Source: a virus. Taken from it: 64,000 nt of DNA. Within the stretch, counting starts at the first letter, position 1, and each line of letters opens with the position of its first letter. A program made the translations under genes and the position numbers. The stretch covers positions 31,371-95,370 of IMG/VR virus record IMGVR_UViG_3300047509_000088; one strand, written 5' to 3'. Positions 1-64,000 of the stretch are shown one piece after another. The notes under the pieces were generated by a model. That model saw only the letters and a list, made by a program, of their open reading frames with translations, was not told the DNA's origin and did no database searches.

Positions 1-392
1 GACGGCGCCTCGAAGCCTTGATCGAACTGCCGGGCGATGATCATCTCCAGTTCGGGCGGAGACCAGTCCGGCCCCTTCAGGAGCTTGCCGTCCGCTCGAA
101 CTGGACCGCCGGCCTTGGTCATGTTGGACCTGTGGACCTCCGCGAAGATCGGCTCCAGGTCGAGTCCCCATGCCTCGCCTGCACCATATACGACATACAG
201 TAGGTCCGCGAGCGCGTCCGCGACCCCCACGACGTCTCCGCTGTCCGATGCTTCGCAGAACTCCTCCCACTCCTCAAGGATCAATCGCTTGCGGAGGGTG
301 CGGATGCCGGTCGTCGGGGCGGACGGGCGGTCGGCCGAGTAGGCGCCGATCAGACGGTGAAAGCTTCTGACCGAGGACTGTTCTTTGTTCAT
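1..392 (-). CDS. MazG-like nucleotide pyrophosphohydrolase, 3' end outside window
   Basis: An open frame starts at ATG 392 and runs off the left edge. The protein has the all-alpha NTP-PPase look: an acidic helix LEEWEEFCEA, then DALADLLYVVYGAGEAWGL, then IFAEVHRSNMTK and a KLLKGPDWSPPEL tail. In the MazG/PRA-PH family the E-E and D-A-L-A-D residues bind Mg2+ and hydrolyse non-canonical NTPs. Phages use such enzymes to clean nucleotide pools or lower alarmones. It starts 4 nt after the stop of the helicase gene, so it is probably the next gene of the same operon. The family call rests on motifs only. Confidence 0.7.
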   Translation of the reverse strand, partial: MNKEQSSVRSFHRLIGAYSADRPSAPTTGIRTLRKRLILEEWEEFCEASDSGDVVGVADALADLLYVVYGAGEAWGLDLEPIFAEVHRSNMTKAGGPVRADGKLLKGPDWSPPELEMIIARQFDQGFEAP

Positions 393-396
393 TTCG

Positions 397-3342
397 CTAA
401 ATCCTATACCCCTGATGCCCTTCCGCAATCCAGATGAGCGTCTTCTTGGCGCGGGTGGCGGCGACATAAAAGACCCGATTTTCGCCGTCTGGATTGTCGT
501 TATATTCCTGGTAGGTTCGGCGGGTCATACTAACTGAGGTGGCGACGTGGTCGGCCTCCTCGCCCTTGGCGCCGTGAATAGTCGAGATCTCCACTCGCGG
601 CTTCTCGGATAGACTAGCCAGACCGAACCGCTTGACAATCCGTTTGAGGTATTTCCGCTCATACGGCTCCATCCGGATTGCCTCAAGGGGATCATTCCAG
701 AGCTGTTCGGTTAGACGAGAAGAGGCGCCGGCCTTCATCAGGTCGGGAAGACCATACAGGTGCGACCACTGCGTCCTGTCCACTTCCCACTGATCGGGAT
801 AGATCTGGCGCATTAGTTGCTTGAGGCGGCCCTGTCGAACCAGCCGACCCGAATTGAGTTCGGCGGCAACCTTGATCGCCAAGCCTCGATCCCGAGTCGG
901 ATCGGGGATTCCCTGGCTGGACGTTCTGTCTTTGAACGGTATACCCCCCTCTACGAGCATCCCCCGGGCGACTTCGGCAAACACCCGATTCCTGACCAGG
1001 AGCAGCCACGAGTCATCCGCCGTCGCCGCGATCCTCTCGGCCAGCCCCATCCCCCCCTCCGGCTTGTCGGCCCAGCCGAACAGACGGTCGACCTCCCCGC
1101 CTTCGTAGTGGGGCTCGAAGCCGCCCGGGGCTCGCTCGGCAACGGGAACTCGATTGATGATCGACAATGCTTCGGCGTGAACGACGGACGGCAGCCGGTA
1201 TGAATGCGAGAGGTACATCTGGTGGCCGGGACGCTCCCAGACCTCAGACGGGATGGCGCCGCTGAAGGCAAAGATGCACTGATTCACATCACCAAAGGCC
1301 ATGAGATAGTCCGCGTCCTCTTTCCACATGTCGACTACCCGCCACTGACACGGCGTCAAGTCCTGGCAGTTCTTTACGAGGATTCCATTGGCGAAGAAGT
1401 TGTGGTTGTCCTCTACGTCGAGGCAATAAACTGACCCATCGAGTTGCGCTGCCTTCGACTGAAGTCGCGGGGCCCCGATGTTTTCCAGCTCAAGTCTGCT
1501 TGGCACTGGTCGCTGCATGTTCGAGGAAGAGGATGACCCAGCGCCTTCCTGGTAGTGCTGAACTGATCGCCACAGATCACGCAGATTCCGGTTATTGTCT
1601 CTAGTTTGGCGGGGTGGCGCAATCGAGATTGTGCCGTCATCAACCTGAATCGTGCTAGCTCGCATTCCCTGGAGTCGCAGATTCGCCACGTTCCGCGATT
1701 GCTGATTTGGCGTCCACAGATATCGCAGAATCGAGGTGGCGGCTCCATTTTGATCGTTACTTCCGGAAGGGTTGGCCTTAGATCGCCTCGAAGCTTGTAG
1801 ATGAGAGAGGGATGAATGTATGGTCGAAATCGCCTGCGCAATTCGTTGACGTAAGCTGAGGGAAAGTAGATCACCGGACCCTTCTTGGTTTCGTGGATGT
1901 GACATCCCAGCCCCATCGATATCAGATGATCCCGGACGAACTTCACCTCTTCGCGCGAACGACTGCTCACTGTTATACACATGCTTCTGTCGCGTGATGA
2001 TCCATCGTCCATGAACCAAACCGCCAAGGCCAGGTTGTCCACCCACGATAGGAGCTGAGGGGTGATAATCTTGGGGCCATTGGGTCGAGCTATTCGATGA
2101 ATCTCGGTGAAGACTGGATGGCTCTTGGTGGAGAAGCTGTAGACAGAGCCGCCGAAAGAGGTGGGGGATGGACCTCTTATGGGGGATGACCACCGAACCA
2201 GCATGTCGTGTTTCCACCGAAGGTATCCGAGTTGTGCTTGCCCCTGAACGAATCGAACTCGTGCGTTCCCCCGTGGACCGGGGCTCAAGCTGATCGAGGC
2301 GTCTCCAAGTAGCGATCCGACCACGATTGATCGCTCCGACGGTGAGAGCTTCTCCGAGGGGTCGTATGTTTTCACTGGTCAATTGTAGCACGCGGTCCAA
2401 GATCTGACACCGCTCCAGTGGAACGTATCCCTTTCCCAGTACGAGAAGAGGATGGTTGCCCGTGGCTGTGAGCGGTCCCGCCTGGTACAGCGAACGTCCG
2501 CGCAACGGATTCATATGCCAGCCAGTAACTCGTTTGGGTTCGATTGAATCGGTGGCGGGGTTGTAACTGAGGACCGATACTGACAGTCGGCGCTCGACGA
2601 TCTCTCGGATAGGCATCTGGCTGCCGTTCGCCAGCGTAACCATCGAATCACCGGGAAGGCACTCGTCAGTGAATATCCATTTGACGGGTGGGCGAAGGCG
2701 TTCGCGGAGGACAATTTCAAGCATGTCCGCGAAATCAAACAGGCCGGAGGATTGCTTCCACTCATGGTACGTATCCGAGAACTTCGCGGCGTCCCTCTCG
2801 CCCCAGGGGGTGTCCGTCGGATTCTTGAGGCGCATCATTCGAACTATCTCAGGGATGGTCTTGACCAGCGCCCGTCTAAGTTCTTCGGCGACGTAGCACC
2901 AGTCCCCGAAGGTGACAATCGATCCCACGGCATACGGATCGTCAACCGACCTTTGATTCAATACGCCCTGGAACTTGTAGCCAGACGACTCGCCGAACTC
3001 CCGGAGGCCGGACATGGTCACAACCTGCTCGGATCTGAGTTGAAGCAATTGAAAGCACGTCGAGTGAATCGTCCTGACCCAGGGCATCTCGTTATCGGTC
3101 AGACCGTATTCGGTTGACAGGCGGCGTCTTAGTTCCTGAGTAGCGTTTCGGGTGAAGGCGTTCACGAGCATTTGGTCGGACGGCAATCCCGCCTTGAGGT
3201 GGGCGTCGAGGATCACACCCAGGCTTCGCGTCTTGCCGCACCCGGGGCTTCCGTAGATCATCACCTCGCGGTCATTGTCGACTTCGCGGTGCAGCTTGAG
3301 ATCTGGAAGCAGCTCAAGCAGGCGGGCGGTCAGGGCGCTCAT
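397..3342 (-). CDS. UvrD/Rep-like superfamily 1 helicase interrupted by an intein
   Basis: The 981-residue precursor has Walker A GSPGCGKT (residues 31-38), a motif II split by an intein (FTDE / CQDL), motif III AFGDVNQCIFAFSGA, motif IV SHSYRLP, motif V STIHGAKGEEADHV and motif VI VFYVAATRAKK. SF1A helicases unwind DNA 3' to 5' in repair and replication. The intein is residues 228-658. Splicing would join E227 to C659 and restore the DExQD motif, so ATPase activity should depend on splicing. The mature protein would be about 550 residues. The ATG overlaps the stop of the upstream gene (ATGA). The helicase call is secure. Confidence 0.93.
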   Translation of the reverse strand: MSALTARLLELLPDLKLHREVDNDREVMIYGSPGCGKTRSLGVILDAHLKAGLPSDQMLVNAFTRNATQELRRRLSTEYGLTDNEMPWVRTIHSTCFQLLQLRSEQVVTMSGLREFGESSGYKFQGVLNQRSVDDPYAVGSIVTFGDWCYVAEELRRALVKTIPEIVRMMRLKNPTDTPWGERDAAKFSDTYHEWKQSSGLFDFADMLEIVLRERLRPPVKWIFTDECLPGDSMVTLANGSQMPIREIVERRLSVSVLSYNPATDSIEPKRVTGWHMNPLRGRSLYQAGPLTATGNHPLLVLGKGYVPLERCQILDRVLQLTSENIRPLGEALTVGAINRGRIATWRRLDQLEPRSTGERTSSIRSGASTTRIPSVETRHAGSVVIPHKRSIPHLFRRLCLQLLHQEPSSLHRDSSNSSTQWPQDYHPSAPIVGGQPGLGGLVHGRWIITRQKHVYNSEQSFARRGEVRPGSSDIDGAGMSHPRNQEGSGDLLSLSLRQRIAQAISTIHSSLSHLQASRRSKANPSGSNDQNGAATSILRYLWTPNQQSRNVANLRLQGMRASTIQVDDGTISIAPPRQTRDNNRNLRDLWRSVQHYQEGAGSSSSSNMQRPVPSRLELENIGAPRLQSKAAQLDGSVYCLDVEDNHNFFANGILVKNCQDLTPCQWRVVDMWKEDADYLMAFGDVNQCIFAFSGAIPSEVWERPGHQMYLSHSYRLPSVVHAEALSIINRVPVAERAPGGFEPHYEGGEVDRLFGWADKPEGGMGLAERIAATADDSWLLLVRNRVFAEVARGMLVEGGIPFKDRTSSQGIPDPTRDRGLAIKVAAELNSGRLVRQGRLKQLMRQIYPDQWEVDRTQWSHLYGLPDLMKAGASSRLTEQLWNDPLEAIRMEPYERKYLKRIVKRFGLASLSEKPRVEISTIHGAKGEEADHVATSVSMTRRTYQEYNDNPDGENRVFYVAATRAKKTLIWIAEGHQGYRI
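1369..2661 (-). other. Intein (431 codons) in helicase motif II
   Basis: The first intein residue is Cys of CLPGDSMVTLANG (block A). Block B contains TGNHPLLVLGKG. The C-terminal block is DVEDNHNFFANGILVKN followed by Cys +1 (blocks F and G, terminal Asn). These are standard Hint-domain self-splicing residues. Only about the first 95 and last 40 residues resemble an intein. The roughly 300 residues between are Arg/Ser/Gln-rich and look like a shadow translation, because the endonuclease there is read in another frame. Confidence 0.9.
1413..2375 (-). CDS. LAGLIDADG homing endonuclease nested out of frame inside the intein
   Basis: A 320-residue protein is read one nucleotide out of phase with the helicase/intein frame. 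Two LAGLIDADG motifs are visible: IVVGSLLGDASI (residues 17-28) and LALAVWFMDDGS (115-126), each with the acidic residue for metal binding. Two zinc-ribbon-like Cys clusters follow (C217/C220/C233/C238 and C265/C268/C287/C291), probably for DNA contact. The start is GTG 2375, two codons after an in-frame TGA. Its stop lies inside the C-terminal splicing block. It could make the double-strand break that spreads the intein. I see no clear ribosome site before the GTG, so it may be made as a separate protein or by frameshifting. Confidence 0.85.
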   Translation of the reverse strand: MKTYDPSEKLSPSERSIVVGSLLGDASISLSPGPRGNARVRFVQGQAQLGYLRWKHDMLVRWSSPIRGPSPTSFGGSVYSFSTKSHPVFTEIHRIARPNGPKIITPQLLSWVDNLALAVWFMDDGSSRDRSMCITVSSRSREEVKFVRDHLISMGLGCHIHETKKGPVIYFPSAYVNELRRRFRPYIHPSLIYKLRGDLRPTLPEVTIKMEPPPRFCDICGRQISNRGTWRICDSRECELARFRLMTAQSRLRHPAKLETITGICVICGDQFSTTRKALGHPLPRTCSDQCQADLSWKTSGPRDFSRRQRNSMGQFIAST

Positions 3343-3647
3343 CTTCCGTCCAGCACAGCCCGCTCGATCGCCTCCCAGCGTTCTACCTGAGTCGGCAGGT
3401 TCAGCTCATCAAACGATTCATCAGCCTGCCATCTCCGCCACAACATGTGATAGTACGGCATTCGCTCATACGGTTCCAGATCAGACCAACAGTCCTCGCA
3501 CAAAGGAAAGCAACCTCCCCCCTCCCGAGGATACGTGACGTGTCCGTGAACAAACGCCCAGGGCATCCCGCACCTCAAACACTGTCCGTAGCCGTGCGAG
3601 AACCACCGAGCGAAGGGTGCAAGTAATCGGCGGGTCCGGTAGGTCAC
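3339..3647 (-). CDS. Small zinc-binding protein, function unknown
   Basis: A 102-residue protein with CLRCG and CEDC pairs (about residues 22-55) spaced like a zinc ribbon, followed by a Tyr/Trp-rich helix. I chose GTG 3647 because it overlaps the upstream stop as GTGA, the usual junction here; a longer frame from 3725 would overlap the neighbour by 80 nt. Its stop overlaps the helicase start. No further function can be read. Confidence 0.65.
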   Translation of the reverse strand: MTYRTRRLLAPFARWFSHGYGQCLRCGMPWAFVHGHVTYPREGGGCFPLCEDCWSDLEPYERMPYYHMLWRRWQADESFDELNLPTQVERWEAIERAVLDGR

Positions 3648-3862
3648 CTTCCGCAGTCCATGCAGAGATGCAGATCCCGGAACCTGACGGCGCCCTGGAT
3701 CAGTAGGCCGTGAGCTTGGACCCATTCACGCGGCCAGGTTGGATGGGGGACCGCCTCGATATCGAGCGGCGGTGGCATCCAGGTCGGGCGGTTTCGGAGG
3801 TGGGGGCAGTCCGGCCTCAGATGGGCGGTCTTTGAGGTTCGATTAGCGAGCCAGACGATCAT
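3644..3862 (-). CDS. Small protein with Cys pair, unknown
   Basis: 72 residues starting MIVWLANRTSKTAHL. It has a C-x2-H-like CPHLR element and ends LCMDCGR, so it may bind a metal. It overlaps both neighbours by 4 bp (ATGA upstream, GTGA downstream), which supports this start and a shared transcript from the promoter at 4066-4094. Confidence 0.6.
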   Translation of the reverse strand: MIVWLANRTSKTAHLRPDCPHLRNRPTWMPPPLDIEAVPHPTWPREWVQAHGLLIQGAVRFRDLHLCMDCGR

Positions 3863-4059
3863 CTCCCGTACCGGACATACGCATAGATCCCGGCGCCGGG
3901 CAGGTAGTACCAGTCCGAGTCCAGTTGGGTCAAGGTTCGATAGTATCCTCCGAACTCGACCGCTTGTGCCTTGAGCTTGATGCGGTGTTTCGCCAGATCG
4001 AACAACCTGATGTCCAAAAACGTGAACGTCCCCCAGAATGCGAACATGATCCAGGTCAT
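3859..4059 (-). CDS. Small membrane protein, first gene of operon
   Basis: 66 residues. The first 20 (MTWIMFAFWGTFTFLDIRLF) form a likely membrane segment, followed by a soluble tail rich in Tyr. The ATG lies 6 nt downstream of a -10 element, so the mRNA may be leaderless. Not recognised. Confidence 0.6.
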   Translation of the reverse strand: MTWIMFAFWGTFTFLDIRLFDLAKHRIKLKAQAVEFGGYYRTLTQLDSDWYYLPGAGIYAYVRYGR

Positions 4060-4065
4060 CTGGCG

Positions 4066-4094
4066 AGGATATCACCTGGGAGCGTACAAGTCAA
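4066..4094 (-). promoter_or_regulatory. Sigma70-type promoter, predicted leaderless start
   Basis: On the minus strand TTGACT (4094-4089), a 17-nt spacer and TATCCT (4071-4066) preceded by TGA (extended -10). The next ATG (4059) is only 6 nt from the -10, so transcription should begin at or beside the start codon. The spacer shares TGTACGC with the promoter at 28736. Confidence 0.7.
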
Positions 4095-4117
4095 ACCCCG
4101 CCTAATCGATAGACCGT

Positions 4118-4726
4118 CTAGCTGGAAGATCGCGGCTGGATGCGCTCAACCCAGACAGCCGGCGGCTGGCCGGGTAAGGCGGTCAGTCGGGAGACACCAA
4201 GCAATCTTAATTTAGCCTTGTAGCGTTTCTTCGCTGCTTTGGCGCAGATTGAACACCATCGCTCACCGCTTGTTTTGCGTCGATCGAACGGATGACCTCT
4301 AGGGCAGACAGTTTTTCGAGCGTTGATAGCGGCCGGACCTTCTCCGCGAAGTGTATTCTCTCGTTCCGTGACCGGTTCCCCGCAGCAAGGATTGACACAC
4401 CACGGATTCCGACAGAGATGATCAAGGTCTAACCCAGTAGGGATCGGGCCAATCATTTTCTCGTAGAGGAATCTATGCAGCAGGACTTGTTTACCCTGAG
4501 ACGCAATGACAGCATAACGGTCATCGTTTGATCTCTTACTATTTGAGCGACTCTTACGAAGCCTCCAGCATCCGTTATTGAGAGGTTCGATCCTCGACAT
4601 TGCGCGATCAAAAGCAGAAGCCGATTGAGCCTCGCGTTGAACCCTCCTTCCAAAGGGAAGTTGGTGGCCGTTTACGAATCGTTTGCCCGGGTTCGGAGAT
4701 TCACCACACCCGCATTCACAGCTCAT
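4118..4726 (-). CDS. HNH endonuclease with a tail copied from its neighbour
   Basis: About 202 residues. An N-terminal CECGCGESPNPGKRFVNGHQ zinc-like element is followed by an HNH core (VLLHRFLYE, LDLDHLCRNPWCVNP, ERENTLRG) and a second Cys set (CPRGHPF, CSIC). The start used is the ATG that overlaps the stop of the upstream SLOG gene (ATGA); an upstream ATG 15 nt earlier is possible. The C-terminus LTALPGQPPAVWVERIQ closely matches the end of that upstream gene, VVALPGLPPQVWVERI. This suggests the HNH gene arrived with its own copy of the host gene end. It is probably a free-standing homing endonuclease. Confidence 0.8.
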   Translation of the reverse strand: MSCECGCGESPNPGKRFVNGHQLPFGRRVQREAQSASAFDRAMSRIEPLNNGCWRLRKSRSNSKRSNDDRYAVIASQGKQVLLHRFLYEKMIGPIPTGLDLDHLCRNPWCVNPCCGEPVTERENTLRGEGPAAINARKTVCPRGHPFDRRKTSGERWCSICAKAAKKRYKAKLRLLGVSRLTALPGQPPAVWVERIQPRSSS

Positions 4727-5214
4727 ATTCTTTCTACCCATACTTGGGGCGGAAGGCCAGGTAAGGCAACCACGACTTTGCCGGATAGCTTCATAGCTTT
4801 CCGGATTGTGTCGGCGGTTCCGTTTGACTCGCCGTTCCAAAACGCGACTATCACGTCAGACGCCAGGACGATTACGGTATTCCGCTCAAACAGGGTTCGG
4901 ACATATCGCTCACCCTGGGCGGTGACCTCGATAACGTCTCGGCGGTACGTCTGGGCCTTGAGGCGAGCTTCCCGGTCGACCCCCCGAGCGCCTCCAGATA
5001 TCACATATGCGTCGGGATGAAGCAGTTGTATGAGCTTGCCGACCCGGTCAAGCTCGGGATAGTTCCGCGAACCGACGATTCCCACCCGTCTGGCGTCCTT
5101 CAAAATGTCAATTGAGGTCTTGATCGAAAAACACCCCGCCTCGTCCGCGACCTCGGCGCCGACCTTGTTCATCGCCAGAGCGGGGTTGACCAATCCGGTA
5201 TTGACGTCGGTCAT
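4723..5214 (-). CDS. SLOG-domain (YspA/DprA-like) protein
   Basis: 163 residues. The Rossmann-like core has GIVGSRNYPELDRV, VISGGARGVDREARL, VIVAFWNGESNGTADT and a final VVVALPGLPPQVWV. This is the pattern of the SLOG superfamily (DUF2493/YspA, related to the DprA core and to LOG enzymes), which binds nucleotides or nucleotide-derived ligands. The start at 5214 overlaps the upstream stop by ATGA. The substrate cannot be read from sequence. Confidence 0.75.
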   Translation of the reverse strand: MTDVNTGLVNPALAMNKVGAEVADEAGCFSIKTSIDILKDARRVGIVGSRNYPELDRVGKLIQLLHPDAYVISGGARGVDREARLKAQTYRRDVIEVTAQGERYVRTLFERNTVIVLASDVIVAFWNGESNGTADTIRKAMKLSGKVVVALPGLPPQVWVERI

Positions 5215-5414
5215 GCTTTCCCATCTCTCAGGCGGATGATCTCTTGGTACATCTCTTCGATCAGATTTGCGCAGTCGAGCAGGTATTGACCGTCCCCTCG
5301 ACTGTACGGCGGATTCATCCATCGAACAATCAAAGCCCTGCGCCGGAGCCCTTCAATTGTGCGATGAACCTTCTTACCGAACCTGGCTGACCCCGGGGCT
5401 GGATACACGGTCAC
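5211..5414 (-). CDS. Small unknown protein
   Basis: 67 residues starting at GTG 5414, which overlaps the stop of the upstream nuclease gene (GTGA). It has a basic N-terminal half (KKVHRTIEGLRRRALIVRW), an NPPYSRG turn and an acidic C-terminal helix. No family recognised. Confidence 0.55.
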   Translation of the reverse strand: MTVYPAPGSARFGKKVHRTIEGLRRRALIVRWMNPPYSRGDGQYLLDCANLIEEMYQEIIRLRDGKA

Positions 5415-6283
5415 GCTATGTGATCCCCGGCCCCGAAAAAGCAGAAATACCACCATGGGCAGTATTTTTCATGGCATGATCGACTCGACGGTTTGGCCGG
5501 GAAAATGCCTGCCTCGACCTGGTCGACCTTTCGGCGAACGACGGCATCGATATATCGCTGTATCTTGCTCGGATCAAACGGGATCTCCCACTCCTGGATC
5601 TCATCCTTTCCGAACACTCGTGGTATGACCAGAAATTTGAAGGTCGGGATTCGATCGTAATGGGCGAAGTATGCACCCATATAGAGGTTGGCCTGGAGAT
5701 CGTATTTGTCCGGGTTGTCCCATGGCTCCGTCGTTGACTTGAGGTCCGCGATCAGGTCACCCTCACACTCAAGGTCCAATTTAGCCTCGAAAGCCCAACT
5801 GTCCCTCCAGCTCGACTTGGGCGTGAGCGGGACGAAGATCGAGTGCTCCGTCCTCAATATCCGGATGGAACCGTACTTCTTGATGTAGACGGGAATCTGG
5901 CGTTCGAGCCAGTACACCGCCACCTCGCGGCACCACAACTTGCCGTAGTTGCCTCTGGCTTTGCTGATTGAGCCGTCTTTGTTCAGGTCGGGTGGGTCAT
6001 CCCAGGTTAATGGGAACTTCTTTCGGTTCGGTGAGTTGATCTCTCGGTCGAGAAATGCAATTGCCGCCCGAACCGCTTCGGACGAATTGCGTGCCTCGCC
6101 CTTGTTGTGCGCCTCGATTCCGCGATGGATCGCTGAGCCGTAGATTACGAAGATCCCAATCCCGGAGCGGGGAATTCTTTGTCTGTGATAGGAGAGCGCC
6201 AGGTCACAGTCATGGTTGAGCTGGCTAAAGCTGATCGAATTGCCGACCGGCCGGCTGACGGTACGTTCTACGGTAAGTGGCAA
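5411..6283 (-). CDS. PD-(D/E)XK exonuclease, Cas4/RecB-like
   Basis: 290 residues starting at TTG 6283, 1 nt after the upstream stop. Family landmarks: SFSQLNHDCDLALSYHRQ at the start, GSAIHRGIEAH, a catalytic D...ExK pair (LECEGDLIADLKST), DLQANLYMGAYF, and a C-terminal Cys cluster SCHEKYCPWWYFC as in Fe-S Cas4/AddB nucleases. Such phage enzymes process DNA ends for recombination or replication. The fold call is strong; the substrate is not shown. Confidence 0.82.
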   Translation of the reverse strand: MPLTVERTVSRPVGNSISFSQLNHDCDLALSYHRQRIPRSGIGIFVIYGSAIHRGIEAHNKGEARNSSEAVRAAIAFLDREINSPNRKKFPLTWDDPPDLNKDGSISKARGNYGKLWCREVAVYWLERQIPVYIKKYGSIRILRTEHSIFVPLTPKSSWRDSWAFEAKLDLECEGDLIADLKSTTEPWDNPDKYDLQANLYMGAYFAHYDRIPTFKFLVIPRVFGKDEIQEWEIPFDPSKIQRYIDAVVRRKVDQVEAGIFPAKPSSRSCHEKYCPWWYFCFFGAGDHIA

Positions 6284-6284
6284 T

Positions 6285-6473
6285 TCAGCCTCGAAGCCAC
6301 CACTTCACCAGGCCGCGAAGTGTACCGTACACAAGCCGATAGTCCTCGCGGTCTGCGGACCCCACGTCAATACGCATCTCGCTGATTCGACGTTCATTCT
6401 CGGGGGTGCGCGGGAAGGACATCGCCATGATCTCGGCGATATACTCGGACTCGATGCGATGTTGATCTCTCAA
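6285..6473 (-). CDS. Small unknown protein
   Basis: 62 residues, charged and helical, from a TTG start; an internal ATG (IMAMSFPRTPENE) is an alternative. It directly precedes the Cas4-like nuclease and is probably cotranscribed with it. Confidence 0.45.
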   Translation of the reverse strand: MRDQHRIESEYIAEIMAMSFPRTPENERRISEMRIDVGSADREDYRLVYGTLRGLVKWWLRG

Positions 6474-6552
6474 ATTCGATTCTTCAGTCTAGCGGTTTGA
6501 GGGCTGCCGGCCGAGATGACCGGCAGCCCGTCACGTGGGGTGTGAAAGTCCT

Positions 6553-7380
6553 CTAGAAGGTGATCTTGGGGGCCGCCGGCTGACCAGCCGGCTGACCACC
6601 GGGTACCGGCGGGAGGGGTGGCGGGGCGGGGGGAGCGACCGGCGGCGGAGCGACGGCGGCGGCCGGAGGTGGTGGCGGGACGGGCGGTGCGGTGGGGATC
6701 GGGGCCCACTCGTACGCGGAGCCGTTCAGCCAGAGGCCGTGGCCGTTCTCGATCCTCTCGAAGGGCTGGCCGTTCGGCGCCAGGGGAACCGCAGCCTGGC
6801 CGTTCCCGGGGGTCGGGAGGGGTGGAGCCGCCTGGGTCGGCTGGACGGCCGCAGGCGGCGGCTGAGCGGCTTGAGGAGGCTGGAAGGCGGATGCAGCGGG
6901 TGCGCCGGGGGTCGCAATCGGAACCCCGACCTGGCCCGGGACGTACCTCGACCAGCCGATCGGCTTGAGGCGGAGCACCTCGGCATTCGGGTTGGCGTAG
7001 TTGCCGACGAATACGACCCGCTGCCCGACCAGGGCCTCCAGGTCGATCGCGTACGCCTGGTCGTCGGTGATCGGGCCGTAGATCGCCTCGACGAACTGCC
7101 GGAGCATCGACTTCTGACCGGACGTGGTGGCGGACATGGTGAGGTTCATGAAGACCATCAGTTGACCCGGGACGGCCTTCGGCATGTTCGTCAACGGGTC
7201 GGTGATCGTGATCTGACTGTACGGACCCTCGAACACCTTGAAGTGGATCTTGACCTGGTCGTTGCCGAACTTGGGTCCCTTGTCGGCCTTCGGGGCTTCG
7301 GCGACCTCGACCGGAAGTGGGGTCATCGGAGGCAGCGGCGGCCACTGTTCCCTCGCCTTCGGATTTGCCTTCAGCGGCAT
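6553..7380 (-). CDS. Proline-rich protein with a core shared with the gene at 27750
   Basis: 275 residues. Residues about 35-125 form a globular core (KIHFKVFEGPYSQITI, RQFVEAIYGPITDDQAYAID, LVGQRVVFVGNY). The C-terminal half is Pro/Ala-rich and disordered. The core matches the protein at 27750-28091 (RRLVEAVYGPMPDEQAWELD, LIGQEV), so they are paralogues. The layout of compact domain plus long tail resembles phage single-strand DNA-binding proteins, but that is a guess. An AAGGAG ribosome site supports ATG 7380. Confidence 0.65.
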   Translation of the reverse strand: MPLKANPKAREQWPPLPPMTPLPVEVAEAPKADKGPKFGNDQVKIHFKVFEGPYSQITITDPLTNMPKAVPGQLMVFMNLTMSATTSGQKSMLRQFVEAIYGPITDDQAYAIDLEALVGQRVVFVGNYANPNAEVLRLKPIGWSRYVPGQVGVPIATPGAPAASAFQPPQAAQPPPAAVQPTQAAPPLPTPGNGQAAVPLAPNGQPFERIENGHGLWLNGSAYEWAPIPTAPPVPPPPPAAAVAPPPVAPPAPPPLPPVPGGQPAGQPAAPKITF

Positions 7381-7426
7381 TAATTGTCTATCTCCTTGAA
7401 CTGACGAACAGACGGGTGGGCAAAGA

Positions 7427-7615
7427 TCAGACCAGCTCGACGAGCCCCTTCTCGATGATCTGGGTGACGGCGCGATGGATCTCACGGACGGCGTTGTCGT
7501 AGTTCACCGTGCCCTTCATCGGGACGAACTCCAGCAGTCGGCGGGCGGCGGTCTCCAGTTCGCGGTAGGACTGTCGCTCCGAATCGAGCCTGGCCCTGTC
7601 TGCGTCAGTCACCAT
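7427..7615 (-). CDS. Small helical protein, unknown
   Basis: 62 residues, highly charged and probably helical (MVTDADRARLDSERQSYREL). It ends about 45 nt before the Pro-rich gene. Its start region is overlapped by the membrane peptide gene upstream. Confidence 0.6.
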   Translation of the reverse strand: MVTDADRARLDSERQSYRELETAARRLLEFVPMKGTVNYDNAVREIHRAVTQIIEKGLVELV

Positions 7616-7697
7616 TGACGGCCCTCCCTTTGATTCTATGTGTGACGAACCAGATGACCGCCAGCGCGATCAGGAACTCGCGAAATAGCCGGTTCAT
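7605..7697 (-). CDS. 30-residue single-span membrane peptide
   Basis: ATG 7697 opens a 30-codon frame, MNRLFREFLIALAVIWFVTH and a basic tail, with one membrane helix. The stop overlaps the start of the next gene (AATGGTGACTGA). It is one of many such tiny genes here. Support comes from the membrane pattern and the junction only. Confidence 0.45.
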   Translation of the reverse strand: MNRLFREFLIALAVIWFVTHRIKGRAVNGD

Positions 7698-7710
7698 CAG
7701 ATCAGACGAC

Positions 7711-8109
7711 CTATCCCTTCCCGAGCTTGGCGACCGCAGCGCGGTATTGCGTCATCAGGTAGGCGCCCATGTCCATCCCCGGGTCGTGCCACAGGTCACG
7801 ATTGAACTCCAGCTTGACGCCGGTTCCGTCGGGCGACTGAAAGGTCACCACGTAGGACTCAGGGTGGGTGGTCGCCGTCGGGACCGGGTCCGGGCCGTGA
7901 GCGAATCCGGATATCGGGGTGCCGTCTGTATAGCGTCCGCGTTTGGTCGGATCGGCATGCTCCCGATACCGCATCCAGAGGTAGCCGCCCACATCGACCC
8001 CGGAATCCTCGAACAGCTCACGGCTGAGCTGTATCAGGCAGTCCGTGGTTGTATCGGGCGACTCGAAGGTCACTGCGTAGAACATGCCTCCGTTGGTCAA
8101 ATCTACCAT
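7711..8109 (-). CDS. Protein with an internal duplication, unknown
   Basis: 132 residues made of two similar halves. FYAVTFESPD...LFEDSGVDVGGYLWMRY in the first half matches SYVVTFQSPD...LWHDPGMDMGAYLMTQY in the second. The unit reappears once in the protein at 15043 (VGTILMTSYLAAVRHH). ATG 8109 follows the upstream stop by 4 nt. No known family. Confidence 0.6.
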   Translation of the reverse strand: MVDLTNGGMFYAVTFESPDTTTDCLIQLSRELFEDSGVDVGGYLWMRYREHADPTKRGRYTDGTPISGFAHGPDPVPTATTHPESYVVTFQSPDGTGVKLEFNRDLWHDPGMDMGAYLMTQYRAAVAKLGKG

Positions 8110-8113
8110 CAGG

Positions 8114-9082
8114 TCATCCCTTCCCGAGCTTGATCTCGCGGCCCACCTCGTCCGCAACCTGATTCACCTGCCAGACGACCAGCCCGATCAGACCGGAGAT
8201 GTTGGTCATCATCGTATGTCTCGGATCAGGCTCGGCCTGGATGTGCGCCTGGACCTCGAAGCTCTCATAGGCGCCGACGTTGACGACCCGCTTGGCGGTC
8301 GCGTGAAGCGCGAAGACGTCCGGCCGGAAGGGTGCGTCGGGATCGAGGTCGACCTTTGGGCGGTTCCGACTGCCGACCGGCCGACCGCGCCTGGGTCTCG
8401 GGGTGTCGACCGTCCGACCGTCCTCCCCCGGACCAGCCGGCTGATCATCCGCCGTCTGGTTGGGCGGGATCTCGTCGATTGGTACCGTGACGACCTCGCC
8501 GTTCGACATCATCACTCCGGCCTCGACGATCGTCCGGGTGTTCGCGGCTTCGGCCGTCAGGTCGGTCAGAGGTGGCGGCTCGGCAGCGGCCGGCGGTGGC
8601 GGTACGTGTGGCCCCGGCTCGGGGGCTGGCCTGGTGGCGGCCGTCTGACCGGCTGTCTGAACAACCGGCTGTTCGGCCGTCAGATCAACCGTCTGAACAA
8701 CCGTCTGGCCGATTGGAGGCGGGAGCGGAGGAGGTGGCGGCGGTCCAGCCGTCTGTTGTCCGGCCACCTGGACAGGCGGCGGCGGTGGCGGCGGGACGGG
8801 TGGACTGGCCGGAGCCGGAGGCGGGGTCGCCTTCGGGACAGATCGAGCGCGGGGGGCCATTCGCAATCTCCTTAACTTAATATGCCAGCAGTCGGGAGCG
8901 GTTTCGAGGCCCCCAGCGCGACATTCACACGTGATTGTTCCGTCAGATAATCCTACCTGACGGTATCGGGTTTGTCCATCCCGGCTGATAATTCGGGTTG
9001 TGTTTGGATCAAGAGTTCGATAGACCCGACGAACGCGAGCGATCTCTTCAATTGACGCCGAACGACTAAAGAGTTTTGCCAC
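8114..9082 (-). CDS. SWIM zinc-finger, proline-rich protein with an internal start
   Basis: 322 residues from GTG 9082. Residues about 40-72 carry a SWIM-type finger (TCECRAGG...DCWHIK, i.e. C-x-C-xn-C-x-H). A long Pro/Gln/Thr-rich region and an RRGRPVGSRNRP AT-hook-like segment follow. The C-terminal 70 residues look globular. A strong ribosome site AAGGAG (8873-8868) sits 7 nt before an in-frame ATG at 8860, just after the finger. A shorter finger-less product (249 residues) is therefore likely too. Probably DNA-binding. Confidence 0.6.
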   Translation of the reverse strand: MAKLFSRSASIEEIARVRRVYRTLDPNTTRIISRDGQTRYRQVGLSDGTITCECRAGGLETAPDCWHIKLRRLRMAPRARSVPKATPPPAPASPPVPPPPPPPVQVAGQQTAGPPPPPPLPPPIGQTVVQTVDLTAEQPVVQTAGQTAATRPAPEPGPHVPPPPAAAEPPPLTDLTAEAANTRTIVEAGVMMSNGEVVTVPIDEIPPNQTADDQPAGPGEDGRTVDTPRPRRGRPVGSRNRPKVDLDPDAPFRPDVFALHATAKRVVNVGAYESFEVQAHIQAEPDPRHTMMTNISGLIGLVVWQVNQVADEVGREIKLGKG

Positions 9083-9098
9083 TTGGTTGGCGGACTGA

Positions 9099-10013
9099 TC
9101 AAGAGGTGAATGCGGTCTTGATCCTGGTCCAGAGGGTTTCTAGGGCGGTGACCCGGCCGGTCAGAGCGGAGTCGTCGTATGCCGGTCCGGCCGGTCCAGT
9201 CGGGTAGGTCATGGCGACAGCCGCCTTGGCCGCCGTCCAGTCCTGCTCGACCTTGCCCGAGAGGTTGACGACCTTGTAGTAGACCTGTTGACTGCCGACG
9301 CCCACCACGCGGACCATGAAGTGCTGTCCGTCCGGGGACCAGTCGGTCCGCTCGGTACCGGGGACGCCGACTCCTCCCCAGTCCTCCAGGGTGACATTCG
9401 CCGGGTTGCCGTCTGGCGTGACCATGTGATAGATGTGGCCATTGCCGCCGACCACAGCGTCATCCCAGCGTCCATTTCCGGACGGGTGATACATTGAGTT
9501 TCCCTCCCTTGTGGGTGGCGGTCCTGGATCAGGCGCGGGTGCGGGCCCCAGACCGAGACTTGCCATCCAGCCGGGGTCCGTGATGTTCGAGACGTCGTAG
9601 TGGCCGCCGGCACCCATCGCCGGATCAGCGTACTGCACGGCCGCCGCACCCGGGATGCTGTGCGGACGTCCCGTGTAGTGTGCGATCCAGAGCGAGTAAT
9701 TGAGCCCCGCGCATGCAGCCTGGACGGCCATCATGGTACTGAGGTTGCAGTAGATACAGGGTTTCGCCAGACCGGCGGCCTGGCGCATCCTGATCCAGCC
9801 GGGACATTCGCCGGGGGTGGCGTCTCCGGTCTCGCAGTCGAGCACATGGCCGCCGTTCCACCCGGCCGAGACCGAGATGACCAGCTTGTACGGCGTGCTG
9901 AACCGGTCCCAGTCGGCCTGTGACCAGCGATAGATCCCGTTCCCGTATCCGCCGACGGCCGGAGCATCAGCCGGGATATCTCGGGCCGTGACCGAATCGT
10001 ACAAGTCAGCCAT
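9099..10013 (-). CDS. Glycoside hydrolase-like (GH25/DUF1906-type) protein, candidate lysin
   Basis: 304 residues. The first about 180 look like a TIM-barrel lysin domain: DSVTARDIPADAPAVGGYG, VISVSAGWNGGHVLDCETG (acidic D-E pair), AGLAKPCIYCNLS, YSLWIAHYTGRP and AAAVQYADPAMGAGGHYDVS. This order is typical of GH25/DUF1906-like domains in actinobacterial phages and cell-wall enzymes. After a Pro linker comes a beta-rich domain and a short C-terminal coiled coil. No signal peptide is seen, so export would need a holin; none is obvious nearby. The start at 10013 overlaps the upstream stop by 1 nt. Confidence 0.65.
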   Translation of the reverse strand: MADLYDSVTARDIPADAPAVGGYGNGIYRWSQADWDRFSTPYKLVISVSAGWNGGHVLDCETGDATPGECPGWIRMRQAAGLAKPCIYCNLSTMMAVQAACAGLNYSLWIAHYTGRPHSIPGAAAVQYADPAMGAGGHYDVSNITDPGWMASLGLGPAPAPDPGPPPTREGNSMYHPSGNGRWDDAVVGGNGHIYHMVTPDGNPANVTLEDWGGVGVPGTERTDWSPDGQHFMVRVVGVGSQQVYYKVVNLSGKVEQDWTAAKAAVAMTYPTGPAGPAYDDSALTGRVTALETLWTRIKTAFTS

Positions 10014-10354
10014 CAGTCCTCCTTCGGATAGACGAGCCGCATGATCGGCTTCGGATGGTGCCAGACGATTCTGGGATGACGAGCGTTCGGCAGGCCGTCC
10101 CGGCATTCGACACGACCCTCCCCCCGTCCCCTCCGAAACCACTCCTTCTTGGCCCAGATCGGCCACATCGACCAGGGCATCATGTCGAACATCAGCTCGA
10201 CCGACACCGGGGTCAAGGCGCCGTATACCTGAGCTTGAACCATGAAGTCGTGAGTGGGTCGAGGGTCCTGGAGAAGCTCGTCCGACATCACCGGATCAGT
10301 CAGCGCCGGGAGATGGGCGGCGAGATAGTCCTCCAGGTGGTCGCCAAGCGTCAT
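10013..10354 (-). CDS. Unknown protein before the lysin-like gene
   Basis: 113 residues with an acidic N-terminal helix, a Met/Trp-rich centre (MFDMMPWSMWPIWAKKEWF) and a basic C-terminal part. TGATG overlap with the next gene supports an operon. No family recognised. Confidence 0.6.
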   Translation of the reverse strand: MTLGDHLEDYLAAHLPALTDPVMSDELLQDPRPTHDFMVQAQVYGALTPVSVELMFDMMPWSMWPIWAKKEWFRRGRGEGRVECRDGLPNARHPRIVWHHPKPIMRLVYPKED

Positions 10355-10827
10355 CCCGGGAGCGGCGCTTCCATGGTGTTGGCCGGCGGCGCCAGCGGCG
10401 GGACAGACGGCCCCACGGGCTGTCCGATCTTCGGCTTCCGGACCCGCTTCGGCTTTGACGCGGTCTGTTCGGTCGCGGCCGGGACGTCGGCGGTCGAGGT
10501 GCCATTGCCGGCCTCACGCTTGGCGGCGCGAGCTGCACGTGCCTTGGCGAGCGCCGCACGCTTCCGGGCGAGGACTTCGGGGTCGGTGATCGGCCGGCGC
10601 GTCTTCTTGACCGGCTGATCGACCGTCTGACCGCCGGGCGGACGGCCGCGCCGCTTGCCGCCGGTTGAACCGATTGAACCGGGAACCGTGCCGAGCGCGG
10701 AGTGGACCTCGTCCAGCTCTGCCTTCAGGGTCGAGTTCTCGGCCTCCAGCTCGGCGTTTCGTGCGACCAGCGCGGCGATTGAGCCGGCGGCGCTTCCGGT
10801 GGTCCGTGTCTTCTTTCGGGGTGCCAT
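10351..10827 (-). CDS. Basic coiled-coil protein with AT-hook-like motif
   Basis: 158 residues: a short coiled coil (ALVARNAELEAENSTLKAEL), then RRGRPPGG, an AT-hook-like element, then an Ala/Arg/Lys-rich segment resembling histone H1-like tails and a Pro-rich end. Probably binds DNA non-specifically. Its ATG lies 6 nt after a -10 element, so its mRNA may be leaderless. Confidence 0.6.
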   Translation of the reverse strand: MAPRKKTRTTGSAAGSIAALVARNAELEAENSTLKAELDEVHSALGTVPGSIGSTGGKRRGRPPGGQTVDQPVKKTRRPITDPEVLARKRAALAKARAARAAKREAGNGTSTADVPAATEQTASKPKRVRKPKIGQPVGPSVPPLAPPANTMEAPLPG

Positions 10828-10833
10828 TTCGCG

Positions 10834-10862
10834 AGGATACACTTTCTATCGGGCGATGTCAC
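10834..10862 (-). promoter_or_regulatory. Promoter for the AT-hook gene, predicted leaderless
   Basis: Minus-strand GTGACA (10862-10857), 17-nt spacer, TATCCT (10839-10834), then 6 nt to ATG 10827. Same geometry as the promoter at 4066. Confidence 0.6.
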
Positions 10863-10993
10863 CAGAATTTCGAGATGAAGTGGGCGACGACATAGACGAT
10901 CAAGCCGATCAAACCGATTGCGACCAACGCGACGAAGACGAACCAAGCGACGAAGCATCCAGAGCTGGGTCCGGGTATGGACGGGCCGGTCAT
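10859..10993 (-). CDS. 44-residue membrane peptide
   Basis: MTGPSIPGPSSGCFVAWFVF leads into a long hydrophobic stretch (VALVAIGLIGLIVYVVAHFI), a single membrane helix. ATG 10993 overlaps the stop of the upstream gene (ATGA). The -35 of the following promoter overlaps its 3' end. Confidence 0.55.
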   Translation of the reverse strand: MTGPSIPGPSSGCFVAWFVFVALVAIGLIGLIVYVVAHFISKFW

Positions 10994-11157
10994 GAGATCA
11001 CCACGCCATCCGGGTCCAGCTCGACCTTGGTGACCTCGACCAGATCTTTCGCGTCGGCTGGCTCGCCGGCCTCGATCCGAAGGGGTTCAACCTGCATGAA
11101 AACGTCCACGCTCGGCGGCAGCTTCGATAGGAGGTTCTGTAGGCGCCAGTTCTTCAC
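10990..11157 (-). CDS. Small unknown protein
   Basis: 55 residues from GTG 11157 (GTGA overlap with the upstream stop): VKNWRLQNLLSKLPPSVDVF, then an acidic beta-like segment ending ELDPDGVVIS. Unknown. Confidence 0.55.
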   Translation of the reverse strand: MKNWRLQNLLSKLPPSVDVFMQVEPLRIEAGEPADAKDLVEVTKVELDPDGVVIS

Positions 11158-11558
11158 GATCCTTTCTCCAGCAGCTTCTTCGCGCGGCGTTCCAGCCGGC
11201 CGACCCAATCCGTCTGGCGCCGGGACGGAGCCATGACCACCCGCCCCAATTTGGCTTCCTGTCTGCGGAGCGCCTTGATCTGACTGGACAGGTGCTCGAC
11301 ATGGGCCCGTCCTTTCTCGAATCGGTCGGTCGGATCGACGTCGCCCAGGGCGTCCGCGATCTCCAGCTTGAGTGGCTTGTTCTCGGTCAGGCCGCCAGAT
11401 CCGGACGGTCGAGACATCGGGTTTCGCATCTTCGCCTCACTGACGGCTGGCAGAATATACGTCCTGTGCCACCATTCCTGCTCCTGTATGAGCTTACCGA
11501 TCTCCTTCAGGAGCATCATGCGTTGTAGCCGGACGTCTTTGTCTGCCTGTTTGGTCAT
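11154..11558 (-). CDS. Helical unknown protein
   Basis: 134 residues, mostly charged helix with two coiled-coil-prone regions (residues 8-35 and 85-130). GTGA overlap with the gene below. No family recognised. Confidence 0.6.
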   Translation of the reverse strand: MTKQADKDVRLQRMMLLKEIGKLIQEQEWWHRTYILPAVSEAKMRNPMSRPSGSGGLTENKPLKLEIADALGDVDPTDRFEKGRAHVEHLSSQIKALRRQEAKLGRVVMAPSRRQTDWVGRLERRAKKLLEKGS

Positions 11559-11563
11559 ATCGG

Positions 11564-11896
11564 TTACTGAAGTCTTGCCGTGTCGGGATCAAGCTCGGAT
11601 CGCCCCTTCGCGATGGGCGGGTTGAAGTGGATGTGCGATCGGTTCCGGGCCCAGACCCAGACCGGCCCGGCATGGATGCCGGGCGACCCTATCCGGCAAA
11701 CAACCGGCGTCTCCTCGCCGATGACCATCCGCTTCCGCTCCGGGTCGGCCAGGACAATACAGGTCCCATCGTCTGTCTGCGCGGACCAGTAGTGCGCGCC
11801 CGTACCGGGATAGTTGGGGTCCTCGTGGTAGCCCATGTCCTCGACCACGGTTGCTGTTCGGGTAGTTCCTCCAAATGGCGTCGGCTTCCAACCCAT
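11564..11896 (-). CDS. Unknown beta-rich protein
   Basis: 110 residues with alternating hydrophobic strands (TCIVLADPERKRMVIGEETP, AGPVWVWARNRSHIHF). ATG 11896 is 6 nt after a TATACT box, so the mRNA may be leaderless. Unknown. Confidence 0.6.
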   Translation of the reverse strand: MGWKPTPFGGTTRTATVVEDMGYHEDPNYPGTGAHYWSAQTDDGTCIVLADPERKRMVIGEETPVVCRIGSPGIHAGPVWVWARNRSHIHFNPPIAKGRSELDPDTARLQ

Positions 11897-11902
11897 CCCA
11901 GG

Positions 11903-11931
11903 AGTATATCAGGTTCGAGCGTCCAGCCGAT
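11903..11931 (-). promoter_or_regulatory. Extended -10 promoter, predicted leaderless
   Basis: TGATATACT with the -10 at 11908-11903, 6 nt before ATG 11896. The -35 (ATCGGC) is poor, so the TG extension must compensate. A run of short AGCCGGTT repeats (about 11931-11975) lies just upstream. Confidence 0.55.
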
Positions 11932-11972
11932 CAGCCGGTTTAGCCGGTTAGCCGGTTAGCCGGTTTAGCCGG

Positions 11973-12203
11973 TTAGACGGTCAATCTCTTACGCGGTGGC
12001 GGATAGACACGGATGGCTCGCTGGCAACACCACGTCTCGACCCGGTCATGCGAGTGCCGGACGTCCACCCCGAGATCGTCCTTCTCGTAACGCGTTTCGA
12101 CGCCATGACGAATGATCGTCACCACTCGGTTCATGTGATGACAGAGGCATCGACAGGACTGAAGGTCGTCGTTCGGGGGTAGTCTGTCATACTCAACTGT
12201 CAT
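11973..12203 (-). CDS. Small Cys/His protein next to SNF2 helicase
   Basis: 76 residues with CRCLCHH near residue 17 and CCQ near residue 59, a possible metal site. Starts within the last codons of the helicase gene (ATGA overlap), so it is probably co-translated. Unknown. Confidence 0.6.
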   Translation of the reverse strand: MTVEYDRLPPNDDLQSCRCLCHHMNRVVTIIRHGVETRYEKDDLGVDVRHSHDRVETWCCQRAIRVYPPPRKRLTV

Positions 12204-13660
12204 CCCAGTACACTCTCCAGACTGATTGACGTGAACAATGAAGCCTTGTGGGTATCGTCGCCGATGATCTCGCTTATCCGTTCATCAAAGGTATTCTCGG
12301 CTTCGAGAATAATGACGGATAGATGATCATGTCGGGTAGTCAGGCGGTAGTTCCTGTCCAGGGATTGCAGGACCGCTTCCGTATCCGGAGTTCTAGAATG
12401 ATAAATCATAACGCTGGCTTCCGGCAGGTTGAGACCGGCACTACCCTTCGCAAGGGTGCTAACAAACACATCCGACTTACCTGACTTGAATGAGTCATGC
12501 GCAGCCAGGTTGATGCTGTCCCGACTGGGTCCGGAGCCGTAGTAAGCAACCGCCTTATACCCGGCTTGAACGAGTAGGTCGGTAACCCTCTGGCATTCCG
12601 GCCTGAACGCGGTCCAGACAATCGCCTTCTCGCTCTCGATCTCGGGCATGATCACGTCTATCAGGTGACGGGTCTTGGCATTATCGTCATGCCACTGCCA
12701 TCTATCCGTATCAATTGCCTCGAACCCGGCTGTCACTTGACATAACCTGAGCATCTCCGTCAGCCGGGAGGTGATCGCCCCTTCTACAATTCGGCCGGTC
12801 TCGGGGTCGGTCAGACGGACTTTCAATTCTCGCCGGATGTAGTTGTACGATTTCCTCTGCCAGTCCGGCAGCGTCAGTCGGTCATACCGAAACGTCCTGG
12901 GGATATTCAACACGGCCGACTTGGGGACCTGGTATCTAACCGAATCCAAAAGGCGGTTCAATCCGGCTGGGTCTTTGACGACCAGCTCCTTGCCGCGACC
13001 ATCTACTACGAGAAATCGATCGATAAATTCCTGTTTGTTCCCGGGCTTCAAGGAGCCGTCTGGGCGCTGAACGGTCCAGGCGCCGAGCCAGCGAAGTATC
13101 GGATAAAGGTCGGTCGTATTCTTGATCATCGGCAAACCGGACATGGCCAACTTGAAGTCGGCGTCTAATCGGGGCTGGTGATAATTGGTCAACAACTTGG
13201 TTCGAGCGGCCGAGGCGGTTCGGAAGCCGGCGCACTCGTCGATCACGATCATGTCCCACTCGTACCCGGCCAAGATCTTGCCGAATGCTGGCAGATCTTC
13301 GCGGTCGTGGACCCATACGGTCGCCTCGTCAGGCGGGGTTTCTTCGAGCAACCTTTGTCGCTTTACACGCGGACAATCCAGGATCACATATTTGAGGTTA
13401 GGGGCGTGGGTTCGTAGTTGATCTTGCCAGACTGTCCGGAGGTTGGAGTGTCTTGCCAGGACGAGGACTTGACAGGTTGGTCTGTGGACTGTCAGCTCAA
13501 GAATCTCTTCAATCGCTGATAGAGATTTCCCCAAACCTAACCCCGCCTCCAATAGGCAATTTTCATGCAGTTGACCGTCGACCTGGCCGCGCCTGAACTG
13601 TTTGAACTGATATTGATGCCAATGCGGTTTGGTCGGCGATCTCCACTTAATTTGGGTCAT
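12200..13660 (-). CDS. SNF2-like superfamily 2 helicase
   Basis: 486 residues. Walker A EAGLGLGKS (38-46), motif Ia LVLARHSNLRTVW, Walker B IVIDECAGFRT (D141/E142), motif III LAMSGLPM, motif IV AIVWTAFRPEC, motif V VSTLAKGSAGLNLPEASVMI and motif VI SLDRNYRL. This is the DEAD-like SNF2 translocase set common in phages, used for replication, recombination or remodelling on double-stranded DNA. Length is typical of the short phage forms. Confidence 0.9.
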   Translation of the reverse strand: MTQIKWRSPTKPHWHQYQFKQFRRGQVDGQLHENCLLEAGLGLGKSLSAIEEILELTVHRPTCQVLVLARHSNLRTVWQDQLRTHAPNLKYVILDCPRVKRQRLLEETPPDEATVWVHDREDLPAFGKILAGYEWDMIVIDECAGFRTASAARTKLLTNYHQPRLDADFKLAMSGLPMIKNTTDLYPILRWLGAWTVQRPDGSLKPGNKQEFIDRFLVVDGRGKELVVKDPAGLNRLLDSVRYQVPKSAVLNIPRTFRYDRLTLPDWQRKSYNYIRRELKVRLTDPETGRIVEGAITSRLTEMLRLCQVTAGFEAIDTDRWQWHDDNAKTRHLIDVIMPEIESEKAIVWTAFRPECQRVTDLLVQAGYKAVAYYGSGPSRDSINLAAHDSFKSGKSDVFVSTLAKGSAGLNLPEASVMIYHSRTPDTEAVLQSLDRNYRLTTRHDHLSVIILEAENTFDERISEIIGDDTHKASLFTSISLESVLG

Positions 13661-13666
13661 GACTTC

Positions 13667-13981
13667 TCATGACTTCTCTTGGGCGCGGCGCTTCTCGATA
13701 TCGGCGATCACCTCCGAGAACGACTTACCGGTCCTCTGCTCCCAGGCGGCGGTCATCTCCGGGGTTATGTAGTCGTCGTCCGATTCGTACACCAATCGAG
13801 GGTGGGTCGGATAGGTCTGGTTCTCGGCGTCGATCATGGACCCGCAGACGGCGTGCTTCTCGAACCAGGCGTCGAGCTTGGCTTCGAGGTCCGGCTTGGT
13901 GGCCCAGGGCTTCACGAAGTGCTTGGCGAGCATGAAGTCGTCACCACAGACACACCGTAAATACATGCGGTCGTTAGCCAT
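13667..13981 (-). CDS. Small Cys-containing protein, unknown
   Basis: 104 residues starting MANDRMYLRCVCGDDFMLA, with a CVCG pair and a later Cys, possibly metal-binding. A C-terminal helix (GKSFSEVIADIEKRRAQEK) follows. TAATG overlap with the upstream peptide gene supports ATG 13981. Confidence 0.6.
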   Translation of the reverse strand: MANDRMYLRCVCGDDFMLAKHFVKPWATKPDLEAKLDAWFEKHAVCGSMIDAENQTYPTHPRLVYESDDDYITPEMTAAWEQRTGKSFSEVIADIEKRRAQEKS

Positions 13982-14097
13982 TATCTCGCGAGTATCTCCC
14001 ACCACATCATCAGGACCAGAGTCGTCTCGATCCAGAGGATAAGCGCCATGATGCGATTGACGATCTCCCAGGTTGATTGATTAGATTGGTCGGTCAT
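13981..14097 (-). CDS. 38-residue membrane peptide
   Basis: MTDQSNQSTWEIVNRIMALI continues into a hydrophobic segment LWIETTLVLMMWWEILAR: one membrane helix. ATG 14097 overlaps the upstream stop (ATGA). Confidence 0.55.
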   Translation of the reverse strand: MTDQSNQSTWEIVNRIMALILWIETTLVLMMWWEILAR

Positions 14098-14261
14098 TGG
14101 TTCGAGTCTGGGTCGTACATCTGAGTCGGCCAGATTGTGTAATGAGCCCACTCGTGTAAACGGGAAATCCACTGCCAGTCAACTCGCCGATTCCAGATCA
14201 GCCAATTCGTGAACTGCCAGATCCACCAGAGCGGATACCGGAGTGGATTCCTCGGGTTCAC
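14094..14261 (-). CDS. 55-residue tryptophan-rich peptide
   Basis: GTG 14261 starts a 55-residue frame with nine Trp (YPLWWIWQFTNWLIWNRRVD and later WQW, W). It lies 6 nt after a TATACT box and ends in an ATGA overlap. Perhaps an interfacial membrane peptide. No family known to me. Confidence 0.5.
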   Translation of the reverse strand: MNPRNPLRYPLWWIWQFTNWLIWNRRVDWQWISRLHEWAHYTIWPTQMYDPDSNQ

Positions 14262-14267
14262 GGCCGG

Positions 14268-14273
14268 AGTATA
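14268..14273 (-). promoter_or_regulatory. -10 element (TGATATACT), predicted leaderless
   Basis: TATACT with TGA extension, 6 nt upstream of GTG 14261. A TTGACG lies 21 nt upstream, too far to be a normal -35. Confidence 0.45.
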
Positions 14274-14498
14274 TCACCACGGACCGTCCAACCTCGTCAA
14301 GCTGGTTAGACGGAAGAGACGCCGGTTGGCGTACCGGCGCCTCGCATGCCAGACGACCGACCGATTGTCCGAAACAGGTGTCATCGAGTTTGGGACGGGA
14401 TCGATCTTACCACCGGCCTAGCCGGCTGGATGGGAGAGATCTGAGCCAGCGGAGGCAGGGTTCCTCGCCCTGGAGGTTCCTCCGCTGACCGATCAAGT
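14274..14498. other. Gap with an inverted repeat, no gene seen
   Basis: No convincing frame on either strand. An imperfect hairpin (AGCGGAGG 14448-14455 with CCTCCGCT 14479-14486, inner CAGGG/CCCTG) lies just after the stop of the HTH gene. It has no U-run on the minus strand, so it may stabilise the mRNA end rather than terminate strongly. Confidence 0.5.
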
Positions 14499-15023
14499 CT
14501 ACCTCAGCCGAGCGACCGTCTCGACGTCCTCTTGGAGGTAGAAGACATTCATCGGACTCCAGTACAGGCTCCGAATCGACCCCTGTTTGGCCAGAAGCTG
14601 GAGGCTTGATCGGCCGATCGACAACCGCCGCCTGGTGTCCGCGCCGGTCAGGTAGCCCTCCGGCGCCGGAACCTTGATCCCCAGCTCGGCTACGGCCTTC
14701 ATGTCCAATCCGTCAAGATCGGACTCCAGCACCCACGTTCCCCCCAGCGGGTTCGGGAGCGTGACCCCAGTGACCAAGCCGGCCTCTACGAGCGCTGGGA
14801 CGTGGTTCCTGGATATTCTCAGGCGCTTGGCGGCCTCCGGCGCCGAGATGTACTCCTCGGGCAGCCGGTACGTCGCGCGGAACCGCTTAACGCTCCCAGG
14901 CGTGACCCCTCCCCCCTCGGCCGGTTCCAGTCGGCCGATCCGAAGGAGGTACATCACGTGCGGATAGCCGATTCCCAGGAGATCCGCAGCTTCGTCATAC
15001 CCTAGCTTCGCGGCGACCTCCAT
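14499..15023 (-). CDS. Multi-HTH DNA-binding protein, excisionase/MerR-like
   Basis: 174 residues with what look like three HTH units in tandem: DEAADLLGIGYPHVMYLLRIGRLEP, SAPEAAKRLRISRNHVPALVEAG and TGADTRRRLSIGRSSLQLLAKQG (cores only, residues about 10-160). Each resembles the HTH_17/excisionase fold. Probably a regulator. ATG 15023 is 8 nt from a TATACT box. Confidence 0.7.
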   Translation of the reverse strand: MEVAAKLGYDEAADLLGIGYPHVMYLLRIGRLEPAEGGGVTPGSVKRFRATYRLPEEYISAPEAAKRLRISRNHVPALVEAGLVTGVTLPNPLGGTWVLESDLDGLDMKAVAELGIKVPAPEGYLTGADTRRRLSIGRSSLQLLAKQGSIRSLYWSPMNVFYLQEDVETVARLR

Positions 15024-15031
15024 GACCTCCG

Positions 15032-15060
15032 AGTATATCCGGCTAGGGCGTACGCGCAGT
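15032..15060 (-). promoter_or_regulatory. Extended -10 promoter of the multi-HTH gene
   Basis: TATACT at 15037-15032, with GTACGCCCTA in the spacer as in the promoter at 28736. The -35 (ACTGCG) is poor. The start codon is 8 nt downstream. Confidence 0.55.
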
Positions 15061-15336
15061 CTCGATTGATTCGATTGATTCGAGCCGGTGATCTAGCCGG
15101 TGATGGCGCACGGCTGCCAGGTAGGACGTCATCAGGATCGTCCCGACCTCGGTGGGGCGGTTGGCGACCATCTCGGGGTCGAAGCTGAACTGGTACTCGC
15201 CGCCGTACGGGTCCACGATCAGGACCATGACCACATGCGCCTCACGGGCCGCCTGATGGAGGCTGGACGGGCGAGTCCTGGGCGGCTTGACGGTCCTAGC
15301 CGGCTGGTCGACTATTCGATTGGTCGGCTGATTCAT
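15043..15336 (-). CDS. Small protein related to the duplicated protein at 7711
   Basis: 97 residues starting MNQPTNRIVDQPARTVKPPR, with VVMVLIVDPYGGEYQFSFDP and GTILMTSYLAAVRHHRL. The second part matches the repeat unit in 7711-8109. ATGA overlap with the sortase stop. Unknown role. Confidence 0.6.
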   Translation of the reverse strand: MNQPTNRIVDQPARTVKPPRTRPSSLHQAAREAHVVMVLIVDPYGGEYQFSFDPEMVANRPTEVGTILMTSYLAAVRHHRLDHRLESIESIETARTP

Positions 15337-15932
15337 CTCGAATCCTCGATCTTCTTGGTCCAGAGCCATCGCCAATCCAGGCGGGCGATCACCACCGTCC
15401 TCCGATCATACGTCCCCGCCGCCTGATCCCACGCCCCAGCACAGGTCAGTAGCGAGATGATCGAGGCCCCGTCCGGGCTGAACAGATCGGCCAGGTCAGA
15501 GTTGTACGGGACCGACCTGACTGAAACGACGTGATAAACGAGGTCATACCCGGTTAGGTCGTCAATCTGGATAAGATCCCCAAGCTTGAGCTGATCGAGG
15601 TGAGAGAAGACGGCCGGAACAATCTGGGGTCTACCCGTCTGTCTGTTGAGAGGTCCGTACCAGTCAAGATGTCCTGCCATGACCGTTCCGCCAGACTGAC
15701 CTGGCGACTGTCCGAGTGACCACCAGGCTACGTCCTGACCGTTCGTAGGAACCCCCATCCGTCCAGCCGAGTCCTCGCCTACAGGAACAACCGGAGCGCT
15801 GACTCCAAGGGCGGGTATGACTATCCGGGCAGGAGCCTGGATAGACGGAGGAGCGGCGGCCACGTCGGCCACCGCTCCCTGAACCTGGATCGCCGCCAGT
15901 ATAGCGCCGAGCAGGATCATCCTCCCTCTCAC
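15333..15932 (-). CDS. Class F-like sortase
   Basis: 199 residues. An N-terminal membrane/signal segment (MILLGAILAAIQVQGAVADV) precedes the sortase beta-barrel. Catalytic His88 (MAGHLDW), Cys164 (LLTCAGAWD) and Arg177 or Arg178 (DRRTVV) are in the right order. Class F sortases are typical of Actinomycetota and Chloroflexota. GTG 15932 is chosen because AGAAGG lies 6 nt upstream. The preceding gene ends in LAPATG, a possible sorting motif. Confidence 0.85.
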   Translation of the reverse strand: MRGRMILLGAILAAIQVQGAVADVAAAPPSIQAPARIVIPALGVSAPVVPVGEDSAGRMGVPTNGQDVAWWSLGQSPGQSGGTVMAGHLDWYGPLNRQTGRPQIVPAVFSHLDQLKLGDLIQIDDLTGYDLVYHVVSVRSVPYNSDLADLFSPDGASIISLLTCAGAWDQAAGTYDRRTVVIARLDWRWLWTKKIEDSR

Positions 15933-15942
15933 GGTCGACCTT

Positions 15943-16392
15943 CTATCCCGGGTCGACGCCCGTGGCCGGCGCCAGGGGAACAACCGTCCGACGGACCGGG
16001 TGGACGACAACCGGAACATCAACGTCCTCAACCGGCACCGGGACAGTCACGACCACGGTAACCGGCGGGGGAGGCGTCGCAACCGGCGTCGGGACTGGCG
16101 TCGGGACGGGGGTAGGAGTGGGGGTGGGAATGGGCGTGGGGCACTTGTACTCGCAGGGCGGCGGCGAGCACTTGGGCTGATGATCGCCGGTGGTGGTCGC
16201 GACGACGCACGGCGGCGGCTTGCAGCCATGCGTATCGGGACAGGGGGTCGGACAGTAGGTCGAACAGGGCGGGTTGCCGGCGGCGGCGCTGACCACCCCG
16301 AACCCAACCACGCCCATCAGACCGAGGATCGCGGACAGAACGATTGAACCAATTGAACGAATTGGACCGACTGAACGAATTGATCGCTTCAT
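15943..16392 (-). CDS. Secreted Cys-rich, Pro-Thr-repeat protein, possible sortase substrate
   Basis: 149 residues: a signal peptide (VLSAILGLMGVVGFGVVSAA), a Cys-rich region with eight or more Cys, a PTPTPTPVPTPVPTP linker, a Val-rich strand region and the end PLAPATGVDPG. LAPATG resembles LPxTG/LAxTG signals, but the hydrophobic helix and basic tail that normally follow are absent. It may be a truncated or unusual substrate of the downstream sortase. An upstream ATG at 16404 is also possible. Confidence 0.6.
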   Translation of the reverse strand: MKRSIRSVGPIRSIGSIVLSAILGLMGVVGFGVVSAAAGNPPCSTYCPTPCPDTHGCKPPPCVVATTTGDHQPKCSPPPCEYKCPTPIPTPTPTPVPTPVPTPVATPPPPVTVVVTVPVPVEDVDVPVVVHPVRRTVVPLAPATGVDPG

Positions 16393-16413
16393 GCCGGGGA
16401 CCATAACACGAAA

Positions 16414-16572
16414 TCATCCGTTAATCCGTGCCGAGTTTTGGTCGGACCCGTCAATCAGGAAGACAAGCGGAAACAGACATGTCGTCAGGACCGTCATCAG
16501 AGCGGCGTACAGCTTCTCGCGAAAGTCATCCGGCCGGGTGGTCGGGCGATTGGGGAGTGGGGCGTGGATCAT
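16414..16572 (-). CDS. 52-residue membrane peptide
   Basis: ATG 16572 after GGAAGAG opens MIHAPLPNRPTTRPDDFREK, then a hydrophobic helix with MTVLTTCLFPLVFLI. Single-span pattern; unknown role. Confidence 0.5.
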   Translation of the reverse strand: MIHAPLPNRPTTRPDDFREKLYAALMTVLTTCLFPLVFLIDGSDQNSARING

Positions 16573-16647
16573 CTCTTCCTTCTATCTCGGTTAAAGGTCT
16601 ATCCGGATTGAGCAGCCAGGCAAGCCAGCGCAAGACAAACGTCCCCG

Positions 16648-16836
16648 TCATCTTGACTGGATGAACCGGATGACGTCGGTGAAAGCGCCGATCTCGGAGA
16701 CTAGGCGAACCTTCCGGGTCTGGGTCTGACCATCCGATTCCAGGGAATGCTCGCGGTCCTCGATCTGACGGCGACAGTATTGAACGACGTCAAACGACGA
16801 TACAGGGGCGGTGGCGAGCTTGATTTGGTCTGTCAT
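16648..16836 (-). CDS. Small unknown protein
   Basis: 62 residues, MTDQIKLATAPVSSFDVVQY and a charged helix. ATG start, no overlap with neighbours. Unknown. Confidence 0.55.
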   Translation of the reverse strand: MTDQIKLATAPVSSFDVVQYCRRQIEDREHSLESDGQTQTRKVRLVSEIGAFTDVIRFIQSR

Positions 16837-16893
16837 GTCGACCTCGAAGTTGGGCGGCTGGTATTGGCCTCTGGAGTTTAGCCGATTGGAAGT

Positions 16894-17019
16894 TTAGCCG
16901 ATTGGGACGAGGTAGTCAAACCTCATGATCAGGTAGACCGCCGATCCGGCCAGGACCAGGACGACGATTGTCCAGAGGATTGTTCGGAAGATGTCCCGGA
17001 TGAGATCGATCGGTTTCAT
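16894..17019 (-). CDS. 41-residue membrane peptide
   Basis: MKPIDLIRDIFRTILWTIVV with VLVLAGSAVYLIM: one membrane helix. ATG 17019 overlaps the upstream stop (ATGA). First of four membrane genes in a row reading upstream. Confidence 0.55.
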   Translation of the reverse strand: MKPIDLIRDIFRTILWTIVVLVLAGSAVYLIMRFDYLVPIG

Positions 17020-17201
17020 CTCAGCCTGCCGGGATTGATCCACCTGTCATACGGCGCCGTCACGGTTATCCAGACGGCCCAGACCGCGAGCACGACCAGG
17101 AAGATTGGAATGGCCATGATCCCGAAGAGAACGTCGCCGAGGGGCGGTATGTGACGACGGCGATTCGTCAGGTTGGCTCTGAGGTCCAGCCGGTCAGTCA
17201 T
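17016..17201 (-). CDS. Single-span membrane protein
   Basis: 61 residues; basic start, then IMAIPIFLVVLAVWAVWITV. Overlaps the next gene by ATGA. Unknown. Confidence 0.6.
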   Translation of the reverse strand: MTDRLDLRANLTNRRRHIPPLGDVLFGIMAIPIFLVVLAVWAVWITVTAPYDRWINPGRLR

Positions 17202-17427
17202 CCGGCCGCAGCTCGTCGCCCGCGAAGACGAACGCTACTGCGATCAGCGGCGCCGCGAAGACCGCGAAGACCGTGAACATCCCGCCCGCGAACCGTCTGA
17301 TCAGGTTCGGCGAGGGCGAGGGGAGGGGTTGGGCGATGTTCCGGCTGATGTCGTCGATCAGTCTGTTGAAGTCGGTCTGCTCAGTTGATCCGGTCTGCTC
17401 AGTTGATCCGGTCTGCTCTCTGGTCAT
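17194..17427 (-). CDS. Single-span membrane protein
   Basis: 77 residues. The N-terminus repeats TGSTEQT twice, from an 18-bp direct DNA repeat. A membrane helix FTVFAVFAAPLIAVAFVFAG lies near the C-terminus. ATGA overlap upstream. Confidence 0.6.
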   Translation of the reverse strand: MTREQTGSTEQTGSTEQTDFNRLIDDISRNIAQPLPSPSPNLIRRFAGGMFTVFAVFAAPLIAVAFVFAGDELRPDD

Positions 17428-17780
17428 GATCCCTCTGGCCTGGTGTGGCCGTCTGACGGTTGGCTGTATACCGTCATCACGATGATCGGGATGAGGATAT
17501 GGGTCGACAGGTTGCGCGAGACCCTGAGAAGCTGAAGCCGGATCTCGGTGCCGTGGCCGGGCGTCGGGTCCTCGGCCGGCGGGACCTGGCTGATCAGAAC
17601 CTCCAGCTCGTGTATGCGGGTGACGAGCAGCTCTATCGTGTCGCCCATCTCCTCGGCCTTCTTGGCGACGGCTTCGCAGGCGGCGGACTTGACCGGCTTG
17701 TCGGCTGGCTGGCTGTCGGCTGGCTGGTTGTCGTCCGGTCGGCTATCACCTGACGGCGCCTGACGGGGCCCCCTGATCAT
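17424..17780 (-). CDS. Coiled-coil membrane protein
   Basis: 118 residues. QPADSQPADKP-rich start, coiled coil (AKKAEEMGDTIELLVTRIHE), C-terminal helix LSTHILIPIIVMTVY. ATG 17780 is preceded by GAGAGGTGG at proper spacing and overlaps the upstream stop. Confidence 0.6.
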   Translation of the reverse strand: MIRGPRQAPSGDSRPDDNQPADSQPADKPVKSAACEAVAKKAEEMGDTIELLVTRIHELEVLISQVPPAEDPTPGHGTEIRLQLLRVSRNLSTHILIPIIVMTVYSQPSDGHTRPEGS

Positions 17781-17929
17781 GACGTCCACCTCTCAAACAG
17801 CTCGGCGTCGGGCCCGGAGAATGGTTCGGGTGGACGGCGCTTGGACGGAAGGGGATAGGCTTCCACAATCCCGAGGGTCCAGGCCAGGCCCAGTCCGAAC
17901 TTGGCGATCAGGCGGATCATCCAGGTCAT
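17777..17929 (-). CDS. 50-residue peptide, weak membrane helix
   Basis: MTWMIRLIAKFGLGLAWTLG and a Pro/Arg tail. Stop overlaps the next ATG (ATGA). Unknown. Confidence 0.5.
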   Translation of the reverse strand: MTWMIRLIAKFGLGLAWTLGIVEAYPLPSKRRPPEPFSGPDAELFERWTS

Positions 17930-17953
17930 GTCAAATTGGTCTCCTGCTTGGTG

Positions 17954-17978
17954 CCCCAGCCCGACTGTCGGGCTGGGG
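17954..17978 (-). terminator. GC hairpin after the DUF932 gene
   Basis: CCCCAGCCCGA / TCGGGCTGGGG, 11 bp with a 3-nt loop, between the DUF932 stop and the next small gene. No U-run follows on the minus strand, so termination is uncertain. Confidence 0.45.
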
Positions 17979-18060
17979 CGTGGAAAGAGGGTGAATTCTG
18001 TTTAGTAAGAGGAGGGCCAGCCCAAGCCTGAACTGACCCTCCGATTGAAGGAGGAGTGTT

Positions 18061-19164
18061 CTAGGAGGAGGTCAGCAGCTCGAACGCCCTCGTGCCGAGG
18101 TTGGAGCCGCCGATCACGGAGAGCATCCGGCTCTCCTCGGGGGACGAGTCGCTGGACGGTATGTTTCGCCGGGTGATCATGTGGTCGTTGACGAAAGTGA
18201 CTGCCGAGTACGCGCGCCAGTCCGTGTGGTCGAGCATCGTGACCGTCGGGTGGTCCTGGTAGACCTCCTCGATCGCCTCCCGCCTCTTCATCACCCCTCG
18301 AACCTGGCGCGGGGTGAGTTCCTCGGTCTCGGGCAGGAGATCAGCCAGGAAACGCTTGAACCGGCTGTCTGACATGCTCTTGGCGATCATGGCCTCCGCG
18401 ATCTCGGCGGCGCGGTTGGTCGCGCCCTGGGCCATCCCGAGCGTCTGACGGGCCATGCCCAGCTTGTCCTGAGCCGACTTCGTGTGGCGGATGGTGACGG
18501 TTGACAGCGCTCCCGCGAGGGACCTTTCGAGCGTGTTCTGGCAGACCACGCGGATGGTCACGATCGAACAGGTCACCTGACCGAGGCCGTCGTGCCGGTT
18601 CGAGATCAGGAGATAGGTCTCCAGCTCGTCGGCGCCCGTCAGCTCGACCTTGAAGGGGGTCGACGCGACCAGGAACACGACCCTTCCGCCCTTGAGGCTG
18701 CCGGCCGACGTGAACATCGACCCATCTCCCCCGAGCAGGTATTCCGCCCAGTCGAAGGCGGACTCGTTCGAGACGATCTCGTACCGGCCCTGGACCACCC
18801 CGAGGATCTTGGAATCGGTTGAGCGCTGGACGCCGAACCAGCCCGGTACCGGCTGATATGAGGTTGTCGGGACCGGCTGATCGGCTGGCCAGGTTGGCGG
18901 CGCATAGAGCGGGACCTTCTTCAGGTCCCAGCCGGCCAGGTGGCTGTACTCCAGGGCTTCCTTGACGGTCATCTTGCCCGGAAGGACGGTTGACGTCTTC
19001 TGCCACGGCAGCCACCAGGGCTTCTCGTCGTCTCCCGTGGCGACCCAGTCGTCCTTCTCGATCCCGGTCCGCTTCTCGACACGGGCGGTCTGCTGTTCTA
19101 GCTGCTCTTCGGGCGACAGCCGGATCTCGGCCTTGTCAAAGCGATCCATCCACTCCTGGCTCAT
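18061..19164 (-). CDS. DUF932 phage/plasmid-like protein
   Basis: 367 residues. Family signs: ILGVVQGRYEIVSNESAFDW, GRVVFLVASTPFKVEL, ETYLLISNRHDGLGQVTCSI, RVVCQNTLERSL, IRHTKSAQDKL. DUF932 proteins are widespread in actinophages and plasmids; function unknown. The family usually has about 300-380 residues, so this looks complete. ATG start, 1 nt after the upstream stop region. Confidence 0.85.
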   Translation of the reverse strand: MSQEWMDRFDKAEIRLSPEEQLEQQTARVEKRTGIEKDDWVATGDDEKPWWLPWQKTSTVLPGKMTVKEALEYSHLAGWDLKKVPLYAPPTWPADQPVPTTSYQPVPGWFGVQRSTDSKILGVVQGRYEIVSNESAFDWAEYLLGGDGSMFTSAGSLKGGRVVFLVASTPFKVELTGADELETYLLISNRHDGLGQVTCSIVTIRVVCQNTLERSLAGALSTVTIRHTKSAQDKLGMARQTLGMAQGATNRAAEIAEAMIAKSMSDSRFKRFLADLLPETEELTPRQVRGVMKRREAIEEVYQDHPTVTMLDHTDWRAYSAVTFVNDHMITRRNIPSSDSSPEESRMLSVIGGSNLGTRAFELLTSS

Positions 19165-19165
19165 G

Positions 19166-19423
19166 CTAGTTACTCCTCTTTCCGTTTGTCGAATCGGACT
19201 TGGGGCGGACCTCGATTGTCCGTCCGATCAGGGGTCTGATGTCTTCGGGGTTGCCGGTTGAAGCCATGATGAACAGGGATTCCATCACGGTCCTGACGTG
19301 CTGGTCGAGGATCTCCCGGACAGACGCCTGCTGCTGGCGGTAGCGCCGGCCATCTGGTCCCTTGAACTGGATGACGAGATTGTCCGGGTCGTCGGCGATG
19401 ATGCCGACAATTGTGAGGATCAC
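19166..19423 (-). CDS. Small unknown protein
   Basis: 85 residues, starting at GTG 19423 (GTGA overlap). Beta start (ILTIVGIIADDPDNLVIQF) then a Gln-rich helix. Unknown. Confidence 0.6.
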   Translation of the reverse strand: MILTIVGIIADDPDNLVIQFKGPDGRRYRQQQASVREILDQHVRTVMESLFIMASTGNPEDIRPLIGRTIEVRPKSDSTNGKRSN

Positions 19424-19593
19424 TCGCTTCCCTCCGACAGATGGGCAGCGATCCGCCGAAGAGACCGAGCGATGTCCAGCAGGGCGATCGTGTTGGCCGT
19501 CTCTCGGATATCCACCTCGATCACCATCGTTCTGGGTTGGTCGAGAGACAGGTCGACTATCCGTTGTGCCCAGTCGAGATCCTTCGACCTCAC
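19420..19593 (-). CDS. 57-residue unknown protein
   Basis: GTG 19593 to TGA 19420, with GTGA overlaps at both ends. RSKDLDWAQRIVDLSLDQPR, then VIEVDIRETANTIALLDIAR. GC-rich third positions support coding. Confidence 0.6.
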   Translation of the reverse strand: MRSKDLDWAQRIVDLSLDQPRTMVIEVDIRETANTIALLDIARSLRRIAAHLSEGSE

Positions 19594-19973
19594 GACTGAG
19601 CCTCCGGCTTGACGTCAGACGGCTGGCCGGCGAGCTTGGCGGCTGCCCGCTTCACGGCTGCCAGGGCGCGGCGGCGGGCGTTCACGGCGTCCCTTTTGGC
19701 GGCTTCGGCCGAAATGATCACACCCTCCACCCCTGGCGCGGCCGGATTGACGACCTTCTGGACGACCGGCTCGGGGTAGACGGTCTGACGGTTTGGTCGG
19801 TTCATCCGGTTTGATCGTCTGGCGGTCGCCTCATGCGGGCCCGCCGGCCCTCGACCGGTCCCGCGAATCTTGCGGGCGGTCAGACGGTAGAACTTCGGGA
19901 ACCACACGGATTGAAAATCGAGGTAGGACATCTGCCGGATGATCCCCTTGCGGATCTGAGCCGCGCGGGTCAT
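19590..19973 (-). CDS. Basic unknown protein
   Basis: 127 residues with a C-terminal Ala/Arg/Lys helix (NARRRALAAVKRAAAKLAG) that might bind nucleic acid. ATGA overlap with the upstream gene. Unknown. Confidence 0.55.
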   Translation of the reverse strand: MTRAAQIRKGIIRQMSYLDFQSVWFPKFYRLTARKIRGTGRGPAGPHEATARRSNRMNRPNRQTVYPEPVVQKVVNPAAPGVEGVIISAEAAKRDAVNARRRALAAVKRAAAKLAGQPSDVKPEAQS

Positions 19974-20236
19974 ACCCGGAAGCCCGGCTTGACGGGGCCC
20001 TGATGCGCGAGCGCGAACAGACCGGGCAGCGCGCCGTCGCGCTCCCGGCGGACGACGTGGTTGCCGTTCTCGTCCAGGAGCAGGGCGATGAGCCGTGGTG
20101 CGTGACGCTTCTCGGGGTCGATCCGGACGACCTGAAGGATCGCCGGATTGACGAGTCGACCGTCGAACCTTGCCGCCAGCTCCGCGCGAAGCTCGGCCGG
20201 GGCAGCGTTGACGACTCGACCGTTTCTCTGGTTCAT
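19970..20236 (-). CDS. Small unknown protein, first gene of DUF932 cluster
   Basis: 88 residues from ATG 20236, preceded by GAGGAAAGAGAG. Contains ILQVVRIDPEKRHAPRLIAL and LLDENGNHVVRRERDG. A weak promoter-like TACAAT box lies about 60 nt upstream. Unknown. Confidence 0.6.
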   Translation of the reverse strand: MNQRNGRVVNAAPAELRAELAARFDGRLVNPAILQVVRIDPEKRHAPRLIALLLDENGNHVVRRERDGALPGLFALAHQGPVKPGFRV

Positions 20237-20330
20237 CTCTCTTTCCTCTTTCCTGGGTGGTCTTAGCCGGTTTGGAGCCGGTCTGGCCGGCAGGACGGAT
20301 TGTAGCATAGATGGACGGAGAGCGTACAAC

Positions 20331-20576
20331 CTATCTCGACTTGGCCGGCTCTGGCGGCGGACCCGAGATCCCCTGCCCCAGCCTCTTGATCCCGCAGGCT
20401 TGTGCTTCGGCGTCGGTTCGATGCCAGCCAAGCTCCGGCTCCTCGTCTTCGTGCTCTCGGTAGAGGTGGCAGGGGGTCTCATTCGGGCACACGGCCCGAT
20501 AATACGTGTTGCCTCAATAATTCCGGGAGTGAATCTCGATCCGACAGTCATATTCGTGAAGGATACGGACTAGCAT
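20331..20576 (-). pseudogene. Small gene interrupted by an in-frame TGA
   Basis: ATG 20576 opens MLVRILHEYDCRIEIHSRNY, then TGA (20516-20514), then the same frame continues as GNTYYRAVCPNETPCHLYRE to TAG 20331. Both halves look like one protein with C/H residues (CPNETPCHLYREHE) and coding-type third bases. TGA is clearly a stop elsewhere in this genome. So this is a nonsense mutation, a readthrough gene, or a second start (GTG) in the 3' half. Confidence 0.5.
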
Positions 20577-20615
20577 CTCAGGGGCCTCAGATTATCAGAT
20601 GGACGGCCAGACGGG

Positions 20616-20690
20616 TGGTACCGGGGGCGGGACTCGAACCCGCACCTCCGCATCTTAAGTGCGGCCCTCTGCCAATTGGGGCACCCCGGC
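20616..20690 (-). tRNA. tRNA with anticodon UAA (Leu codon), short variable loop
   Basis: Acceptor GCCGGGG/CCCCGGT (one G-U), D-stem CCCC/GAGG with one mismatch, anticodon stem CCGCA/TGCGG with loop CTTAAGA, T-arm GCGGG-TTCGAGT-CCCGC, discriminator A and an encoded CCA. The anticodon UAA reads UUA/UUG (Leu), but the variable loop is only 4 nt. Normal tRNA-Leu has a long variable arm, so charging identity is unclear. Confidence 0.85.
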
Positions 20691-20780
20691 TTAACGGTCA
20701 TACGAAAGTGGGCCGAGACGCTTCCTCCCCTTCCTCCCTAATGGAGTATGGCGCCCCGGCCCCGAGTTGAGACGACTAGA

Positions 20781-21140
20781 TCAGGTTGTCGACCGCCTTC
20801 CCGCGAAGTGGGTCCAGACCACCGCGACCAGAAGAATGGTCAGGACGGGCATGATGCCGACGTCGTCGCCGAAGTCACCTGAATCGTGGATCTCCGTGAT
20901 GAAGCCGAACAGTTGGGCGAGGAACGCGAAGACCACCAGTATGACCGGCCAGACCGAATAGGTCTCTCGACCCGACCTGGCCGCGAAGTACCAGATCACG
21001 AGGACGAGGCCGAACAGGATGATCAGAAGGTCGTCCGGCGAACCCTTCTCCTCCATCAGCGACAGCCCTACCAGGCTGACCGAGATGGCGGCGAGGAAGA
21101 GGGTGATCCATGTGTTGCGGGTGCGAGCTACGGCGTTCAT
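20781..21140 (-). CDS. Four-span membrane protein
   Basis: 119 residues with hydrophobic helices at about 10-28, 39-54, 63-84 and 97-112. CAGGAG precedes ATG 21140. No family recognised. Confidence 0.65.
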   Translation of the reverse strand: MNAVARTRNTWITLFLAAISVSLVGLSLMEEKGSPDDLLIILFGLVLVIWYFAARSGRETYSVWPVILVVFAFLAQLFGFITEIHDSGDFGDDVGIMPVLTILLVAVVWTHFAGRRSTT

Positions 21141-21206
21141 GCGGATTCTCCTGATAGACGATTTGACGGGACGGATCTAAGGTCCAGTGAGCTAAGGTCC
21201 AGTGAG

Positions 21207-21755
21207 CTAAGGTCCGGTGCAGAGGTTCTTCGCGGGGTTGGCGCAACCTCCCGGCGTTCCGACCGGATTGACAACCGGCTGATTCGGACGGGTGGTCGGA
21301 TAGCCGGTTGGAACCGGCTGGACGGGCAAACTGGTCGGAGGTAGATGGGACGGCGCCGAGGTGGCGCCGAAGACGTTCCGGCAGATCGCGGCGGATGTGA
21401 TGGATGAGACGGGATCGTCGAGGGTCTGTCGGACCTCCTCGTCCTGGTAGCCGGTTACACTGGCAACACACGCGGAGGAGGAGTTGGCAGGCTGAGCGGC
21501 CTTGAAGATATAGAAATTGTTGTAGTACGTATTGGTCAGGGCCTCCATTTGGGCGAGGTGTTGTTGGGTCGCCGCCACGAAGTAGGTATGCGTATCACGT
21601 AGGCCGGCGGTCGGGTTGGCGACGATCAGTTGGACGGTCAGACTGCCGCCGGATGAACCGGATGAACCGGATGACTGGCCGTTTGATCGATTGGCTGTCT
21701 GACCGGAGCAGGCCATGAGGCAGACCACGGTCGTACCGGTGACTAGAAGTCTCAC
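21207..21755 (-). CDS. Lipoprotein, paralogue of the next gene
   Basis: 182 residues. Lipobox VCLMAC, then a Ser/Gly linker, then a domain with THTYFVAATQQHLAQMEAL and paired Cys. GTG 21755 overlaps the upstream stop (GTGA). The YFVAATQQ segment matches YFLVATSQ in the upstream lipoprotein. Surface lipoproteins of phages can block superinfection; that role is only a possibility. Confidence 0.7.
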   Translation of the reverse strand: MRLLVTGTTVVCLMACSGQTANRSNGQSSGSSGSSGGSLTVQLIVANPTAGLRDTHTYFVAATQQHLAQMEALTNTYYNNFYIFKAAQPANSSSACVASVTGYQDEEVRQTLDDPVSSITSAAICRNVFGATSAPSHLPPTSLPVQPVPTGYPTTRPNQPVVNPVGTPGGCANPAKNLCTGP

Positions 21756-22267
21756 CAGCCGAGCGCCTTGCACGCCAGATTGGCGGTCGCGGAGTCGGTT
21801 CCGTTTCGGACCACGAACACGCTCTCATCCGAACTGGCGCAGAACCATTCCCGCGTGGAATCAGCCCAGCCCTCAGACCTGGAGGCTGATCCGACTTGCA
21901 GTCCGCTGGCCTTTGCCTGACTGATAAGCGGATCGAGCTTGTCCTGTGACGTTGCAACCAGGAAGTACGAGCCAGAGGTCACGGAAGCGAAGACTTCACG
22001 AGAGGGAACCGCTCCAGAGGGGACCGAACCGTCGTTGGTGGGCGCCGGGACATAGAACACATGGACCGCGACGTTCAGGGCCGGATTCCAGGCCGGGATG
22101 GGGTGGCCGTTGACGCTCAGGTAGACCTTCGGCGCGGGGGTTGGCTGATTGGCCGGCTGGGCGGCGACCGGCTGACTGGTCGGCTGGCTGGCGGAAGGGT
22201 GGTTCGAGCTGCCTCCGCACGCAATCAGGGAGACGAATAGACCGGCGGCGATCAGGGCGAATTTCAA
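21752..22267 (-). CDS. Lipoprotein
   Basis: 171 residues from a TTG start with AAAGGAG at good spacing. Signal peptide and lipobox SLIAC (ALIAAGLFVSLIACGG), Pro/Gln/Ser linker, then a domain with SGSYFLVATSQDKLDPLISQ. Predicted to sit outside the membrane. Paralogue of the downstream gene. Confidence 0.7.
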   Translation of the reverse strand: MKFALIAAGLFVSLIACGGSSNHPSASQPTSQPVAAQPANQPTPAPKVYLSVNGHPIPAWNPALNVAVHVFYVPAPTNDGSVPSGAVPSREVFASVTSGSYFLVATSQDKLDPLISQAKASGLQVGSASRSEGWADSTREWFCASSDESVFVVRNGTDSATANLACKALGW

Positions 22268-22293
22268 GACGAACTCCTTTGATTGATCTGGGA

Positions 22294-22563
22294 CTACAAG
22301 ATCTCAGTGATCTGGCTGATCGGCAGGGATCGGTGGGGCCAGTCGGGCATTCCTCGACCCTCCGTAATCTTGATCCAGCCTGACCCGTCTTCGTCGTCTA
22401 CGTAAAAAACCGAATCGTAATACCGCACCTCCACCACCCGCCTTGCCTGACCGGCCAGTTTTGAGCACCACCACCCTTTTGGACTTTCTCCCACCACGCC
22501 TTTCAGGCGACGAGCAACAACCGGCTGCCCGTTCCATCTGGTCTGACTTTCGAACCCGCTCAT
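22294..22563 (-). CDS. Small unknown protein
   Basis: 89 residues with strands VVEVRYYDSVFYVDDEDG and SGWIKITEGRG. ATGA overlap with the peptide gene upstream. Unknown. Confidence 0.6.
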   Translation of the reverse strand: MSGFESQTRWNGQPVVARRLKGVVGESPKGWWCSKLAGQARRVVEVRYYDSVFYVDDEDGSGWIKITEGRGMPDWPHRSLPISQITEIL

Positions 22564-22718
22564 CTCTCTCTCTCTTTGGCTGAGCCGGTTGAGCCGGTTG
22601 ATCGTCTATCTATTCGATCCACGAGCCAGACCATCAGTGCCGCCGCGAGGAAGGTGATCCCGAGGATCGCCAGGCTGATCTCGGCAAGGGTCCGAAGGAT
22701 CAGGTCTACCCAAGTCAT
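22560..22718 (-). CDS. 52-residue membrane peptide
   Basis: MTWVDLILRTLAEISLAILG then ITFLAAALMVWLV and a charged tail with TGSTGS. ATG 22718 overlaps the upstream stop. Confidence 0.55.
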   Translation of the reverse strand: MTWVDLILRTLAEISLAILGITFLAAALMVWLVDRIDRRSTGSTGSAKERER

Positions 22719-23011
22719 ACCGATCTCCTGGCCAGACCGACCAACCTGGAGTCTTGATGACGCGCGGCGGCGTGCATGTCGAACTCGGTCCAGGCCAGAT
22801 TCTCGGCCGAACGCTTGGCGTCACTCTGGGACACATCCGAATAAGCCGTCCGACTGATCGTGGTCGGAAGGCCGGTGACCTGACAGTCAAGGCACTCGAC
22901 CTCGACCGTCCAGACGAACCTCGATTTGTTGATTCGACCGGACGGTCGGATGGTCGACGTCAGACGGATGGTCTGATAGACGGCCGTCTGATTGGCTGGC
23001 TGGCTATTCAT
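22715..23011 (-). CDS. Unknown protein with Cys pair
   Basis: 98 residues; FVWTVEVECLDCQVTGLPTT carries a C-x2-C. ATG 23011 overlaps the stop of the peptide gene upstream (ATGA). The C-terminus is Ala/Arg-rich. Unknown. Confidence 0.6.
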   Translation of the reverse strand: MNSQPANQTAVYQTIRLTSTIRPSGRINKSRFVWTVEVECLDCQVTGLPTTISRTAYSDVSQSDAKRSAENLAWTEFDMHAAARHQDSRLVGLARRSV

Positions 23012-23109
23012 ATCGAGCACCGGCCTATGATAATCGAGTTGATGGTCGGCGACAATAGGACAGCCAGGAAGAAGAGGAGCAAAAGGACGGTTACGATCAG
23101 GACCCTCAT
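23008..23109 (-). CDS. 33-residue membrane peptide
   Basis: MRVLIVTVLLLLFFLAVLLS then a short polar tail. ATGA overlaps at both ends with its neighbours, which supports it in spite of its size. Confidence 0.55.
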   Translation of the reverse strand: MRVLIVTVLLLLFFLAVLLSPTINSIIIGRCSI

Positions 23110-24191
23110 ATCGGAGCTGGCCAATTCGACCTGGTCAGATCGTCCGGATCATCAGGGTTGAAACCGATAGACGGTTGTGACGGCGGGTCGAGGTCGTGCT
23201 TCCAGGCGGTCGCCGTCAAATTGGACGGCGTCAAATTGGACGACGGACCGGCCTCCCCCCGGAGCCGGCTGGCGAGAACGTCATGGGCCAGCCGGAGCTT
23301 GTCCAGGTTGTCGCGGGCTTGATTCCGCTCCTCGATCAGGCGGGTGTAATCCAGACGTGCCTGGTCGCGCTCCTTGGTTCGACTGTCTCGCTCGACCCGG
23401 GCGCGATTTCGCTCACCCTCTATCCGGACCAGGTTGTCGAGGAGGGTCTGTTGGCGCGCTTCGGCGCCGGCCGTCTCGCGCCGCTGACCCTCAAGCACTT
23501 CACGGGTGGCGCGGAGATCGCTCTCCAGATTGACGATCGTCTGACGGAGAGATTCGTTCAGCCGGCCGATCGACTTGACCTGGTCCCGGGCTGCCGTGAG
23601 CTTCTCCTCCAGTTCGACGACCTCCTCCCCTCGGGCGCGGATCGTCTGAACCTGATTGGCGTTCATCTGTTTGAATTGGCTGACCTGATCCTTGAGATAA
23701 GCGGTTTCGAGCGCGCGGACGTTGGCCTCTCGGAGGGACTGGATCGTCTTCTCCAATTTGGCGCGGACGTCATCGCGTTCATGTATGAGCTGATGGCGCT
23801 GTTTGCGGAGGTCGTCGTCCGACTCGGATAGCGATATGTCATGAGGCGGCCGATCGTCAGGCGGCTGGACGAGGTAGTTGACCGGCTTGAGCATCGCCCA
23901 GGCGTGCATGATCTCGTTCCGGGTCGAGACGCCGATGTACCCGCCCGGGTTGATCACATAGACCTCATCTGACATGTCGATCTTCTGACGGTGGAGTTCG
24001 TCCAGGCGGGACTTCTCGTCCCTTGACACATCAAGCCAGACGCCCGGTCCGATTACTATCGTGCCCTTGAGGGTCAGGTCGCTGGTGACTTTCTCGAACT
24101 CAGACTTGAACCGCCTTGACCCGACCAGACAGACGATTGTCGGATGACCCGGTTGAACAGGATTCATGTTCTCAGTCAGACGGCCAGACAT
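23106..24191 (-). CDS. SLOG/deoxyribosyltransferase-like domain fused to a long coiled coil
   Basis: 361 residues. Residues 15-110 look like the DUF4406/deoxyribosyltransferase-related fold: IVCLVGSRRFKSEFEKV, LDELHRQKIDMSDEVYVINP, GGYIGVSTRNEIMHAW, LKPVNYL. About 190 residues of heptad-type coiled coil follow, then a short Pro/Asp-rich tail. Stand-alone versions of the first domain are common; the coiled-coil fusion is unusual. Start 24191 has GGGAG upstream; ATG 24167 is possible. Confidence 0.65.
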   Translation of the reverse strand: MSGRLTENMNPVQPGHPTIVCLVGSRRFKSEFEKVTSDLTLKGTIVIGPGVWLDVSRDEKSRLDELHRQKIDMSDEVYVINPGGYIGVSTRNEIMHAWAMLKPVNYLVQPPDDRPPHDISLSESDDDLRKQRHQLIHERDDVRAKLEKTIQSLREANVRALETAYLKDQVSQFKQMNANQVQTIRARGEEVVELEEKLTAARDQVKSIGRLNESLRQTIVNLESDLRATREVLEGQRRETAGAEARQQTLLDNLVRIEGERNRARVERDSRTKERDQARLDYTRLIEERNQARDNLDKLRLAHDVLASRLRGEAGPSSNLTPSNLTATAWKHDLDPPSQPSIGFNPDDPDDLTRSNWPAPI

Positions 24192-24495
24192 CGGCTCCCT
24201 CCCTTCCATTCAGTGCCGGCTGGTTATCGAGGTAGTAGGCGCCGCCGTAATACCCGGACTCGGGGACGATCCCCTTTGATTCGAGGTAGGCCCGCGCTTC
24301 GATCAGATGGGTGGCCACGAAGTCGGCATGGCCGTGAACCATGATCGAGTAAGCTTCGCAGTCCATCACGAGGCACATGAGAAGGAGGTCCGATTTGGTC
24401 ATCTGGCTTGCGAGGGAGACATGTCTGTCGAACCCGGGTATGGGCGGGAGCTTCTCGCGCTCTGCTGTTCGGCGGCTGTACTCTTCGACGGTCAT
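24172..24495 (-). CDS. Unknown protein
   Basis: 107 residues, N-terminal charged helix, then SLASQMTKSDLLLMCLVMDC and a Tyr/Gly segment ESGYYGGAYYLDN. ATGA overlap upstream. Unknown. Confidence 0.6.
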   Translation of the reverse strand: MTVEEYSRRTAEREKLPPIPGFDRHVSLASQMTKSDLLLMCLVMDCEAYSIMVHGHADFVATHLIEARAYLESKGIVPESGYYGGAYYLDNQPALNGREGADVWPSD

Positions 24496-24920
24496 CCTTC
24501 AACCTCGCCAGCCGGCTCCGGACTGACGCCGGCCGTCTGACCAGCCGGCTGACCGGCCGGTTGGTCAGATAGTTCGTTCTCGATCTCGAAGATCGCGTTG
24601 GCGGCCGCGATCATGTCCTGACTCGCCTTCCGCCGGATGTCTCGGAGCTTCGCCAGGCCCGATACAAGCGCCTCCTTCCGGGTCGGGTAGGCGCGTTCCT
24701 CCAGCCGAGAGCGACTCTGCCTCGGATCGTGAGGCGAGAAGCCGTTTGCCTGGTGAAGGGTCCGCTCGTCCGACTGGCCGTTGACGGCGGTAACCCGATA
24801 CACAACCAGGGTTGATCCGCCGCCTGTCACGACGCACCTTTCGAGTCGGGGGACCTGGAGGATTGTGTCGTATCGTCTGACGTATATGAGCCAGAACTCG
24901 TCGCCAGTCTGTAGGTTCAT
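24492..24920 (-). CDS. Unknown protein with QPAGQPAGQ tail
   Basis: 142 residues. Beta start (DEFWLIYVRRYDTILQV), a helix, then the disordered tail DQPAGQPAGQTAG encoded by the recurrent CCGGCTGACC-type DNA motif. AAAGGAG precedes ATG 24920. Confidence 0.6.
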   Translation of the reverse strand: MNLQTGDEFWLIYVRRYDTILQVPRLERCVVTGGGSTLVVYRVTAVNGQSDERTLHQANGFSPHDPRQSRSRLEERAYPTRKEALVSGLAKLRDIRRKASQDMIAAANAIFEIENELSDQPAGQPAGQTAGVSPEPAGEVEG

Positions 24921-24924
24921 ATAG

Positions 24925-25134
24925 TTAGTTCTCCTTTATCGAATGGTCATACACGACCATCCCAAGCCAGCCGCCCGTATAGCCGATCACGAGCCCGCCG
25001 ACGAATATCATGAGATCGCCGGTCAGGTCGGTCGGGTGGACGTATATCAGAAGGAACGGAATCCACAGAACAATCGCCACCGCCCAGCCGGCCAGTTGAG
25101 CCCACGCCCTGGGGGATGGCGGTCTAGGCATCAT
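24925..25134 (-). CDS. Two-span membrane protein
   Basis: 69 residues with helices AGWAVAIVLWIPFLLIYV and MIFVGGLVIGYTGGWLGMVV. It starts inside the remnant frame that ends at 25124. Confidence 0.6.
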   Translation of the reverse strand: MMPRPPSPRAWAQLAGWAVAIVLWIPFLLIYVHPTDLTGDLMIFVGGLVIGYTGGWLGMVVYDHSIKEN

Positions 25135-25357
25135 CTGGCTGGTCGTCGTCTGACCGGTCAGACGGAGGCTGGTCGCCAGACGGTCTATCGCCGTCAGGTT
25201 GGTCGTTAGACGGAGGTTGGTCGAGGATTGGCTGGATCTTGTTCCACCTGTCCGCCACCAGTTTGAGGCGACGGCGGCCCTCCTTCTCCTCGGCTTCGGA
25301 ATCGTCCCAAGCGGATAGGCGGATTATCGCAACGATGAAGGACGTGCTCGCCAGGAT
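25124..25357 (-). pseudogene. Start-less 3' remnant of a gene broken by an HNH insertion
   Basis: After a TGA (25360-25358) a frame with good codon bias runs IVAIIRLSAWDDSEAEEKEG, a basic helix and an acidic QPDGDRPSGDQPPSD tail to TAG 25124. No usable start codon exists before residue 30. It overlaps the HNH fragment one frame away. Best read as the 3' end of a gene whose middle was replaced. Confidence 0.5.
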
Positions 25358-25568
25358 TCAGCGGTCCCCAGACAAGCTGCCAGGCAACTACGTGTGTAAG
25401 CTGCGGCACATCGAAGATTGCACGAGCGTTGACTTGACCATAGCCGAATCGAGTATGACTGCCACCAGTCCAGGGCCAACATCCGCCAGCGTCCGAGAAA
25501 TCGACCCGCTCCCAGAAACGATCGATGAACTCATCGACAGTCATCGGCCGCCGACCGCGCTTACCCAA
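25206..25568 (-). pseudogene. Truncated HNH endonuclease
   Basis: The first about 82 residues look like an HNH protein: MTVDEFIDRFWERVDFSDAG, GCWPWTGG, FGYGQVNARAIFD, LTHVVAWQLVWGPL, EHVLHRCDNPP. The expected continuation (C-V-N-P-x-H-L) is missing and the frame runs into unrelated Arg/Gly/Pro sequence. Part of the catalytic motif is lost, so it is probably dead. Confidence 0.65.
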
Positions 25569-25674
25569 GGTCGTATCCCTGGGCGGCGTAGTCGGCGATG
25601 ATCCGATTTGCCTGATAGATCGTCTCCAGGGCGGCTTGACGGAAGTTCTTCTTCTCGTATCGGATCAGGGGCAT
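25561..25674 (-). pseudogene. 5' fragment of a phage gene cut by the HNH insertion
   Basis: 37 residues, MPLIRYEKKNFRQAALETIY, then QANRIIADYAAQGYDLG and TAA. I recall a similar start in longer phage proteins that continue LTLRQLYYQFV, but cannot check it here. The break falls exactly where the HNH fragment begins, so the parent gene seems to have been interrupted. Confidence 0.45.
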
Positions 25675-25675
25675 A

Positions 25676-25885
25676 TCAGCCAGTCGGGTCCGATTTGACC
25701 ATGATCATCGCGGCATCTTCCGGTATGCACTCGGCCAGCTCACGGAGTTCGTCCGCCAGGTCGCCATAGTACCCGAGGTCTGATAGTAGATCGTCAAGCT
25801 TGTCGAGCTTGGTCCGGAAGGCGCCCATAAGGGTCGTCATGTTCCGGGGATTGGGGGTCAGGTTCTCTCCGGTTAGGTTCGGCAT
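25676..25885 (-). CDS. Small helical protein, unknown
   Basis: 69 residues; LDKLDDLLSDLGYYGDLADE is an acidic helix pair. ATG start. Unknown. Confidence 0.6.
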   Translation of the reverse strand: MPNLTGENLTPNPRNMTTLMGAFRTKLDKLDDLLSDLGYYGDLADELRELAECIPEDAAMIMVKSDPTG

Positions 25886-25886
25886 A

Positions 25887-26165
25887 TCAGTCGATCTCCC
25901 TCATCAGATTCAATCGCTCGGATATCCGTCTGACCTGGCCGATGTTCGGATAGGCGTCGTAGAATCCCCGGCAAATCGGGTCTTCGAGGTTGATCTCGAC
26001 CAAACCTTCCGAGTCGGTATTGCGGGTCAGACGGTCATGACACGGGATGTGAACGTCATGCGTTATGCACGCCTGGACCATCCCCTTGACCCGGCCGGGA
26101 CGCAGGAGCATCTTGTTTCCCGGCCTGAATATGCAAGTTGGGCACATCTCGCGAAGGACTTTCAT
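25887..26165 (-). CDS. Small Cys-containing protein
   Basis: 92 residues starting MKVLREMCPTCIFRPGNKML, with later CITHDVHIPCHD and CRGF. Looks like a small metal-binding protein of the type found in actinophages. ATGA overlap with the next gene. Confidence 0.65.
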   Translation of the reverse strand: MKVLREMCPTCIFRPGNKMLLRPGRVKGMVQACITHDVHIPCHDRLTRNTDSEGLVEINLEDPICRGFYDAYPNIGQVRRISERLNLMREID

Positions 26166-26401
26166 TCAGGCGCGCTCGCGGCCTGGTTCTCGGCCAGCGT
26201 TTCCACTCCGACTCGAATACACTCCTCGACGGTCATACGGATGATCGAGCTGTCGTGGCTGTTCCTTTCACGGATAACAAGGCCGTTGTTCCGTCCGAGG
26301 ATCGACATCCGCCTGTCTCGCATGTCCACGAGATAGTCCTCGACCGCCCTGCGGGCGCGCTCGTAATCCTCGTCCGTCAGCTTATCGAGATCGAGGATCA
26401 C
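26162..26401 (-). CDS. Small unknown protein
   Basis: 79 residues from GTG 26401; two charged helices (DEDYERARRAVEDYLVDMRD) and a beta segment. Unknown. Confidence 0.6.
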   Translation of the reverse strand: MILDLDKLTDEDYERARRAVEDYLVDMRDRRMSILGRNNGLVIRERNSHDSSIIRMTVEECIRVGVETLAENQAASAPE

Positions 26402-26402
26402 C

Positions 26403-26618
26403 TCACCCCCGCTTCCACAAGCCGACCGCGTAGACCCCGAGCAGGAAGGACGCCATGTGATCGTCGTCCGGCAGGGTCACCATGAACGGCGCCCCTCCCC
26501 GGATTGTCCGTAGGCCGACCGTCCAGCTCAACCCCAAAGGGTCCGTGGGCAGGACGTATGCGATCACGCCCAGCTCGGCTAGTACTCTGAGGTTCGCGAG
26601 GATCTCCTGGGAGGTCAT
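26403..26618 (-). CDS. Small unknown protein
   Basis: 71 residues, MTSQEILANLRVLAELGVIA, ending FLLGVYAVGLWKRG. Chosen over a longer frame in the same region because ATG 26618 and codon bias fit. Confidence 0.6.
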   Translation of the reverse strand: MTSQEILANLRVLAELGVIAYVLPTDPLGLSWTVGLRTIRGGAPFMVTLPDDDHMASFLLGVYAVGLWKRG

Positions 26619-26711
26619 GAGGCCGGCTGATCATCTCAGGATTGACGACCGACCGGAATGGGACTCTCCGGGCCGGACCCGTGACTGACCGGCAGGCGAC
26701 CGTCTGACCGG

Positions 26712-26849
26712 CTACCACCTCGCCATGCCCGCCGAGAGGTAGTAGTACGCGAGCAGGGCCCCAACCAGGATCAGGACCATGAACGTCCAGAGTCGGCCAA
26801 GGCGCCTCTCGGCTCGGCGGCTGATGTAGTTAACTGGCCTGTAGTTCAT
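26712..26849 (-). CDS. 45-residue membrane peptide
   Basis: MNYRPVNYISRRAERRLGRL then WTFMVLILVGALLAYYYLS. GGAAGAG precedes ATG 26849. Single span, basic N-terminus. Confidence 0.55.
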   Translation of the reverse strand: MNYRPVNYISRRAERRLGRLWTFMVLILVGALLAYYYLSAGMARW

Positions 26850-26888
26850 CTCTCTTCCTCGGATTGATCGGTTAGACGGGTTGATCGG

Positions 26889-27179
26889 TTAGACGGATTG
26901 GTCGGGCTGATCGGATTGAGAATGTCGGGCGGTGATTATCGCAATTTGGGCGCGGATTCGGGCTATGTCCGATAGGTAATTCGCGTCATGCAGATAAACG
27001 ACCTTGTCAGACGGGAAGTCCATCCCCAAGAGCTGCTCGTATCGCCAGACGTGACGGAAGTCCTTCCGGGCGATCCTGTGCTCGCGTGTGTAGTTGGCAG
27101 CCGCCCTGGTTCCGCCGATTAGGATCTTGGGCCGACGGGGTCTATCCGGCTGAGGCGGCGTCTCCTTCGGAGCCGTCAT
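26889..27179 (-). CDS. Unknown basic protein
   Basis: 96 residues; KILIGGTRAAANYTREHRIA and DKVVYLHDANYLSDIARIRA. Could be a small nucleotide- or DNA-binding protein. One-nt overlap with the upstream gene. Confidence 0.6.
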   Translation of the reverse strand: MTAPKETPPQPDRPRRPKILIGGTRAAANYTREHRIARKDFRHVWRYEQLLGMDFPSDKVVYLHDANYLSDIARIRAQIAIITARHSQSDQPDQSV

Positions 27180-27529
27180 CAGAAGATCACCTTCTTCATC
27201 CTGTTTAACCGATCCTGCTCTTTCTCTTGGGCCGAATAGTTTGGGGTCGGAACCCCGCCAGGACCCTGAACGGGCCGGAGGGTTACTTGATCGACGACTA
27301 CGTAACGGTAGTCGCCTCGCCCGACTTGATCCGCAATTACAACCTTGAACCGTCCGAATGGATAGTCCGCTGTCCTGGTCGGGGTCGCCCTCCGCTTTCT
27401 GTCCATCAGCTTGATCTCCAGCCGGTCCAGGCGCTCCTCCTCGGTTTCAGCCGGCCTGATTTCAGCCGGCTTGGCCAGGCGGACAGTCACCAGCCGAAGG
27501 AACTCCTCACATTCAGCCTGGGTCATCAT
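27179..27529 (-). CDS. Unknown protein
   Basis: 116 residues: acidic helix (MMTQAECEEFLRLVTVRLAK), then strands GRFKVVIADQVGRGDYRYVV. TGATG junction with the upstream HTH gene. Confidence 0.6.
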   Translation of the reverse strand: MMTQAECEEFLRLVTVRLAKPAEIRPAETEEERLDRLEIKLMDRKRRATPTRTADYPFGRFKVVIADQVGRGDYRYVVVDQVTLRPVQGPGGVPTPNYSAQEKEQDRLNRMKKVIF

Positions 27530-27750
27530 CAGTCCTCCCGCCTCTGCCACTTGGAGATGGTCACGGCCGACACCCCGGCGAGCTTGGCGACGGCTCTTGT
27601 GGAGTGGCCATACTGAATCGCCAGGTCGGCCGAAGCCTCGATCAGATCGTCCGTAACGACCGCCAGCTCATTCTTGAGGCGAGTGCGCTCGGCGCCGAGT
27701 AGTCGGACCTTCTTCTCGGCGACGTCTCGCGCGGCGTAATAATTGTCCAT
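27529..27750 (-). CDS. Small HTH protein
   Basis: 73 residues. A charged helix is followed by a clear HTH: YGHSTRAVAKLAGVSAVTIS (residues 48-67) and KWQRRED. Probably binds DNA, as a regulator or a replication accessory. Confidence 0.7.
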   Translation of the reverse strand: MDNYYAARDVAEKKVRLLGAERTRLKNELAVVTDDLIEASADLAIQYGHSTRAVAKLAGVSAVTISKWQRRED

Positions 27751-28091
27751 CAGGCGGGATCTCCATTTCGTCGAATGTCAGTCGGGTCTATTCCCACCCG
27801 GCCGGATATGACCTTCGACTCGACCTCTTGGCCTATAAGCTGTTCGAGATCCAGTTCCCAGGCTTGCTCGTCTGGCATGGGCCCGTACACCGCTTCCACC
27901 AGCCGTCTGAGCGCGGAACGGTTCGGTCGGCCGTCCGGCAGCGGGTCGGGGCGAGGATTCATGGTCGGGATGTAGACCTTCCAGAAGTCCACCCGGCCCG
28001 ACTTGGCGGACGGGCGGCTGGTCGGCCGGAACTGGACCTCGATCAGACCGGTCTGCGGGTTGAGTCGGACGGCGATGATCTTGAAGGTCAT
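27750..28091 (-). CDS. Paralogue of the core of the protein at 6553
   Basis: 113 residues with RRLVEAVYGPMPDEQAWELD and LIGQEVESKV, matching RQFVEAIYGPITDDQAYAID and LVGQRVVFV of the larger protein. It lacks the Pro-rich tail. The shared core may bind single-stranded DNA or nucleotides; not proven. Confidence 0.6.
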   Translation of the reverse strand: MTFKIIAVRLNPQTGLIEVQFRPTSRPSAKSGRVDFWKVYIPTMNPRPDPLPDGRPNRSALRRLVEAVYGPMPDEQAWELDLEQLIGQEVESKVISGRVGIDPTDIRRNGDPA

Positions 28092-28094
28092 CGG

Positions 28095-28298
28095 TCAAAC
28101 GGCCTTTCGGTCTGACGGCCGGCTGAACCGATCCAGTACCAGATTGACGAGTCGGACCGCCGAGACGGTCAGACGAGGAATCGGCTGGATATGAGCGGTT
28201 GTTCCAGTCGCCCGGATTGCAATACCCGGACGACCCTTGATCCAGACGATGCCCCTCGGCTTGACGGCACCTGGAGCGGTCGTGATCTGAATGGTCAT
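28095..28298 (-). CDS. Small basic unknown protein
   Basis: 67 residues, MTIQITTAPGAVKPRGIVWI, then a basic strand-rich part. ATG 28298 overlaps the stop of the frame upstream (ATGA). Confidence 0.55.
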   Translation of the reverse strand: MTIQITTAPGAVKPRGIVWIKGRPGIAIRATGTTAHIQPIPRLTVSAVRLVNLVLDRFSRPSDRKAV

Positions 28299-28471
28299 AC
28301 CGACAGGTCGACCTTTGATCCGAGGTGGATCGACGCGCCCAGGACCCGAAGCTCTTTGATCGTCCGAATCGGCGGGTCCTCCGCGAACTCCTCCCGGAGC
28401 GCGGTGAACTCCCAACCGGCGTACAGGTTGGGGCTTGGATAGACGGATTGATCGGGTGCGGGGCATGTGAT
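28295..28471 (-). pseudogene. Coding frame without a normal start codon
   Basis: The frame ending at 28295 has strong codon bias and reads VYPSPN, LYAGWEFTALREEFAEDP, IRTIKELRVLGASIHLGSKV. No ATG, GTG or TTG lies in it after the upstream stop. A well-placed ATG with a ribosome site (28466) is one frame off. Either a 1-nt indel broke the start or a rare start (ATC 28471) is used. Confidence 0.4.
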
Positions 28472-28527
28472 TCTCTCTTTCCTTTTCCGGATTGATTAGG
28501 CGGATAGACGGTCAGACGGCTAGACGG

Positions 28528-28722
28528 TTAGGCGGCGAGTCCGGCTCGACGCAACTGCGCGCAGGTTCGCTTGTAGGCGGAGTGGTTGTCGATCTGGAGG
28601 TTCCGGGGGAGGATCGCGACCAACTTGCCCTGATACGTGAGCTTCAGGTGGGAACCGCCGTTCGAAGTCTCGACGCCCTGACGGCGGAGGCTCTTGATCA
28701 AGTCGGGAAGGGGACTTGCCAT
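28528..28722 (-). CDS. HicA-like protein (mRNA interferase fold)
   Basis: 64 residues. IKSLRRQGVETSNGGSHLKL matches the HicA/YcfA pattern with the active-site His in GSH, then LVAILPRNLQIDNHSAYKRT. HicA toxins cut mRNA; no HicB-like antitoxin gene is adjacent, so it may have another role. It has its own strong promoter. Confidence 0.65.
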   Translation of the reverse strand: MASPLPDLIKSLRRQGVETSNGGSHLKLTYQGKLVAILPRNLQIDNHSAYKRTCAQLRRAGLAA

Positions 28723-28735
28723 TTCTTCAAACCGG

Positions 28736-28764
28736 AGTATATCAGGGTAGGGCGTACATGTCAA
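28736..28764 (-). promoter_or_regulatory. Strong sigma70-type promoter of the HicA-like gene
   Basis: TTGACA (28764-28759), 17-nt spacer with TGTACGCCC, TG-extended TATACT (28741-28736). Best match of the promoter family in this window. 13 nt separate the -10 from ATG 28722. Confidence 0.8.
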
Positions 28765-28770
28765 GCTGGT

Positions 28771-28884
28771 TTACTGGCTTGTCTTCCTTCTTCTGATGCG
28801 CTGCTTCTCGCGGGCGATCCATTCGTCAGTTTGGCGCAACTCGTTCCGCCACTTTTGCTCCCGGCGTTCCCACTGGACCGTCAT
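28771..28884 (-). CDS. 37-residue basic helix peptide
   Basis: MTVQWERREQKWRNELRQTD then WIAREKQRIRRRKTSQ. One long charged helix. ATG 28884 follows GGTGG. Unknown. Confidence 0.5.
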   Translation of the reverse strand: MTVQWERREQKWRNELRQTDEWIAREKQRIRRRKTSQ

Positions 28885-28903
28885 TCGACCACCCTTGCGA
28901 TAC

Positions 28904-29077
28904 CTACGCGTGGTCGGCAACCTGAAGCTCCCCCAGCTCGAACCAAAGCCTCCCGTTCGGCGAGTCGATCCACGCCCCGTCAGGATCGACCTCGGAGACC
29001 GTCCCCTCCAACCCGTCAAACATCCCGTCCGGGTCCACGACTTTGACGGTCTGGCCGATCTTGAACTTCTTGCTCAT
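28904..29077 (-). CDS. 57-residue KOW/SH3-like protein
   Basis: KFKIGQTVKVVDPDGMFDGL, EGTVSEVDPDGAWIDS and GRLWFELGELQ form the small beta-barrel pattern of KOW-type domains. These often bind RNA or proteins. ATG 29077 to TAG 28904. Confidence 0.6.
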   Translation of the reverse strand: MSKKFKIGQTVKVVDPDGMFDGLEGTVSEVDPDGAWIDSPNGRLWFELGELQVADHA

Positions 29078-29203
29078 CCTCATCTCTCCCGGATAGACGG
29101 TCTGACGGATAAAACGGTCTGACGGATAAGTCGTGGCGGAGCGACCACCCTCTCCGGTAATGCCCCGCCACCGCTATTCACTTCGTCTGATCATAACACC
29201 CGG
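29078..29203. other. Intergenic hairpin region
   Basis: Repeated GGTCTGACGGATAA units (29098-29130) and an imperfect stem GTGGCGGAG / CCCGCCAC (29133-29171) after the nuclease gene. Possibly a terminator, without a U-run. Confidence 0.35.
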
Positions 29204-29599
29204 TTAAAGAGATCCATCAAGGATCGTGTGGAACGTCTGTTTGGTAATCTGGCGACCGCCGGTCATATCGAGAGATCCGCGAGCGGGGGTCGGGTCTGGG
29301 CGGAAAGCGGTGATCGTTCTAAATTGCTCGTACTGGACCAACAAGACGTAATGACCGCCGGCTCGAACGACCCTGGCGAGAGATTGTCTTTGTTGAGGGG
29401 TCCATCTTGACAGGGGAAAGGTCGAACCAGTAGCAACGGACTTGCACTCAATCGCAGTAAACACCCCACCCGTTAGAACGAGGAAGTCGGCCGGCGCCCA
29501 GATCTTGAAGTGCCCCGAATAGTCCGGGGGATGATAAGCGAAGTAGCTCGGGTCCGACAGCCAGGCCGCGATCTTGTTCTCAAAGGGGTTGTTTGACAC
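29204..29599 (-). CDS. PD-(D/E)XK nuclease, Holliday-junction-resolvase-like
   Basis: 131 residues. The core has APADFLVLTGGVFTAIECKS (D...ExK), then the Gln-rich helix RWTPQQRQSLARVVRAGG and strand HYVLLVQY. This order fits RecU/VRR-NUC-like resolvases. GTG 29599 has GGAGG upstream. Likely resolves recombination or replication joints. Confidence 0.72.
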   Translation of the reverse strand: MSNNPFENKIAAWLSDPSYFAYHPPDYSGHFKIWAPADFLVLTGGVFTAIECKSVATGSTFPLSRWTPQQRQSLARVVRAGGHYVLLVQYEQFRTITAFRPDPTPARGSLDMTGGRQITKQTFHTILDGSL

Positions 29600-29780
29600 T
29601 TCCTCCCTCCGATTTGGTTCGCTTCAACCTCGCCTCCCGGATTCGATTCACGGCCAATTCTGCATACTCGGCTGACAGCTCGATTCTGGGATCAATCGCA
29701 ATTGGTCGATCACGTGCCCTACCAATATGACGCCTGACTGGCCGGGCGGTATCAGGTCGACAGCCGGCTGGATCATCTTT
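29580..29780 (-). pseudogene. Possible start-less coding frame
   Basis: A frame between 29780 and 29580 reads DTARPVRRHIGRARDRPIAI, then ELSAEYAELAVNRIREARLK, with coding-type third bases, but has no start except an internal GTG. Its stop overlaps the nuclease start. It may be the remnant of a gene, or use a start I cannot see. Confidence 0.3.
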
Positions 29781-30231
29781 TCAGGTCGTCTAGCGACGAC
29801 ACATTCAAGACGTCATACCGCTCCGCCAGATCAGACGCGTTATAAAGGGCCGTGATCTGGGCGTACTCGCATCTCAGGCCGGTCTGATGTTCGATCATAC
29901 GGCCCCAGACCTGGACGGACCCGATCACGTGCCTGACCGGGGGGTCGTAATCAATGGTGGCCGCCTGAACCATCTGAGATCTGACGAAGTGCATCCATGT
30001 CAGGGCTTGGGTTGATAAGTATTCCAGGACATCATTTACGGACGGTAGAACCCAGATCCCGCAGGAACACTTTTCGAGCGGGGCCGGGTGATCCTCGGAT
30101 GGCATCGGCGGCCAGGCCAGGTGCTCAGCCTGATTGACGCCAGGACTCCACTTGTGGCGGGTGAAGGTCAGAGAGTTGAGAGTCGTCCTATCCGGAGAGA
30201 CGGCCACGAGCCAGGCCCTATACCCGGTCAT
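29773..30231 (-). CDS. GYRAW-family protein, copy 1 of 6
   Basis: 152 residues. Family pattern: MTGYRAW at the start, KWSPGVNQAEH, CSCGIW near the centre, VQVWGRMIEHQTGLRCEYAQ, and LAERYDV near the end. A CxCG pair, then WG and EH residues, suggests a small metal-binding or enzymatic domain. I recall related single proteins in actinobacteria, but none with known function. Confidence 0.7.
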   Translation of the reverse strand: MTGYRAWLVAVSPDRTTLNSLTFTRHKWSPGVNQAEHLAWPPMPSEDHPAPLEKCSCGIWVLPSVNDVLEYLSTQALTWMHFVRSQMVQAATIDYDPPVRHVIGSVQVWGRMIEHQTGLRCEYAQITALYNASDLAERYDVLNVSSLDDLKR

Positions 30232-30249
30232 TTCTATACCCGGTCATAC

Positions 30250-30693
30250 TCATCCCTTCCAGGGGGCAGGCAGTTCCTCGGGCATCTTGTAGGTCAAGAC
30301 CGGGCAATCATACCGTTCGGCAAGACGGTGGGTCCGCTCGGCGTCCGGCGACTTCCAGATCACCAGGCCAGTGACGGCTGCTCGCTCGGCTCTGTTCCCG
30401 AGCTGGTGTTCGATCACCTTGCCCCATGCCCTGACCTGGCCGATCACGTAGTTGGACGGATTGAAGTCGTTCCACACCAGATAGCTGATTGTCTCTTCAA
30501 GACTTTCTAACAACCAGAAGCCGCAGTGGCATCCCTCATCCGGCGCCTCATGACGGCTATCGCGGCCGAGCGGCAGGATGTTGCGCCAATTGTCGCAAGC
30601 CGAGATGTTAGGACCAGGGTGCCAGACATACGGATAGAAGAGACCTCTCAATTCCGACTTGCCGGACAGTCGCCAAGCCCTATAGCCGGTCAT
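30250..30693 (-). CDS. GYRAW-family protein, copy 2 of 6
   Basis: 147 residues: MTGYRAWRLSGK, WHPGPNISACDN, CHCGFW, VRAWGKVIEHQLGNRAERAA, LAERYDCPVLTY. Separated by 18 nt from copy 1. Same order of motifs, rather diverged, so not a recent duplicate. Confidence 0.7.
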   Translation of the reverse strand: MTGYRAWRLSGKSELRGLFYPYVWHPGPNISACDNWRNILPLGRDSRHEAPDEGCHCGFWLLESLEETISYLVWNDFNPSNYVIGQVRAWGKVIEHQLGNRAERAAVTGLVIWKSPDAERTHRLAERYDCPVLTYKMPEELPAPWKG

Positions 30694-30721
30694 ACGAATA
30701 TCCGATCAGACGAATGGTCGG

Positions 30722-31204
30722 TCATACCAATTCATGTGAGAAGTCCGCCAGCAAGAGGTCGTCCGGCGGGTCAAGTAAGGGGACGTCATATACCTTAGAG
30801 AGATGTTTGGCGGTTTCGGTAAAGGCGCCGAGGAACGTCTGAAAATCGCGGATATATCTGAATGACGCCGTCTGTATTCGCCTTGGGTCATACAGGCCGG
30901 TCACCTGACCGTACTCGGATCTGAACCCACGCTCGTGTTCGATCATCTTCCCCCAGGCCAAGATCGTTCCGTATACGAAATAGGGAGGATGGTGGAGGTA
31001 CTCGACTGCCTCTTTGAGGGTTTGGAGCGACCAGATACCGCATTGACATCTTATGCCGGGGATGTGGGGGCCATGTAGCCTGTCGACCGGTTCGATCGTC
31101 AGGTTCGAACACTCTGCGTGGTTGACCCCCGGCGACCACTCGTATGCCCGGCTGACGGCGAACAGCCGATTGGTTCCCGGCCGCCAGGCCCTATAACCGG
31201 TCAT
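30722..31204 (-). CDS. GYRAW-family protein, copy 3 of 6
   Basis: 160 residues: MTGYRAWRPGTN, WSPGVNHAECSN, CQCGIWSLQTLKEAVEYL, ILAWGKMIEHERGFRSEYGQ, LSKVYDVPLLDP. Overlaps copy 4 by ATGA. Confidence 0.7.
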   Translation of the reverse strand: MTGYRAWRPGTNRLFAVSRAYEWSPGVNHAECSNLTIEPVDRLHGPHIPGIRCQCGIWSLQTLKEAVEYLHHPPYFVYGTILAWGKMIEHERGFRSEYGQVTGLYDPRRIQTASFRYIRDFQTFLGAFTETAKHLSKVYDVPLLDPPDDLLLADFSHELV

Positions 31205-31848
31205 CCAGGCCGCCGGCCAGGTCGGACAGGTTGGATCGATATGACGTCATCTGACCGATGATCATCCGGAGACTGGTGGTATGACTCGGCGAAGGCAATT
31301 AAGTCGTTTGGGATATTGAACATGGGAACGTCAAACCGCTGGCCGATTGACTGTATATCCGTATCCAGCCGCCGCCAGATCGCGACGTTCTCGGATCGGG
31401 AGGACGTAAAGAACACACGACCGGTCAGGTGGACATCCGGGTTTGGAAAGTGACGAACCACGATCTCTTTGACTTCAATTCCCGCCAGAAGGGCGATCAC
31501 CTGAGCGTATTCGCATCTAAAGCCATTCGCGTGTTCGATTATCCGACCCCAAGCCTGGACCGCGCCGAAGATGAAGAGGTGGCGGGGCTGGACGTAATCA
31601 CGAACCTCGCGTAAGGATGACCTTATCCACAATCCGCAATCGCACAGGGGAGCAGGCGCGGAGTGATACTGTTCGTGACTGGCGCGATTGATGCCCGGCT
31701 TCCAGGGTCCGTCGCCGCGAACGATCGACCAGAGGTCAGGGGAAGCGGTCGACCAGAGGTCAGGGGAAGCGGGGGACGGTGGCAACGTATAGCCCAGGAG
31801 ATGTGTCAATCGCCAGTCGTACGGCGACCAGGCGCGGTATCCGATCAT
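31201..31848 (-). CDS. GYRAW-family protein, copy 4 of 6 (longest)
   Basis: 215 residues: MIGYRAWSPYDW, an SPDLWSTASPDLWS direct repeat (18-bp DNA repeat), PGINRASHEQ, CDCGLW, VQAWGRIIEHANGFRCEYAQ, IGQRFDVPMFNIPNDLI, and a C-terminal extension. Overlaps copies 3 and 5 by ATGA. Confidence 0.7.
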   Translation of the reverse strand: MIGYRAWSPYDWRLTHLLGYTLPPSPASPDLWSTASPDLWSIVRGDGPWKPGINRASHEQYHSAPAPLCDCGLWIRSSLREVRDYVQPRHLFIFGAVQAWGRIIEHANGFRCEYAQVIALLAGIEVKEIVVRHFPNPDVHLTGRVFFTSSRSENVAIWRRLDTDIQSIGQRFDVPMFNIPNDLIAFAESYHQSPDDHRSDDVISIQPVRPGRRPG

Positions 31849-32372
31849 ATCGATATCAATCCGAGCTTGCTCTTGCCGAATACCCGGGCGTAGGTATTGA
31901 TCGGTTCGGGTAGGTCGGCCGTCTCAACTGGAACGTCATATCGCTCGGCATATACCTCGATTCGTCGCTGCTCCCATTCGGTGAAGTTTGGGGAGGTATA
32001 GAGGGCGGTAATTTGCGCGAACTCAGACCGGAATCCGAAGGTGTGTTCGACGATCTTGCCCCAGGACTCGACCTGGCCATAGATTGCCGACGGCAGAAGG
32101 TTGAAGCGGCCGGTATAGGCAGGGACCTCCTCCAAAGTTGGGAGCGACCACAGACCGCACTGACCATGGTCATGTGGTATCTCGTCTGAGTGAAGCATTC
32201 TGTTCAAACCGGATCGGCCGGAAGGTATACCGGATTGGTCGCATGTTGCGCGGTTGATTCCGGGCTGCCAGACGAACTGCCAAAAGAGGCCGCGAAGCCC
32301 AAACTGGAGGTTGGTCGATTCGCCGGCCGGGACAGGAAAGCCGATTGGCAACCAGGCACGATAGCCTAACAC
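31845..32372 (-). CDS. GYRAW-family protein, copy 5 of 6
   Basis: 175 residues from GTG: LGYRAWLPIGF, WQPGINRATCDQ, GQCGLWSLPTLEEVPAY, VESWGKIVEHTFGFRSEFAQ, YAERYDVPVETADLPE. Confidence 0.7.
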   Translation of the reverse strand: MLGYRAWLPIGFPVPAGESTNLQFGLRGLFWQFVWQPGINRATCDQSGIPSGRSGLNRMLHSDEIPHDHGQCGLWSLPTLEEVPAYTGRFNLLPSAIYGQVESWGKIVEHTFGFRSEFAQITALYTSPNFTEWEQRRIEVYAERYDVPVETADLPEPINTYARVFGKSKLGLISI

Positions 32373-32398
32373 TTCGATCCAACCCTCAAGCCGTTAAT

Positions 32399-32428
32399 CC
32401 TCATACCCACTTCGTGGGCATTCGAGCC
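32399..32428. repeat. 30-bp direct repeat, copy A
   Basis: CCTCATACCCACTTCGTGGG plus ATTCGAGCC-type continuation, identical to 32970-32999. It contains a small hairpin CCCAC-TTC-GTGGG. The two copies flank GYRAW copy 6, as if that gene had been duplicated with its upstream segment. Confidence 0.7.
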
Positions 32429-32430
32429 AG

Positions 32431-32958
32431 TCATACCGGCCAGTCGGTCATGACGACTTGACCAGACAAATCGTATGACTCGGCAAACTCGATCAGGTCG
32501 TACGAATGATCGAACAAGGGCACGTCAAACTGTCGTCCAATCTTACGGCCGACCCGACCAGAGGACTTCATGTCCCATCTAATTGAACCGGGTAGGCCAT
32601 CTGAACCCTGGATCTTTTGGGCGACCTGACCGTACAGGCAGATTGGGGCCGCGAACTCGGCGCGGAAGCCGTATTGATGTTCGATTATCCGACCCCAGGC
32701 ATGGATCGCGCCGAGGGTGAACCTCGTCCCACCCGGGATATACTCTAGGATCTCCCCCCAGGAACGCCTGAACCAGAACCCGCACTCGCATTCAGGGTCG
32801 GGGGCGGCGTGGGGAGGATGGAGGTAGCGGTCGGTGTCCAAATAGTGAGGGAACTGCTGACAGCGAGCCTGGTTAGGGCCGGGGGTCCAGGCGCCAGAGA
32901 CACTGATCGAATCCAGGCTCTCGATGCCGGTCCAGAGCCAGGCGCGATAGCCTAACAC
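32431..32958 (-). CDS. GYRAW-family protein, copy 6 of 6
   Basis: 175 residues from GTG: LGYRAWLWTGIES, WTPGPNQARCQQ, CECGFWFRRSWGEILEY, IHAWGRIIEHQYGFRAEFAA, IGRQFDVPLFDHSYDLIEFA. The start GTGTTAGGCTATCG is shared with copy 5. C-terminus resembles copy 4. Confidence 0.7.
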   Translation of the reverse strand: MLGYRAWLWTGIESLDSISVSGAWTPGPNQARCQQFPHYLDTDRYLHPPHAAPDPECECGFWFRRSWGEILEYIPGGTRFTLGAIHAWGRIIEHQYGFRAEFAAPICLYGQVAQKIQGSDGLPGSIRWDMKSSGRVGRKIGRQFDVPLFDHSYDLIEFAESYDLSGQVVMTDWPV

Positions 32959-33251
32959 TCCGTGTTAGTCCTCATACCCACTTCGTGGGCATTCGAGCCT
33001 ATCATATCGGTTGGCCGGTCATGACGGCCGTCTGGTCGCGAACAATCGAGGTAACTCCTCCAGCCGTCGTCTGGGTGGAGACCATACATCCTGTCGACCC
33101 AGTCCGCGAAGCGAGCAAGACGTTCGAGCAGCCAGGCACGGGGCCCTGAGACCCGGTGAACGGTCAAGGTGGTGCCGTCGATTCGATCCACGACGTGCGG
33201 GCGGCCCTGGTAATGGACGATGTCACCACACCTGATCGGTCCGGGGGTCAA
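32952..33251 (-). CDS. Small unknown protein upstream of the GYRAW array
   Basis: 99 residues. The N-terminal CGDIVHYQGRPHVVDRIDGT looks like a small beta-barrel, then VHRVSGPRAWLLERLARF. The last 15 residues are encoded by the 30-bp repeat, so the C-terminus may be acquired. Confidence 0.6.
   Translation of the reverse strand: MTPGPIRCGDIVHYQGRPHVVDRIDGTTLTVHRVSGPRAWLLERLARFADWVDRMYGLHPDDGWRSYLDCSRPDGRHDRPTDMIGSNAHEVGMRTNTEC
32970..32999. repeat. 30-bp direct repeat, copy B
   Basis: Identical to 32399-32428; lies inside the 3' end of the gene at 32952. Confidence 0.7.
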
Positions 33252-33430
33252 GCTGGTACCTTTTCGCGCTCGGGGATGGCTGGCTGAGGGACGGCCGGTT
33301 GAGGCGGCTCTCCGATCGGTTTGGCCGGAGTCTTGGCTGGGGCGGGGATGTAGAGGGGGAGGGGAGCGGGCTCTTCGAATATACGACGCACGGGTCCGCT
33401 GACGCCAAATCGGATTGACCGGATGGCCAT
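33248..33430 (-). CDS. Small Pro-rich protein, first gene of the long minus block
   Basis: 60 residues, MAIRSIRFGVSGPVRRIFEE, then a Pro/Ala tail. ACAGGAG precedes ATG 33430. A TGATATCCTC box (33517-33508) of the local promoter family lies about 75 nt upstream and may drive it. Unknown. Confidence 0.55.
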   Translation of the reverse strand: MAIRSIRFGVSGPVRRIFEEPAPLPLYIPAPAKTPAKPIGEPPQPAVPQPAIPEREKVPA

Positions 33431-33630
33431 GTTGATCTCCTGTTGAATTGAGATTGGCGGACCGGCTTGAGGGAGGATTCCGAGCCCCTTACCGGACCGC
33501 CTCCCCCGAGGATATCACCATGAGGCGTCCAGGGGAGGGCCTGATTCGAACTCGGATTGGACGCTGGCGCACGATCCGGGAAAGGGTGCTAGGCTGGGCA
33601 GTCTGCCCATATGGATGGCCAGATAGGGCG

Positions 33631-33843
33631 ATGATCGAGAACGGGAGCGGGAGCGAACTCCTGGGCGCTCGCGACGTTATGGCGTTCTGCTCGGTTGGCC
33701 GAACAGCAGCGTACGCGATCATGGCCTCGATCCCGGAGCGGATTCGGGTGCCCGGCGGATTCCGGGTCCGGCGGCGCGACTTGGAGAGGTATATCGAACA
33801 TCTGATCGAATCCCAGCAAGAGGAGGTCGCGGCATCCCTCTGA
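33631..33843 (+). CDS. HTH excisionase/MerR-like protein
   Basis: 70 residues: ELLGARDVMAFCSVGRTAAY, RIRVPGGFRVRRRDLERYIE. This is the HTH_17 pattern of excisionase-like regulators. Earlier in-frame starts (33448, 33520) exist but add no fold-like sequence. First plus-strand gene, in a divergent arrangement with 33248-33430, so it may regulate that junction. Confidence 0.65.
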   Translation: MIENGSGSELLGARDVMAFCSVGRTAAYAIMASIPERIRVPGGFRVRRRDLERYIEHLIESQQEEVAASL

Positions 33844-33881
33844 CCGCACCTGAACCAAGACGGTCTAACCGAAGAAAGAGG

Positions 33882-34124
33882 GTGGAGTTCCCAACTTCGT
33901 TAGACGTCGCGCGCCAACTAGAGTGTACGCGAGCCCATTGCCCCTGTCATCGGACTGCTCAGACAGGAACGGGGGTGACGCATTGCCCCTCCCACACCGA
34001 CGAACATGCGAGCCTATCAATAAGCCAGAGGGGCGACATGTGCTTGTGGAACGACCACGGTGGTTGTGACAAGTACGAGGTCCGGGATGCGCTGATCCGG
34101 GAAGGGATCTGGCCGCGTGTCTGA
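33882..34124 (+). CDS. CHC2-type primase zinc-finger protein
   Basis: 80 residues with CTRAHCPCH and the primase-like finger HCPSHTDEHASLSISQRGDM then CLWNDHGGC. In DnaG-type primases this finger contacts template DNA and is fused to the TOPRIM core. Here it is a separate gene, and the TOPRIM piece is at 36579, beyond a methylase gene. Overlaps the methylase by 8 bp. Confidence 0.75.
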   Translation: MEFPTSLDVARQLECTRAHCPCHRTAQTGTGVTHCPSHTDEHASLSISQRGDMCLWNDHGGCDKYEVRDALIREGIWPRV

Positions 34125-36546
34125 CAATCAACCGGCCGAGAGGCTGTTTCGCCAGCTCGTGAACAACAAGTCCGAGTTGGAGTTGTTGGAGTGGGACGAC
34201 TGCGGGTTTGATTCGCTCGTCTGTGATCCGCCGGCCGGGATCGCGTTCATGAATCGGAGCTGGGATAGCGACAAGGGCGGAAGAGATCTCTGGATTGACG
34301 AGATGACCGTCATATTTGTCGAATGCTTTCGCGTCCTGAAGCCAGGTAGTCATGGTCTCATCTGGGCGATCCCGAGGACGAGCCACTGGACCGCCACGGC
34401 GCTTGAGGATGCCGGGTTTGAGGTAAGAGACGTTATTGACCATTTGTTCGGCTGTCTGTCGGACGATATCACCGTCCTAACTCGACGTGGCTGGCTGCAT
34501 CATACCGAACTAACGTCAACCGATGAGGTTCTTCAGTCATCGGGCGATATCCTGACCTGGGCTCGACCTGAGATGGTTCACCGCTACCCGTACAGGGGTC
34601 CGATGATCAATCTCAGGAATCGCCACACCGACCAACTACTGACACCCAACCACCGTGTCTATGCTAATGTGCGGCGTTCCTCGCAATACACTTTCATCGA
34701 AAAGATGGTGGTCGAGGCGAGAGAGCTACGGCCGTCATGGGTCGTAGACCTACCGATGGCCGGCTGTCTGAATGACGGCTGGGATGGCCCCGATCCGAAG
34801 CGGGCCTATCTGGTCGGTTGGTGGTTGACCGACGCTTGGCCGCACAAAGACGGCAAGGCAGCGATGTTCTCGCAGTCTAAGCCAAAGATGCTGGCCAAGC
34901 TACGGACGGCGCTGGCTCCGTACCAACCCTCCGAGTACGTCAGGCGCGGAAAGCTGCCACAGCATTCAGATGAACATACCTTCTATGTGACTGGACCACT
35001 TGCCGACTACTTATTGGCAACATACCCCGACCGGAAGCTCGATTGGTCGGTTCTCGGGTGGTCGGTTCCGGCCCGGCATGCGCTGCTTGAGGGATTGCTG
35101 GACGGAGACGGATCTCGCCGCGAAAGTCAACACTCGGAAGCGTTCTGGTCGAAGGATCAGGAACGACGAGATATCGTGATGGCGCTGTGTGTCTCACTGA
35201 ACATCCGAGCATACGATGATCCAAAGAAGTGGGTCGTCAATCTCAATCGAACCCACAATTCAACTCAGCTCCAGAAGCATCATCGCGATGCAGCGCCACC
35301 AAGGGAATACGATGGGATCGTATGGTGCCTGACGGTACCAAGCGGGGCATTTGTCGTCAGGCGGAATGGGCGGCCGTTCATCACCGGGAACTCGGGTTTT
35401 CCGAAGGGATTGAACATCTCCAAACAGATAGACAAGATGGCCGGCGCCAAGCGGGAGGTGATTGGCCAGGGGCCAGATCACGCCAAGAGGACGTCGGCGG
35501 CCGGTCGCGGCGGAACGGTCTCTCGGGAAGGGGGGGACGCTCCACTCGGACAAATATTAACCGCTCCCGCCACACCCGAAGCCGTGAGGTGGGACGGCTG
35601 GTCAACCGCTCTCAAGCCGGCACACGAGCACTGGATCTTGGTAAGGAAGCCGCTTGAGAAGGGATTGACCGTAGCTCAAAATGTCCTCAAGTATGGGACG
35701 GGCGGGATCAATATAGACGGGTGTCGAATAGAGGGGGCGGTGCCATCCACGATCCAGGAACAATCGTCTCGGCAAGGCGAGGTCTATGGTACCGACCAGA
35801 GGAATCAAAGAGCGTTTGTCGGTAGTCCGGCTGGGCGCTGGCCCGCCAATTTGATCCTCTCGCATAATCCGGATTGCAAACTGGTCGGGACGAAGAGGGT
35901 CAAGGGCGACTTCGGAACCAGGGGAAGCGATCAGGGAAATGAGATGTACGGGCAGGGTCGGGGGATGAACCGGCCGGCGACCGGTCAGACGGTCGGGTAC
36001 GCTGACCCGGATGGCCTCGAAGAGGTCGAGGCGTGGGAGTGTGCAGAGGGCTGTCCGGTAGCAGAGCTGGATCGGCAGTCTGGTCAAACTGGAAGTAGTG
36101 AGCGCAGAGTCGCCGGACCGGGACAACAGCCGTTCAAGGTTGATAGAGGCTGGAATCAACACTCCATGACCCGAAAGGGTCAAACCGCACCCGAAAGCTA
36201 TGGCGATACAGGTGGCGCAAGTCGCTTCTTCAAGACGTTCGACGGTCGATTAGATCCAGGGTTCGCATATATACCGAAAGCTTCCACCCGCGAGCGATCC
36301 GCCGGCTTGCCAGAGGGTTCGAGATCGAGCCATCCGACTGTTAAGCCGATTGACCTCATGCGCTATCTGGTCAGACTGGTCACGCCGCCGGGTGGTGTGG
36401 TGCTCGATCCCTTTGCCGGCTCCGGGACAACCTGTATAGCGGCCGTCCTGGAGGGGATGGGGTTCATGGGGATTGAGAAGGACCCGGAGTCATACCAGAT
36501 AGCGGCTGACCGGATAAGACATTGGCTAAACCGGATGGACGGCTAG
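34117..36546 (+). CDS. DNA methylase (N4/N6 type) interrupted by an intein
   Basis: 809-residue precursor from GTG 34117. Motif IV SLVCDPPAGIAFMNRSWD is near residue 33; motif I is at the C-terminus (VLDPFAGSGTTCIAA), with SHPTVKPIDLMRYLVRL before it. This is the beta-type order of phage DNA N4/N6 methylases. The intein splits DHLFG / SGFPKGLNISKQIDKMAGA. Spliced length is about 496. It may protect phage DNA from restriction. It sits between two primase pieces. Confidence 0.9.
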   Translation: MSDNQPAERLFRQLVNNKSELELLEWDDCGFDSLVCDPPAGIAFMNRSWDSDKGGRDLWIDEMTVIFVECFRVLKPGSHGLIWAIPRTSHWTATALEDAGFEVRDVIDHLFGCLSDDITVLTRRGWLHHTELTSTDEVLQSSGDILTWARPEMVHRYPYRGPMINLRNRHTDQLLTPNHRVYANVRRSSQYTFIEKMVVEARELRPSWVVDLPMAGCLNDGWDGPDPKRAYLVGWWLTDAWPHKDGKAAMFSQSKPKMLAKLRTALAPYQPSEYVRRGKLPQHSDEHTFYVTGPLADYLLATYPDRKLDWSVLGWSVPARHALLEGLLDGDGSRRESQHSEAFWSKDQERRDIVMALCVSLNIRAYDDPKKWVVNLNRTHNSTQLQKHHRDAAPPREYDGIVWCLTVPSGAFVVRRNGRPFITGNSGFPKGLNISKQIDKMAGAKREVIGQGPDHAKRTSAAGRGGTVSREGGDAPLGQILTAPATPEAVRWDGWSTALKPAHEHWILVRKPLEKGLTVAQNVLKYGTGGINIDGCRIEGAVPSTIQEQSSRQGEVYGTDQRNQRAFVGSPAGRWPANLILSHNPDCKLVGTKRVKGDFGTRGSDQGNEMYGQGRGMNRPATGQTVGYADPDGLEEVEAWECAEGCPVAELDRQSGQTGSSERRVAGPGQQPFKVDRGWNQHSMTRKGQTAPESYGDTGGASRFFKTFDGRLDPGFAYIPKASTRERSAGLPEGSRSSHPTVKPIDLMRYLVRLVTPPGGVVLDPFAGSGTTCIAAVLEGMGFMGIEKDPESYQIAADRIRHWLNRMDG
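34453..35391 (+). other. Intein (313 residues) with in-frame LAGLIDADG domain
   Basis: Starts CLSDDITVLTRRGW (Cys1), block B-like LTPNHRVYAN, LAGLIDADG motifs AYLVGWWLTDAW (degenerate) and ALLEGLLDGDGS, end FVVRRNGRPFITGN followed by Ser +1. Unlike the intein at 1369, the endonuclease is in frame. The first motif has lost acidic spacing, so nuclease activity is uncertain; splicing residues look intact, though the usual penultimate His is Gly. Confidence 0.85.
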
Positions 36547-36578
36547 TCGGATGGACGGATAAGTCTGACGGATAACCT

Positions 36579-37808
36579 ATGGCCGATATCAAGTACGTCA
36601 TCCGTGATCGAGCCGGGAATCCCCTGGCGATCCATAGGCGGGTTGACTTTGTCGATTCGTCCGGCAAGTCGGATAAAGATGTGACGTGGCTCAAGTTGGA
36701 TGGAACAGCCGGATTGCCAGACGGTTTGTCGGTAAAAAGACTCTTGTACGGCCTTGAGTTGTTGGATCAATATCCAGATGTTGGGACGGTCGTGGTGTGC
36801 GAGGGCGAACCGGCGACCGATTCGGTTAATCGCGTAGGGTTCCTCGGACTGGGGACGGTCTGCGGCGCTACGACAATTCCCGATAGGGAAGTGCTGGCCA
36901 ATCTCGTGGGTAGAAAAGTGGTGCTCTGGCCCGACGCCGACCCGGCGCCCGACCCGCAGTTCCCAGAAAGATATCCGCAGGGCAAGGGGCAGTGGCACAT
37001 GGACCAAATCGCTCAAATCCTGACGGGGCTCGGAGTAGAGGTGAACATCCTCGACTGGCCGGAAGCTCCCCCCAAGGGAGACGCCGCCGACCTGATCCGG
37101 AATGGCACGGGGCCGGTCGAGGTCAAGTTGGCGACGAGGTTGAGCGTCTACATTCCTCCTCCCCCTCCCCCAGTAGCCGGCCTGAACGGAAATACGGTAA
37201 TTGGGGACGGCCGTCCGGACAAGTTGCAAGTGGAGATGTCGGACCCGAAAGTCTGGCTGCTGCATTGGCCAGGAGTGGGCGTGCAGCGTTTGTCATCGGG
37301 GCTGCTGACCGGGGCCTGGGGGAGGGTGCAGACGGCGTTCGTCGAGCAGTTCGAGCGGACACCGCGCTGGTTCCCGACCCGGACCGATACCTGGACGGCG
37401 CTCGTCTCCGACCTGATGGACGCTATGTCCCCTGGGGACCATCTCGACCCGCCGCCCGAGCTGACGATCCGTGGCCGTGTCCTCGACCTCTTGGTCAGGG
37501 TATGCGGTACAGAGCCGCCAGATGACCCAGGTGACCCCCGGGCGGGGGAGTCGAACCTGGACAGGGGGGAGGCGTGGTGGAACCTTGACGAGGGTCGTGT
37601 GTACTTCCGGTTTGGGGTGCTCTACAAGCAGCACCAGCAGGACTCGATGCCGGGCGACCGCCTGACCCGGCCGCAGATCAGGGCGGGCATCGTCGAGCTG
37701 GGGGGACAGACGTCTGAACGGGTGGATCGTACCAACCCGGTCAATCAGACAAACCGATGGCAGCAGCGGATCTCCTGGGTGCCGTGGTCCGTCCTGGTGG
37801 ATGACTAG
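36579..37808 (+). CDS. TOPRIM primase-like protein
   Basis: 409 residues. The TOPRIM core reads TVVVCEGEPATDS (E75), LGTVCGATTIPDRE and VVLWPDADPAPD (D119, D121). A Pro-rich hinge (YIPPPPPPVAG) leads to a second domain of about 200 residues without a motif I know, ending in RVYFRFGVLYKQH and WVPWSVLVDD, like C-terminal modules of some phage primases. The stop overlaps the stop of the convergent channel gene in a CTAG palindrome. Confidence 0.8.
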   Translation: MADIKYVIRDRAGNPLAIHRRVDFVDSSGKSDKDVTWLKLDGTAGLPDGLSVKRLLYGLELLDQYPDVGTVVVCEGEPATDSVNRVGFLGLGTVCGATTIPDREVLANLVGRKVVLWPDADPAPDPQFPERYPQGKGQWHMDQIAQILTGLGVEVNILDWPEAPPKGDAADLIRNGTGPVEVKLATRLSVYIPPPPPPVAGLNGNTVIGDGRPDKLQVEMSDPKVWLLHWPGVGVQRLSSGLLTGAWGRVQTAFVEQFERTPRWFPTRTDTWTALVSDLMDAMSPGDHLDPPPELTIRGRVLDLLVRVCGTEPPDDPGDPRAGESNLDRGEAWWNLDEGRVYFRFGVLYKQHQQDSMPGDRLTRPQIRAGIVELGGQTSERVDRTNPVNQTNRWQQRISWVPWSVLVDD

Positions 37809-38485
37809 CCGCGCTCCTGAAGTAGCTGGGCTAGCTGGGACTCGATCATAGCCAGCCGCGTGACAACCTCAGTCTCCTCGTGCCCGACGAAAGAGGCGGC
37901 GATGCTGCCGGCGAGGGTGCTCACCAGTCCGATGCCACCGATCATAAGGACGCCGGCCACGATCCGGCCGGGGCCGGAGTGCGGCGCGATGTCTCCGTAT
38001 CCGACGGTGGAAGCCGTCACGACCGCCCACCAGATCGCATCTCCGAGGTTCCCTCCCCCGACCGCCGCCGGCTCGATCACGCTCATCAGCGCGGCGGCGG
38101 CCATGATCACGAACGTCGCCCCTCCCGACATGTAGAGGACGCGGCGCCGGCCGGCGGTCGCCCGCAGTCCCGCAAGAGCACGGACCATGAAGGCCAGGGT
38201 CCGGACAAGTCGCAGGGCACGGGTGAAAGCCAGCGCGGATGGTAGCGCCGGGAGAGAGACGACGACGATCGCCAGGTTGAGCCAATGGGAGCGGACGTAT
38301 GCCGAACGATTATCCGCCAGAGAGAACGTGACCGTGAACTCGACCAGAAATGCCGCCCAGACCAGCCAATCCAGGATCATCAGTCCATCTGGGATAACCG
38401 GCATCCGCAGCTCGACAAGGGTGAGCGGCACAGAGAGGAGCGCCAGCGCCATCATGCCGCCGTCAACCGTCTGACGGCGGGTCAT
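37805..38485 (-). CDS. Voltage-gated potassium channel-like protein
   Basis: 226 residues with six membrane segments. Selectivity filter TVGYGD at 160-165 after pore helix DAIWWAVVTAS. Residues 86-108 (AFTRALRLVRTLAFMVRALA) carry Arg at regular spacing, as in an S4 voltage sensor. A C-terminal coiled coil (TRLAMIESQLAQLLQE) may hold the tetramer. This is the bacterial Kv layout. ATG 38485 overlaps the upstream stop. A channel in a phage-like genome is rare. Confidence 0.88.
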   Translation of the reverse strand: MTRRQTVDGGMMALALLSVPLTLVELRMPVIPDGLMILDWLVWAAFLVEFTVTFSLADNRSAYVRSHWLNLAIVVVSLPALPSALAFTRALRLVRTLAFMVRALAGLRATAGRRRVLYMSGGATFVIMAAAALMSVIEPAAVGGGNLGDAIWWAVVTASTVGYGDIAPHSGPGRIVAGVLMIGGIGLVSTLAGSIAASFVGHEETEVVTRLAMIESQLAQLLQERG

Positions 38486-38835
38486 GCCGTCACCTGGCCA
38501 CAGTACCTGCAAGCCTGTCCAGACGAAACGGGAGGCGCACCGCAGTTCGAGCACTCGGCCGCAGTCACGACCTGTTCGAGGACGTCAGCCTGACGATTGA
38601 TCCTGATGACCAGACGAGCCTGCGCCAGCATGGCAGCTTCATGGTCAATAACGGCTTGACGAGCAGCGGCCCTGCGGGATCGGTCGGCCGCTCGGTCGTT
38701 GCGCCGCGTGATGAGGATTACGGCGACCGCTGATCCCCCAAGAAGGACCGCGAATCCGTACTCTCCACCGACCGCCGCGAACACACCGACGATACCGAGG
38801 ATGGCAACCAGGGCGTCACGCTGACGGCGAATCAC
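38482..38835 (-). CDS. Membrane protein with C-terminal zinc ribbon
   Basis: 117 residues from GTG 38835 (GTGA overlap). Two membrane helices (ALVAILGIVGVFAAVGG, FAVLLGGSAVAVILIT), a charged helix, and the ribbon CSNCGAPPVSSGQACRYCGQ. The same ribbon ends the upstream protein. Confidence 0.65.
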   Translation of the reverse strand: MIRRQRDALVAILGIVGVFAAVGGEYGFAVLLGGSAVAVILITRRNDRAADRSRRAAARQAVIDHEAAMLAQARLVIRINRQADVLEQVVTAAECSNCGAPPVSSGQACRYCGQVTA

Positions 38836-39437
38836 GTCGCCACCGTGCCACAATACCTGCAAACCTGGCCAGACGGGGACGGCGGGGCGCCACAATGCGG
38901 GCACTCGGTGACGGACACGACGCCTTCGAGCTGGCCGGCAGTACGGTTAACACGGATCTGACGACGGGCCTGCTCTACCATCTCGGCCTCTTGGCGGCGC
39001 TCTCGCTCGATCCGTTCGACCTCTTGGCGGTGAGCCTTCTCTACCTGAGCGGCTGCGTGGGCGGCGTCGATACGGGCGTCGTACGCGGTCCGCTGTGGCT
39101 CAGTTTTGTCGTTGATCCACTTGACGATGACCAGTGTCTTGGCTCGAATGCTGGAGATCATCCATCCATTCGCGATTAGCCTCTTCGCCTCGCCAATCAC
39201 CGTGTTGTCAAAGCCGATGACCTGGAGCCCAATGCCGTTGGTGTATTCCACGGCCTTGGCGTACGCGACCGACGCCAGGGGGACGTTCGCTCCCCACGGC
39301 GCAATCGCAAATCTACCAGTCACGCTGATATGGAGCCGGTCGCCACGGACAGTAGCCTTGAAGGGGTCGAATAGCCCGCCGATCTTGTCCACGTTTACCG
39401 GGGGAGGAGTCCATTTGGGGGTGGTGGTGTTCTGCAT
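38832..39437 (-). CDS. PH/SHOCT-like protein with zinc ribbon
   Basis: 201 residues. A beta-rich N-terminal half (VRGDRLHISVTGRFAIAPWG, IRAKTLVIVKWIND), a long charged helix, and CPHCGAPPSPSGQVCRYCGT. ATG 39437 touches the regulatory box 39438-39473. Could be a cytoplasmic partner of the membrane proteins next to it. Confidence 0.6.
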   Translation of the reverse strand: MQNTTTPKWTPPPVNVDKIGGLFDPFKATVRGDRLHISVTGRFAIAPWGANVPLASVAYAKAVEYTNGIGLQVIGFDNTVIGEAKRLIANGWMISSIRAKTLVIVKWINDKTEPQRTAYDARIDAAHAAAQVEKAHRQEVERIERERRQEAEMVEQARRQIRVNRTAGQLEGVVSVTECPHCGAPPSPSGQVCRYCGTVAT

Positions 39438-39473
39438 GTAAACTAGGTTTACAGATCTAAGGGTAAAAGTCAA
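39438..39473 (-). promoter_or_regulatory. Promoter/operator box B1
   Basis: Minus strand: TTGACT, 16 nt, TAAACC, with a perfect palindrome GTAAAC-CTA-GTTTAC (39452-39438) at the start codon. The block TTTACCCTT.GATCTGTAAAC is shared with 41328-41366; a related GATCTGTAAAACCT is on the plus strand at 42965. Confidence 0.65.
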
Positions 39474-39482
39474 GTTCTCCGA

Positions 39483-40187
39483 TCAGATCACCCACCCGCC
39501 ACTGCCGTCAGACCGAAGCATATTGTTGGCCTGAAGGATGGCCGTGAATCGATCCGCTTCATCCTGGTCAATGAACGTTAGCTCGTGCTCGCCTCCAGTT
39601 ATGAGCGTATCGAGCTTGGTACGGAATCGGACGCGCTCCTCCAGGGACAGCGCAACAAAAAGCTCGGCGGCCTCGCGAGTGATGCCGGCAGGGATCTCCG
39701 ACGGATTAGTCGAGCCCGCGAGACGGCCGTCCGCATCCCGCACATAGCGCCACTTCGGCTGGCCGGGCTGGCTATCCCATTCAGTAGGACCATTGGTTGG
39801 CTGGCGATACTGCGGCTGGTTTCCCGGCGGTGGTTGGATGACCGGTTGTCCCTCCCTCCCTTTGGCTACAGCCCAGACGACCCAACCAACGACGAGACAG
39901 ACCAGAAGGCCAATTGCCAGACCCGGCGAGGAGCCGAGTATCACAAGCCAGACGAGAACGCCGAGGGCGATCAGGCAGCCGGCCCCGTTCGAGTTCGAAG
40001 CGGTGACCTGGCGGGACCGACGCTTGCTGTATGGCTTGCTATGGCTGTACCAGAACGGCCCGACGCCGCCCGAGATCCCGCTCGACTTGGTGCCGACCCT
40101 CACCCCGAAGATGCGCGGGCCGACTCTGACGCCTGACCGGGTGACTCTCACGCCGGGAAGAATCTTGAACCGGAATCCGAATCTCAT
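39483..40187 (-). CDS. DUF4236-like membrane protein
   Basis: 234 residues. The start MRFGFRFKILPGVRVTRSGV with later GVRVG and SGGVGPFWYS is the DUF4236 pattern. Two membrane helices follow (CLIALGVLVWLVILG, GLAIGLLVCLVVGWVVWAV), then a soluble domain (LFVALSLEERVRFRTKLDTL). Function unknown. Confidence 0.65.
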   Translation of the reverse strand: MRFGFRFKILPGVRVTRSGVRVGPRIFGVRVGTKSSGISGGVGPFWYSHSKPYSKRRSRQVTASNSNGAGCLIALGVLVWLVILGSSPGLAIGLLVCLVVGWVVWAVAKGREGQPVIQPPPGNQPQYRQPTNGPTEWDSQPGQPKWRYVRDADGRLAGSTNPSEIPAGITREAAELFVALSLEERVRFRTKLDTLITGGEHELTFIDQDEADRFTAILQANNMLRSDGSGGWVI

Positions 40188-40519
40188 GAATTATACTCCC
40201 GTGCAAACAACATCCCGATCCCACCGACCGCAACCAGACCGAGGGACGCGAACACGACCTTTGCGATCTTTGGTGGAAAGATGACCTCGGACAGAGGGGT
40301 GGGGTCGCCGAGGTATCTCTGGAGTGGTCGAAGTGGACAGTGCCCCTTGCCGATCACGAGACCGACTCCTTCCGCCGCGAGGATTCCGACCGACCACTTG
40401 AGAAGACGACCCCGCCGCCTGCCGGCTAGAGCGTGTGCCCAGACAGAGGATATGGCCCCCAGCTCGACCGCGACTATCCCGAGGTGAACGACTCGGAGGA
40501 TCTTGGCGGGTCTATTCAT
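40184..40519 (-). CDS. Membrane protein, DUF2784-like
   Basis: 111 residues with three to four helices and GKGHCPLRPLQRYLGDPTPL between them, as in small bacterial membrane proteins of unknown role. ATGA overlaps with neighbours. Confidence 0.6.
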   Translation of the reverse strand: MNRPAKILRVVHLGIVAVELGAISSVWAHALAGRRRGRLLKWSVGILAAEGVGLVIGKGHCPLRPLQRYLGDPTPLSEVIFPPKIAKVVFASLGLVAVGGIGMLFAREYNS

Positions 40520-40890
40520 CTCGTGTACTCCAGGTTGAGGGGCTGTCTATGTCCGACGAAGTGGATGAAGATCGACGTATCCCAGGTGATTGACGAATTG
40601 GGATCGCTGGCTCGGCGGACCAGCTCGAAGCGACGGTGATTCCCTTCGCGAACGATCCCGTGAGTGACGGATATGTACGCTCCGGTCTGAGGGTGAAGGA
40701 CAGACGTCAGGAGCTGGGCGTCCGTCTTGCACCGAGCCAGCGGAACCTTCCAGAACAGGGCGGGGTTGCCGGCCGCGAGATCGATCAGGTCGCGGACGAC
40801 TGCGTTCGGTCGAGGGGTCTGACCGCGAAGCTGATAGTTCGCGACCCAGGTCCGGAGGATGGCCGGGATGCCGAAGAGCCAGGTGACCAT
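40516..40890 (-). CDS. Unknown protein
   Basis: 124 residues, starting VTWLFGIPAILRTWVANYQL. The last half is beta-rich (AYISVTHGIVREGNHRRFEL). ATG 40890 is preferred; GTG 40905 is possible. Confidence 0.55.
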   Translation of the reverse strand: MVTWLFGIPAILRTWVANYQLRGQTPRPNAVVRDLIDLAAGNPALFWKVPLARCKTDAQLLTSVLHPQTGAYISVTHGIVREGNHRRFELVRRASDPNSSITWDTSIFIHFVGHRQPLNLEYTR

Positions 40891-40892
40891 AT

Positions 40893-41327
40893 CTAGACGC
40901 CCCACTTTGCCACGCCGCCATGATGTGAGCAGGCGCCGGAATGGCTGGTCGAATAGCTCACAGAGCCGTCACGACAGGTTGCGGTCGGCGTACGCGCCGC
41001 AGGCGGGGCGGGAGTCGGGACAGCCGTCGGGGTGGCGGTAGGGACAGGGGTGGCGGTCGGAGTAGCCGTGGGGGTTGGAGTAGGTACGGGTGTTTGCGTA
41101 GGGGTCGAAACGGGGGTGGGAGTAGGAGTGGGTGCGAGGGTCGGGATGGGGGTCGATACAGCCGCAGCCGGCTGATCGCTGCTGAGTGGCACGATGCCGG
41201 TCGCGGCGAGGATGGCCGTCCAGACGAAGAGGCCAATGAACCCGGCCAGGGGGACGGCGACGATGCCGGCGCCGATCTTGACGGCGAGCGGGAGGCGGGC
41301 GGTCCAGTCGAGCAATCTATTGATCAT
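40893..41327 (-). CDS. Secreted/anchored protein with Thr-Pro linker and DUF3761-like end
   Basis: 144 residues: N-terminal membrane anchor (AGIVAVPLAGFIGLFVWTAI), a PTPTPTPVSTPTQTPVP linker, and the C-terminal TCRDGSVSYSTSHSGACSHH then GGVAKW. The last part is the small Cys domain (C-DG-S...G-CS-HGGV-W) of DUF3761. Probably outside the cell. Driven by the box at 41328. Confidence 0.65.
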   Translation of the reverse strand: MINRLLDWTARLPLAVKIGAGIVAVPLAGFIGLFVWTAILAATGIVPLSSDQPAAAVSTPIPTLAPTPTPTPVSTPTQTPVPTPTPTATPTATPVPTATPTAVPTPAPPAARTPTATCRDGSVSYSTSHSGACSHHGGVAKWGV

Positions 41328-41366
41328 ATTAACTAGGTTTACAGATCCAAGGGTAAAAGGCAAATA
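41328..41366 (-). promoter_or_regulatory. Promoter/operator box B2
   Basis: Same sequence block as B1 (TTTACCCTTGGATCTGTAAA) with -35 TTGCCT; the palindrome is broken on the side nearest the ATG. Confidence 0.6.
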
Positions 41367-41756
41367 TTGAGTTCCGGCGACGGAAAATCAGATAGGGCCG
41401 TGACGGGTGTGACGGATAATGTCGATGACCCAGTTATACCCTAATTGCAGGATAAGGGTAAATCAGATATGGACCGTGACGGGTGTGACGCCCTTGGTTT
41501 TTCCCGCATACCTCGGACTGGGTCGTACGGGTCAACTCGAACCTCGGGTCGAAAGGGGCGATTCGAGGTTCGGGTCATACGGGTTGAGCCATTCTTGTTG
41601 AAGGGTCGGCCGACGGGCGCACAGCGCCCCGCGAGATGTCGCTCGACATCGGCCCTCTTGTGCGGCGCCAGCGCCCGCGTGATACGCATAGCGCGTACGC
41701 GCATAAGGGCTGACGGCGCCCGACGGGATGGTGTAGGGTATGCCCGATGAGCGTTC
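41367..41756. other. Intergenic region with a direct repeat
   Basis: No convincing gene. CCGTGACGGGTGTGACG occurs at 41398-41414 and 41474-41490 within longer similar flanks. The rest has several CGCGTA/GCGCGC runs. It separates the minus block from the next plus block and probably contains the plus promoter. Confidence 0.5.
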
Positions 41757-41930
41757 ATGGTTAACCCGGAGCCCTTCCGGAATGCGATGCGATGGATCGA
41801 GGTCGGCCTGGTGGACCTCCCGGTCGAGTGGGAGAGGAGGCGCCGTCGGCTTCAGGGCATGGTCCGCCGGCTGGAGACGCTTGTGGATGCCCTGGAGAGG
41901 AAACAAGCACGGGAGAGTGAGCCAAAGTGA
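41757..41930 (+). CDS. 57-residue helical protein
   Basis: MVNPEPFRNAMRWIEVGLVD, then an Arg/Leu helix (RRRRLQGMVRRLETLVDALE). GTGA overlap with the next gene. Coding-type third bases. Unknown. Confidence 0.55.
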   Translation: MVNPEPFRNAMRWIEVGLVDLPVEWERRRRRLQGMVRRLETLVDALERKQARESEPK

Positions 41931-42439
41931 CCGATCATGGCCCAAGCGCCGAAACCGAAACAGCCGACATCCCTGATGGATACTGTCAGTGTCAGTGCGG
42001 CCAGCGCACGGCCCCGGGCAAGCGATTCGTTCGCGGCCACCAGCTTCGAATCCGAGCCAACCGGCAGCGGACGTCCTGTTCAAGTCATTGCCCGACGTGC
42101 AATACCTGCTTTACAGGCACCGCATCGTTCGACGCCCACCTGGTCCGGTCGGCGGTCGGCCTGAACGACCTCGGGGCACCAACCTACGAGCTGGTCCACC
42201 TCACGGCCGAGGAGGCTGGCCTGGAGGCGGCGGTGACAGGCGGCGTCTGTACGCTGGCGACACCCGAACTCCAGAATGTGACGGTCTGGCGGATTCCGCT
42301 TGAGCAGGGCGAGGATCAACCGTCTGACGATCAGCCGGTTGAGCCGATCAAGCCGCCACCTCTTCAGGTCAGCCCGGACGGATATTACGGCTGGGACGGC
42401 TTTTCATGGCGGCCGATGACCGATTGGACGGCTACCTGA
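41927..42439 (+). CDS. Zinc-finger protein with DUF2510-like end
   Basis: 170 residues from GTG. N-terminal CQCQCGQRTAPGKRFVRGHQ resembles the element in the HNH protein at 4118. Next is a C2H2-like CPTCNTCFTGTASFDAHL. The C-terminal DGYYGWDGFSWRPM is like DUF2510 tails. No nuclease core is seen. Confidence 0.6.
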   Translation: MTDHGPSAETETADIPDGYCQCQCGQRTAPGKRFVRGHQLRIRANRQRTSCSSHCPTCNTCFTGTASFDAHLVRSAVGLNDLGAPTYELVHLTAEEAGLEAAVTGGVCTLATPELQNVTVWRIPLEQGEDQPSDDQPVEPIKPPPLQVSPDGYYGWDGFSWRPMTDWTAT

Positions 42440-42492
42440 TGGCCGGCATCCCAGCCATATCCGTTACCGAGACGGCCGAAGCGAGCTGACGA

Positions 42493-42939
42493 GTGCTGCC
42501 GGTCGTCTCGCCATACGTTCGATACCATCCGGTAACGAAGATCATCACTCGGCTATACGGCGCCGATCAGGTCAATACGTCGTCCGACGAGGAGGCGTAT
42601 TACCGATTGTTGGATAGATACTGGCGAGCGGGTCGGGGGATGATCGTCGTCGAACATGACATTCTTCCGTATGGCCTGGGTGGTTTGTCGAGATGTTCGC
42701 GGGATTGGTGTGTTAGGCCGTTTCTGGTCGGTGGAAAGTTGCTCGTCAGGCAATCCCTTGGCATAGCCAAGTTTTCACCAGCTCTTCAACTCCAGCATCC
42801 TGACCTGGTCGAGATGTCGGGCTGGGTTGATCCGCCGTCGCTGAGCTGGCGGGGGATGGACCAGCGGATCGCCTGGATGCTCAGGAACGTGGCTGGCCAG
42901 GAGCCTCATCAGCACTTGCCGACCTTGCATTTTCACTAG
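42493..42939 (+). CDS. Glycosyltransferase-like unknown protein
   Basis: 148 residues from GTG 42493. MIVVEHDILPYGLGGLSRCS, a WC pair, LGIAKFSPALQLQHPDLVEM, a second W and a final PHQHLPTLHFH. The V-E-H-D pattern recalls the acidic motif of glycosyltransferase A folds. Similar short proteins occur in actinobacteria and their phages; function not known. Confidence 0.5.
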   Translation: MLPVVSPYVRYHPVTKIITRLYGADQVNTSSDEEAYYRLLDRYWRAGRGMIVVEHDILPYGLGGLSRCSRDWCVRPFLVGGKLLVRQSLGIAKFSPALQLQHPDLVEMSGWVDPPSLSWRGMDQRIAWMLRNVAGQEPHQHLPTLHFH

Positions 42940-42949
42940 GACTGAGCCT

Positions 42950-42980
42950 TTAACCGAGGTAAGGGATCTGTAAAACCTGG
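42950..42980 (+). promoter_or_regulatory. Promoter/operator box B3 upstream of the glycoside hydrolase gene
   Basis: TTTAAC, 16 nt, TAAAAC with GGATCTGTAAAACCT matching B1 and B2. About 100 nt before ATG 43086. Confidence 0.5.
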
Positions 42981-43085
42981 ATCAGCCGGCACGTTGGCTG
43001 ATCGGGTGGTAAGGTGGGCGGCTCAAGTGGGGAGAGCCGATCCTTAGCCGGGTGGGAGCCGGGCATTTCCGAGGAGTGGGCCTCG

Positions 43086-45500
43086 ATGTTGAAGCGTTAC
43101 CTCGCCAGGGCGGCGTTCCCGCTTGCCCTGATCCTGGTCGTGGCCACCCAGGTCGCGGTCACCCCCGTCCGGGTGGCTGGATTCTCGTTCAACTGGAACG
43201 GAACGCCGGCCACGCCTTTGGCCTGGAACCCGTCGACCGACTTCGCCCTGGTCAAGCACGACCGAGACGTGACGACGAACTTTGTGAATCCCTATCCGGC
43301 GATTGGCCAGCACGGTCCGGACTGTGGCGCGTTCTCGAACTACAGTTCAGGCGGTGGAAATCATCTGGTCACCACCTATCCGGATGAGACGTTCATCTGC
43401 AACAACCACATGATGACGACCACTCGCGGTGACGGCTACAGCGAGATCACCTTCACGCCCAACCAGATGCTCGATTGGTCAAACGGCCCGGCCACGGCGA
43501 CCTGGCGAGTATCGACGTTTAGATCGAGCTGCCGCGATTGGTTGTCTTTTGACCTGATGAACTTCATGGACAACCTGCCGTTGACCGAGGGGGAGGGAGC
43601 CGATCTGGCTGGGCAGGCGAAGAACGAGGTCCAGATCAGCAACGGTGCCTCGTGCCGGAATATCTTCAACGCGACCGACATCCGGAACTTCAATGAATCT
43701 GATCTGGCGCAGACCGGCAACCAGGTCACGGATGTCCTATCCCAGTCAGCTTCGGTCAGGACCCTGTTCAGCTTGACGGTCAGCTCGACTCACATCAGAC
43801 TGAGCTTGCCGGAGCACAATGACTATCCGCTGGTGGATGCCAACTTCGCGTCACCACTTCCGTACAGTCAAGCAATTTTGCAGTTTGAGCATCACTCATA
43901 CGATCCGCTCAAGGATTGCTCGCCGACGCCGATCTTCTGCCATGAGGACACCTGGCACTGGTCCGATCTGTCCTACTCGGCGGCGATCCCGTTCTCGATC
44001 GAAAACGCCAACCTCTTCCAGGCTGACGCTGCTCATCCGACGGTCAGCCTGCCGGCGCCGACTCTTGTTGGCAGTTTTCTTCGAATGGAGGAGTGGTCAA
44101 GCTCCCTGTCAGTTACGACCGATACTGGTCAGACCGTTCCCATCACAGCCGCGCAGCCGAGCACGTTGAATCACTCAGGCAGTCTGACCACGGGTCAGAC
44201 GAACCTGATCTGGATGCCGATCCCGGCCGGGGTATCAAGCCTGACTTTTACAGGGCGGGATATTCAGGGATTCACGCCCTGGTTGGCGAGGAACATCTCA
44301 GTCTGGTCGCTGGCGGGGCCAGGGCCTACACCAACCGCCACGCCAACCCCGACCGCCACACCTACACCTACTCCAAGTCCGACGCCTACGCCAACCCCGT
44401 CGCCCACGCCGACCCCGTCGCCGACCGGAATCCCGATAAATGGTCTGCCCTGCGTGGTGACATTCCCGGCTGGAGATCAGACCGGTACCTGCTCGGGGAC
44501 GTTCGTGCCGGCCGTTACTCCGAGTCCAACTCCGTCTGCCACGCCGTCTCCTACGCCGCCTGCTACACCAACTCCAACCGCCACCCCGACGCCGACCCCG
44601 ACGCCGCCGGCCGGTAGTCGGGTCGGTGGCTTCTTCCTGGCCGGCGCCAACATGCCGTGGCTCAACTTCGGATCGGATTTTGGCGGTTCATCTGGAGACG
44701 TGGCGAACAACACGGCCGAGGTTGATACCAAGCTGGCGGCGGCGCACAATGCCGGTCTGCACATGGTTCGCTGGTGGATGTTCGAGGGCGGCAGCTCGCA
44801 GATCCAGAGAGACGGATCTGGCACACCCACGGGCCTTAATCCGGCGGTGTATACGGATATCGACGCCGCTCTGACTGAGGCGGCGAAGTACGATATCTAC
44901 TTCGACTTCACGCTCTTCGGCAGTACGAACGATGACGCCACTACTCACCAGTGGTGGGAAGATCCGGCCAAGCGGGCGGCGTTGACGACCGTTCTGACGC
45001 CGCTGTTCGCGCATTATGCCGGCAATTCCCGGATCAACACCTGGGAGATCGTGAACGAGCCCGACTGGCAGACTCGGAATGGGATCACCACCCAGGCCGG
45101 CGCGATCGATACGGTCAATTCCCTCGCGGATGCTGTTCACGCGAATTCGACGGCGCTGGTCACGGTTGGTCAGGCTCAGATCCAGGACGTCTCGACCTGG
45201 GTTGGAAGCCACATCGACTACGCCTCGCCGCATTATTACGACGCTTTTTCAAATACCGGCGGCGGCGTTCCTTTCACGGAGAATGCGCCCAGCTTCGGCG
45301 GCAAGCCGGTAGTGATCGGCGAGTTCCAGGCCGGGACGGGCGCCAGCCAGACCAGGTACCAGGGTTTGTACGATCACGGCTGGGCCGGCGGCTGGGCCTG
45401 GAGCCTTTCCCCCGAGCACACCTCGGATGCCTTCGGGATCGACCTGGCCGGCTGTGCTGCCTTCGCGGCGGGCAAGCTGGACATCGGCCCTCACGTTTAA
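43086..45500 (+). CDS. Secreted two-domain glycoside hydrolase (GH5-like)
   Basis: 804 residues. Signal segment ([20 protein letters not shown]). Residues about 35-390 are a beta-rich domain, perhaps carbohydrate-binding. Two Thr-Pro linkers flank a small Cys-containing segment. The catalytic domain starts near residue 515 ([19 protein letters not shown]) with MVRWWMFEG, acid/base NEPDW (E658), SPHYYDAF and nucleophile VIGEFQAG (E746), the order of GH5/GH-A clan enzymes. Likely cuts a beta-glycan or mannan outside the cell. ATG 43086 is chosen for the signal peptide. Confidence 0.83.
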
Positions 45501-45694
45501 CCGTCTGACCTAGCCTCTCTCCCCACGAGGGGTCGTCCTCGGATCTTCCGGGGGCGGCCCTGGTCTGACCGGTTAGGGGCTGGAGGGGATATGCGATATC
45601 TCCCGGCCTCGGACGGGCGGTCGGCAAGGTTCTGGACGTTCCAGCCGGATAGGTCGGCAGGATCAACCGATTAGGCGTATACCGGTGGCATGTG
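45501..45694. other. Intergenic region
   Basis: 194 nt after the hydrolase with no gene seen and no clear terminator. Confidence 0.4.
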
Positions 45695-45976
45695 ATGGCC
45701 GCTCAGCCCGTGCCCGCTCTGCCGGAAGGGGTTCCCGGTCTCGACGCCCAATTCGCCGAGATCGTCGAGGTGATCCTGGGCCAAGAGCGGGTAGCCAGAC
45801 GGTGGGGCTGGTTGAACGGCGGTCTGGGTCGGCACATCTGTTCGCCGCCGGAGAAGCTCTCGATCGGCTGGGGCACCCAGATTGTGAACGGTCTGCCGGT
45901 CTGGAGATGCCCGGGGTGCGGCCAGGCTTGGACCCAGACCCTCTCTGGGCCTTGGCATACGACCGATCTATCGTAG
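45695..45976 (+). CDS. Small protein with Cys pair
   Basis: 93 residues; LDAQFAEIVEVILGQERVAR and VWRCPGCGQAWTQT (C-x2-C). GTG 45692 just before the ATG is also possible. Unknown. Confidence 0.55.
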   Translation: MAAQPVPALPEGVPGLDAQFAEIVEVILGQERVARRWGWLNGGLGRHICSPPEKLSIGWGTQIVNGLPVWRCPGCGQAWTQTLSGPWHTTDLS

Positions 45977-46094
45977 ACCGCACGGTCGCCATTTGGCGGG
46001 TAGACTTTCCGACCAGACGAGTTCGAGACGAGCCGGTCAGCCGGAGAGTGGGAGCGTGAAGCCCAGACCAGTCGATTGCTAGGAGGCATCCGTA

Positions 46095-47138
46095 ATGGGC
46101 GCTGTCGATCTCGTCAACCCGTTCAGTCGTGGCATCCGGCTCCGCGAGGCTGGCCGGCATCTCCGCGAAGACCTCGACGCGGCGAAGTTGGGAATCCTCG
46201 ATCTCCGGTCGCTGGCGGCTGGCTATCAGCGTCAGGCCAACCCGGTCGAGGTCACCACCACCAGCTTGATCCGCGACTCCGTGGAAGTGGACCCCAGGCG
46301 GCTGGCGACCGACCCCAAGCTGTTCACGGAACCGATCTGGGACGGCAAGGTCTGGCGCGATCTAGCTCATGGCCGCGACCGTCGGATTGTGCGAGAGGTC
46401 CGCCGGCAGCACAACATTCAGTGGCGGGCGGGTCGTGACCGCGTGATGATCCCGGCCATGTTCGGGGATGCCGGCGCGGGTCTGTCCGGGTTCACTGGCA
46501 ACCTGACGTCGATCGCGTCCAACGTGGCGACCGACTCCGGTGCCACCTGGCCGACAGCGACCTCGGCGGCCGGGAACTCGGGCCTCCAGGGGCACATCAT
46601 GGTGTGCGGCGCCAATGCCTCCGGGACCGGGTCGAAGGTGCTGGGCGTGATCGTCTCGAACATCGCCACGGCGGCGACGGTGGACCAGTGGTACGCGGTC
46701 CCGGTGACAGGTGCGGCCGGGACGACGCCGAACGGCACCGCCGGATACTGCATCCTGCCCGGGGGCTCGGGCTGGCTGCCCTGGATCGCGCTCTCGACCG
46801 ACACCACCGCCGTGGCCGCCACTGGCTCTGAGCCGGCCGGTGCGACGTTCACCGGCGAACAGACCGCGAACGGCCTTGCGCGGGCGTTCGTCGGCCAGGG
46901 CGGAGCGACGGCTCCGATCATCACGCCCGGGACGACGACCAGCACTGTGGCGCTCGACCATACCTGGACTTATAGCACGACAGGTGCGGTTGTGCTCGCG
47001 AAAGTCCTGCTTTACAATTCGCTCTCGGTCACTGGGAATCTGATCAGCTTCGAGACCCTCCTGAACGCAACCGGGACGGTCTCTCTGTCGGGCGACACCC
47101 TTCGCGTGACGTGGACCTTTACTATTACGACATCGTAA
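46095..47138 (+). CDS. Probable structural or adhesin protein
   Basis: 347 residues; TAGGAGG precedes ATG 46095. Helical first 100 residues (RGIRLREAGRHLREDLDAAK), then Gly/Thr/Ala-rich beta sequence (SGNGL-like spacing, VLGVIVSNIATAATVDQWYA) to the end. Such beta-rich composition fits a virion surface protein, but I see no known capsid or tail signature. Confidence 0.55.
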   Translation: MGAVDLVNPFSRGIRLREAGRHLREDLDAAKLGILDLRSLAAGYQRQANPVEVTTTSLIRDSVEVDPRRLATDPKLFTEPIWDGKVWRDLAHGRDRRIVREVRRQHNIQWRAGRDRVMIPAMFGDAGAGLSGFTGNLTSIASNVATDSGATWPTATSAAGNSGLQGHIMVCGANASGTGSKVLGVIVSNIATAATVDQWYAVPVTGAAGTTPNGTAGYCILPGGSGWLPWIALSTDTTAVAATGSEPAGATFTGEQTANGLARAFVGQGGATAPIITPGTTTSTVALDHTWTYSTTGAVVLAKVLLYNSLSVTGNLISFETLLNATGTVSLSGDTLRVTWTFTITTS

Positions 47139-47172
47139 CTAGGGTCAAATAGTAAGCGGGAGACTTGGCCGG

Positions 47173-47433
47173 ATGGCCAGTGTTACTCATGTCCTGATCT
47201 CGGTTCGCAATCAGGCGGGCGGAATCTTCAGCGTGACGCTCGTGTACGACTCGATCACGGGCGTCATTTCGGCATGCACGATCGTCAACTCGACCGGCGT
47301 CGCCAAGACCATCACAATTGGAACTTTCACCGCCTCGATCCCAAATGGGACCAACCGAATATTCGCGATCGGCGCTCAGACCATGGCCCATCTGACTGAC
47401 AAGGTCCCGTCAATCGACATGCGGTCAGCGTAG
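47173..47433 (+). CDS. Small beta-rich protein
   Basis: 86 residues of alternating hydrophobic strands (FSVTLVYDSITGVISACTIV). Between two probable structural genes, likely part of the same unit. Confidence 0.55.
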   Translation: MASVTHVLISVRNQAGGIFSVTLVYDSITGVISACTIVNSTGVAKTITIGTFTASIPNGTNRIFAIGAQTMAHLTDKVPSIDMRSA

Positions 47434-47446
47434 AGGGATGTGAGGG

Positions 47447-50400
47447 ATGGCCAGCATAGCCCTACGCGGTACGCCGACCTCAACCCTCAACTCGACGACC
47501 GACTCAACCATTATCAATGTCCCGACCGGCGTCCTGGACGGCGATCTCCTGATCATGGCCGCCACCACCCAGGCCAACAACGGCGGTACCCCGCCAACCG
47601 TCGCCACTCCGACTGGCTGGACCAAGTTCGGTCAGGTGGCTGGGAACTCGGCCAGCTTCTCGAACTATAGCTTGGCGCTGTTCTGGCGGATCGCGGCCAG
47701 CGAGCCGGCCAGCTATACGATCACGGACGGGACGCCGGCCGTTCACCGCCTGGACGTGTCGATGATGGCCTTCTCGGGGACGGACGGCACCGCGCCAATT
47801 GCCTTGACGGCGGTGTCGACGCATGGCAACTCGGACAGCAGCACGACCAACCTCGTTTCGGCCGATCTGGGCACGACGCCGCGTGACGGTTGCTGGCATG
47901 TGATCTGGTGGGTTGATACCGGCAACATGGCCGGGGCGCCCACTGGATATACGCGAGACCTTTCCCTGGGCGGTCCGACCAAGGCGGTCGACCATAAGCT
48001 GATCTCGCCGGCCGGTTCAACTGGCGCGCAGACCGTAGTCAATACCGGGAGCGGCTCCTGGGCCACCTGGACGCTGGCCATCACGCCGGCATTCGTGGCT
48101 CGGACGGCAGCCGATACGATCGTAGCTCAGTCCGACTCGGCGGCCAGGCATACGATGGCGTTTGTTCGGACCGGCGCCGACACAATGGTCAGCCTGACTG
48201 ATCTGGCTAACCGGCTGCTGAAGTTTGTTCGGACGGGCGTGGATACGTTGGTCAGTCAATCCGATCTGGCGGTTAGGTCGGTGATGGCATTGGTCCGGAC
48301 GTCGGCCGATATCCTCGTTAGTCAATCCGACTTAGCGGTTAGGGCGGTTATGGCATTTGTTCGGACAGCGGTTGATCCGAACGCGATCCTGGAGCGGGGC
48401 TCTCCGACCAGCGCCACCGGCACCAACTCGGTCACGATCAACAAGCCGACCGGGGTGGTGGATGGCGATCTGATGATCATGGCGATCACGAGCTATTCCA
48501 TCCTTTCGGGCGGGACTACGGCAGTCCCGAACACGCCGGCCGGCTGGACCTCTCAGGGCGAGGCGCATACCTCCAGCGGCAGCGCCATCAACACGGACGT
48601 AGCTATCTATACGAGGGTGGCTTCGTCGGAACCGAGCAGTTATGCCGTCAGCTCCTCGAACTCGGGCACGCCCACCATGCACGGGAGCGTCATCGCGTTT
48701 GTCGTCCCTAATACTGGAGCGCCGTTCGATCTCAACAAGGGATTCCTGTTCGAGATCGGCAACACGGGGAATGTGACGTGCGATGATCTGGGCACGACGT
48801 CGATCGGCGGCTGCTGGCACGTGATCTGGTTCTCGGCGGCCAACGGCATCTCGGGCGGGGTTCCGGCTGGATACATCCAGGATTTGGCGTTTGCTTCGAC
48901 CGACGAGATGATCTGCCACAAGATCATCAGCCCAGCCGGCGCCACCGGCCACCAGACATCCGCCAGCACGGGGACGTACGTGGCCTGGACGTGCGCACTG
49001 ACGATGGCGTCGGCTCCGATCACCGACCTGGCTAACCGGCTATTGACCAAGCTGCGGACCGGGGTTGATACGATCGTTAGTCAGTCTGATGCAGCGGTCA
49101 GGCCGGTTATGGCGTTTGTCCGGGCGAGCGTCGATACCCTTGCGAGCCAGACCGATTCGGCAGCCAGGTCGGTTATGGCGTTTGTCCGTACGGCGCCCGA
49201 TCAAATCGGGGAGGTGATTGAGTCGGCCGTCAGGTCGGTTATGGCGTTTGTTCGGACGTCTTCCGATACGACAGTCAGTCAATCTGATCTGACGAACAGA
49301 GGATTGATGGCGTTTGTCCGGATAGGGGCCGATTCAACCCAGACCATAACGGACCCTGCGATTAGGCCGGCCATGACCTTTGTTCGGGCGGCTCCCGACC
49401 AAATTGGAGAGATCCTTGAATCTGCGGTCAGGTCGATTATGACCTTTGTTCGGACGGGGGTCGATTCAATCCTCGAAATAACCGGCTTCGCGAATCGTCT
49501 GACTGCGGCTAGGCGGGCCGGCGGCGATCTGATAGCCGAAGTGACGGACGTCGCGATCAGGGTCATAACCGGAGTAGCCGTCATAGCAGCGGACACGATC
49601 CTGGAGGTGACGGATCAAGCCGCCAGGTTGATGGCTTTAGGTAGATCGGTTATTGACAGTTTGTCGGTTGATGAGATAGTAGCGAGGTTGCTGGGGCTGG
49701 GGGTTGGCGCAGTCGACCTGATCGGAGAGATTAATGAGTCTGCGGTCAGGCCGGCTATAACCTTTGCTCGGTCCGCGCCTGATCAGATCGGAGAGGTTGT
49801 TGACTCTGCGGTTAGACGGCTGATGCAGTTTGTTCGGACGGCGCCAGACCAGGCGCCGGAGATCCTTGAGTCTGCGGCTAGATCGACGATGACCTTTGCT
49901 AGGTCGGTATCCGACTCAACCGGAGTAACCGATCTCGCCGTGAGGTTGGAGGGGATTGTCCGGACGGCGCCTGATCAGATCGGAGAGATCCTTGAGTCGG
50001 CGGTCAGGCCGGTTATGACCTTTGTTCGGACGGCCGGTGATCTGCTGGGCGCGATCTTCGATTCAGCCGGCGGACCCGGCCAGGTGGTCCGGATAGCAAT
50101 TGACTCAACCGCTGAGGTGACTGACTCTGCGGTCAGATCGATCATGCAGTTTGCTCGGGCGGCATCCGACCAGACTGGAGTAAGTGACCTGGTAGGTAGA
50201 CTGATTGGTCAGATAAGGGTGGGATCTGATTCGGTGACGGAGGTTGCTGATTCTGCTGTTAGGCGGGCGATGGTCTTCGTCAGATCGGCGGCGGATTCAT
50301 CTGGGGTAAGCGATCTTGTCATTAGGCTGGTTGCGGTTAGAAGGTCAATTGGCGACCCTATCCCCGGAATAACCGACGCAGCCGTGAGATATGGGACGGC

Positions 50401-51976
50401 GCTTGCGCTGACGGCGGTTGATTCGGTTGGTGAGATTGTGGAGTCGGCTCTACGAGGGATCGGGATAGTCAGGCTGGGGTTGGATTCGGTACGGGAGATC
50501 ATTGATTCGGCGGTACGGGGGCTGATCGCTCGGGTTAGGGCGGCGGTCGACTCGGCTGGTGTGGGCGACTCGGCGGGACGGCTGGTCAACCTGCCCCGAG
50601 TCGCCCTGGACCAGGTTGTCGACGTAGTCGACCTGGCAGTAAGACGGCCCATGACGTTCATCCGATCAGCGGTCGATAACCCGGTGGTGATCACGGATCT
50701 CGCGATCAAGCTGGTGGCGGATCTCCGGACGGCGGCGGATTCGCTCGGACCAATTGCGGACTCAGCCGGTAGATCGGCGATGCACCTGATCAGACAGGCC
50801 GGTGACTTGCTCGCGGCGATCTTGGAGGCGGTTGATTCCCCGGGCAAGCTGTACCGGTTCGCGGTCGACTCAATCGCCGCAATCCCAGACAATGCCTCGC
50901 GGTCAGCGATGGCCTTCATTAGGTCGGCGGGTGATTCGGCGCTGGTTGCGGATGCGGTTGACCGAACCCTCCGGATTACGGTTGGCGCAGTTGATCTGGT
51001 AGTAGAAGTTCGTGACCTCGCGGCCAGACAAGCGATGTCCTTTAATCGAATTGCAGGTGACGTCTCGGGTGTGACGGATTTGGCAGTAAGACGGGCGATG
51101 ACCCTTGTCCGGGCCGGAGCAGACCAAACCGGAGTAACTGATTTCGCTATGAGGCTGGTCGGACTGGGGCGGTCGGGCGTGGATTCGATCGTCAACGCAG
51201 TTGACTTGGCGGTAAGAGGTTCAATGGTCCTCGGTCGAATCGCTAGCGATTTGATGTTGGGTATCCCTGATGTGGCTGGCAAGCTCAGTCGTCTCTACCG
51301 GACTGCGGTTGATTCGATGCCGGAGATCCTTGCCTCGGCGGTTCGGTCCGCGATGGCCCTGCTCCGATCTGCCGCCGATGCCTTTCAGGTCAACGACATC
51401 GCTACGCGAACGGTTACCCTGGGTCGGGCAGCCCTGGAGGCGGTTCCGAGCCCAGGAGATACCGCATATCGCGCCCAGATGGCATTTGCCCGGGTCGCGG
51501 TCGACACCATGGCCAGCCTGACCGACCTGGCGCACCAGGCCCAGGGCAGGTATCGGGTCGCGGCCGATCAGGTGGTCGAGGTTGCGGAGTCTGCGGTTCG
51601 GCCGGTTATGCAGTTCGTTCGGGCGGCCGTGGATCGAATCGACGTAGTCGATCTGGCCAAGCGAATCGAGATGTCGTTCTATCGGACAGCCGGCGATGCT
51701 ATGCACACGATCGGTGATCTCGCGCACTCAGTTCGTGGTGCTTTCCGGTTCGCGGGAGATCTGATTGTTGAGGTAGTCGATCTGGCCGAAAGAAGTCCGA
51801 TGGCCTTTGTCCGAGTGGCCGGTGATCTGCTCGCCCTGATCCGGGACGAGTCTTACCGGGTGGGGACGATTGGCGCCTACCTGGTCAAGGCGGGCCAGCC
51901 ATTTACGCGATGGGTTGCCAAGGCGGTGCTAGGATGGCGGGCAGGCCCGACCGATACGGGCGGAGATCACGACTAG
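47447..51976 (+). CDS. Giant 22-residue-repeat protein, probable fibre or surface protein
   Basis: 1509 residues. Two similar beta domains (GVLDGDLLIMAATTQ... and GVVDGDLMIMAITSY..., each with CWHVIW and SPAG-TG) at about 1-210 and 320-525 are followed by about 45 units of 20-22 residues to about 1470. Consensus: F-V-R-T-A-x-D-x-x-x-E-I-x-D-S-A-V-R-x-x-M-x. Regular D/R spacing suggests a stacked solenoid or fibre shaft. GAGGG precedes ATG 47447. Long frames on the other strand are by-products of its codon pattern. Confidence 0.75.
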   Translation: MASIALRGTPTSTLNSTTDSTIINVPTGVLDGDLLIMAATTQANNGGTPPTVATPTGWTKFGQVAGNSASFSNYSLALFWRIAASEPASYTITDGTPAVHRLDVSMMAFSGTDGTAPIALTAVSTHGNSDSSTTNLVSADLGTTPRDGCWHVIWWVDTGNMAGAPTGYTRDLSLGGPTKAVDHKLISPAGSTGAQTVVNTGSGSWATWTLAITPAFVARTAADTIVAQSDSAARHTMAFVRTGADTMVSLTDLANRLLKFVRTGVDTLVSQSDLAVRSVMALVRTSADILVSQSDLAVRAVMAFVRTAVDPNAILERGSPTSATGTNSVTINKPTGVVDGDLMIMAITSYSILSGGTTAVPNTPAGWTSQGEAHTSSGSAINTDVAIYTRVASSEPSSYAVSSSNSGTPTMHGSVIAFVVPNTGAPFDLNKGFLFEIGNTGNVTCDDLGTTSIGGCWHVIWFSAANGISGGVPAGYIQDLAFASTDEMICHKIISPAGATGHQTSASTGTYVAWTCALTMASAPITDLANRLLTKLRTGVDTIVSQSDAAVRPVMAFVRASVDTLASQTDSAARSVMAFVRTAPDQIGEVIESAVRSVMAFVRTSSDTTVSQSDLTNRGLMAFVRIGADSTQTITDPAIRPAMTFVRAAPDQIGEILESAVRSIMTFVRTGVDSILEITGFANRLTAARRAGGDLIAEVTDVAIRVITGVAVIAADTILEVTDQAARLMALGRSVIDSLSVDEIVARLLGLGVGAVDLIGEINESAVRPAITFARSAPDQIGEVVDSAVRRLMQFVRTAPDQAPEILESAARSTMTFARSVSDSTGVTDLAVRLEGIVRTAPDQIGEILESAVRPVMTFVRTAGDLLGAIFDSAGGPGQVVRIAIDSTAEVTDSAVRSIMQFARAASDQTGVSDLVGRLIGQIRVGSDSVTEVADSAVRRAMVFVRSAADSSGVSDLVIRLVAVRRSIGDPIPGITDAAVRYGTALALTAVDSVGEIVESALRGIGIVRLGLDSVREIIDSAVRGLIARVRAAVDSAGVGDSAGRLVNLPRVALDQVVDVVDLAVRRPMTFIRSAVDNPVVITDLAIKLVADLRTAADSLGPIADSAGRSAMHLIRQAGDLLAAILEAVDSPGKLYRFAVDSIAAIPDNASRSAMAFIRSAGDSALVADAVDRTLRITVGAVDLVVEVRDLAARQAMSFNRIAGDVSGVTDLAVRRAMTLVRAGADQTGVTDFAMRLVGLGRSGVDSIVNAVDLAVRGSMVLGRIASDLMLGIPDVAGKLSRLYRTAVDSMPEILASAVRSAMALLRSAADAFQVNDIATRTVTLGRAALEAVPSPGDTAYRAQMAFARVAVDTMASLTDLAHQAQGRYRVAADQVVEVAESAVRPVMQFVRAAVDRIDVVDLAKRIEMSFYRTAGDAMHTIGDLAHSVRGAFRFAGDLIVEVVDLAERSPMAFVRVAGDLLALIRDESYRVGTIGAYLVKAGQPFTRWVAKAVLGWRAGPTDTGGDHD

Positions 51977-51989
51977 GTTGAGCTGAGAA

Positions 51990-52205
51990 ATGGACATCGT
52001 ACGAACCGCCAGCGACTCAATCGGTCCCGTACTGGACCGGCCGATGAAATACGTCTCGATATTGTTCACGGTCGGGCGTCTGGGGTTGGCCTGGCAGTCG
52101 TCTGAGCCAACGGTTGCCTTTTCTGTTGGCCGTCCGGTGTTTAGTTGGTCTGCTTCCGAGGTGATGGTGGGCTGGCGATCAGGTCAGACACAGAGAGGAG
52201 GTTGA
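51990..52205 (+). CDS. Small unknown protein after the repeat protein
   Basis: 71 residues; MDIVRTASDSIGPVLDRPMK resembles one repeat of the upstream protein (RTASDSIGPV), then FSVGRPVFSWSA. Perhaps derived from its 3' end. Confidence 0.5.
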   Translation: MDIVRTASDSIGPVLDRPMKYVSILFTVGRLGLAWQSSEPTVAFSVGRPVFSWSASEVMVGWRSGQTQRGG

Positions 52206-52206
52206 G

Positions 52207-52518
52207 TTGGCAGAGATTAGTTCGCTCTCTACAGAGTACGTCTTGGTCCCAGTGTCCTTCGTGGACCCGGTAACTGGGGCGCAAATAGATCCGACTGGCG
52301 ATACGATCGCGATGGCCTTCACTCAAGGGTCGGCTGATCCGGCGGGTCCGGACTGGGTCTCGGCGACCTGGCGGTCTGGCGGTCCACCGTATGTCGCACA
52401 GACACTTGTCGGTCCCAACGGGAAGGCGCTGGCGAAGGGAGGGTGGAAAGTGTGGACCAAGATCACATCGAATCCAGAATTACCGGTGCTTCGCGCCGGC
52501 TATCTCAAGGTGACCTGA
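52207..52518 (+). CDS. Small structural-like protein
   Basis: 103 residues from TTG 52207. EYVLVPVSFVDPVTGAQIDP and TWRSGGPPYVAQTLVG are beta-like. It ends WVKITSNPELPVLRAGYLKV-type strand. Similar short proteins accompany phage tail genes. Confidence 0.55.
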   Translation: MAEISSLSTEYVLVPVSFVDPVTGAQIDPTGDTIAMAFTQGSADPAGPDWVSATWRSGGPPYVAQTLVGPNGKALAKGGWKVWTKITSNPELPVLRAGYLKVT

Positions 52519-52614
52519 CGCGAAAATTGGACACACGAAATTAATCGGTAAAATCTGTCCGACTGATCCGGGCCCGAAATTGAGCAAACAGTTTTGGGTG
52601 GTAGAATCTGCCTG

Positions 52615-52944
52615 ATGCCACTGAAACGGGCTCCGATGTGCAGGGTCGGAGGCTGCCCCAACAGACAGCCCTGTCCTCGACCTGGTCATGATCTACGTCG
52701 CCAACGGTCAATTGATTCGGCCGAGTGGAATCGTCTGTTAAAGCTCCGAGCTTGGATCTTGCGTGCCAGGGAATATCAGCGCAAGTATCCCGCATGCGCC
52801 GACTGTCTCTCCAACGGCAAGATAGTCCTCGGTGTCGACGTTCACCACCTTGTGCGCCGCGAGTTTCCCTGGGAAGCAACCGATGATGAGCTGATGAACC
52901 TCTGCAAGCCACATCACTCGACCAGAACCGGCAGGGGAGAGTAG
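52615..52944 (+). CDS. Small HNH endonuclease
   Basis: 109 residues. RAWILRAREYQRKYPACADC, then VDVHHLVRREFPWE and LMNLCKPHHS: Cys-x2-Cys pair and the H-H...H core of HNH enzymes. Small HNH proteins of this kind often assist terminase in cutting DNA, but no terminase is nearby. Start ATG 52615. Confidence 0.8.
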   Translation: MPLKRAPMCRVGGCPNRQPCPRPGHDLRRQRSIDSAEWNRLLKLRAWILRAREYQRKYPACADCLSNGKIVLGVDVHHLVRREFPWEATDDELMNLCKPHHSTRTGRGE

Positions 52945-53033
52945 CGATCCCAACGGTATCGATCCGACCAAACAATCGTTCTAGTTGTGCTGTACGCTTA
53001 GACCTGATATGCTCTTGATCGCAGGTGGGTGAC

Positions 53034-53108
53034 GGGCCAATAGCTCAGCCTGGACAGAGCAGTCGACTGCTAATCGACAGGTCGGGAGTTCAAATCTCCC
53101 TTGGCCCA
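53034..53108 (+). tRNA. tRNA with anticodon GCU (Ser codon), short variable loop
   Basis: Acceptor GGGCCAA/TTGGCCC (perfect), D-arm GCTC-GAGC, anticodon arm GTCGA-CTGCTAA-TCGAC, variable loop AGGTC (5 nt), T-arm GGGAG-TTCAAAT-CTCCC, discriminator A, no encoded CCA. GCU reads AGC/AGU (Ser), but tRNA-Ser needs a long variable arm. C35, U36, A20 and A73 are arginine identity elements, so charging with Arg is possible. Confidence 0.9.
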
Positions 53109-53419
53109 TCTGCACTCAAAGGTTCATAATTCGAGAAGAGGTCGGCACGGAGTAGCACCTCCCCGCAGGCGCAGGGCGTCAGCCGGAGACCCGAAGAGAA
53201 ATCTAGGGGTGCGTGTCGACCTCAACCTTTTCTCCCAACGGTCAGATTGTCAAATCGCCCAACGGGTAGACCCCAACGGTCAGATTGTCAATTTGCCCAA
53301 CGGCTTGACTATCACAAAGCCTAACGGTCCATAGGCATGCTTTCTGATACCCAAGATCATCAGCTCCCCGGGCAGCCGGAACCCTCTGGTGAGGATTCCG
53401 TCTGAGCCACTAGGTCGCG
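53109..53419 (+). other. Non-coding stretch with a 38-bp tandem repeat
   Basis: CCCAACGGTCAGATTGTCAA starts at 53234 and again at 53272 (38-bp period, not a multiple of 3). A frame through it gives PNGQIV-type peptides but shifts between copies. I see no firm gene. Confidence 0.5.
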
Positions 53420-53623
53420 ATGCCTACCCGAGACATCCCGCCCGAGTTCACCACCTGGTTGCATTTTGGTCCCCAGCGCTACCAGGAAGACTGGGCTGAT
53501 ACCAGGGCCCGCCGAGACCCCATGACCAAATCGGATGATAGCATCATCAACGGTCGTATCATTTATTCGCTAGGTCGAGTGCCAACACGGCCAAGTTCGA
53601 ATGGGCGGGCTCCCGTTAGGTGA
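53420..53623 (+). CDS. Possible 67-residue protein
   Basis: MPTRDIPPEFTTWLHFGPQR, then WADTRARRDPMTK. Moderate codon bias, weak ribosome site, followed directly by a terminator. May be real. Confidence 0.4.
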   Translation: MPTRDIPPEFTTWLHFGPQRYQEDWADTRARRDPMTKSDDSIINGRIIYSLGRVPTRPSSNGRAPVR

Positions 53624-53646
53624 TTCCGGGGGGCCCGTCCATTTTT
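53601..53646 (+). terminator. Rho-independent terminator
   Basis: ATGGGCGGGC / GCCCGTCCAT stem (one G-U) followed by TTTT. Ends the plus-strand block. Confidence 0.6.
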
Positions 53647-53682
53647 CCCAAGGGGGCCCGCCGGTCGTCAGGCCCGCCGGTC

Positions 53683-53755
53683 AAACGGCCCGCCGCGTGC
53701 CAAAGCGCCAAACGGCCCGCCGCGTGCCAAAGCGCCAAACGGCCCGCCGCGTGCC
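53683..53755. repeat. 27-bp tandem repeat, 2.7 copies
   Basis: Unit AAACGGCCCGCCGCGTGCC plus AAAGCGCC. Exact copies at 53683 and 53710, partial at 53737. Confidence 0.8.
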
Positions 53756-53783
53756 GTCCGGCTCGGCCGGTCGTGTCTATGGT

Positions 53784-53870
53784 GCTGTCTACGAACATTC
53801 ATACGATTTGTATTCAGCGCTGTCTACGAACACTTGTCCGTAGACAGCAATTCGCATTGCTGTCTATGCG
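53784..53870. repeat. Inverted and direct repeats GCTGTCTACG
   Basis: GCTGTCTACGAACA at 53784 and 53819, inverse CGTAGACAGC at 53839-53848, variant GCTGTCTATGCG at 53859. The middle pair makes a perfect 10-bp hairpin. Further palindromes GGTACG-CACA-CGTACC and GTTCGT-GT-ACGAAC follow within 70 nt. Confidence 0.7.
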
Positions 53871-53942
53871 TCTATGGGGTATGAGGCACGCGCAGAGTCC
53901 GGTACGCACACGTACCGGGCCCGAGTTCGTGTACGAACCATC

Positions 53943-54078
53943 CGTCAGGCTCGGCCGGTCGTCAGGCTCGGCCGGTCGTCAGGCTCGGCCGGTCGTCAGG
54001 CTCGGCCGGTCGTCAGGCTCGGCCGGTCGTCAGGCTCGGCCGGTCGTCAGGTTCGGCCGATCGTCAGGTTCGGCCGAT
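53943..54078. repeat. 17-bp tandem repeat, 8 copies
   Basis: CGTCAGGCTCGGCCGGT repeated six times exactly, then twice as CGTCAGGTTCGGCCGAT. No gap between units. Iteron-like. Confidence 0.9.
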
Positions 54079-54342
54079 CTGATCTCAGCCGGGCCCTGTA
54101 GCGCCACACGAGCCTCAGCCTTGCCTCAAAACCGCTTAGGTGGCTCCGGATACTCCCGCGCCTTTTTCGAGCCGTACGGGCCGTTAGACGGACTCGCCTA
54201 AGCCTCAGCCTCGGCGCAGATTGCCTTACCCCTACTCCGACACTTCGGGCCCGGTTTGGCGTCAGGTAGGGCATTAGGTGGCTCGACAGGAGTAGCCTCG
54301 GATGAGTTTGTCCGGCGCCGGATCGTCCGACTACGACTCGAC
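54079..54342. other. Non-coding stretch
   Basis: No gene with support. Contains GTAGGGCATTAGGTGGCTC (54266-54284), repeated at 63365-63383. Confidence 0.5.
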
Positions 54343-54371
54343 AGGTGGTAGTCAAATGCTGACTACCACCT
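54343..54371. terminator. 12-bp hairpin
   Basis: AGGTGGTAGTCA / TGACTACCACCT with a 5-nt loop, next to the stronger terminator. On the plus strand it is followed by an A-run, not T. Confidence 0.5.
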
Positions 54372-54381
54372 AGACACAAAA

Positions 54382-54421
54382 AAAGACTCGACAGACGAGA
54401 TGATCCGTCTGTCGAGTCTTT
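54382..54421 (-). terminator. Strong bidirectional-type terminator
   Basis: AAAGACTCGACAGACG / CGTCTGTCGAGTCTTT, 16 bp, then TTTT on the minus strand. The HNH stop codon (54422-54420) lies at the stem edge. Confidence 0.85.
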
Positions 54422-54992
54422 ACTCTGGCGTACCGTGCCGATACCAGTGGGCGTAATGCATTCGACAGAAACCATGTCCGTAATGCTTGCGTCCACATTC
54501 ATCGATGGAACAATTATGCTGAGGGGAGGAGGCGGTTTCCTTCCGTAGTTGAGCATGGAGTTTGGAATGTTCGCTAGGTGTTATCCATCGTAGATGAGTA
54601 GGGTTGACGCACCCATGATCGAAACATAGATGGTGCGGTACGGTACCTACTGGGGGTTTGCCGATCATGTAGTGGTAGATAGCAGAGTGAAGTTTGAAGC
54701 CCTCGGATTGAGCATATCCTTGGGAATTGTGACTTTTGCTATCCCAATGCCAACATCCGTTTGTGTCAGTAGTGATCTTGCCGAGCCATCGTTCGATGAG
54801 CGCCAGGCGCTGCGGCCGATATTCTCGGTAATGAGGGCCGCACATTCCAAATGCAGCGTAGCCACGTCTGTCACATTCGTCGATTATGCACTTGGGCTTA
54901 GCCTGTCGGTATTGGCGTCCATAGTGAAGGACACATAGCCCAATCGCGTGTATCGGTCGTCCGCAATCGCTGATCAAACATACAGGGTTCAT
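54420..54992 (-). CDS. HNH endonuclease with three zinc-finger-like units
   Basis: 190 residues. Three C-x4-C-G/D-R...G-x-C-x2-HY units (CLISDCGR.., CIIDECDR.., CSIDECGRKHYGHGFCRMHY), two before and one after an HNH core (CWHWDSKSHNSQGYAQ, VPHHLCFDHGCVNPTHLRWI, SEHSKLH). Related to the plus-strand HNH at 56820. Strong terminator follows. Confidence 0.85.
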   Translation of the reverse strand: MNPVCLISDCGRPIHAIGLCVLHYGRQYRQAKPKCIIDECDRRGYAAFGMCGPHYREYRPQRLALIERWLGKITTDTNGCWHWDSKSHNSQGYAQSEGFKLHSAIYHYMIGKPPVGTVPHHLCFDHGCVNPTHLRWITPSEHSKLHAQLRKETASSPQHNCSIDECGRKHYGHGFCRMHYAHWYRHGTPE

Positions 54993-55023
54993 CTAGGTTC
55001 TATTTTACCCTCAAAATGCAAAA

Positions 55024-55053
55024 GGTCCGGCCGGACATCACTGTCCGGCCGGT
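55024..55053 (-). terminator. GNRA-loop hairpin (family copy 1)
   Basis: CCGGCCGGACA-GTGA-TGTCCGGCCGG then ACCTTTT on the minus strand, after the gene at 55057. Same layout as the copies at 55722, 60903, 61216 and 61456. Confidence 0.65.
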
Positions 55054-55056
55054 CCT

Positions 55057-55245
55057 CTAGTTCCTGTCGGTTCGTCCGACTACGATTCCTGACGCGCCAG
55101 CCTTGACGCTGTCGCGAACCCTGATGGCTTCGGTTCTGTCGAGAACGAAGATCGACACACGATCCCCGTCGGTATCTCGACCGCACACGAGCCAACCATG
55201 TTTGCCGCTTCGTACGGCATAACGAATCTGGAGTCTTGCGATCAT
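55057..55245 (-). CDS. Small unknown protein
   Basis: 62 residues; MIARLQIRYAVRSGKHGWLV then DGDRVSIFVLDRTEAIRVRD. Compact beta-alpha look. ATGA overlap upstream. Confidence 0.6.
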   Translation of the reverse strand: MIARLQIRYAVRSGKHGWLVCGRDTDGDRVSIFVLDRTEAIRVRDSVKAGASGIVVGRTDRN

Positions 55246-55709
55246 CCCTGGGGCCTGATGGTCACGTGGTATGCCATTCGCGGCGCCCAGTCTGCTGAGC
55301 CGACGCGAACGGGATGCAGCACGACCGACGGGTCAAGCTCGGCATGGTCAAGCGGCTTGTGCGTGTACGGGTTGATGGCGCCGGGAAGCTCGTTCCGGTA
55401 GGCGACGACGCTGTACGGCCGCACAGTCAGCCCATCATCGATCAGGTAGAACGCGCCGGACATCTTGCGGATGAATCCGACTCGCGGGAGATTGACGATC
55501 ACGTACATCGTCTGATCGTCCGGCGTGTGCTCGAATCGGCCGGTCCCGGGGATGGGGCCGCTGTACCTGATCGCTTCGAACCGGCCGGTCTCCGAGCGGC
55601 GGCCCCACGGCTCATACCGGTTCAACTGGATACTGGCGTCCATCCTGTCGACACGGCCGAAATTCCGAGCAATGTCGTCCATGTACGTCTCAAGCTCTGA
55701 TGTTCTCAT
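55242..55709 (-). CDS. Unknown protein
   Basis: 155 residues from ATG 55709; beta-rich middle (RFEAIRYSGPIPGTGRFEHT, VIVNLPRVGFIRKMSGAFYL). The frame is also open back through the hairpin at 55722, whose loop holds GTGATG. Start uncertain. Confidence 0.6.
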   Translation of the reverse strand: MRTSELETYMDDIARNFGRVDRMDASIQLNRYEPWGRRSETGRFEAIRYSGPIPGTGRFEHTPDDQTMYVIVNLPRVGFIRKMSGAFYLIDDGLTVRPYSVVAYRNELPGAINPYTHKPLDHAELDPSVVLHPVRVGSADWAPRMAYHVTIRPQG

Positions 55710-55721
55710 ACCCGAAAAGGC

Positions 55722-55747
55722 CCGGCGGCCCATCACTGGGCCGCCGG
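55722..55747 (-). terminator. GNRA-loop hairpin (family copy 2)
   Basis: CCGGCGGCCCA-GTGA-TGGGCCGCCGG then GCCTTTT, ending 12 nt before ATG 55709. Confidence 0.6.
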
Positions 55748-55757
55748 TACAGCTAGG

Positions 55758-56018
55758 CTACAGACGAGGACAATGGATGTAGCGGCAGAGATGGAACGGC
55801 TTGGACTTGCCCTTTGTCGGCGGTACCTGCTTGTATGGGCTGACGTAAGGCACGTACGGCGGGTAGACGTACGGGGATGGCGTCGGAGCGGGGGTAGGTG
55901 TCGTCATGACCCATCCTGCCGCTTCCGGGCCCGGTGCTGGAGGCGCAGTTTTGCCGATGATCGACATCAGCAAGAGAATGCCGAGAACCGCAAGCGCCGC
56001 TTTGACTCTACCGTTCAT
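55758..56018 (-). CDS. Secreted or anchored Pro/Tyr-rich protein
   Basis: 86 residues; hydrophobic start (VKAALAVLGILLLMSIIG), then Thr/Pro/Tyr-rich (TTPTPAPTPSPYVYPPYVPY) and two late Cys. ATGA overlap upstream. Confidence 0.6.
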   Translation of the reverse strand: MNGRVKAALAVLGILLLMSIIGKTAPPAPGPEAAGWVMTTPTPAPTPSPYVYPPYVPYVSPYKQVPPTKGKSKPFHLCRYIHCPRL

Positions 56019-56242
56019 CTCCGGTTTCTTCGGTTAGACGTCGGTCGGTTAGACGGTTGGTCGGTTGTTCGCCTGACTGGCTTCTTTCCCTTGCCAGTCT
56101 GCCAGGTGATCAGGATTGCGACCATCAATCCGGCGATTGCCCAGGGATGATCCAACAGCCATCCAAGCAGCGCCAGCGCTACCAGGATCACTATGACTAT
56201 GAGGCATCCGCCTTGGGTCTGACGTGTGGTTACGAGCCTCAT
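56015..56242 (-). CDS. Two-span membrane protein
   Basis: 75 residues; CLIVIVILVALALLGWLL and WAIAGLMVAILITW, basic C-terminus with QPSNRPTSNRRNRR. Unknown. Confidence 0.6.
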   Translation of the reverse strand: MRLVTTRQTQGGCLIVIVILVALALLGWLLDHPWAIAGLMVAILITWQTGKGKKPVRRTTDQPSNRPTSNRRNRR

Positions 56243-56243
56243 C

Positions 56244-56486
56244 TCAGTACAGGTTACGGATTTTGGGCGGACTCGACCGACGAATCTTGTGCTCTGGCAT
56301 CTCGGTCCAGCCGTCAAACCATGGTCCGAGCTTGCGAGTCCGAGCCTTGCCGACCTTGGTGGTGCATGTCGTGCTTGACGAATCCAGGGATGAGCAGTGC
56401 TTCTGTACTTGCGCGAGCGTCAGACCCGTGTCGAGAGTGCGGTTTGGGGTGTCGCGGTTCTGATAGAAGCGGATCAACTGGTACAT
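56244..56486 (-). CDS. Small unknown protein
   Basis: 80 residues, MYQLIRFYQNRDTPNRTLDT, with later C and basic tail. TAATG overlap upstream. Unknown. Confidence 0.55.
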   Translation of the reverse strand: MYQLIRFYQNRDTPNRTLDTGLTLAQVQKHCSSLDSSSTTCTTKVGKARTRKLGPWFDGWTEMPEHKIRRSSPPKIRNLY

Positions 56487-56785
56487 TACGAATTCCGTCC
56501 CATTCCGGACAGACCCATTCCGTATGCGGACAGGAACCTGTATGCCTGATTGAGCCCGAGCGTCGTCTCTATTCCGTTTTCGGGCCCGAAGTAGGTTTGA
56601 CCAGGTCCGGCGCCGGGAGTGTTGAGGGTTGAGTCGAGCGTGACTTCGCCCGTCCACGGATTGACGCTCGCGAAGTTTCGGATCCGGAAGAACCGATACC
56701 TGACGGCACCGTCGCCAGGAGCCCACGTTCTGACGGTGAGTCCTCGTGCCCTGGCTGCTAACTCTAGGATTTCAAGTCTGGTCAT
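56486..56785 (-). CDS. Unknown protein, intact copy of the gene cut at 57333
   Basis: 99 residues, MTRLEILELAARARGLTVRT then WAPGDGAVRYRFFRIRNF. The start matches the 34-residue fragment on the far side of the HNH gene. Confidence 0.6.
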   Translation of the reverse strand: MTRLEILELAARARGLTVRTWAPGDGAVRYRFFRIRNFASVNPWTGEVTLDSTLNTPGAGPGQTYFGPENGIETTLGLNQAYRFLSAYGMGLSGMGRNS

Positions 56786-56819
56786 TGAACGTTCCTTTTG
56801 TTTCATGTATCCTGTAGGG

Positions 56820-57347
56820 ATGCGATTTTGTTCTGTCGAAGGTTGCGGACGACAACACGTATCTCGCGGATGGTGCTCGCAGCATTACTATCTGTACGTG
56901 AAGCGCGGACACCCTAGCTCTCCACCTTTGATTGAGCAGTGGCTAGACGAATGGGTCATCGTCGGGACTGATGGATGCTGGCATTGGCAAGGCCGTTTCA
57001 ACGATGACGGATACGCGCTAAGGAGCGGCGGAGTCAAGGTGCATATCCATGCTTACCGATTCCTGATTGGAGATCCGCCGGCCGGTATGTCGCCACACCA
57101 CACATGTTTTAATCGTGATTGTGTCAACCCTACTCACCTTCAGTGGATGACACCGGGGAATCATGCACGTCTTCATCATCCACGTAAGAATCGACTCTGT
57201 TCGATCGATGGATGCGATCGGCCGCATAAAGCTCGTGGATGGTGCCAAATGCACTATGTTCGTTGGTGGAGCCACGGTACGACGGACTTAGAGCTGAGGC
57301 AGGACACGCTGGGACGTTGGCGTTACGGCCGGTTAACCCTGGGCTAG
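56820..57347 (+). CDS. HNH endonuclease, opposite strand
   Basis: 175 residues from ATG 56820. Two finger units (CSVEGCGRQHVSRGWCSQHY, CSIDGCDRPHKARGWCQMHY) flank an HNH core (CWHWQGRFNDDGYALRSG, MSPHHTCFNRDCVNPTHLQW). Paralogue of 54420-54992. It is the only plus gene in this minus block and follows an intact gene on one side and a fragment of its paralogue on the other. Confidence 0.85.
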   Translation: MRFCSVEGCGRQHVSRGWCSQHYYLYVKRGHPSSPPLIEQWLDEWVIVGTDGCWHWQGRFNDDGYALRSGGVKVHIHAYRFLIGDPPAGMSPHHTCFNRDCVNPTHLQWMTPGNHARLHHPRKNRLCSIDGCDRPHKARGWCQMHYVRWWSHGTTDLELRQDTLGRWRYGRLTLG

Positions 57348-57437
57348 ATACCTGGTCTGCCCATCTCCTGGCGACCACGTTCGAACCGTCAGCCCGCGAC
57401 CTCTCGCCGCAAGCTCCAGCCTCTCAAGTCTTGTCAT
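57333..57437 (-). pseudogene. Truncated paralogue of the gene at 56486
   Basis: 34 residues, MTRLERLELAARGRGLTVRT then WSPGDGQTRY and a few unrelated codons to TAA. Matches the first 30 residues of the gene at 56486 and stops where the HNH gene begins. DNA identity is only moderate, so the duplication is old. Confidence 0.7.
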
Positions 57438-57478
57438 GTTGTCTGTTTGGCTCCTTTTTCGAACAAGTGTTTGTTAGG

Positions 57479-57509
57479 AACTGTTAGATTGTCGAATCTA
57501 ACAGTTTTT
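57479..57509 (+). terminator. Terminator for the plus-strand HNH gene
   Basis: AACTGTTAGATT-GTCG-AATCTAACAGTT then TTT on the plus strand; perfect 12-bp stem. TCGAATCTAACA recurs at 57525. Confidence 0.7.
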
Positions 57510-57547
57510 GAATACGAATTGGGGTCGAATCTAACAAATCGCGGTCC

Positions 57548-58567
57548 TTATACAGACTCGACCTTTCCCCATGCTTTTGCCTCCTTGACGGCATCTCCGC
57601 TCAGATCCAACTGAGGAGAGAAGGACTCGGCGATGGACGGCACAAGGTAGAACCGAGCGGTTTCCCGTTTGATCGCTGACGGCTCGGAGGATGACAACTG
57701 ATGGAGAATCTGACGAGTCGCATCGTAGTCACGATCCATGGCACGCGCGATCTCCGGTGCGGTTTGTCCGGGATGCTTTTTGACGTATGCGACGATCGCG
57801 ATCTGTAGTGCCGTGGTCGCTTCGTACTCAGTGGTCATGATCGTCCACAATCCCGACTCTCCATCGAATGTCATCGGCACAGTGGAATCAGGCACACCTT
57901 TCCCGCCTAGGATGAGGACTCCTTCGGTTTCCCCCTCGTCGCGCGTCAGCATGGCCGTTGTGCGCGCCGCACCTACGCCGCTACCCTGAATTTGGTCCTG
58001 GCTCGACCACTGTCCTCCGCGCGCCTTCCCTTTGTTCTTATGGAGTAGGACGACGATCGAAACCCCGTACTTGCGTCCAAGCTTGTCTATCGTCTCAATC
58101 GTTTTGTTGTCTTTGTTGTAGGACACGACCATCGGGCCGAAGTGGCGTAGATCGTCGATGATGACCAGTTTGAGCGGGCCGCCGGTTGCTTCGTTCCCGT
58201 AGTCGACGAACAGTTTCTCTAGAACCTTCAGCCCTCCGTCATCGATCTTTGGGAAGTCTGTCACGATCTCCAGTCGCTTTGGGACGACTGGAATTTCCAA
58301 CTTCTCACACTGAAGCTTGATTCGACGTTGGATCGTTGCGAGTGTGTCCTCATACGCGATCAGGTACACGTCGCCATGCGCGACCGGCCAGCGGCCCAGG
58401 AAGGGTCGGTCAGCCGCTACGTGGATGCCGGCCGAGATCACGAAACCGGATTTGCCACCCTCACGCTTGGCACCACCGGCGAGCATGTTGCATCCCGCCG
58501 TCCACATACCGGCGATTGCCCATGGTTCATCCGGGATGATGGCTCGGACGAGTTGATTCGCGTTCAT
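57548..58567 (-). CDS. RepA-like replicative ATPase/helicase
   Basis: 339 residues. Walker A GGAKREGGKSGFV (near residue 31), VYLIAYEDTLATIQRRI, Walker B LKLVIIDDLRHFG, then VSIVVLLHKNKG and SQDQIQGSGVGAARTTAML. This is the RecA-like AAA_25/RepA pattern of hexameric helicases on plasmids and phages. A C-terminal winged-helix (APEIARAMDRDYDATRQILH) follows. ATG 58567 overlaps the upstream stop. Confidence 0.82.
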   Translation of the reverse strand: MNANQLVRAIIPDEPWAIAGMWTAGCNMLAGGAKREGGKSGFVISAGIHVAADRPFLGRWPVAHGDVYLIAYEDTLATIQRRIKLQCEKLEIPVVPKRLEIVTDFPKIDDGGLKVLEKLFVDYGNEATGGPLKLVIIDDLRHFGPMVVSYNKDNKTIETIDKLGRKYGVSIVVLLHKNKGKARGGQWSSQDQIQGSGVGAARTTAMLTRDEGETEGVLILGGKGVPDSTVPMTFDGESGLWTIMTTEYEATTALQIAIVAYVKKHPGQTAPEIARAMDRDYDATRQILHQLSSSEPSAIKRETARFYLVPSIAESFSPQLDLSGDAVKEAKAWGKVESV

Positions 58568-58794
58568 CCGCGCGCGCTCAGTCGTCGACTGGTTAGACGG
58601 CACGCAAGGTCGAGATGGTATCGGTAGGCATCTTCATCACTGAAGAGTCGGAGATACGCGATCGGGCCCACGAAAACCTCGCCATTCGATTCGATCCATG
58701 CGCCATTCGAATCGATGTCGAGCAATCGTCCTTCGCGTTCGAAGATTTCATGGCTCCCATCCTCGAAAGCCAAAACGAACAACTTATCAGGCAT
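58564..58794 (-). CDS. Small unknown protein
   Basis: 76 residues, beta-rich (FVLAFEDGSHEIFEREGRLL), with GAGG before ATG 58794. Coupled to the RepA-like gene. Confidence 0.6.
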   Translation of the reverse strand: MPDKLFVLAFEDGSHEIFEREGRLLDIDSNGAWIESNGEVFVGPIAYLRLFSDEDAYRYHLDLACRLTSRRLSARG

Positions 58795-58844
58795 CGTGCA
58801 TTACCTCTATTTGCCGCACATGAATGCGGTCCCACGCAAAAAGG

Positions 58845-58873
58845 ACCGGCCGGACATAATCTGTCCGGCCGGT
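58845..58873 (-). terminator. GC hairpin (related to the GNRA family)
   Basis: ACCGGCCGGACA-GATTA-TGTCCGGCCGGT then CCTTTTT. Same stem as the 55024 copy but a 5-nt loop. Good U-run. Confidence 0.7.
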
Positions 58874-58883
58874 ATCTGACTGA

Positions 58884-59150
58884 CTAACCTCCGCCATAGA
58901 TCGAAGCGACCACGCGCGACTTGCGTCCGATTGTGACTTCCTCGACGTTTGGCGCATACTGGCACATGTCAGACATTCTCGGATCCTCCGCTAGCGCTAG
59001 CGCCATTGCCGTATTCCACGTCAGTCCGGAGTATTCGGTAGGCTGCTCGACGGTTCCGTCAGGGTAGTGAATCTCCACGCGCCAAGTCTTGACGGGCTTG
59101 ACGGGCTTGTCGCGCTGTCTGATGTCCATCTTGGTCGGAGTCATCGACAC
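58884..59150 (-). CDS. Small unknown protein
   Basis: 88 residues; KPVKPVKTWRVEIHYPDGTV then an Ala/Met-rich helix. GTG 59150 has GGAGG 7 nt upstream and overlaps the upstream stop. Confidence 0.6.
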   Translation of the reverse strand: MSMTPTKMDIRQRDKPVKPVKTWRVEIHYPDGTVEQPTEYSGLTWNTAMALALAEDPRMSDMCQYAPNVEEVTIGRKSRVVASIYGGG

Positions 59151-59656
59151 TACAGGTCCTCCAGTACCAAGTTTGCAAGCTCGCGGGCTTCGTTCAGGAA
59201 CTCATAGCCGGTCAGATGCTCGCCATTTATCCGGGCCACACGCTCGGCGAGATGGCGCTTGCGGTTCGTTCGCTCAGTCAGCTTGCGCGCCGCTTCCTGC
59301 TCGGCGTTGACCCACTCGCGGGCTTCCATCGCAAGCTCGGCATTGACGACTCGCCGGTACTCGTCTGAGGCATCTCCGATGGCTCCGAGCGATGCGACTA
59401 CGGTTCCGTTGAGGAACGCCGCTGCTGTCTCGTAAACCGTATTCGGACTCTCATCCTCAAAGTCCGTATAGGAGACTTCCTGATCGTAGTCCCATACGAA
59501 CGTCAGCCCTACTGACTTTGCCCAGGTCTCCGCTTCAGCCAAGTCACGCGCGCCGCGAGCCCTACCCTCATCCGCTGTCTCAGTCTTCGGGTCATAGCCG
59601 TATCCAGCCTGATCGAAGAAGAAACGCTCGGCCGAGGTTAGGTTGTCGGTTGACAT
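59150..59656 (-). CDS. Acidic helical protein
   Basis: 168 residues, mostly charged helix with AERFFFDQAGYGYDPKTETA at the start. Unknown; perhaps a DNA mimic or antirestriction-type protein, but no motif shows that. Confidence 0.6.
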   Translation of the reverse strand: MSTDNLTSAERFFFDQAGYGYDPKTETADEGRARGARDLAEAETWAKSVGLTFVWDYDQEVSYTDFEDESPNTVYETAAAFLNGTVVASLGAIGDASDEYRRVVNAELAMEAREWVNAEQEAARKLTERTNRKRHLAERVARINGEHLTGYEFLNEARELANLVLEDL

Positions 59657-59901
59657 CAGAACGTCTCCGAGTAGAACGAGTCAGACGGCTCGATACCGTA
59701 CATCGCGTCGAACTGCTCTGCGCGCTCGGACTCGTCAAGCTCCGCATAGATGTCCTCGGCATGGGACGGATAGCCGAGCGCTTCGGTTGCTGACTGCTCA
59801 TCCGTCAGCCGCAGAGTATCCCAATACTCCGAATCAGCGGGCTGAGGATCGAATCGGTTGGACTCGTCAAGCTCGCGGTTCAAGTTGTGCATCCTGATCA
59901 T
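59656..59901 (-). CDS. Acidic small protein
   Basis: 81 residues with many Asp/Glu (SEYWDTLRLTDEQSATEALG). ATG 59901. Unknown. Confidence 0.55.
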   Translation of the reverse strand: MIRMHNLNRELDESNRFDPQPADSEYWDTLRLTDEQSATEALGYPSHAEDIYAELDESERAEQFDAMYGIEPSDSFYSETF

Positions 59902-59961
59902 CTCGGTTGAATACCTCTACAAAGCGCTACGGGCCATCGTGTGACAGCCTACACGACCAAA

Positions 59962-59993
59962 CGACCCATCAGCCATCACTGGCCGATGGGTCG
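59962..59993 (-). terminator. Imperfect GNRA-loop hairpin
   Basis: CGACCCATC-x-GCCA around a GTGA loop on the minus strand, then GTTTGG. Follows the gene at 60004. Confidence 0.5.
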
Positions 59994-60003
59994 AGGCTGA
60001 GGC

Positions 60004-60417
60004 TTACAGCGCTTCCTGCTTTGGGCTGTACTCGTCATGGTCGGGCCAGGATGAGACATCCACGTCGAGTCCGCTGTTGTCCGAATCATCTCCGTAGGCA
60101 TTCCACCATGCCTTCAGGATGCACGCTCGGCCGGTTCTGTCGTCGGGATGGCTGTCCATCTCGGACAGATGCTCAGCCATTGCCTGGGCCACGTACGCGT
60201 AGCCGTCGGATGTCAGCCGATGTTCAATCAGACTCTCGCACACTGAGCAATGCGTCGGACTGTCCGACTCATCCTCGGCCGTTATGATCAGCGGTTCGTC
60301 CCATGATTCGAAGCCGGGCCATTCCGAGAAGTCATCCTCAGCAAAGCCCGATGGCGCACATGCCGTACAGACAGCGTCATCACAAGTCAACCAATAACCG
60401 ATTGGATCTCCGTACAT
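60004..60417 (-). CDS. Zinc-ribbon unknown protein
   Basis: 137 residues with CTACAPSGF and HCSVCESLIEHRL pairs, acidic overall. GAAGGAG before ATG 60417; TGATG overlap upstream. Unknown. Confidence 0.65.
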   Translation of the reverse strand: MYGDPIGYWLTCDDAVCTACAPSGFAEDDFSEWPGFESWDEPLIITAEDESDSPTHCSVCESLIEHRLTSDGYAYVAQAMAEHLSEMDSHPDDRTGRACILKAWWNAYGDDSDNSGLDVDVSSWPDHDEYSPKQEAL

Positions 60418-60542
60418 CAGTTGATCTCCTTCAGCGTGCTGCTCATCAGCGGATGAACGTATACGCACTTGATTCCCTTTCGAACTCGGACGATCGGCCG
60501 GACTGGCTTGACTGGCAGCTTGCGCCAGAATCGAACGCTCAT
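60417..60542 (-). CDS. 41-residue basic peptide
   Basis: MSVRFWRKLPVKPVRPIVRV then RKGIKCVYVHPLMSS. Strongly basic, one Cys. TGATG overlap downstream. Confidence 0.5.
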   Translation of the reverse strand: MSVRFWRKLPVKPVRPIVRVRKGIKCVYVHPLMSSTLKEIN

Positions 60543-60544
60543 AT

Positions 60545-60667
60545 CTAGCTTTGCTCCCTCAGTACCCATTTCTGAGCCTCGTGCGACCACACGCGCTGAC
60601 TGAGCAGCGCATAGCCTCTATCCATGTCCTTCAGGACAGCAGCCCAATCGATCGTCTCCGCTTTCAT
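60545..60667 (-). CDS. 40-residue peptide
   Basis: MKAETIDWAAVLKDMDRGYA then LLSQRVWSHEAQKWVL. ATG 60667, stop 2 nt before the next start. Unknown. Confidence 0.5.
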   Translation of the reverse strand: MKAETIDWAAVLKDMDRGYALLSQRVWSHEAQKWVLREQS

Positions 60668-60671
60668 GTCT

Positions 60672-60890
60672 CTATTCCTTGTGTGCTGAAGTGTTGGCAA
60701 GCAGTAGCGTCCAGTATTGCTCCGAGTACCGAACGATCGGCTCGACAGGCCCGTACTTGCGCTCCATCCTGTAGACCGTATCAAGGATCGATTCCATCTG
60801 ATCGGCAAGCAGCGCGCAACCCTCCGTTGCTTCGGGCGGACGGGCTGACGGCGAGTCAAACAAGTGTCTTGACGTTGGATGGATTCTCAT
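60672..60890 (-). CDS. Small unknown protein behind a hairpin
   Basis: 72 residues, MRIHPTSRHLFDSPSARPPE, then YRMERKYGPVEPIVRYSEQY. The ATG is 12 nt after the hairpin at 60903; the frame is open back to GTG in its loop. Confidence 0.55.
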   Translation of the reverse strand: MRIHPTSRHLFDSPSARPPEATEGCALLADQMESILDTVYRMERKYGPVEPIVRYSEQYWTLLLANTSAHKE

Positions 60891-60902
60891 ACGCGAAAAG
60901 GT

Positions 60903-60928
60903 CCGGCGGCTGATCACTCAGCCGCCGG
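60903..60928 (-). terminator. GNRA-loop hairpin (family copy 3)
   Basis: CCGGCGGCTGA-GTGA-TCAGCCGCCGG, then ACCTTTTCGCGT and ATG 60890. Confidence 0.6.
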
Positions 60929-60933
60929 AACGA

Positions 60934-61203
60934 TCAGAACTCGGCCGGCGAGTCTGAGTCTGAATTGTTCACGTAGTACGTGGGAAGCGGACAGATGTAG
61001 TCATCGTCCGTATCGGCAATGATCTGATCGACGGTATCGATGTTCACCCATATTGCCGGGCTACCATCCAACTTGCTGAACTTGGAACCGTACTCACAGT
61101 TCGTGGGATCGCTCGTCATGACTGAGCAGATGTGCTCGTAACCGAGCTTGACCAGGTTTCGCTTTGCGATCGCCAACTTGAGTCTGAGTTCTGAATCTCT
61201 CAT
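60934..61203 (-). CDS. Small unknown protein behind a hairpin
   Basis: 89 residues, MRDSELRLKLAIAKRNLVKL, later two Cys. ATG follows the hairpin at 61216 by 12 nt. Unknown. Confidence 0.55.
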   Translation of the reverse strand: MRDSELRLKLAIAKRNLVKLGYEHICSVMTSDPTNCEYGSKFSKLDGSPAIWVNIDTVDQIIADTDDDYICPLPTYYVNNSDSDSPAEF

Positions 61204-61215
61204 ACGCGAAAAGGT

Positions 61216-61241
61216 CCGGCGCGGCATCACTGCCGCGCCGG
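61216..61241 (-). terminator. GNRA-loop hairpin (family copy 4)
   Basis: CCGGCGCGGCA-GTGA-TGCCGCGCCGG then ACCTTTTCGCGT-ATG. Confidence 0.6.
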
Positions 61242-61252
61242 AACGTTCAACC

Positions 61253-61444
61253 CTAGTCGCCACTTGGGTTGGCTTGCATCTCGCGAATCTGGATACGAAG
61301 CGCGCGAATCTGGCGCATCGTCCGCTCGCGGTCGCGGCGATCGAAACTGCTACCAGCCAGTCGGTTTGCTTCGCCCTGAAGCATTGCCAACTGGACTTTG
61401 TAGTTTTCGATCTCCTGAAGGCTGTACGTGCGTTTGGTTCTCAT
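61253..61444 (-). CDS. Small coiled-coil protein behind a hairpin
   Basis: 63 residues, charged helix (SLQEIENYKVQLAMLQGEAN, RQIRALRIQIREMQ). ATG 12 nt after the hairpin at 61456. Confidence 0.55.
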   Translation of the reverse strand: MRTKRTYSLQEIENYKVQLAMLQGEANRLAGSSFDRRDRERTMRQIRALRIQIREMQANPSGD

Positions 61445-61455
61445 ACGCCAAAAGG

Positions 61456-61481
61456 TCCGGCGCGGCATCACTGCCGCGCCG
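61456..61481 (-). terminator. GNRA-loop hairpin (family copy 5), no gene upstream
   Basis: Identical stem-loop to copy 4, then ACCTTTTGGCGT-ATG. About 600 nt of non-coding DNA lie upstream, so it has no near gene to terminate and may act on the gene downstream. Confidence 0.55.
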
Positions 61482-62081
61482 GAACATTCGACAAGCTATA
61501 GTCGCGTTGACTAGCTTTCGCTTGTCTCTTAATCGGTAGGTTCAGGTTTGATCTCTGCTTCTACCGTTCGTCAAGTTCAACCGTACTTCCTACTTGTCTG
61601 CCTCAGTGTCTTGTCCTCACTCAACAGTCAGGGTATTCCGCTCACGCACGGCCGCATGACTTACCTAGCTTCGGATGACTACCTTGGGTGGTTGCTTTCC
61701 TGGTAGTGCCGATGAGCCTATGACGTCCGGGTGTTTGTTAAGGTTCTCCGCTCTTCCGTCCCCGCCGCTTGTCTGACTGTCCATAGTAAACCATGCTTAC
61801 AGGCATCGTGCCTATCTAATATTGGGTGACTTTTACAGGTATTTGTGCAACGCCCGTTCGATCTGCTGGCGCGCGTACGCGTACGGGTGTCGTCCTGGCC
61901 GTCGGATTGGCTGGACGTCCAGATAGACGCTCGGCCGGTTGTCGAGCCGCTAGGGCCGCCGTAGGGCGCATACGCGCCATCGTGCACTCGCAACGGCGAG
62001 CACACGCTAGCTCGGAGGAGGGTACGGGCGATCCGGGATCTTGGGTTGGATCTTGCCAGGATCGATCCCGGATCGTTTGCG
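61482..62081. other. 600-nt non-coding leader region
   Basis: No gene with support on either strand. AT-richer than the rest. Small hairpin AGGCA-TCG-TGCCT (61803-61815). It may hold the promoter for the minus gene array or an untranslated RNA. Confidence 0.5.
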
Positions 62082-62154
62082 TGGTGCCGAGCGGATTCGA
62101 ACCGCTATACTCCAGCTTGGCGGGCTGGCGCTTTGTCCCTTAAGCTACGGCACC
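62082..62154 (-). tRNA. tRNA-Gly (GCC) with C33
   Basis: Acceptor GGTGCCG/CGGCACC, D-arm GCTT/AAGC, anticodon arm CCAGC-CCGCCAA-GCTGG, T-arm AGCGG-TTCGAAT-CCGCT, discriminator A. All stems pair. The anticodon is GCC, but position 33 is C where nearly all tRNAs have U, and A73 replaces the usual U73 of tRNA-Gly. Function is doubtful but possible. Confidence 0.85.
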
Positions 62155-62340
62155 ACGATCAGGCTATCGGGCGGACGGGACAAGGGCAATGGGTCGTTTG
62201 GGATGCTTGTCCCGAGCGGCCCTTTTGCTTGTCAGAACGGCTCCGAAAGGCGCTTTTGGACATAGCCCTAGAACGCGCTGTAAGCCATCCTAAGCCACTG
62301 AATCCTCGGAGCCTCATCCGCCTACCCTAGGCGATTTTGC

Positions 62341-62646
62341 GTGTCTGAGGCTCGAAAATCGTATTTCATTATCCGTAGCGCCGACTACGATCGACTAGTG
62401 GATATCCGTATAGCCCTGATTGATTCGTATTCGAAAAGTGCCTGTATCGGGCCCGGTCTATACCGGTATGTCTTAACTGAGAAAATATCGTCTGTATTAT
62501 CTGTCTTTACGGATTCTCAAACAGCACACCAAATAGACGTTCGTTTTCGATCGTACGGCCCGCAGGGTATTCGTGTGCTCGTATTCAGGCTGGTACAGGC
62601 TTGCCGTTCGGTGCGACCGATCGTGTCCGGTCCCTATGCGCTTTGA
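62341..62646 (+). CDS. Possible 101-residue protein
   Basis: GTG 62341: MSEARKSYFIIRSADYDRLV if GTG is read as Met. More AT-rich codons than the neighbours, weak ribosome site, overlaps the minus gene at 62585. Uncertain. Confidence 0.35.
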   Translation: MSEARKSYFIIRSADYDRLVDIRIALIDSYSKSACIGPGLYRYVLTEKISSVLSVFTDSQTAHQIDVRFRSYGPQGIRVLVFRLVQACRSVRPIVSGPYAL

Positions 62647-62887
62647 CCCATGACATCGCATCCCGCCGACCGGTAGGCACGAGAAGGACGGCCGTCAGCT
62701 TGGCTGTCAGATCGTCCAGCCCGTCAGCGTCCAGCGCATACCCGGGTCTGGCCAGATGATCCCTGATCGTTCGAGCGTCCAGCACCGGCAGGCCTAGGAG
62801 TGCTTCTAGGATCTGCGCCAAACGTTCGTTCGTAGTAACCGGGAGCGGCATCCATTCCATCATATGCGCTGAACCGTACTGGTGCAT
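62585..62887 (-). CDS. Small unknown protein
   Basis: 100 residues, MHQYGSAHMMEWMPLPVTTN, then a helical domain (ERLAQILEALLGLPVLDART). Good codon bias. Start may also be 62863. Confidence 0.55.
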   Translation of the reverse strand: MHQYGSAHMMEWMPLPVTTNERLAQILEALLGLPVLDARTIRDHLARPGYALDADGLDDLTAKLTAVLLVPTGRRDAMSWVKAHRDRTRSVAPNGKPVPA

Positions 62888-62956
62888 TGCCCTATTGTCT
62901 ATGGGCAAATGGCCAGGCGCCCGACCGGTAGGGCGCTTCGCTCGGAGGGAGGGAGG

Positions 62957-63136
62957 CTAGTTGATCTCGTTCAGGTGGGCGGCCCACCGATCAGCGTCGA
63001 CCTTGCTTGCGAAGGTCATCTCGTCGCCGTGATGGTCAAGCACGTTCTGGGCAGTGCTGTTGTCGACGATCACGTAGCTCGTGACAGGGGCCATGAAGCT
63101 GTAGTGGTTGACCTTGGTGCCGCTTGTGAATCTCAT
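62957..63136 (-). CDS. 59-residue unknown protein
   Basis: MRFTSGTKVNHYSFMAPVTS, then VIVDNSTAQNVLDHHGDEMT and FASKVDADRWAAHLNE. Strong codon bias. Unknown. Confidence 0.6.
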   Translation of the reverse strand: MRFTSGTKVNHYSFMAPVTSYVIVDNSTAQNVLDHHGDEMTFASKVDADRWAAHLNEIN

Positions 63137-64000
63137 AATCCAGATTGTAAGCCTAGTTAGCGGGTTGTGCCGCTATCACTTTCCGGAAATTGTGCTATCA
63201 CGCGCATGCGCCTACGCGTGGGGCCGCCCGTACGGCGCGCGCGTGTGCGCTGGCGCGCCTAGTCCATTGCCCTACCGAATAGCGGCATTACAGGGCACTA
63301 CAGCCCGCTGTAGGGGTATGTCCGGTATGTGGCCACAAGGGCGCCGGGTAGTCGGTAGGGCCGTGTAGGGCATTAGGTGGCTCCGCAGGGCAGGCACCTG
63401 GACAGCCGCAGGGCAGGCACCTGGACAGCCGCAGGGCAGGGCCCGAGAACGTCGTTTTTGACGTTTTGAGCATGGCTGTAGGAGGCCCTGTAGTCGACGC
63501 TACGGCCCTCAATCTGGCCAGTGGCACTGGGCTAGGGGTACCCCTGTTACGGTGGCTTAGGCTCGATAATCGACATTTACCGTAGGTACGTATGTACGTA
63601 TAGTCAGGGTTACAGGGCATGGAACCATGACTATACAGGCATACGGGCCATCCCCGTAGCCCAGCACTAGCCACTAGGGCATGGTAGTACGGATTGGGTT
63701 CGTTGCCCAGGTAGACTGTATAGCGGTACCTTATCTATGACGCAGTACAGTACGTGGACCGAACATACGCTTGTATACCCTGCCTATACAGCCTTATATC
63801 CTCATCAGATATCGTATATGATCTCGTATCAAGCGGCCCTGCTGACCAGCATGGCGCCGTGCATGGTCAGTGGCACCTGGTGAGGCATGGGTCGCCGCAT
63901 GGCCGTACGGTGGCTCGTAGGGCTCGGAGGAGGCATGCCAGGGGCCCTACCGGCGGAGCAAATGTTCGGTCTTTTTTTTGGACTGGGCAGATGGCCGGAG
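63137..64000. other. Right-end non-coding region
   Basis: No gene with support. It has many GTACGTA-like palindromes and TAGGGC words, a 23-bp tandem repeat (63383-63441), and a T8 run near 63972. It may be a regulatory or replication region, or the border of the next module. Confidence 0.45.
63383..63441. repeat. 23-bp tandem repeat, 2.6 copies
   Basis: CCGCAGGGCAGGCACCTGG plus ACAG, copies at 63383 and 63406, partial at 63429. Confidence 0.85.

Follow-up and report, generated by a model that had tools for sequence, protein, structure and literature searches.

A Kv-architecture potassium channel gene in an accessory cassette of a tailed phage

The channel cassette and the phage that carries it

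The window analysed here, a stretch of 64,000 nucleotides whose coordinates are used throughout, covers positions 31371-95370 of an IMG/VR virus record that is 95,370 bp long. Its minus strand encodes a Kv-type potassium channel (six transmembrane helices, TVGYGD filter) of 226 aa with an ATG start and an exact span of 37805-38485, an assignment based on the open reading frame, on Pfam, PHROG and PDB matches and on an AlphaFold2 model; a longer, GTG-started version (to 38554) was not needed and would overlap the upstream gene out of frame. The channel gene closes a run of seven minus-strand genes (41327 to 37805) that overlap or follow one another closely amid plus-strand genes, and the association with zinc-ribbon/membrane proteins behind a shared box that the initial annotation had described is supported, as a small operon, in the form of this cassette. 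The start of the channel gene overlaps by 4 nt the gene of a 117-aa protein (38482-38835, minus strand, GTG start) with an N-terminal membrane segment and a C-terminal zinc ribbon (CxxC...CxxC, recognised from the sequence, with Pfam Zn_ribbon_3 below cut-off), whose tail shares 61% identity over 49 aa with the tail of the adjacent upstream gene product, a 201-aa protein (38832-39437, minus strand) with a charged coiled-coil-like stretch and its own C-terminal zinc ribbon. This similarity extends to a 110-nt direct repeat, copy A (38471-38580) comprising the zinc-ribbon tail and the start of the channel gene and copy B (38821-38930) being 73% identical to it; what was duplicated is the zinc-ribbon end of the 201-aa protein together with the beginning of the next gene, and the channel is therefore also preceded by a zinc-ribbon tail. 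Further upstream on the same strand lie genes for a 234-aa protein with a hydrophobic segment (39483-40187), a 111-aa protein with membrane segments (40184-40519) and a 124-aa protein (40516-40890), none of which could be assigned to a family, and for a Pro/Thr-rich, membrane-anchored protein of 144 aa (40893-41327), which, judging from a reading of its C-terminus, is probably the one window protein that belongs to DUF3761 (1.1e-11). The 234-aa protein had no real relative in viral contigs. A host gene cluster identical to the cassette, which would have spoken against a viral setting, was sought by means of the 201-aa zinc-ribbon protein, for which no relatives were found in phages or viral contigs and none that was convincing in 301 Chloroflexota genomes.

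The shared regulatory box noted in the initial annotation is borne out as a promoter/operator-like element of 39 bp that occurs in exactly two copies in 95 kb, with 35 of 39 bases identical. Box 1, TTGCCTTTTACCCTTGGATCTGTAAACCTAGTTAATATG, lies at the head of the cassette (41325-41363, minus strand), while box 2, TTGACTTTTACCCTTAGATCTGTAAACCTAGTTTACATG, precedes the gene of the 201-aa protein (39435-39473, minus strand) and includes a perfect palindrome, TGTAAACCTAGTTTACA, located at the start codon; each box extends into a gene's ATG (41327 for box 1 and 39437 for box 2). As the palindrome of box 2 reaches the start codon, the sequence suggests that an operator lies at a transcript with a short leader or none; a sigma-70 scan called neither box as a promoter. 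Judging from the sequence, the channel is likely to be co-expressed with the zinc-ribbon proteins. Upstream of the cassette, the intergenic region separating it from divergent genes harbours two direct repeats (41382-41414 and 41457-41490, within 41382-41490) and, when 41535-41575 is included, two direct-repeat pairs spaced 75-76 bp apart together with an imperfect inverted repeat of 17 nt; situated between the cassette and the genes read rightward, this region may have a control function. A degenerate box core, GATCTGTAAAACCTGG, is present at 42965 (plus strand), upstream of a large rightward gene starting at 43014 or 43086. PADLOC returned no match to the channel, and elsewhere weak matches only (E above 5e-4).

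The contig is a tailed phage, in line with the phage-like genome described in the initial annotation, and the channel is not an artefact of a contig end or of host flanking DNA. The record encodes a terminase large subunit, portal, head protease and major capsid protein, in addition to helicase, exonuclease-like, endolysin-like and DUF932 genes, and the cassette is flanked by helicase and primase-like genes on the left and by tail-like and primase-like genes on the right. The alternative that the locus is a segment of a host chromosome or part of a chimeric contig is disfavoured and very improbable: the closest inspected relatives of the channel are indeed chromosomal, but phage genes flank it on both sides, its stop codon overlaps that of the convergent primase-like gene immediately to its left (37805 versus 37808), and its codon usage is that of the phage (GC3 0.80 versus 0.74 +/- 0.07; CAI 0.71 versus 0.69 +/- 0.05). 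Relatives of the terminase are spread over three groups (55% in genomes of the Acidobacteriota sample, 50% in Chloroflexota and 45% in the Actinomycetota sample), and thus do not point to any one host group. Other features noted include a DNA methylase split by an intein, with a LAGLIDADG match in the protein (34117-36546, plus strand; one intein-splicing match among the window proteins), an NAD-dependent epimerase-like gene with a LAGLIDADG-containing intein in locus L003 (11244-13349, plus strand; about 27.2-29.3 kb of the contig), about 10 kb downstream of a glycosyltransferase-like gene of the phage, and three tRNA genes of the window (Leu-TAA, 20616-20690; Ser-GCT, 53034-53108; Gly-GCC, 62081-62154). 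The phage also encodes a sortase, which is unusual for a phage (15333-15920, minus strand; Pfam Sortase, 8e-17), adjoining a small Pro/Cys-rich protein.

Predicted fold and a contracted S4 segment

Six membrane segments and the TVGYGD motif had been read from the sequence in the initial annotation, and both are upheld by the hydrophobic segments, by profile and structure matches and by the structure prediction that it had proposed as a check. The AlphaFold2 model (mean pLDDT 90, from an 81-sequence alignment) contains all expected helices, in agreement with the six hydrophobic segments, namely S1 (residues 4-27), S2 (33-56), S3 (68-84) and S4 (88-110) in the sensor part and S5 (115-137), a pore helix (147-158) and S6, which begins at residue 171 and runs as a continuous helix to 224, in the pore part. 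A four-helix S1-S4 domain ahead of the pore is thus present both in the model and in the Pfam assignment, where Ion_trans_2 (3.8e-15) and Ion_trans (8.3e-13, residues 33-202) both score above their curated cut-offs. The profile of PHROG 7872, a phage protein family without an assigned function, matches residues 10-206, which is near full length, at 2.8e-28 in this phage genome, and the best PDB sequence matches include KvLm (pore), KvAP, KcsA and MlotiK1. The selectivity filter occupies residues 160-165 (37991-38008, minus strand) in the pore loop between S5 and S6, as seen in sequence, alignment and model, and five of its six positions are invariant in the 81-sequence alignment, V161 being nearly so. 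Foldseek ranked MlotiK1 first, followed by Kv4 and Kv1 structures, and the best superpositions were with AtGORK and SthK (TM-scores of about 0.62-0.67), both of them channels without domain swapping; a viral fold library yielded partial, pore-sized matches only. From its sequence and family membership the protein would very probably form a K+-selective tetramer.

The Arg-patterned S4 described in the initial annotation is real (R89, R92, R95 and R102), but the segment (residues 88-110; 38156-38224, minus strand), as delimited by sequence comparison and the AlphaFold2 model, is contracted: compared with the close relatives displayed it lacks six residues, equivalent to two R-x-x repeats, with ungapped similarity on either side. 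Only R89, R92 and R95 are in i+3 register, R102 being additional, whereas most of those relatives have R-x-x-R-x-x-R-x-x-R-type arrays of four to five. Classical voltage sensors typically have at least four basic residues at every third S4 position, a number that the channel does not reach and that is no requirement of the Pfam family. Other members of the family, among them four phage channels (L074, L078, L083 and L084), likewise have S4 segments with no more than three basic residues in register, and the channel is accordingly a variant inside the family range. These four phage channels form a group of their own that is related to chromosomal channels of Glycomyces; in L078 and L084 the gene next to the channel resembles that of a small terminase, and a repressor was not detected there. 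At the charge-transfer positions, S2 has F46 and E49, while the acidic position of S3 is N70, a position which is also non-acidic in much of the clade to which the channel belongs. Of the initial designation as a voltage-gated K+ channel, the full six-helix Kv-type architecture therefore stands as predicted, but with a shortened S4 and Asn at the acidic position of S3 the protein is better called a Kv-architecture channel than a voltage-gated one. With two Arg repeats gone from S4, true voltage dependence seems somewhat doubtful. The shortened S4 represents a natural variant with which to ask how little of a voltage sensor suffices.

Relatives in bacteria and in other phages

The best matches to the channel in genome collections are from Acidobacteriota and one Chloroflexota metagenome-assembled genome, the nearest by HMMER being a Chloroflexota gene (49% identity). 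In a careful tree together with bacterial Kv channels, a comparison that the initial annotation had recommended, it groups with 17 bacterial channels (support 98/96), and forcing it together with the sampled phage channels was rejected (p-AU 0.0001); a placement nested inside the bacterial clade rather than sister to it was unsupported (p-AU 0.50). The closest relatives inspected are chromosomal, L089 following an SMC-like gene and L095 an adenylosuccinate synthetase-like gene, both identified by reading. Apparently the channel was captured from bacteria and its S4 shortened. Counts of independent captures across phages (14 label changes, or 18 after relabelling of possible prophages) were set aside because some of the bacterial rows are prophages. 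No channel was present in 18 terminase-related viral loci or in 7 terminase-bearing Chloroflexota loci, within the DNA fetched, and no close phage relative with the same cassette was found that would show conservation of the channel in this phage lineage. It may be that a host channel was picked up with the cassette as a decaying passenger of no specific benefit to the phage, as the long terminal branch (about 1.0), the loss of two Arg repeats from S4 and the absence of the cassette from any relative would fit. This is unlikely, however, given that the reading frame is intact, pore and filter are conserved, the fold is predicted with high confidence, codon usage is phage-like and the cassette has boxes of its own.

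The initial annotation had regarded a full Kv-type channel as unusual in a bacterial phage, a view that the channels already known do not support. A channel of 259 aa in Lactobacillus phage PLE was among the phage K+ channels reported by Greiner et al. in 2018, who called any suggested function of such channels speculative (PMC6163359). Full-length phage relatives are present in Lactobacillus phages PLE2 and JNU_P5, where the genes are labelled 'ion transporter' (records NC_031036 and MN830253), and in one Enterococcus phage assembly; PHROGs holds a full-length channel family (PHROG 7872), and 118 IMG/VR contigs, 80 of which were fetched, encode relatives. Four Listeria 'phage' matches (H1-H4) look like chromosomal KvLm in short unverified assemblies and were not counted as phage. 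Among the papers searched, we found no report on what Kv channels do for phages.

Most of the phage channels retrieved belong to temperate phages and lie beside a CI-type repressor gene and usually also an integrase gene. When every fetched locus was searched with repressor and integrase HMMs derived from three phages, both kinds of gene were detected in the fetched flanks of 59 of 85 viral channel loci, and after near-identical channels had been collapsed the order repressor, channel, integrase on one strand was found for 20 of 37 distinct channels, a further seven following a repressor only; the full arrangement is visible in PLE2 and L004. This order, seen among L004, L005 and L012-L080, may merit a study of its own. 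A position in the lysogeny module points to expression in lysogens, that is, in the carrier cell, and by analogy a lysogen-expressed channel might block DNA entry by superinfecting phages. For the channel described here such prophage-type exclusion is possible, though improbable. The location usual for PHROG 7872-type channels was not found for it, in a record that may be incomplete: the 95 kb gave no match to Phage_integrase (PF00589), Resolvase (PF00239) or HTH_3 (PF01381), all of which were matched in control genomes, and only a weak excisionase-like HTH protein (14499-15023) was detected. The phage may not be of the lysogeny-module type, or the record may be without that part, and the lysogeny analogy may for this reason not carry over.

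Possible role and comparison with known channels

Our preferred reading, to which we assign a probability of about 0.5, is that a tailed phage acquired a bacterial channel of Kv architecture and carries it, in an accessory cassette with its own boxes, as a membrane K+ conductance. Having been taken up by the phage as the last gene of a minus-strand cassette with two promoter/operator-like boxes, the channel would insert into the inner membrane of the host as a homotetramer, by way of its C-terminal coiled coil, and conduct K+, most likely during infection or carriage. An open channel would draw the membrane potential toward the value of K+ equilibrium and could thereby counter the depolarisation caused by phage DNA entry or by competing phages; by stabilising or lowering the potential of the occupied cell, the conductance might conceivably also affect how other phages bring in their DNA. 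Control of the host membrane or exclusion of other phages, functions that the initial annotation had thought conceivable, are put forward as tentative. It is distinctly less likely that the captured channel, its gating changed by the loss of two Arg repeats from S4, forms a membrane-level exclusion or host-control module with two zinc-ribbon partners and a shared operator; were this so, then in conjunction with the repressor-channel-integrase order it would mean that Kv channels are recruited by phages time and again as a means of controlling the membrane potential of the occupied cell.

The K+ conductance of the chlorovirus channel Kcv has been proposed to help DNA entry or late lysis through turgor or membrane potential, and the channel described here might likewise act as a lytic-cycle effector. 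A similar lytic role has been raised as a possibility for vibriophage channels, and phages such as T4 and T5 reportedly depend on an increased K+ conductance of the host to inject their DNA (PMC6163359). The lack of detected lysogeny genes in the record is in keeping with a lytic role. We nonetheless consider this role unlikely, as the channel gene is far from the endolysin-like gene (9099-10013) and the structural genes, and a product made after injection would come too late for the first DNA entry of the phage itself. The channel lies outside a recognisable lysogeny module and groups with a separate bacterial lineage, whereas most retrieved relatives are beside a repressor, and it is this contrast that makes it testable whether K+ channels serve phages to control the membrane potential of a cell that they infect or lysogenise, for example by keeping other phages out.

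Among known channels, chlorovirus Kcv and the pore-only channels of Pseudomonas, Acinetobacter, Streptomyces and Vibrio phages are likewise virus-encoded and share the filter motif. They are, however, mostly two-helix proteins as reported, whereas the channel described here adds a sensor-like S1-S4 domain and, with 226 aa and six helices, falls outside the Kcv-type minimal class (pore-only, two membrane helices, about 80-130 aa). Six transmembrane helices, the TVGYGD filter and a significant sequence match are what it shares with KvLm of Listeria monocytogenes and KvAP of Aeropyrum pernix, and KvLm also has a reduced S4 charge array, but at about 25-30% identity neither is a direct source. Channels of Acidobacteriota (Bryobacterales, Solibacter) and of the Chloroflexota metagenome-assembled genome are up to 49% identical over most of the length, fall in the same clade and share a similar C-terminal helix with an R-x-E-x-L-L-like pattern; they differ in being chromosomal where inspected and in an S4 with mostly about five basic residues at i+3, as opposed to three in the phage. 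The channels of PLE2/PLE and JNU_P5 (31% and 25% identity) similarly combine full-length S1-S4 with S5-P-S6 in a tailed phage, but they lie beside a CI-type repressor in temperate phages, that of PLE2 also upstream of an integrase, have longer S4 Arg arrays and, as phage channels of that type, belong to a different clade. Phage Kv-type channels were thus already known and the present channel is a new example of them; what distinguishes it is its bacterial affinity, its shortened S4 and its unusual genomic setting outside a recognisable lysogeny module.
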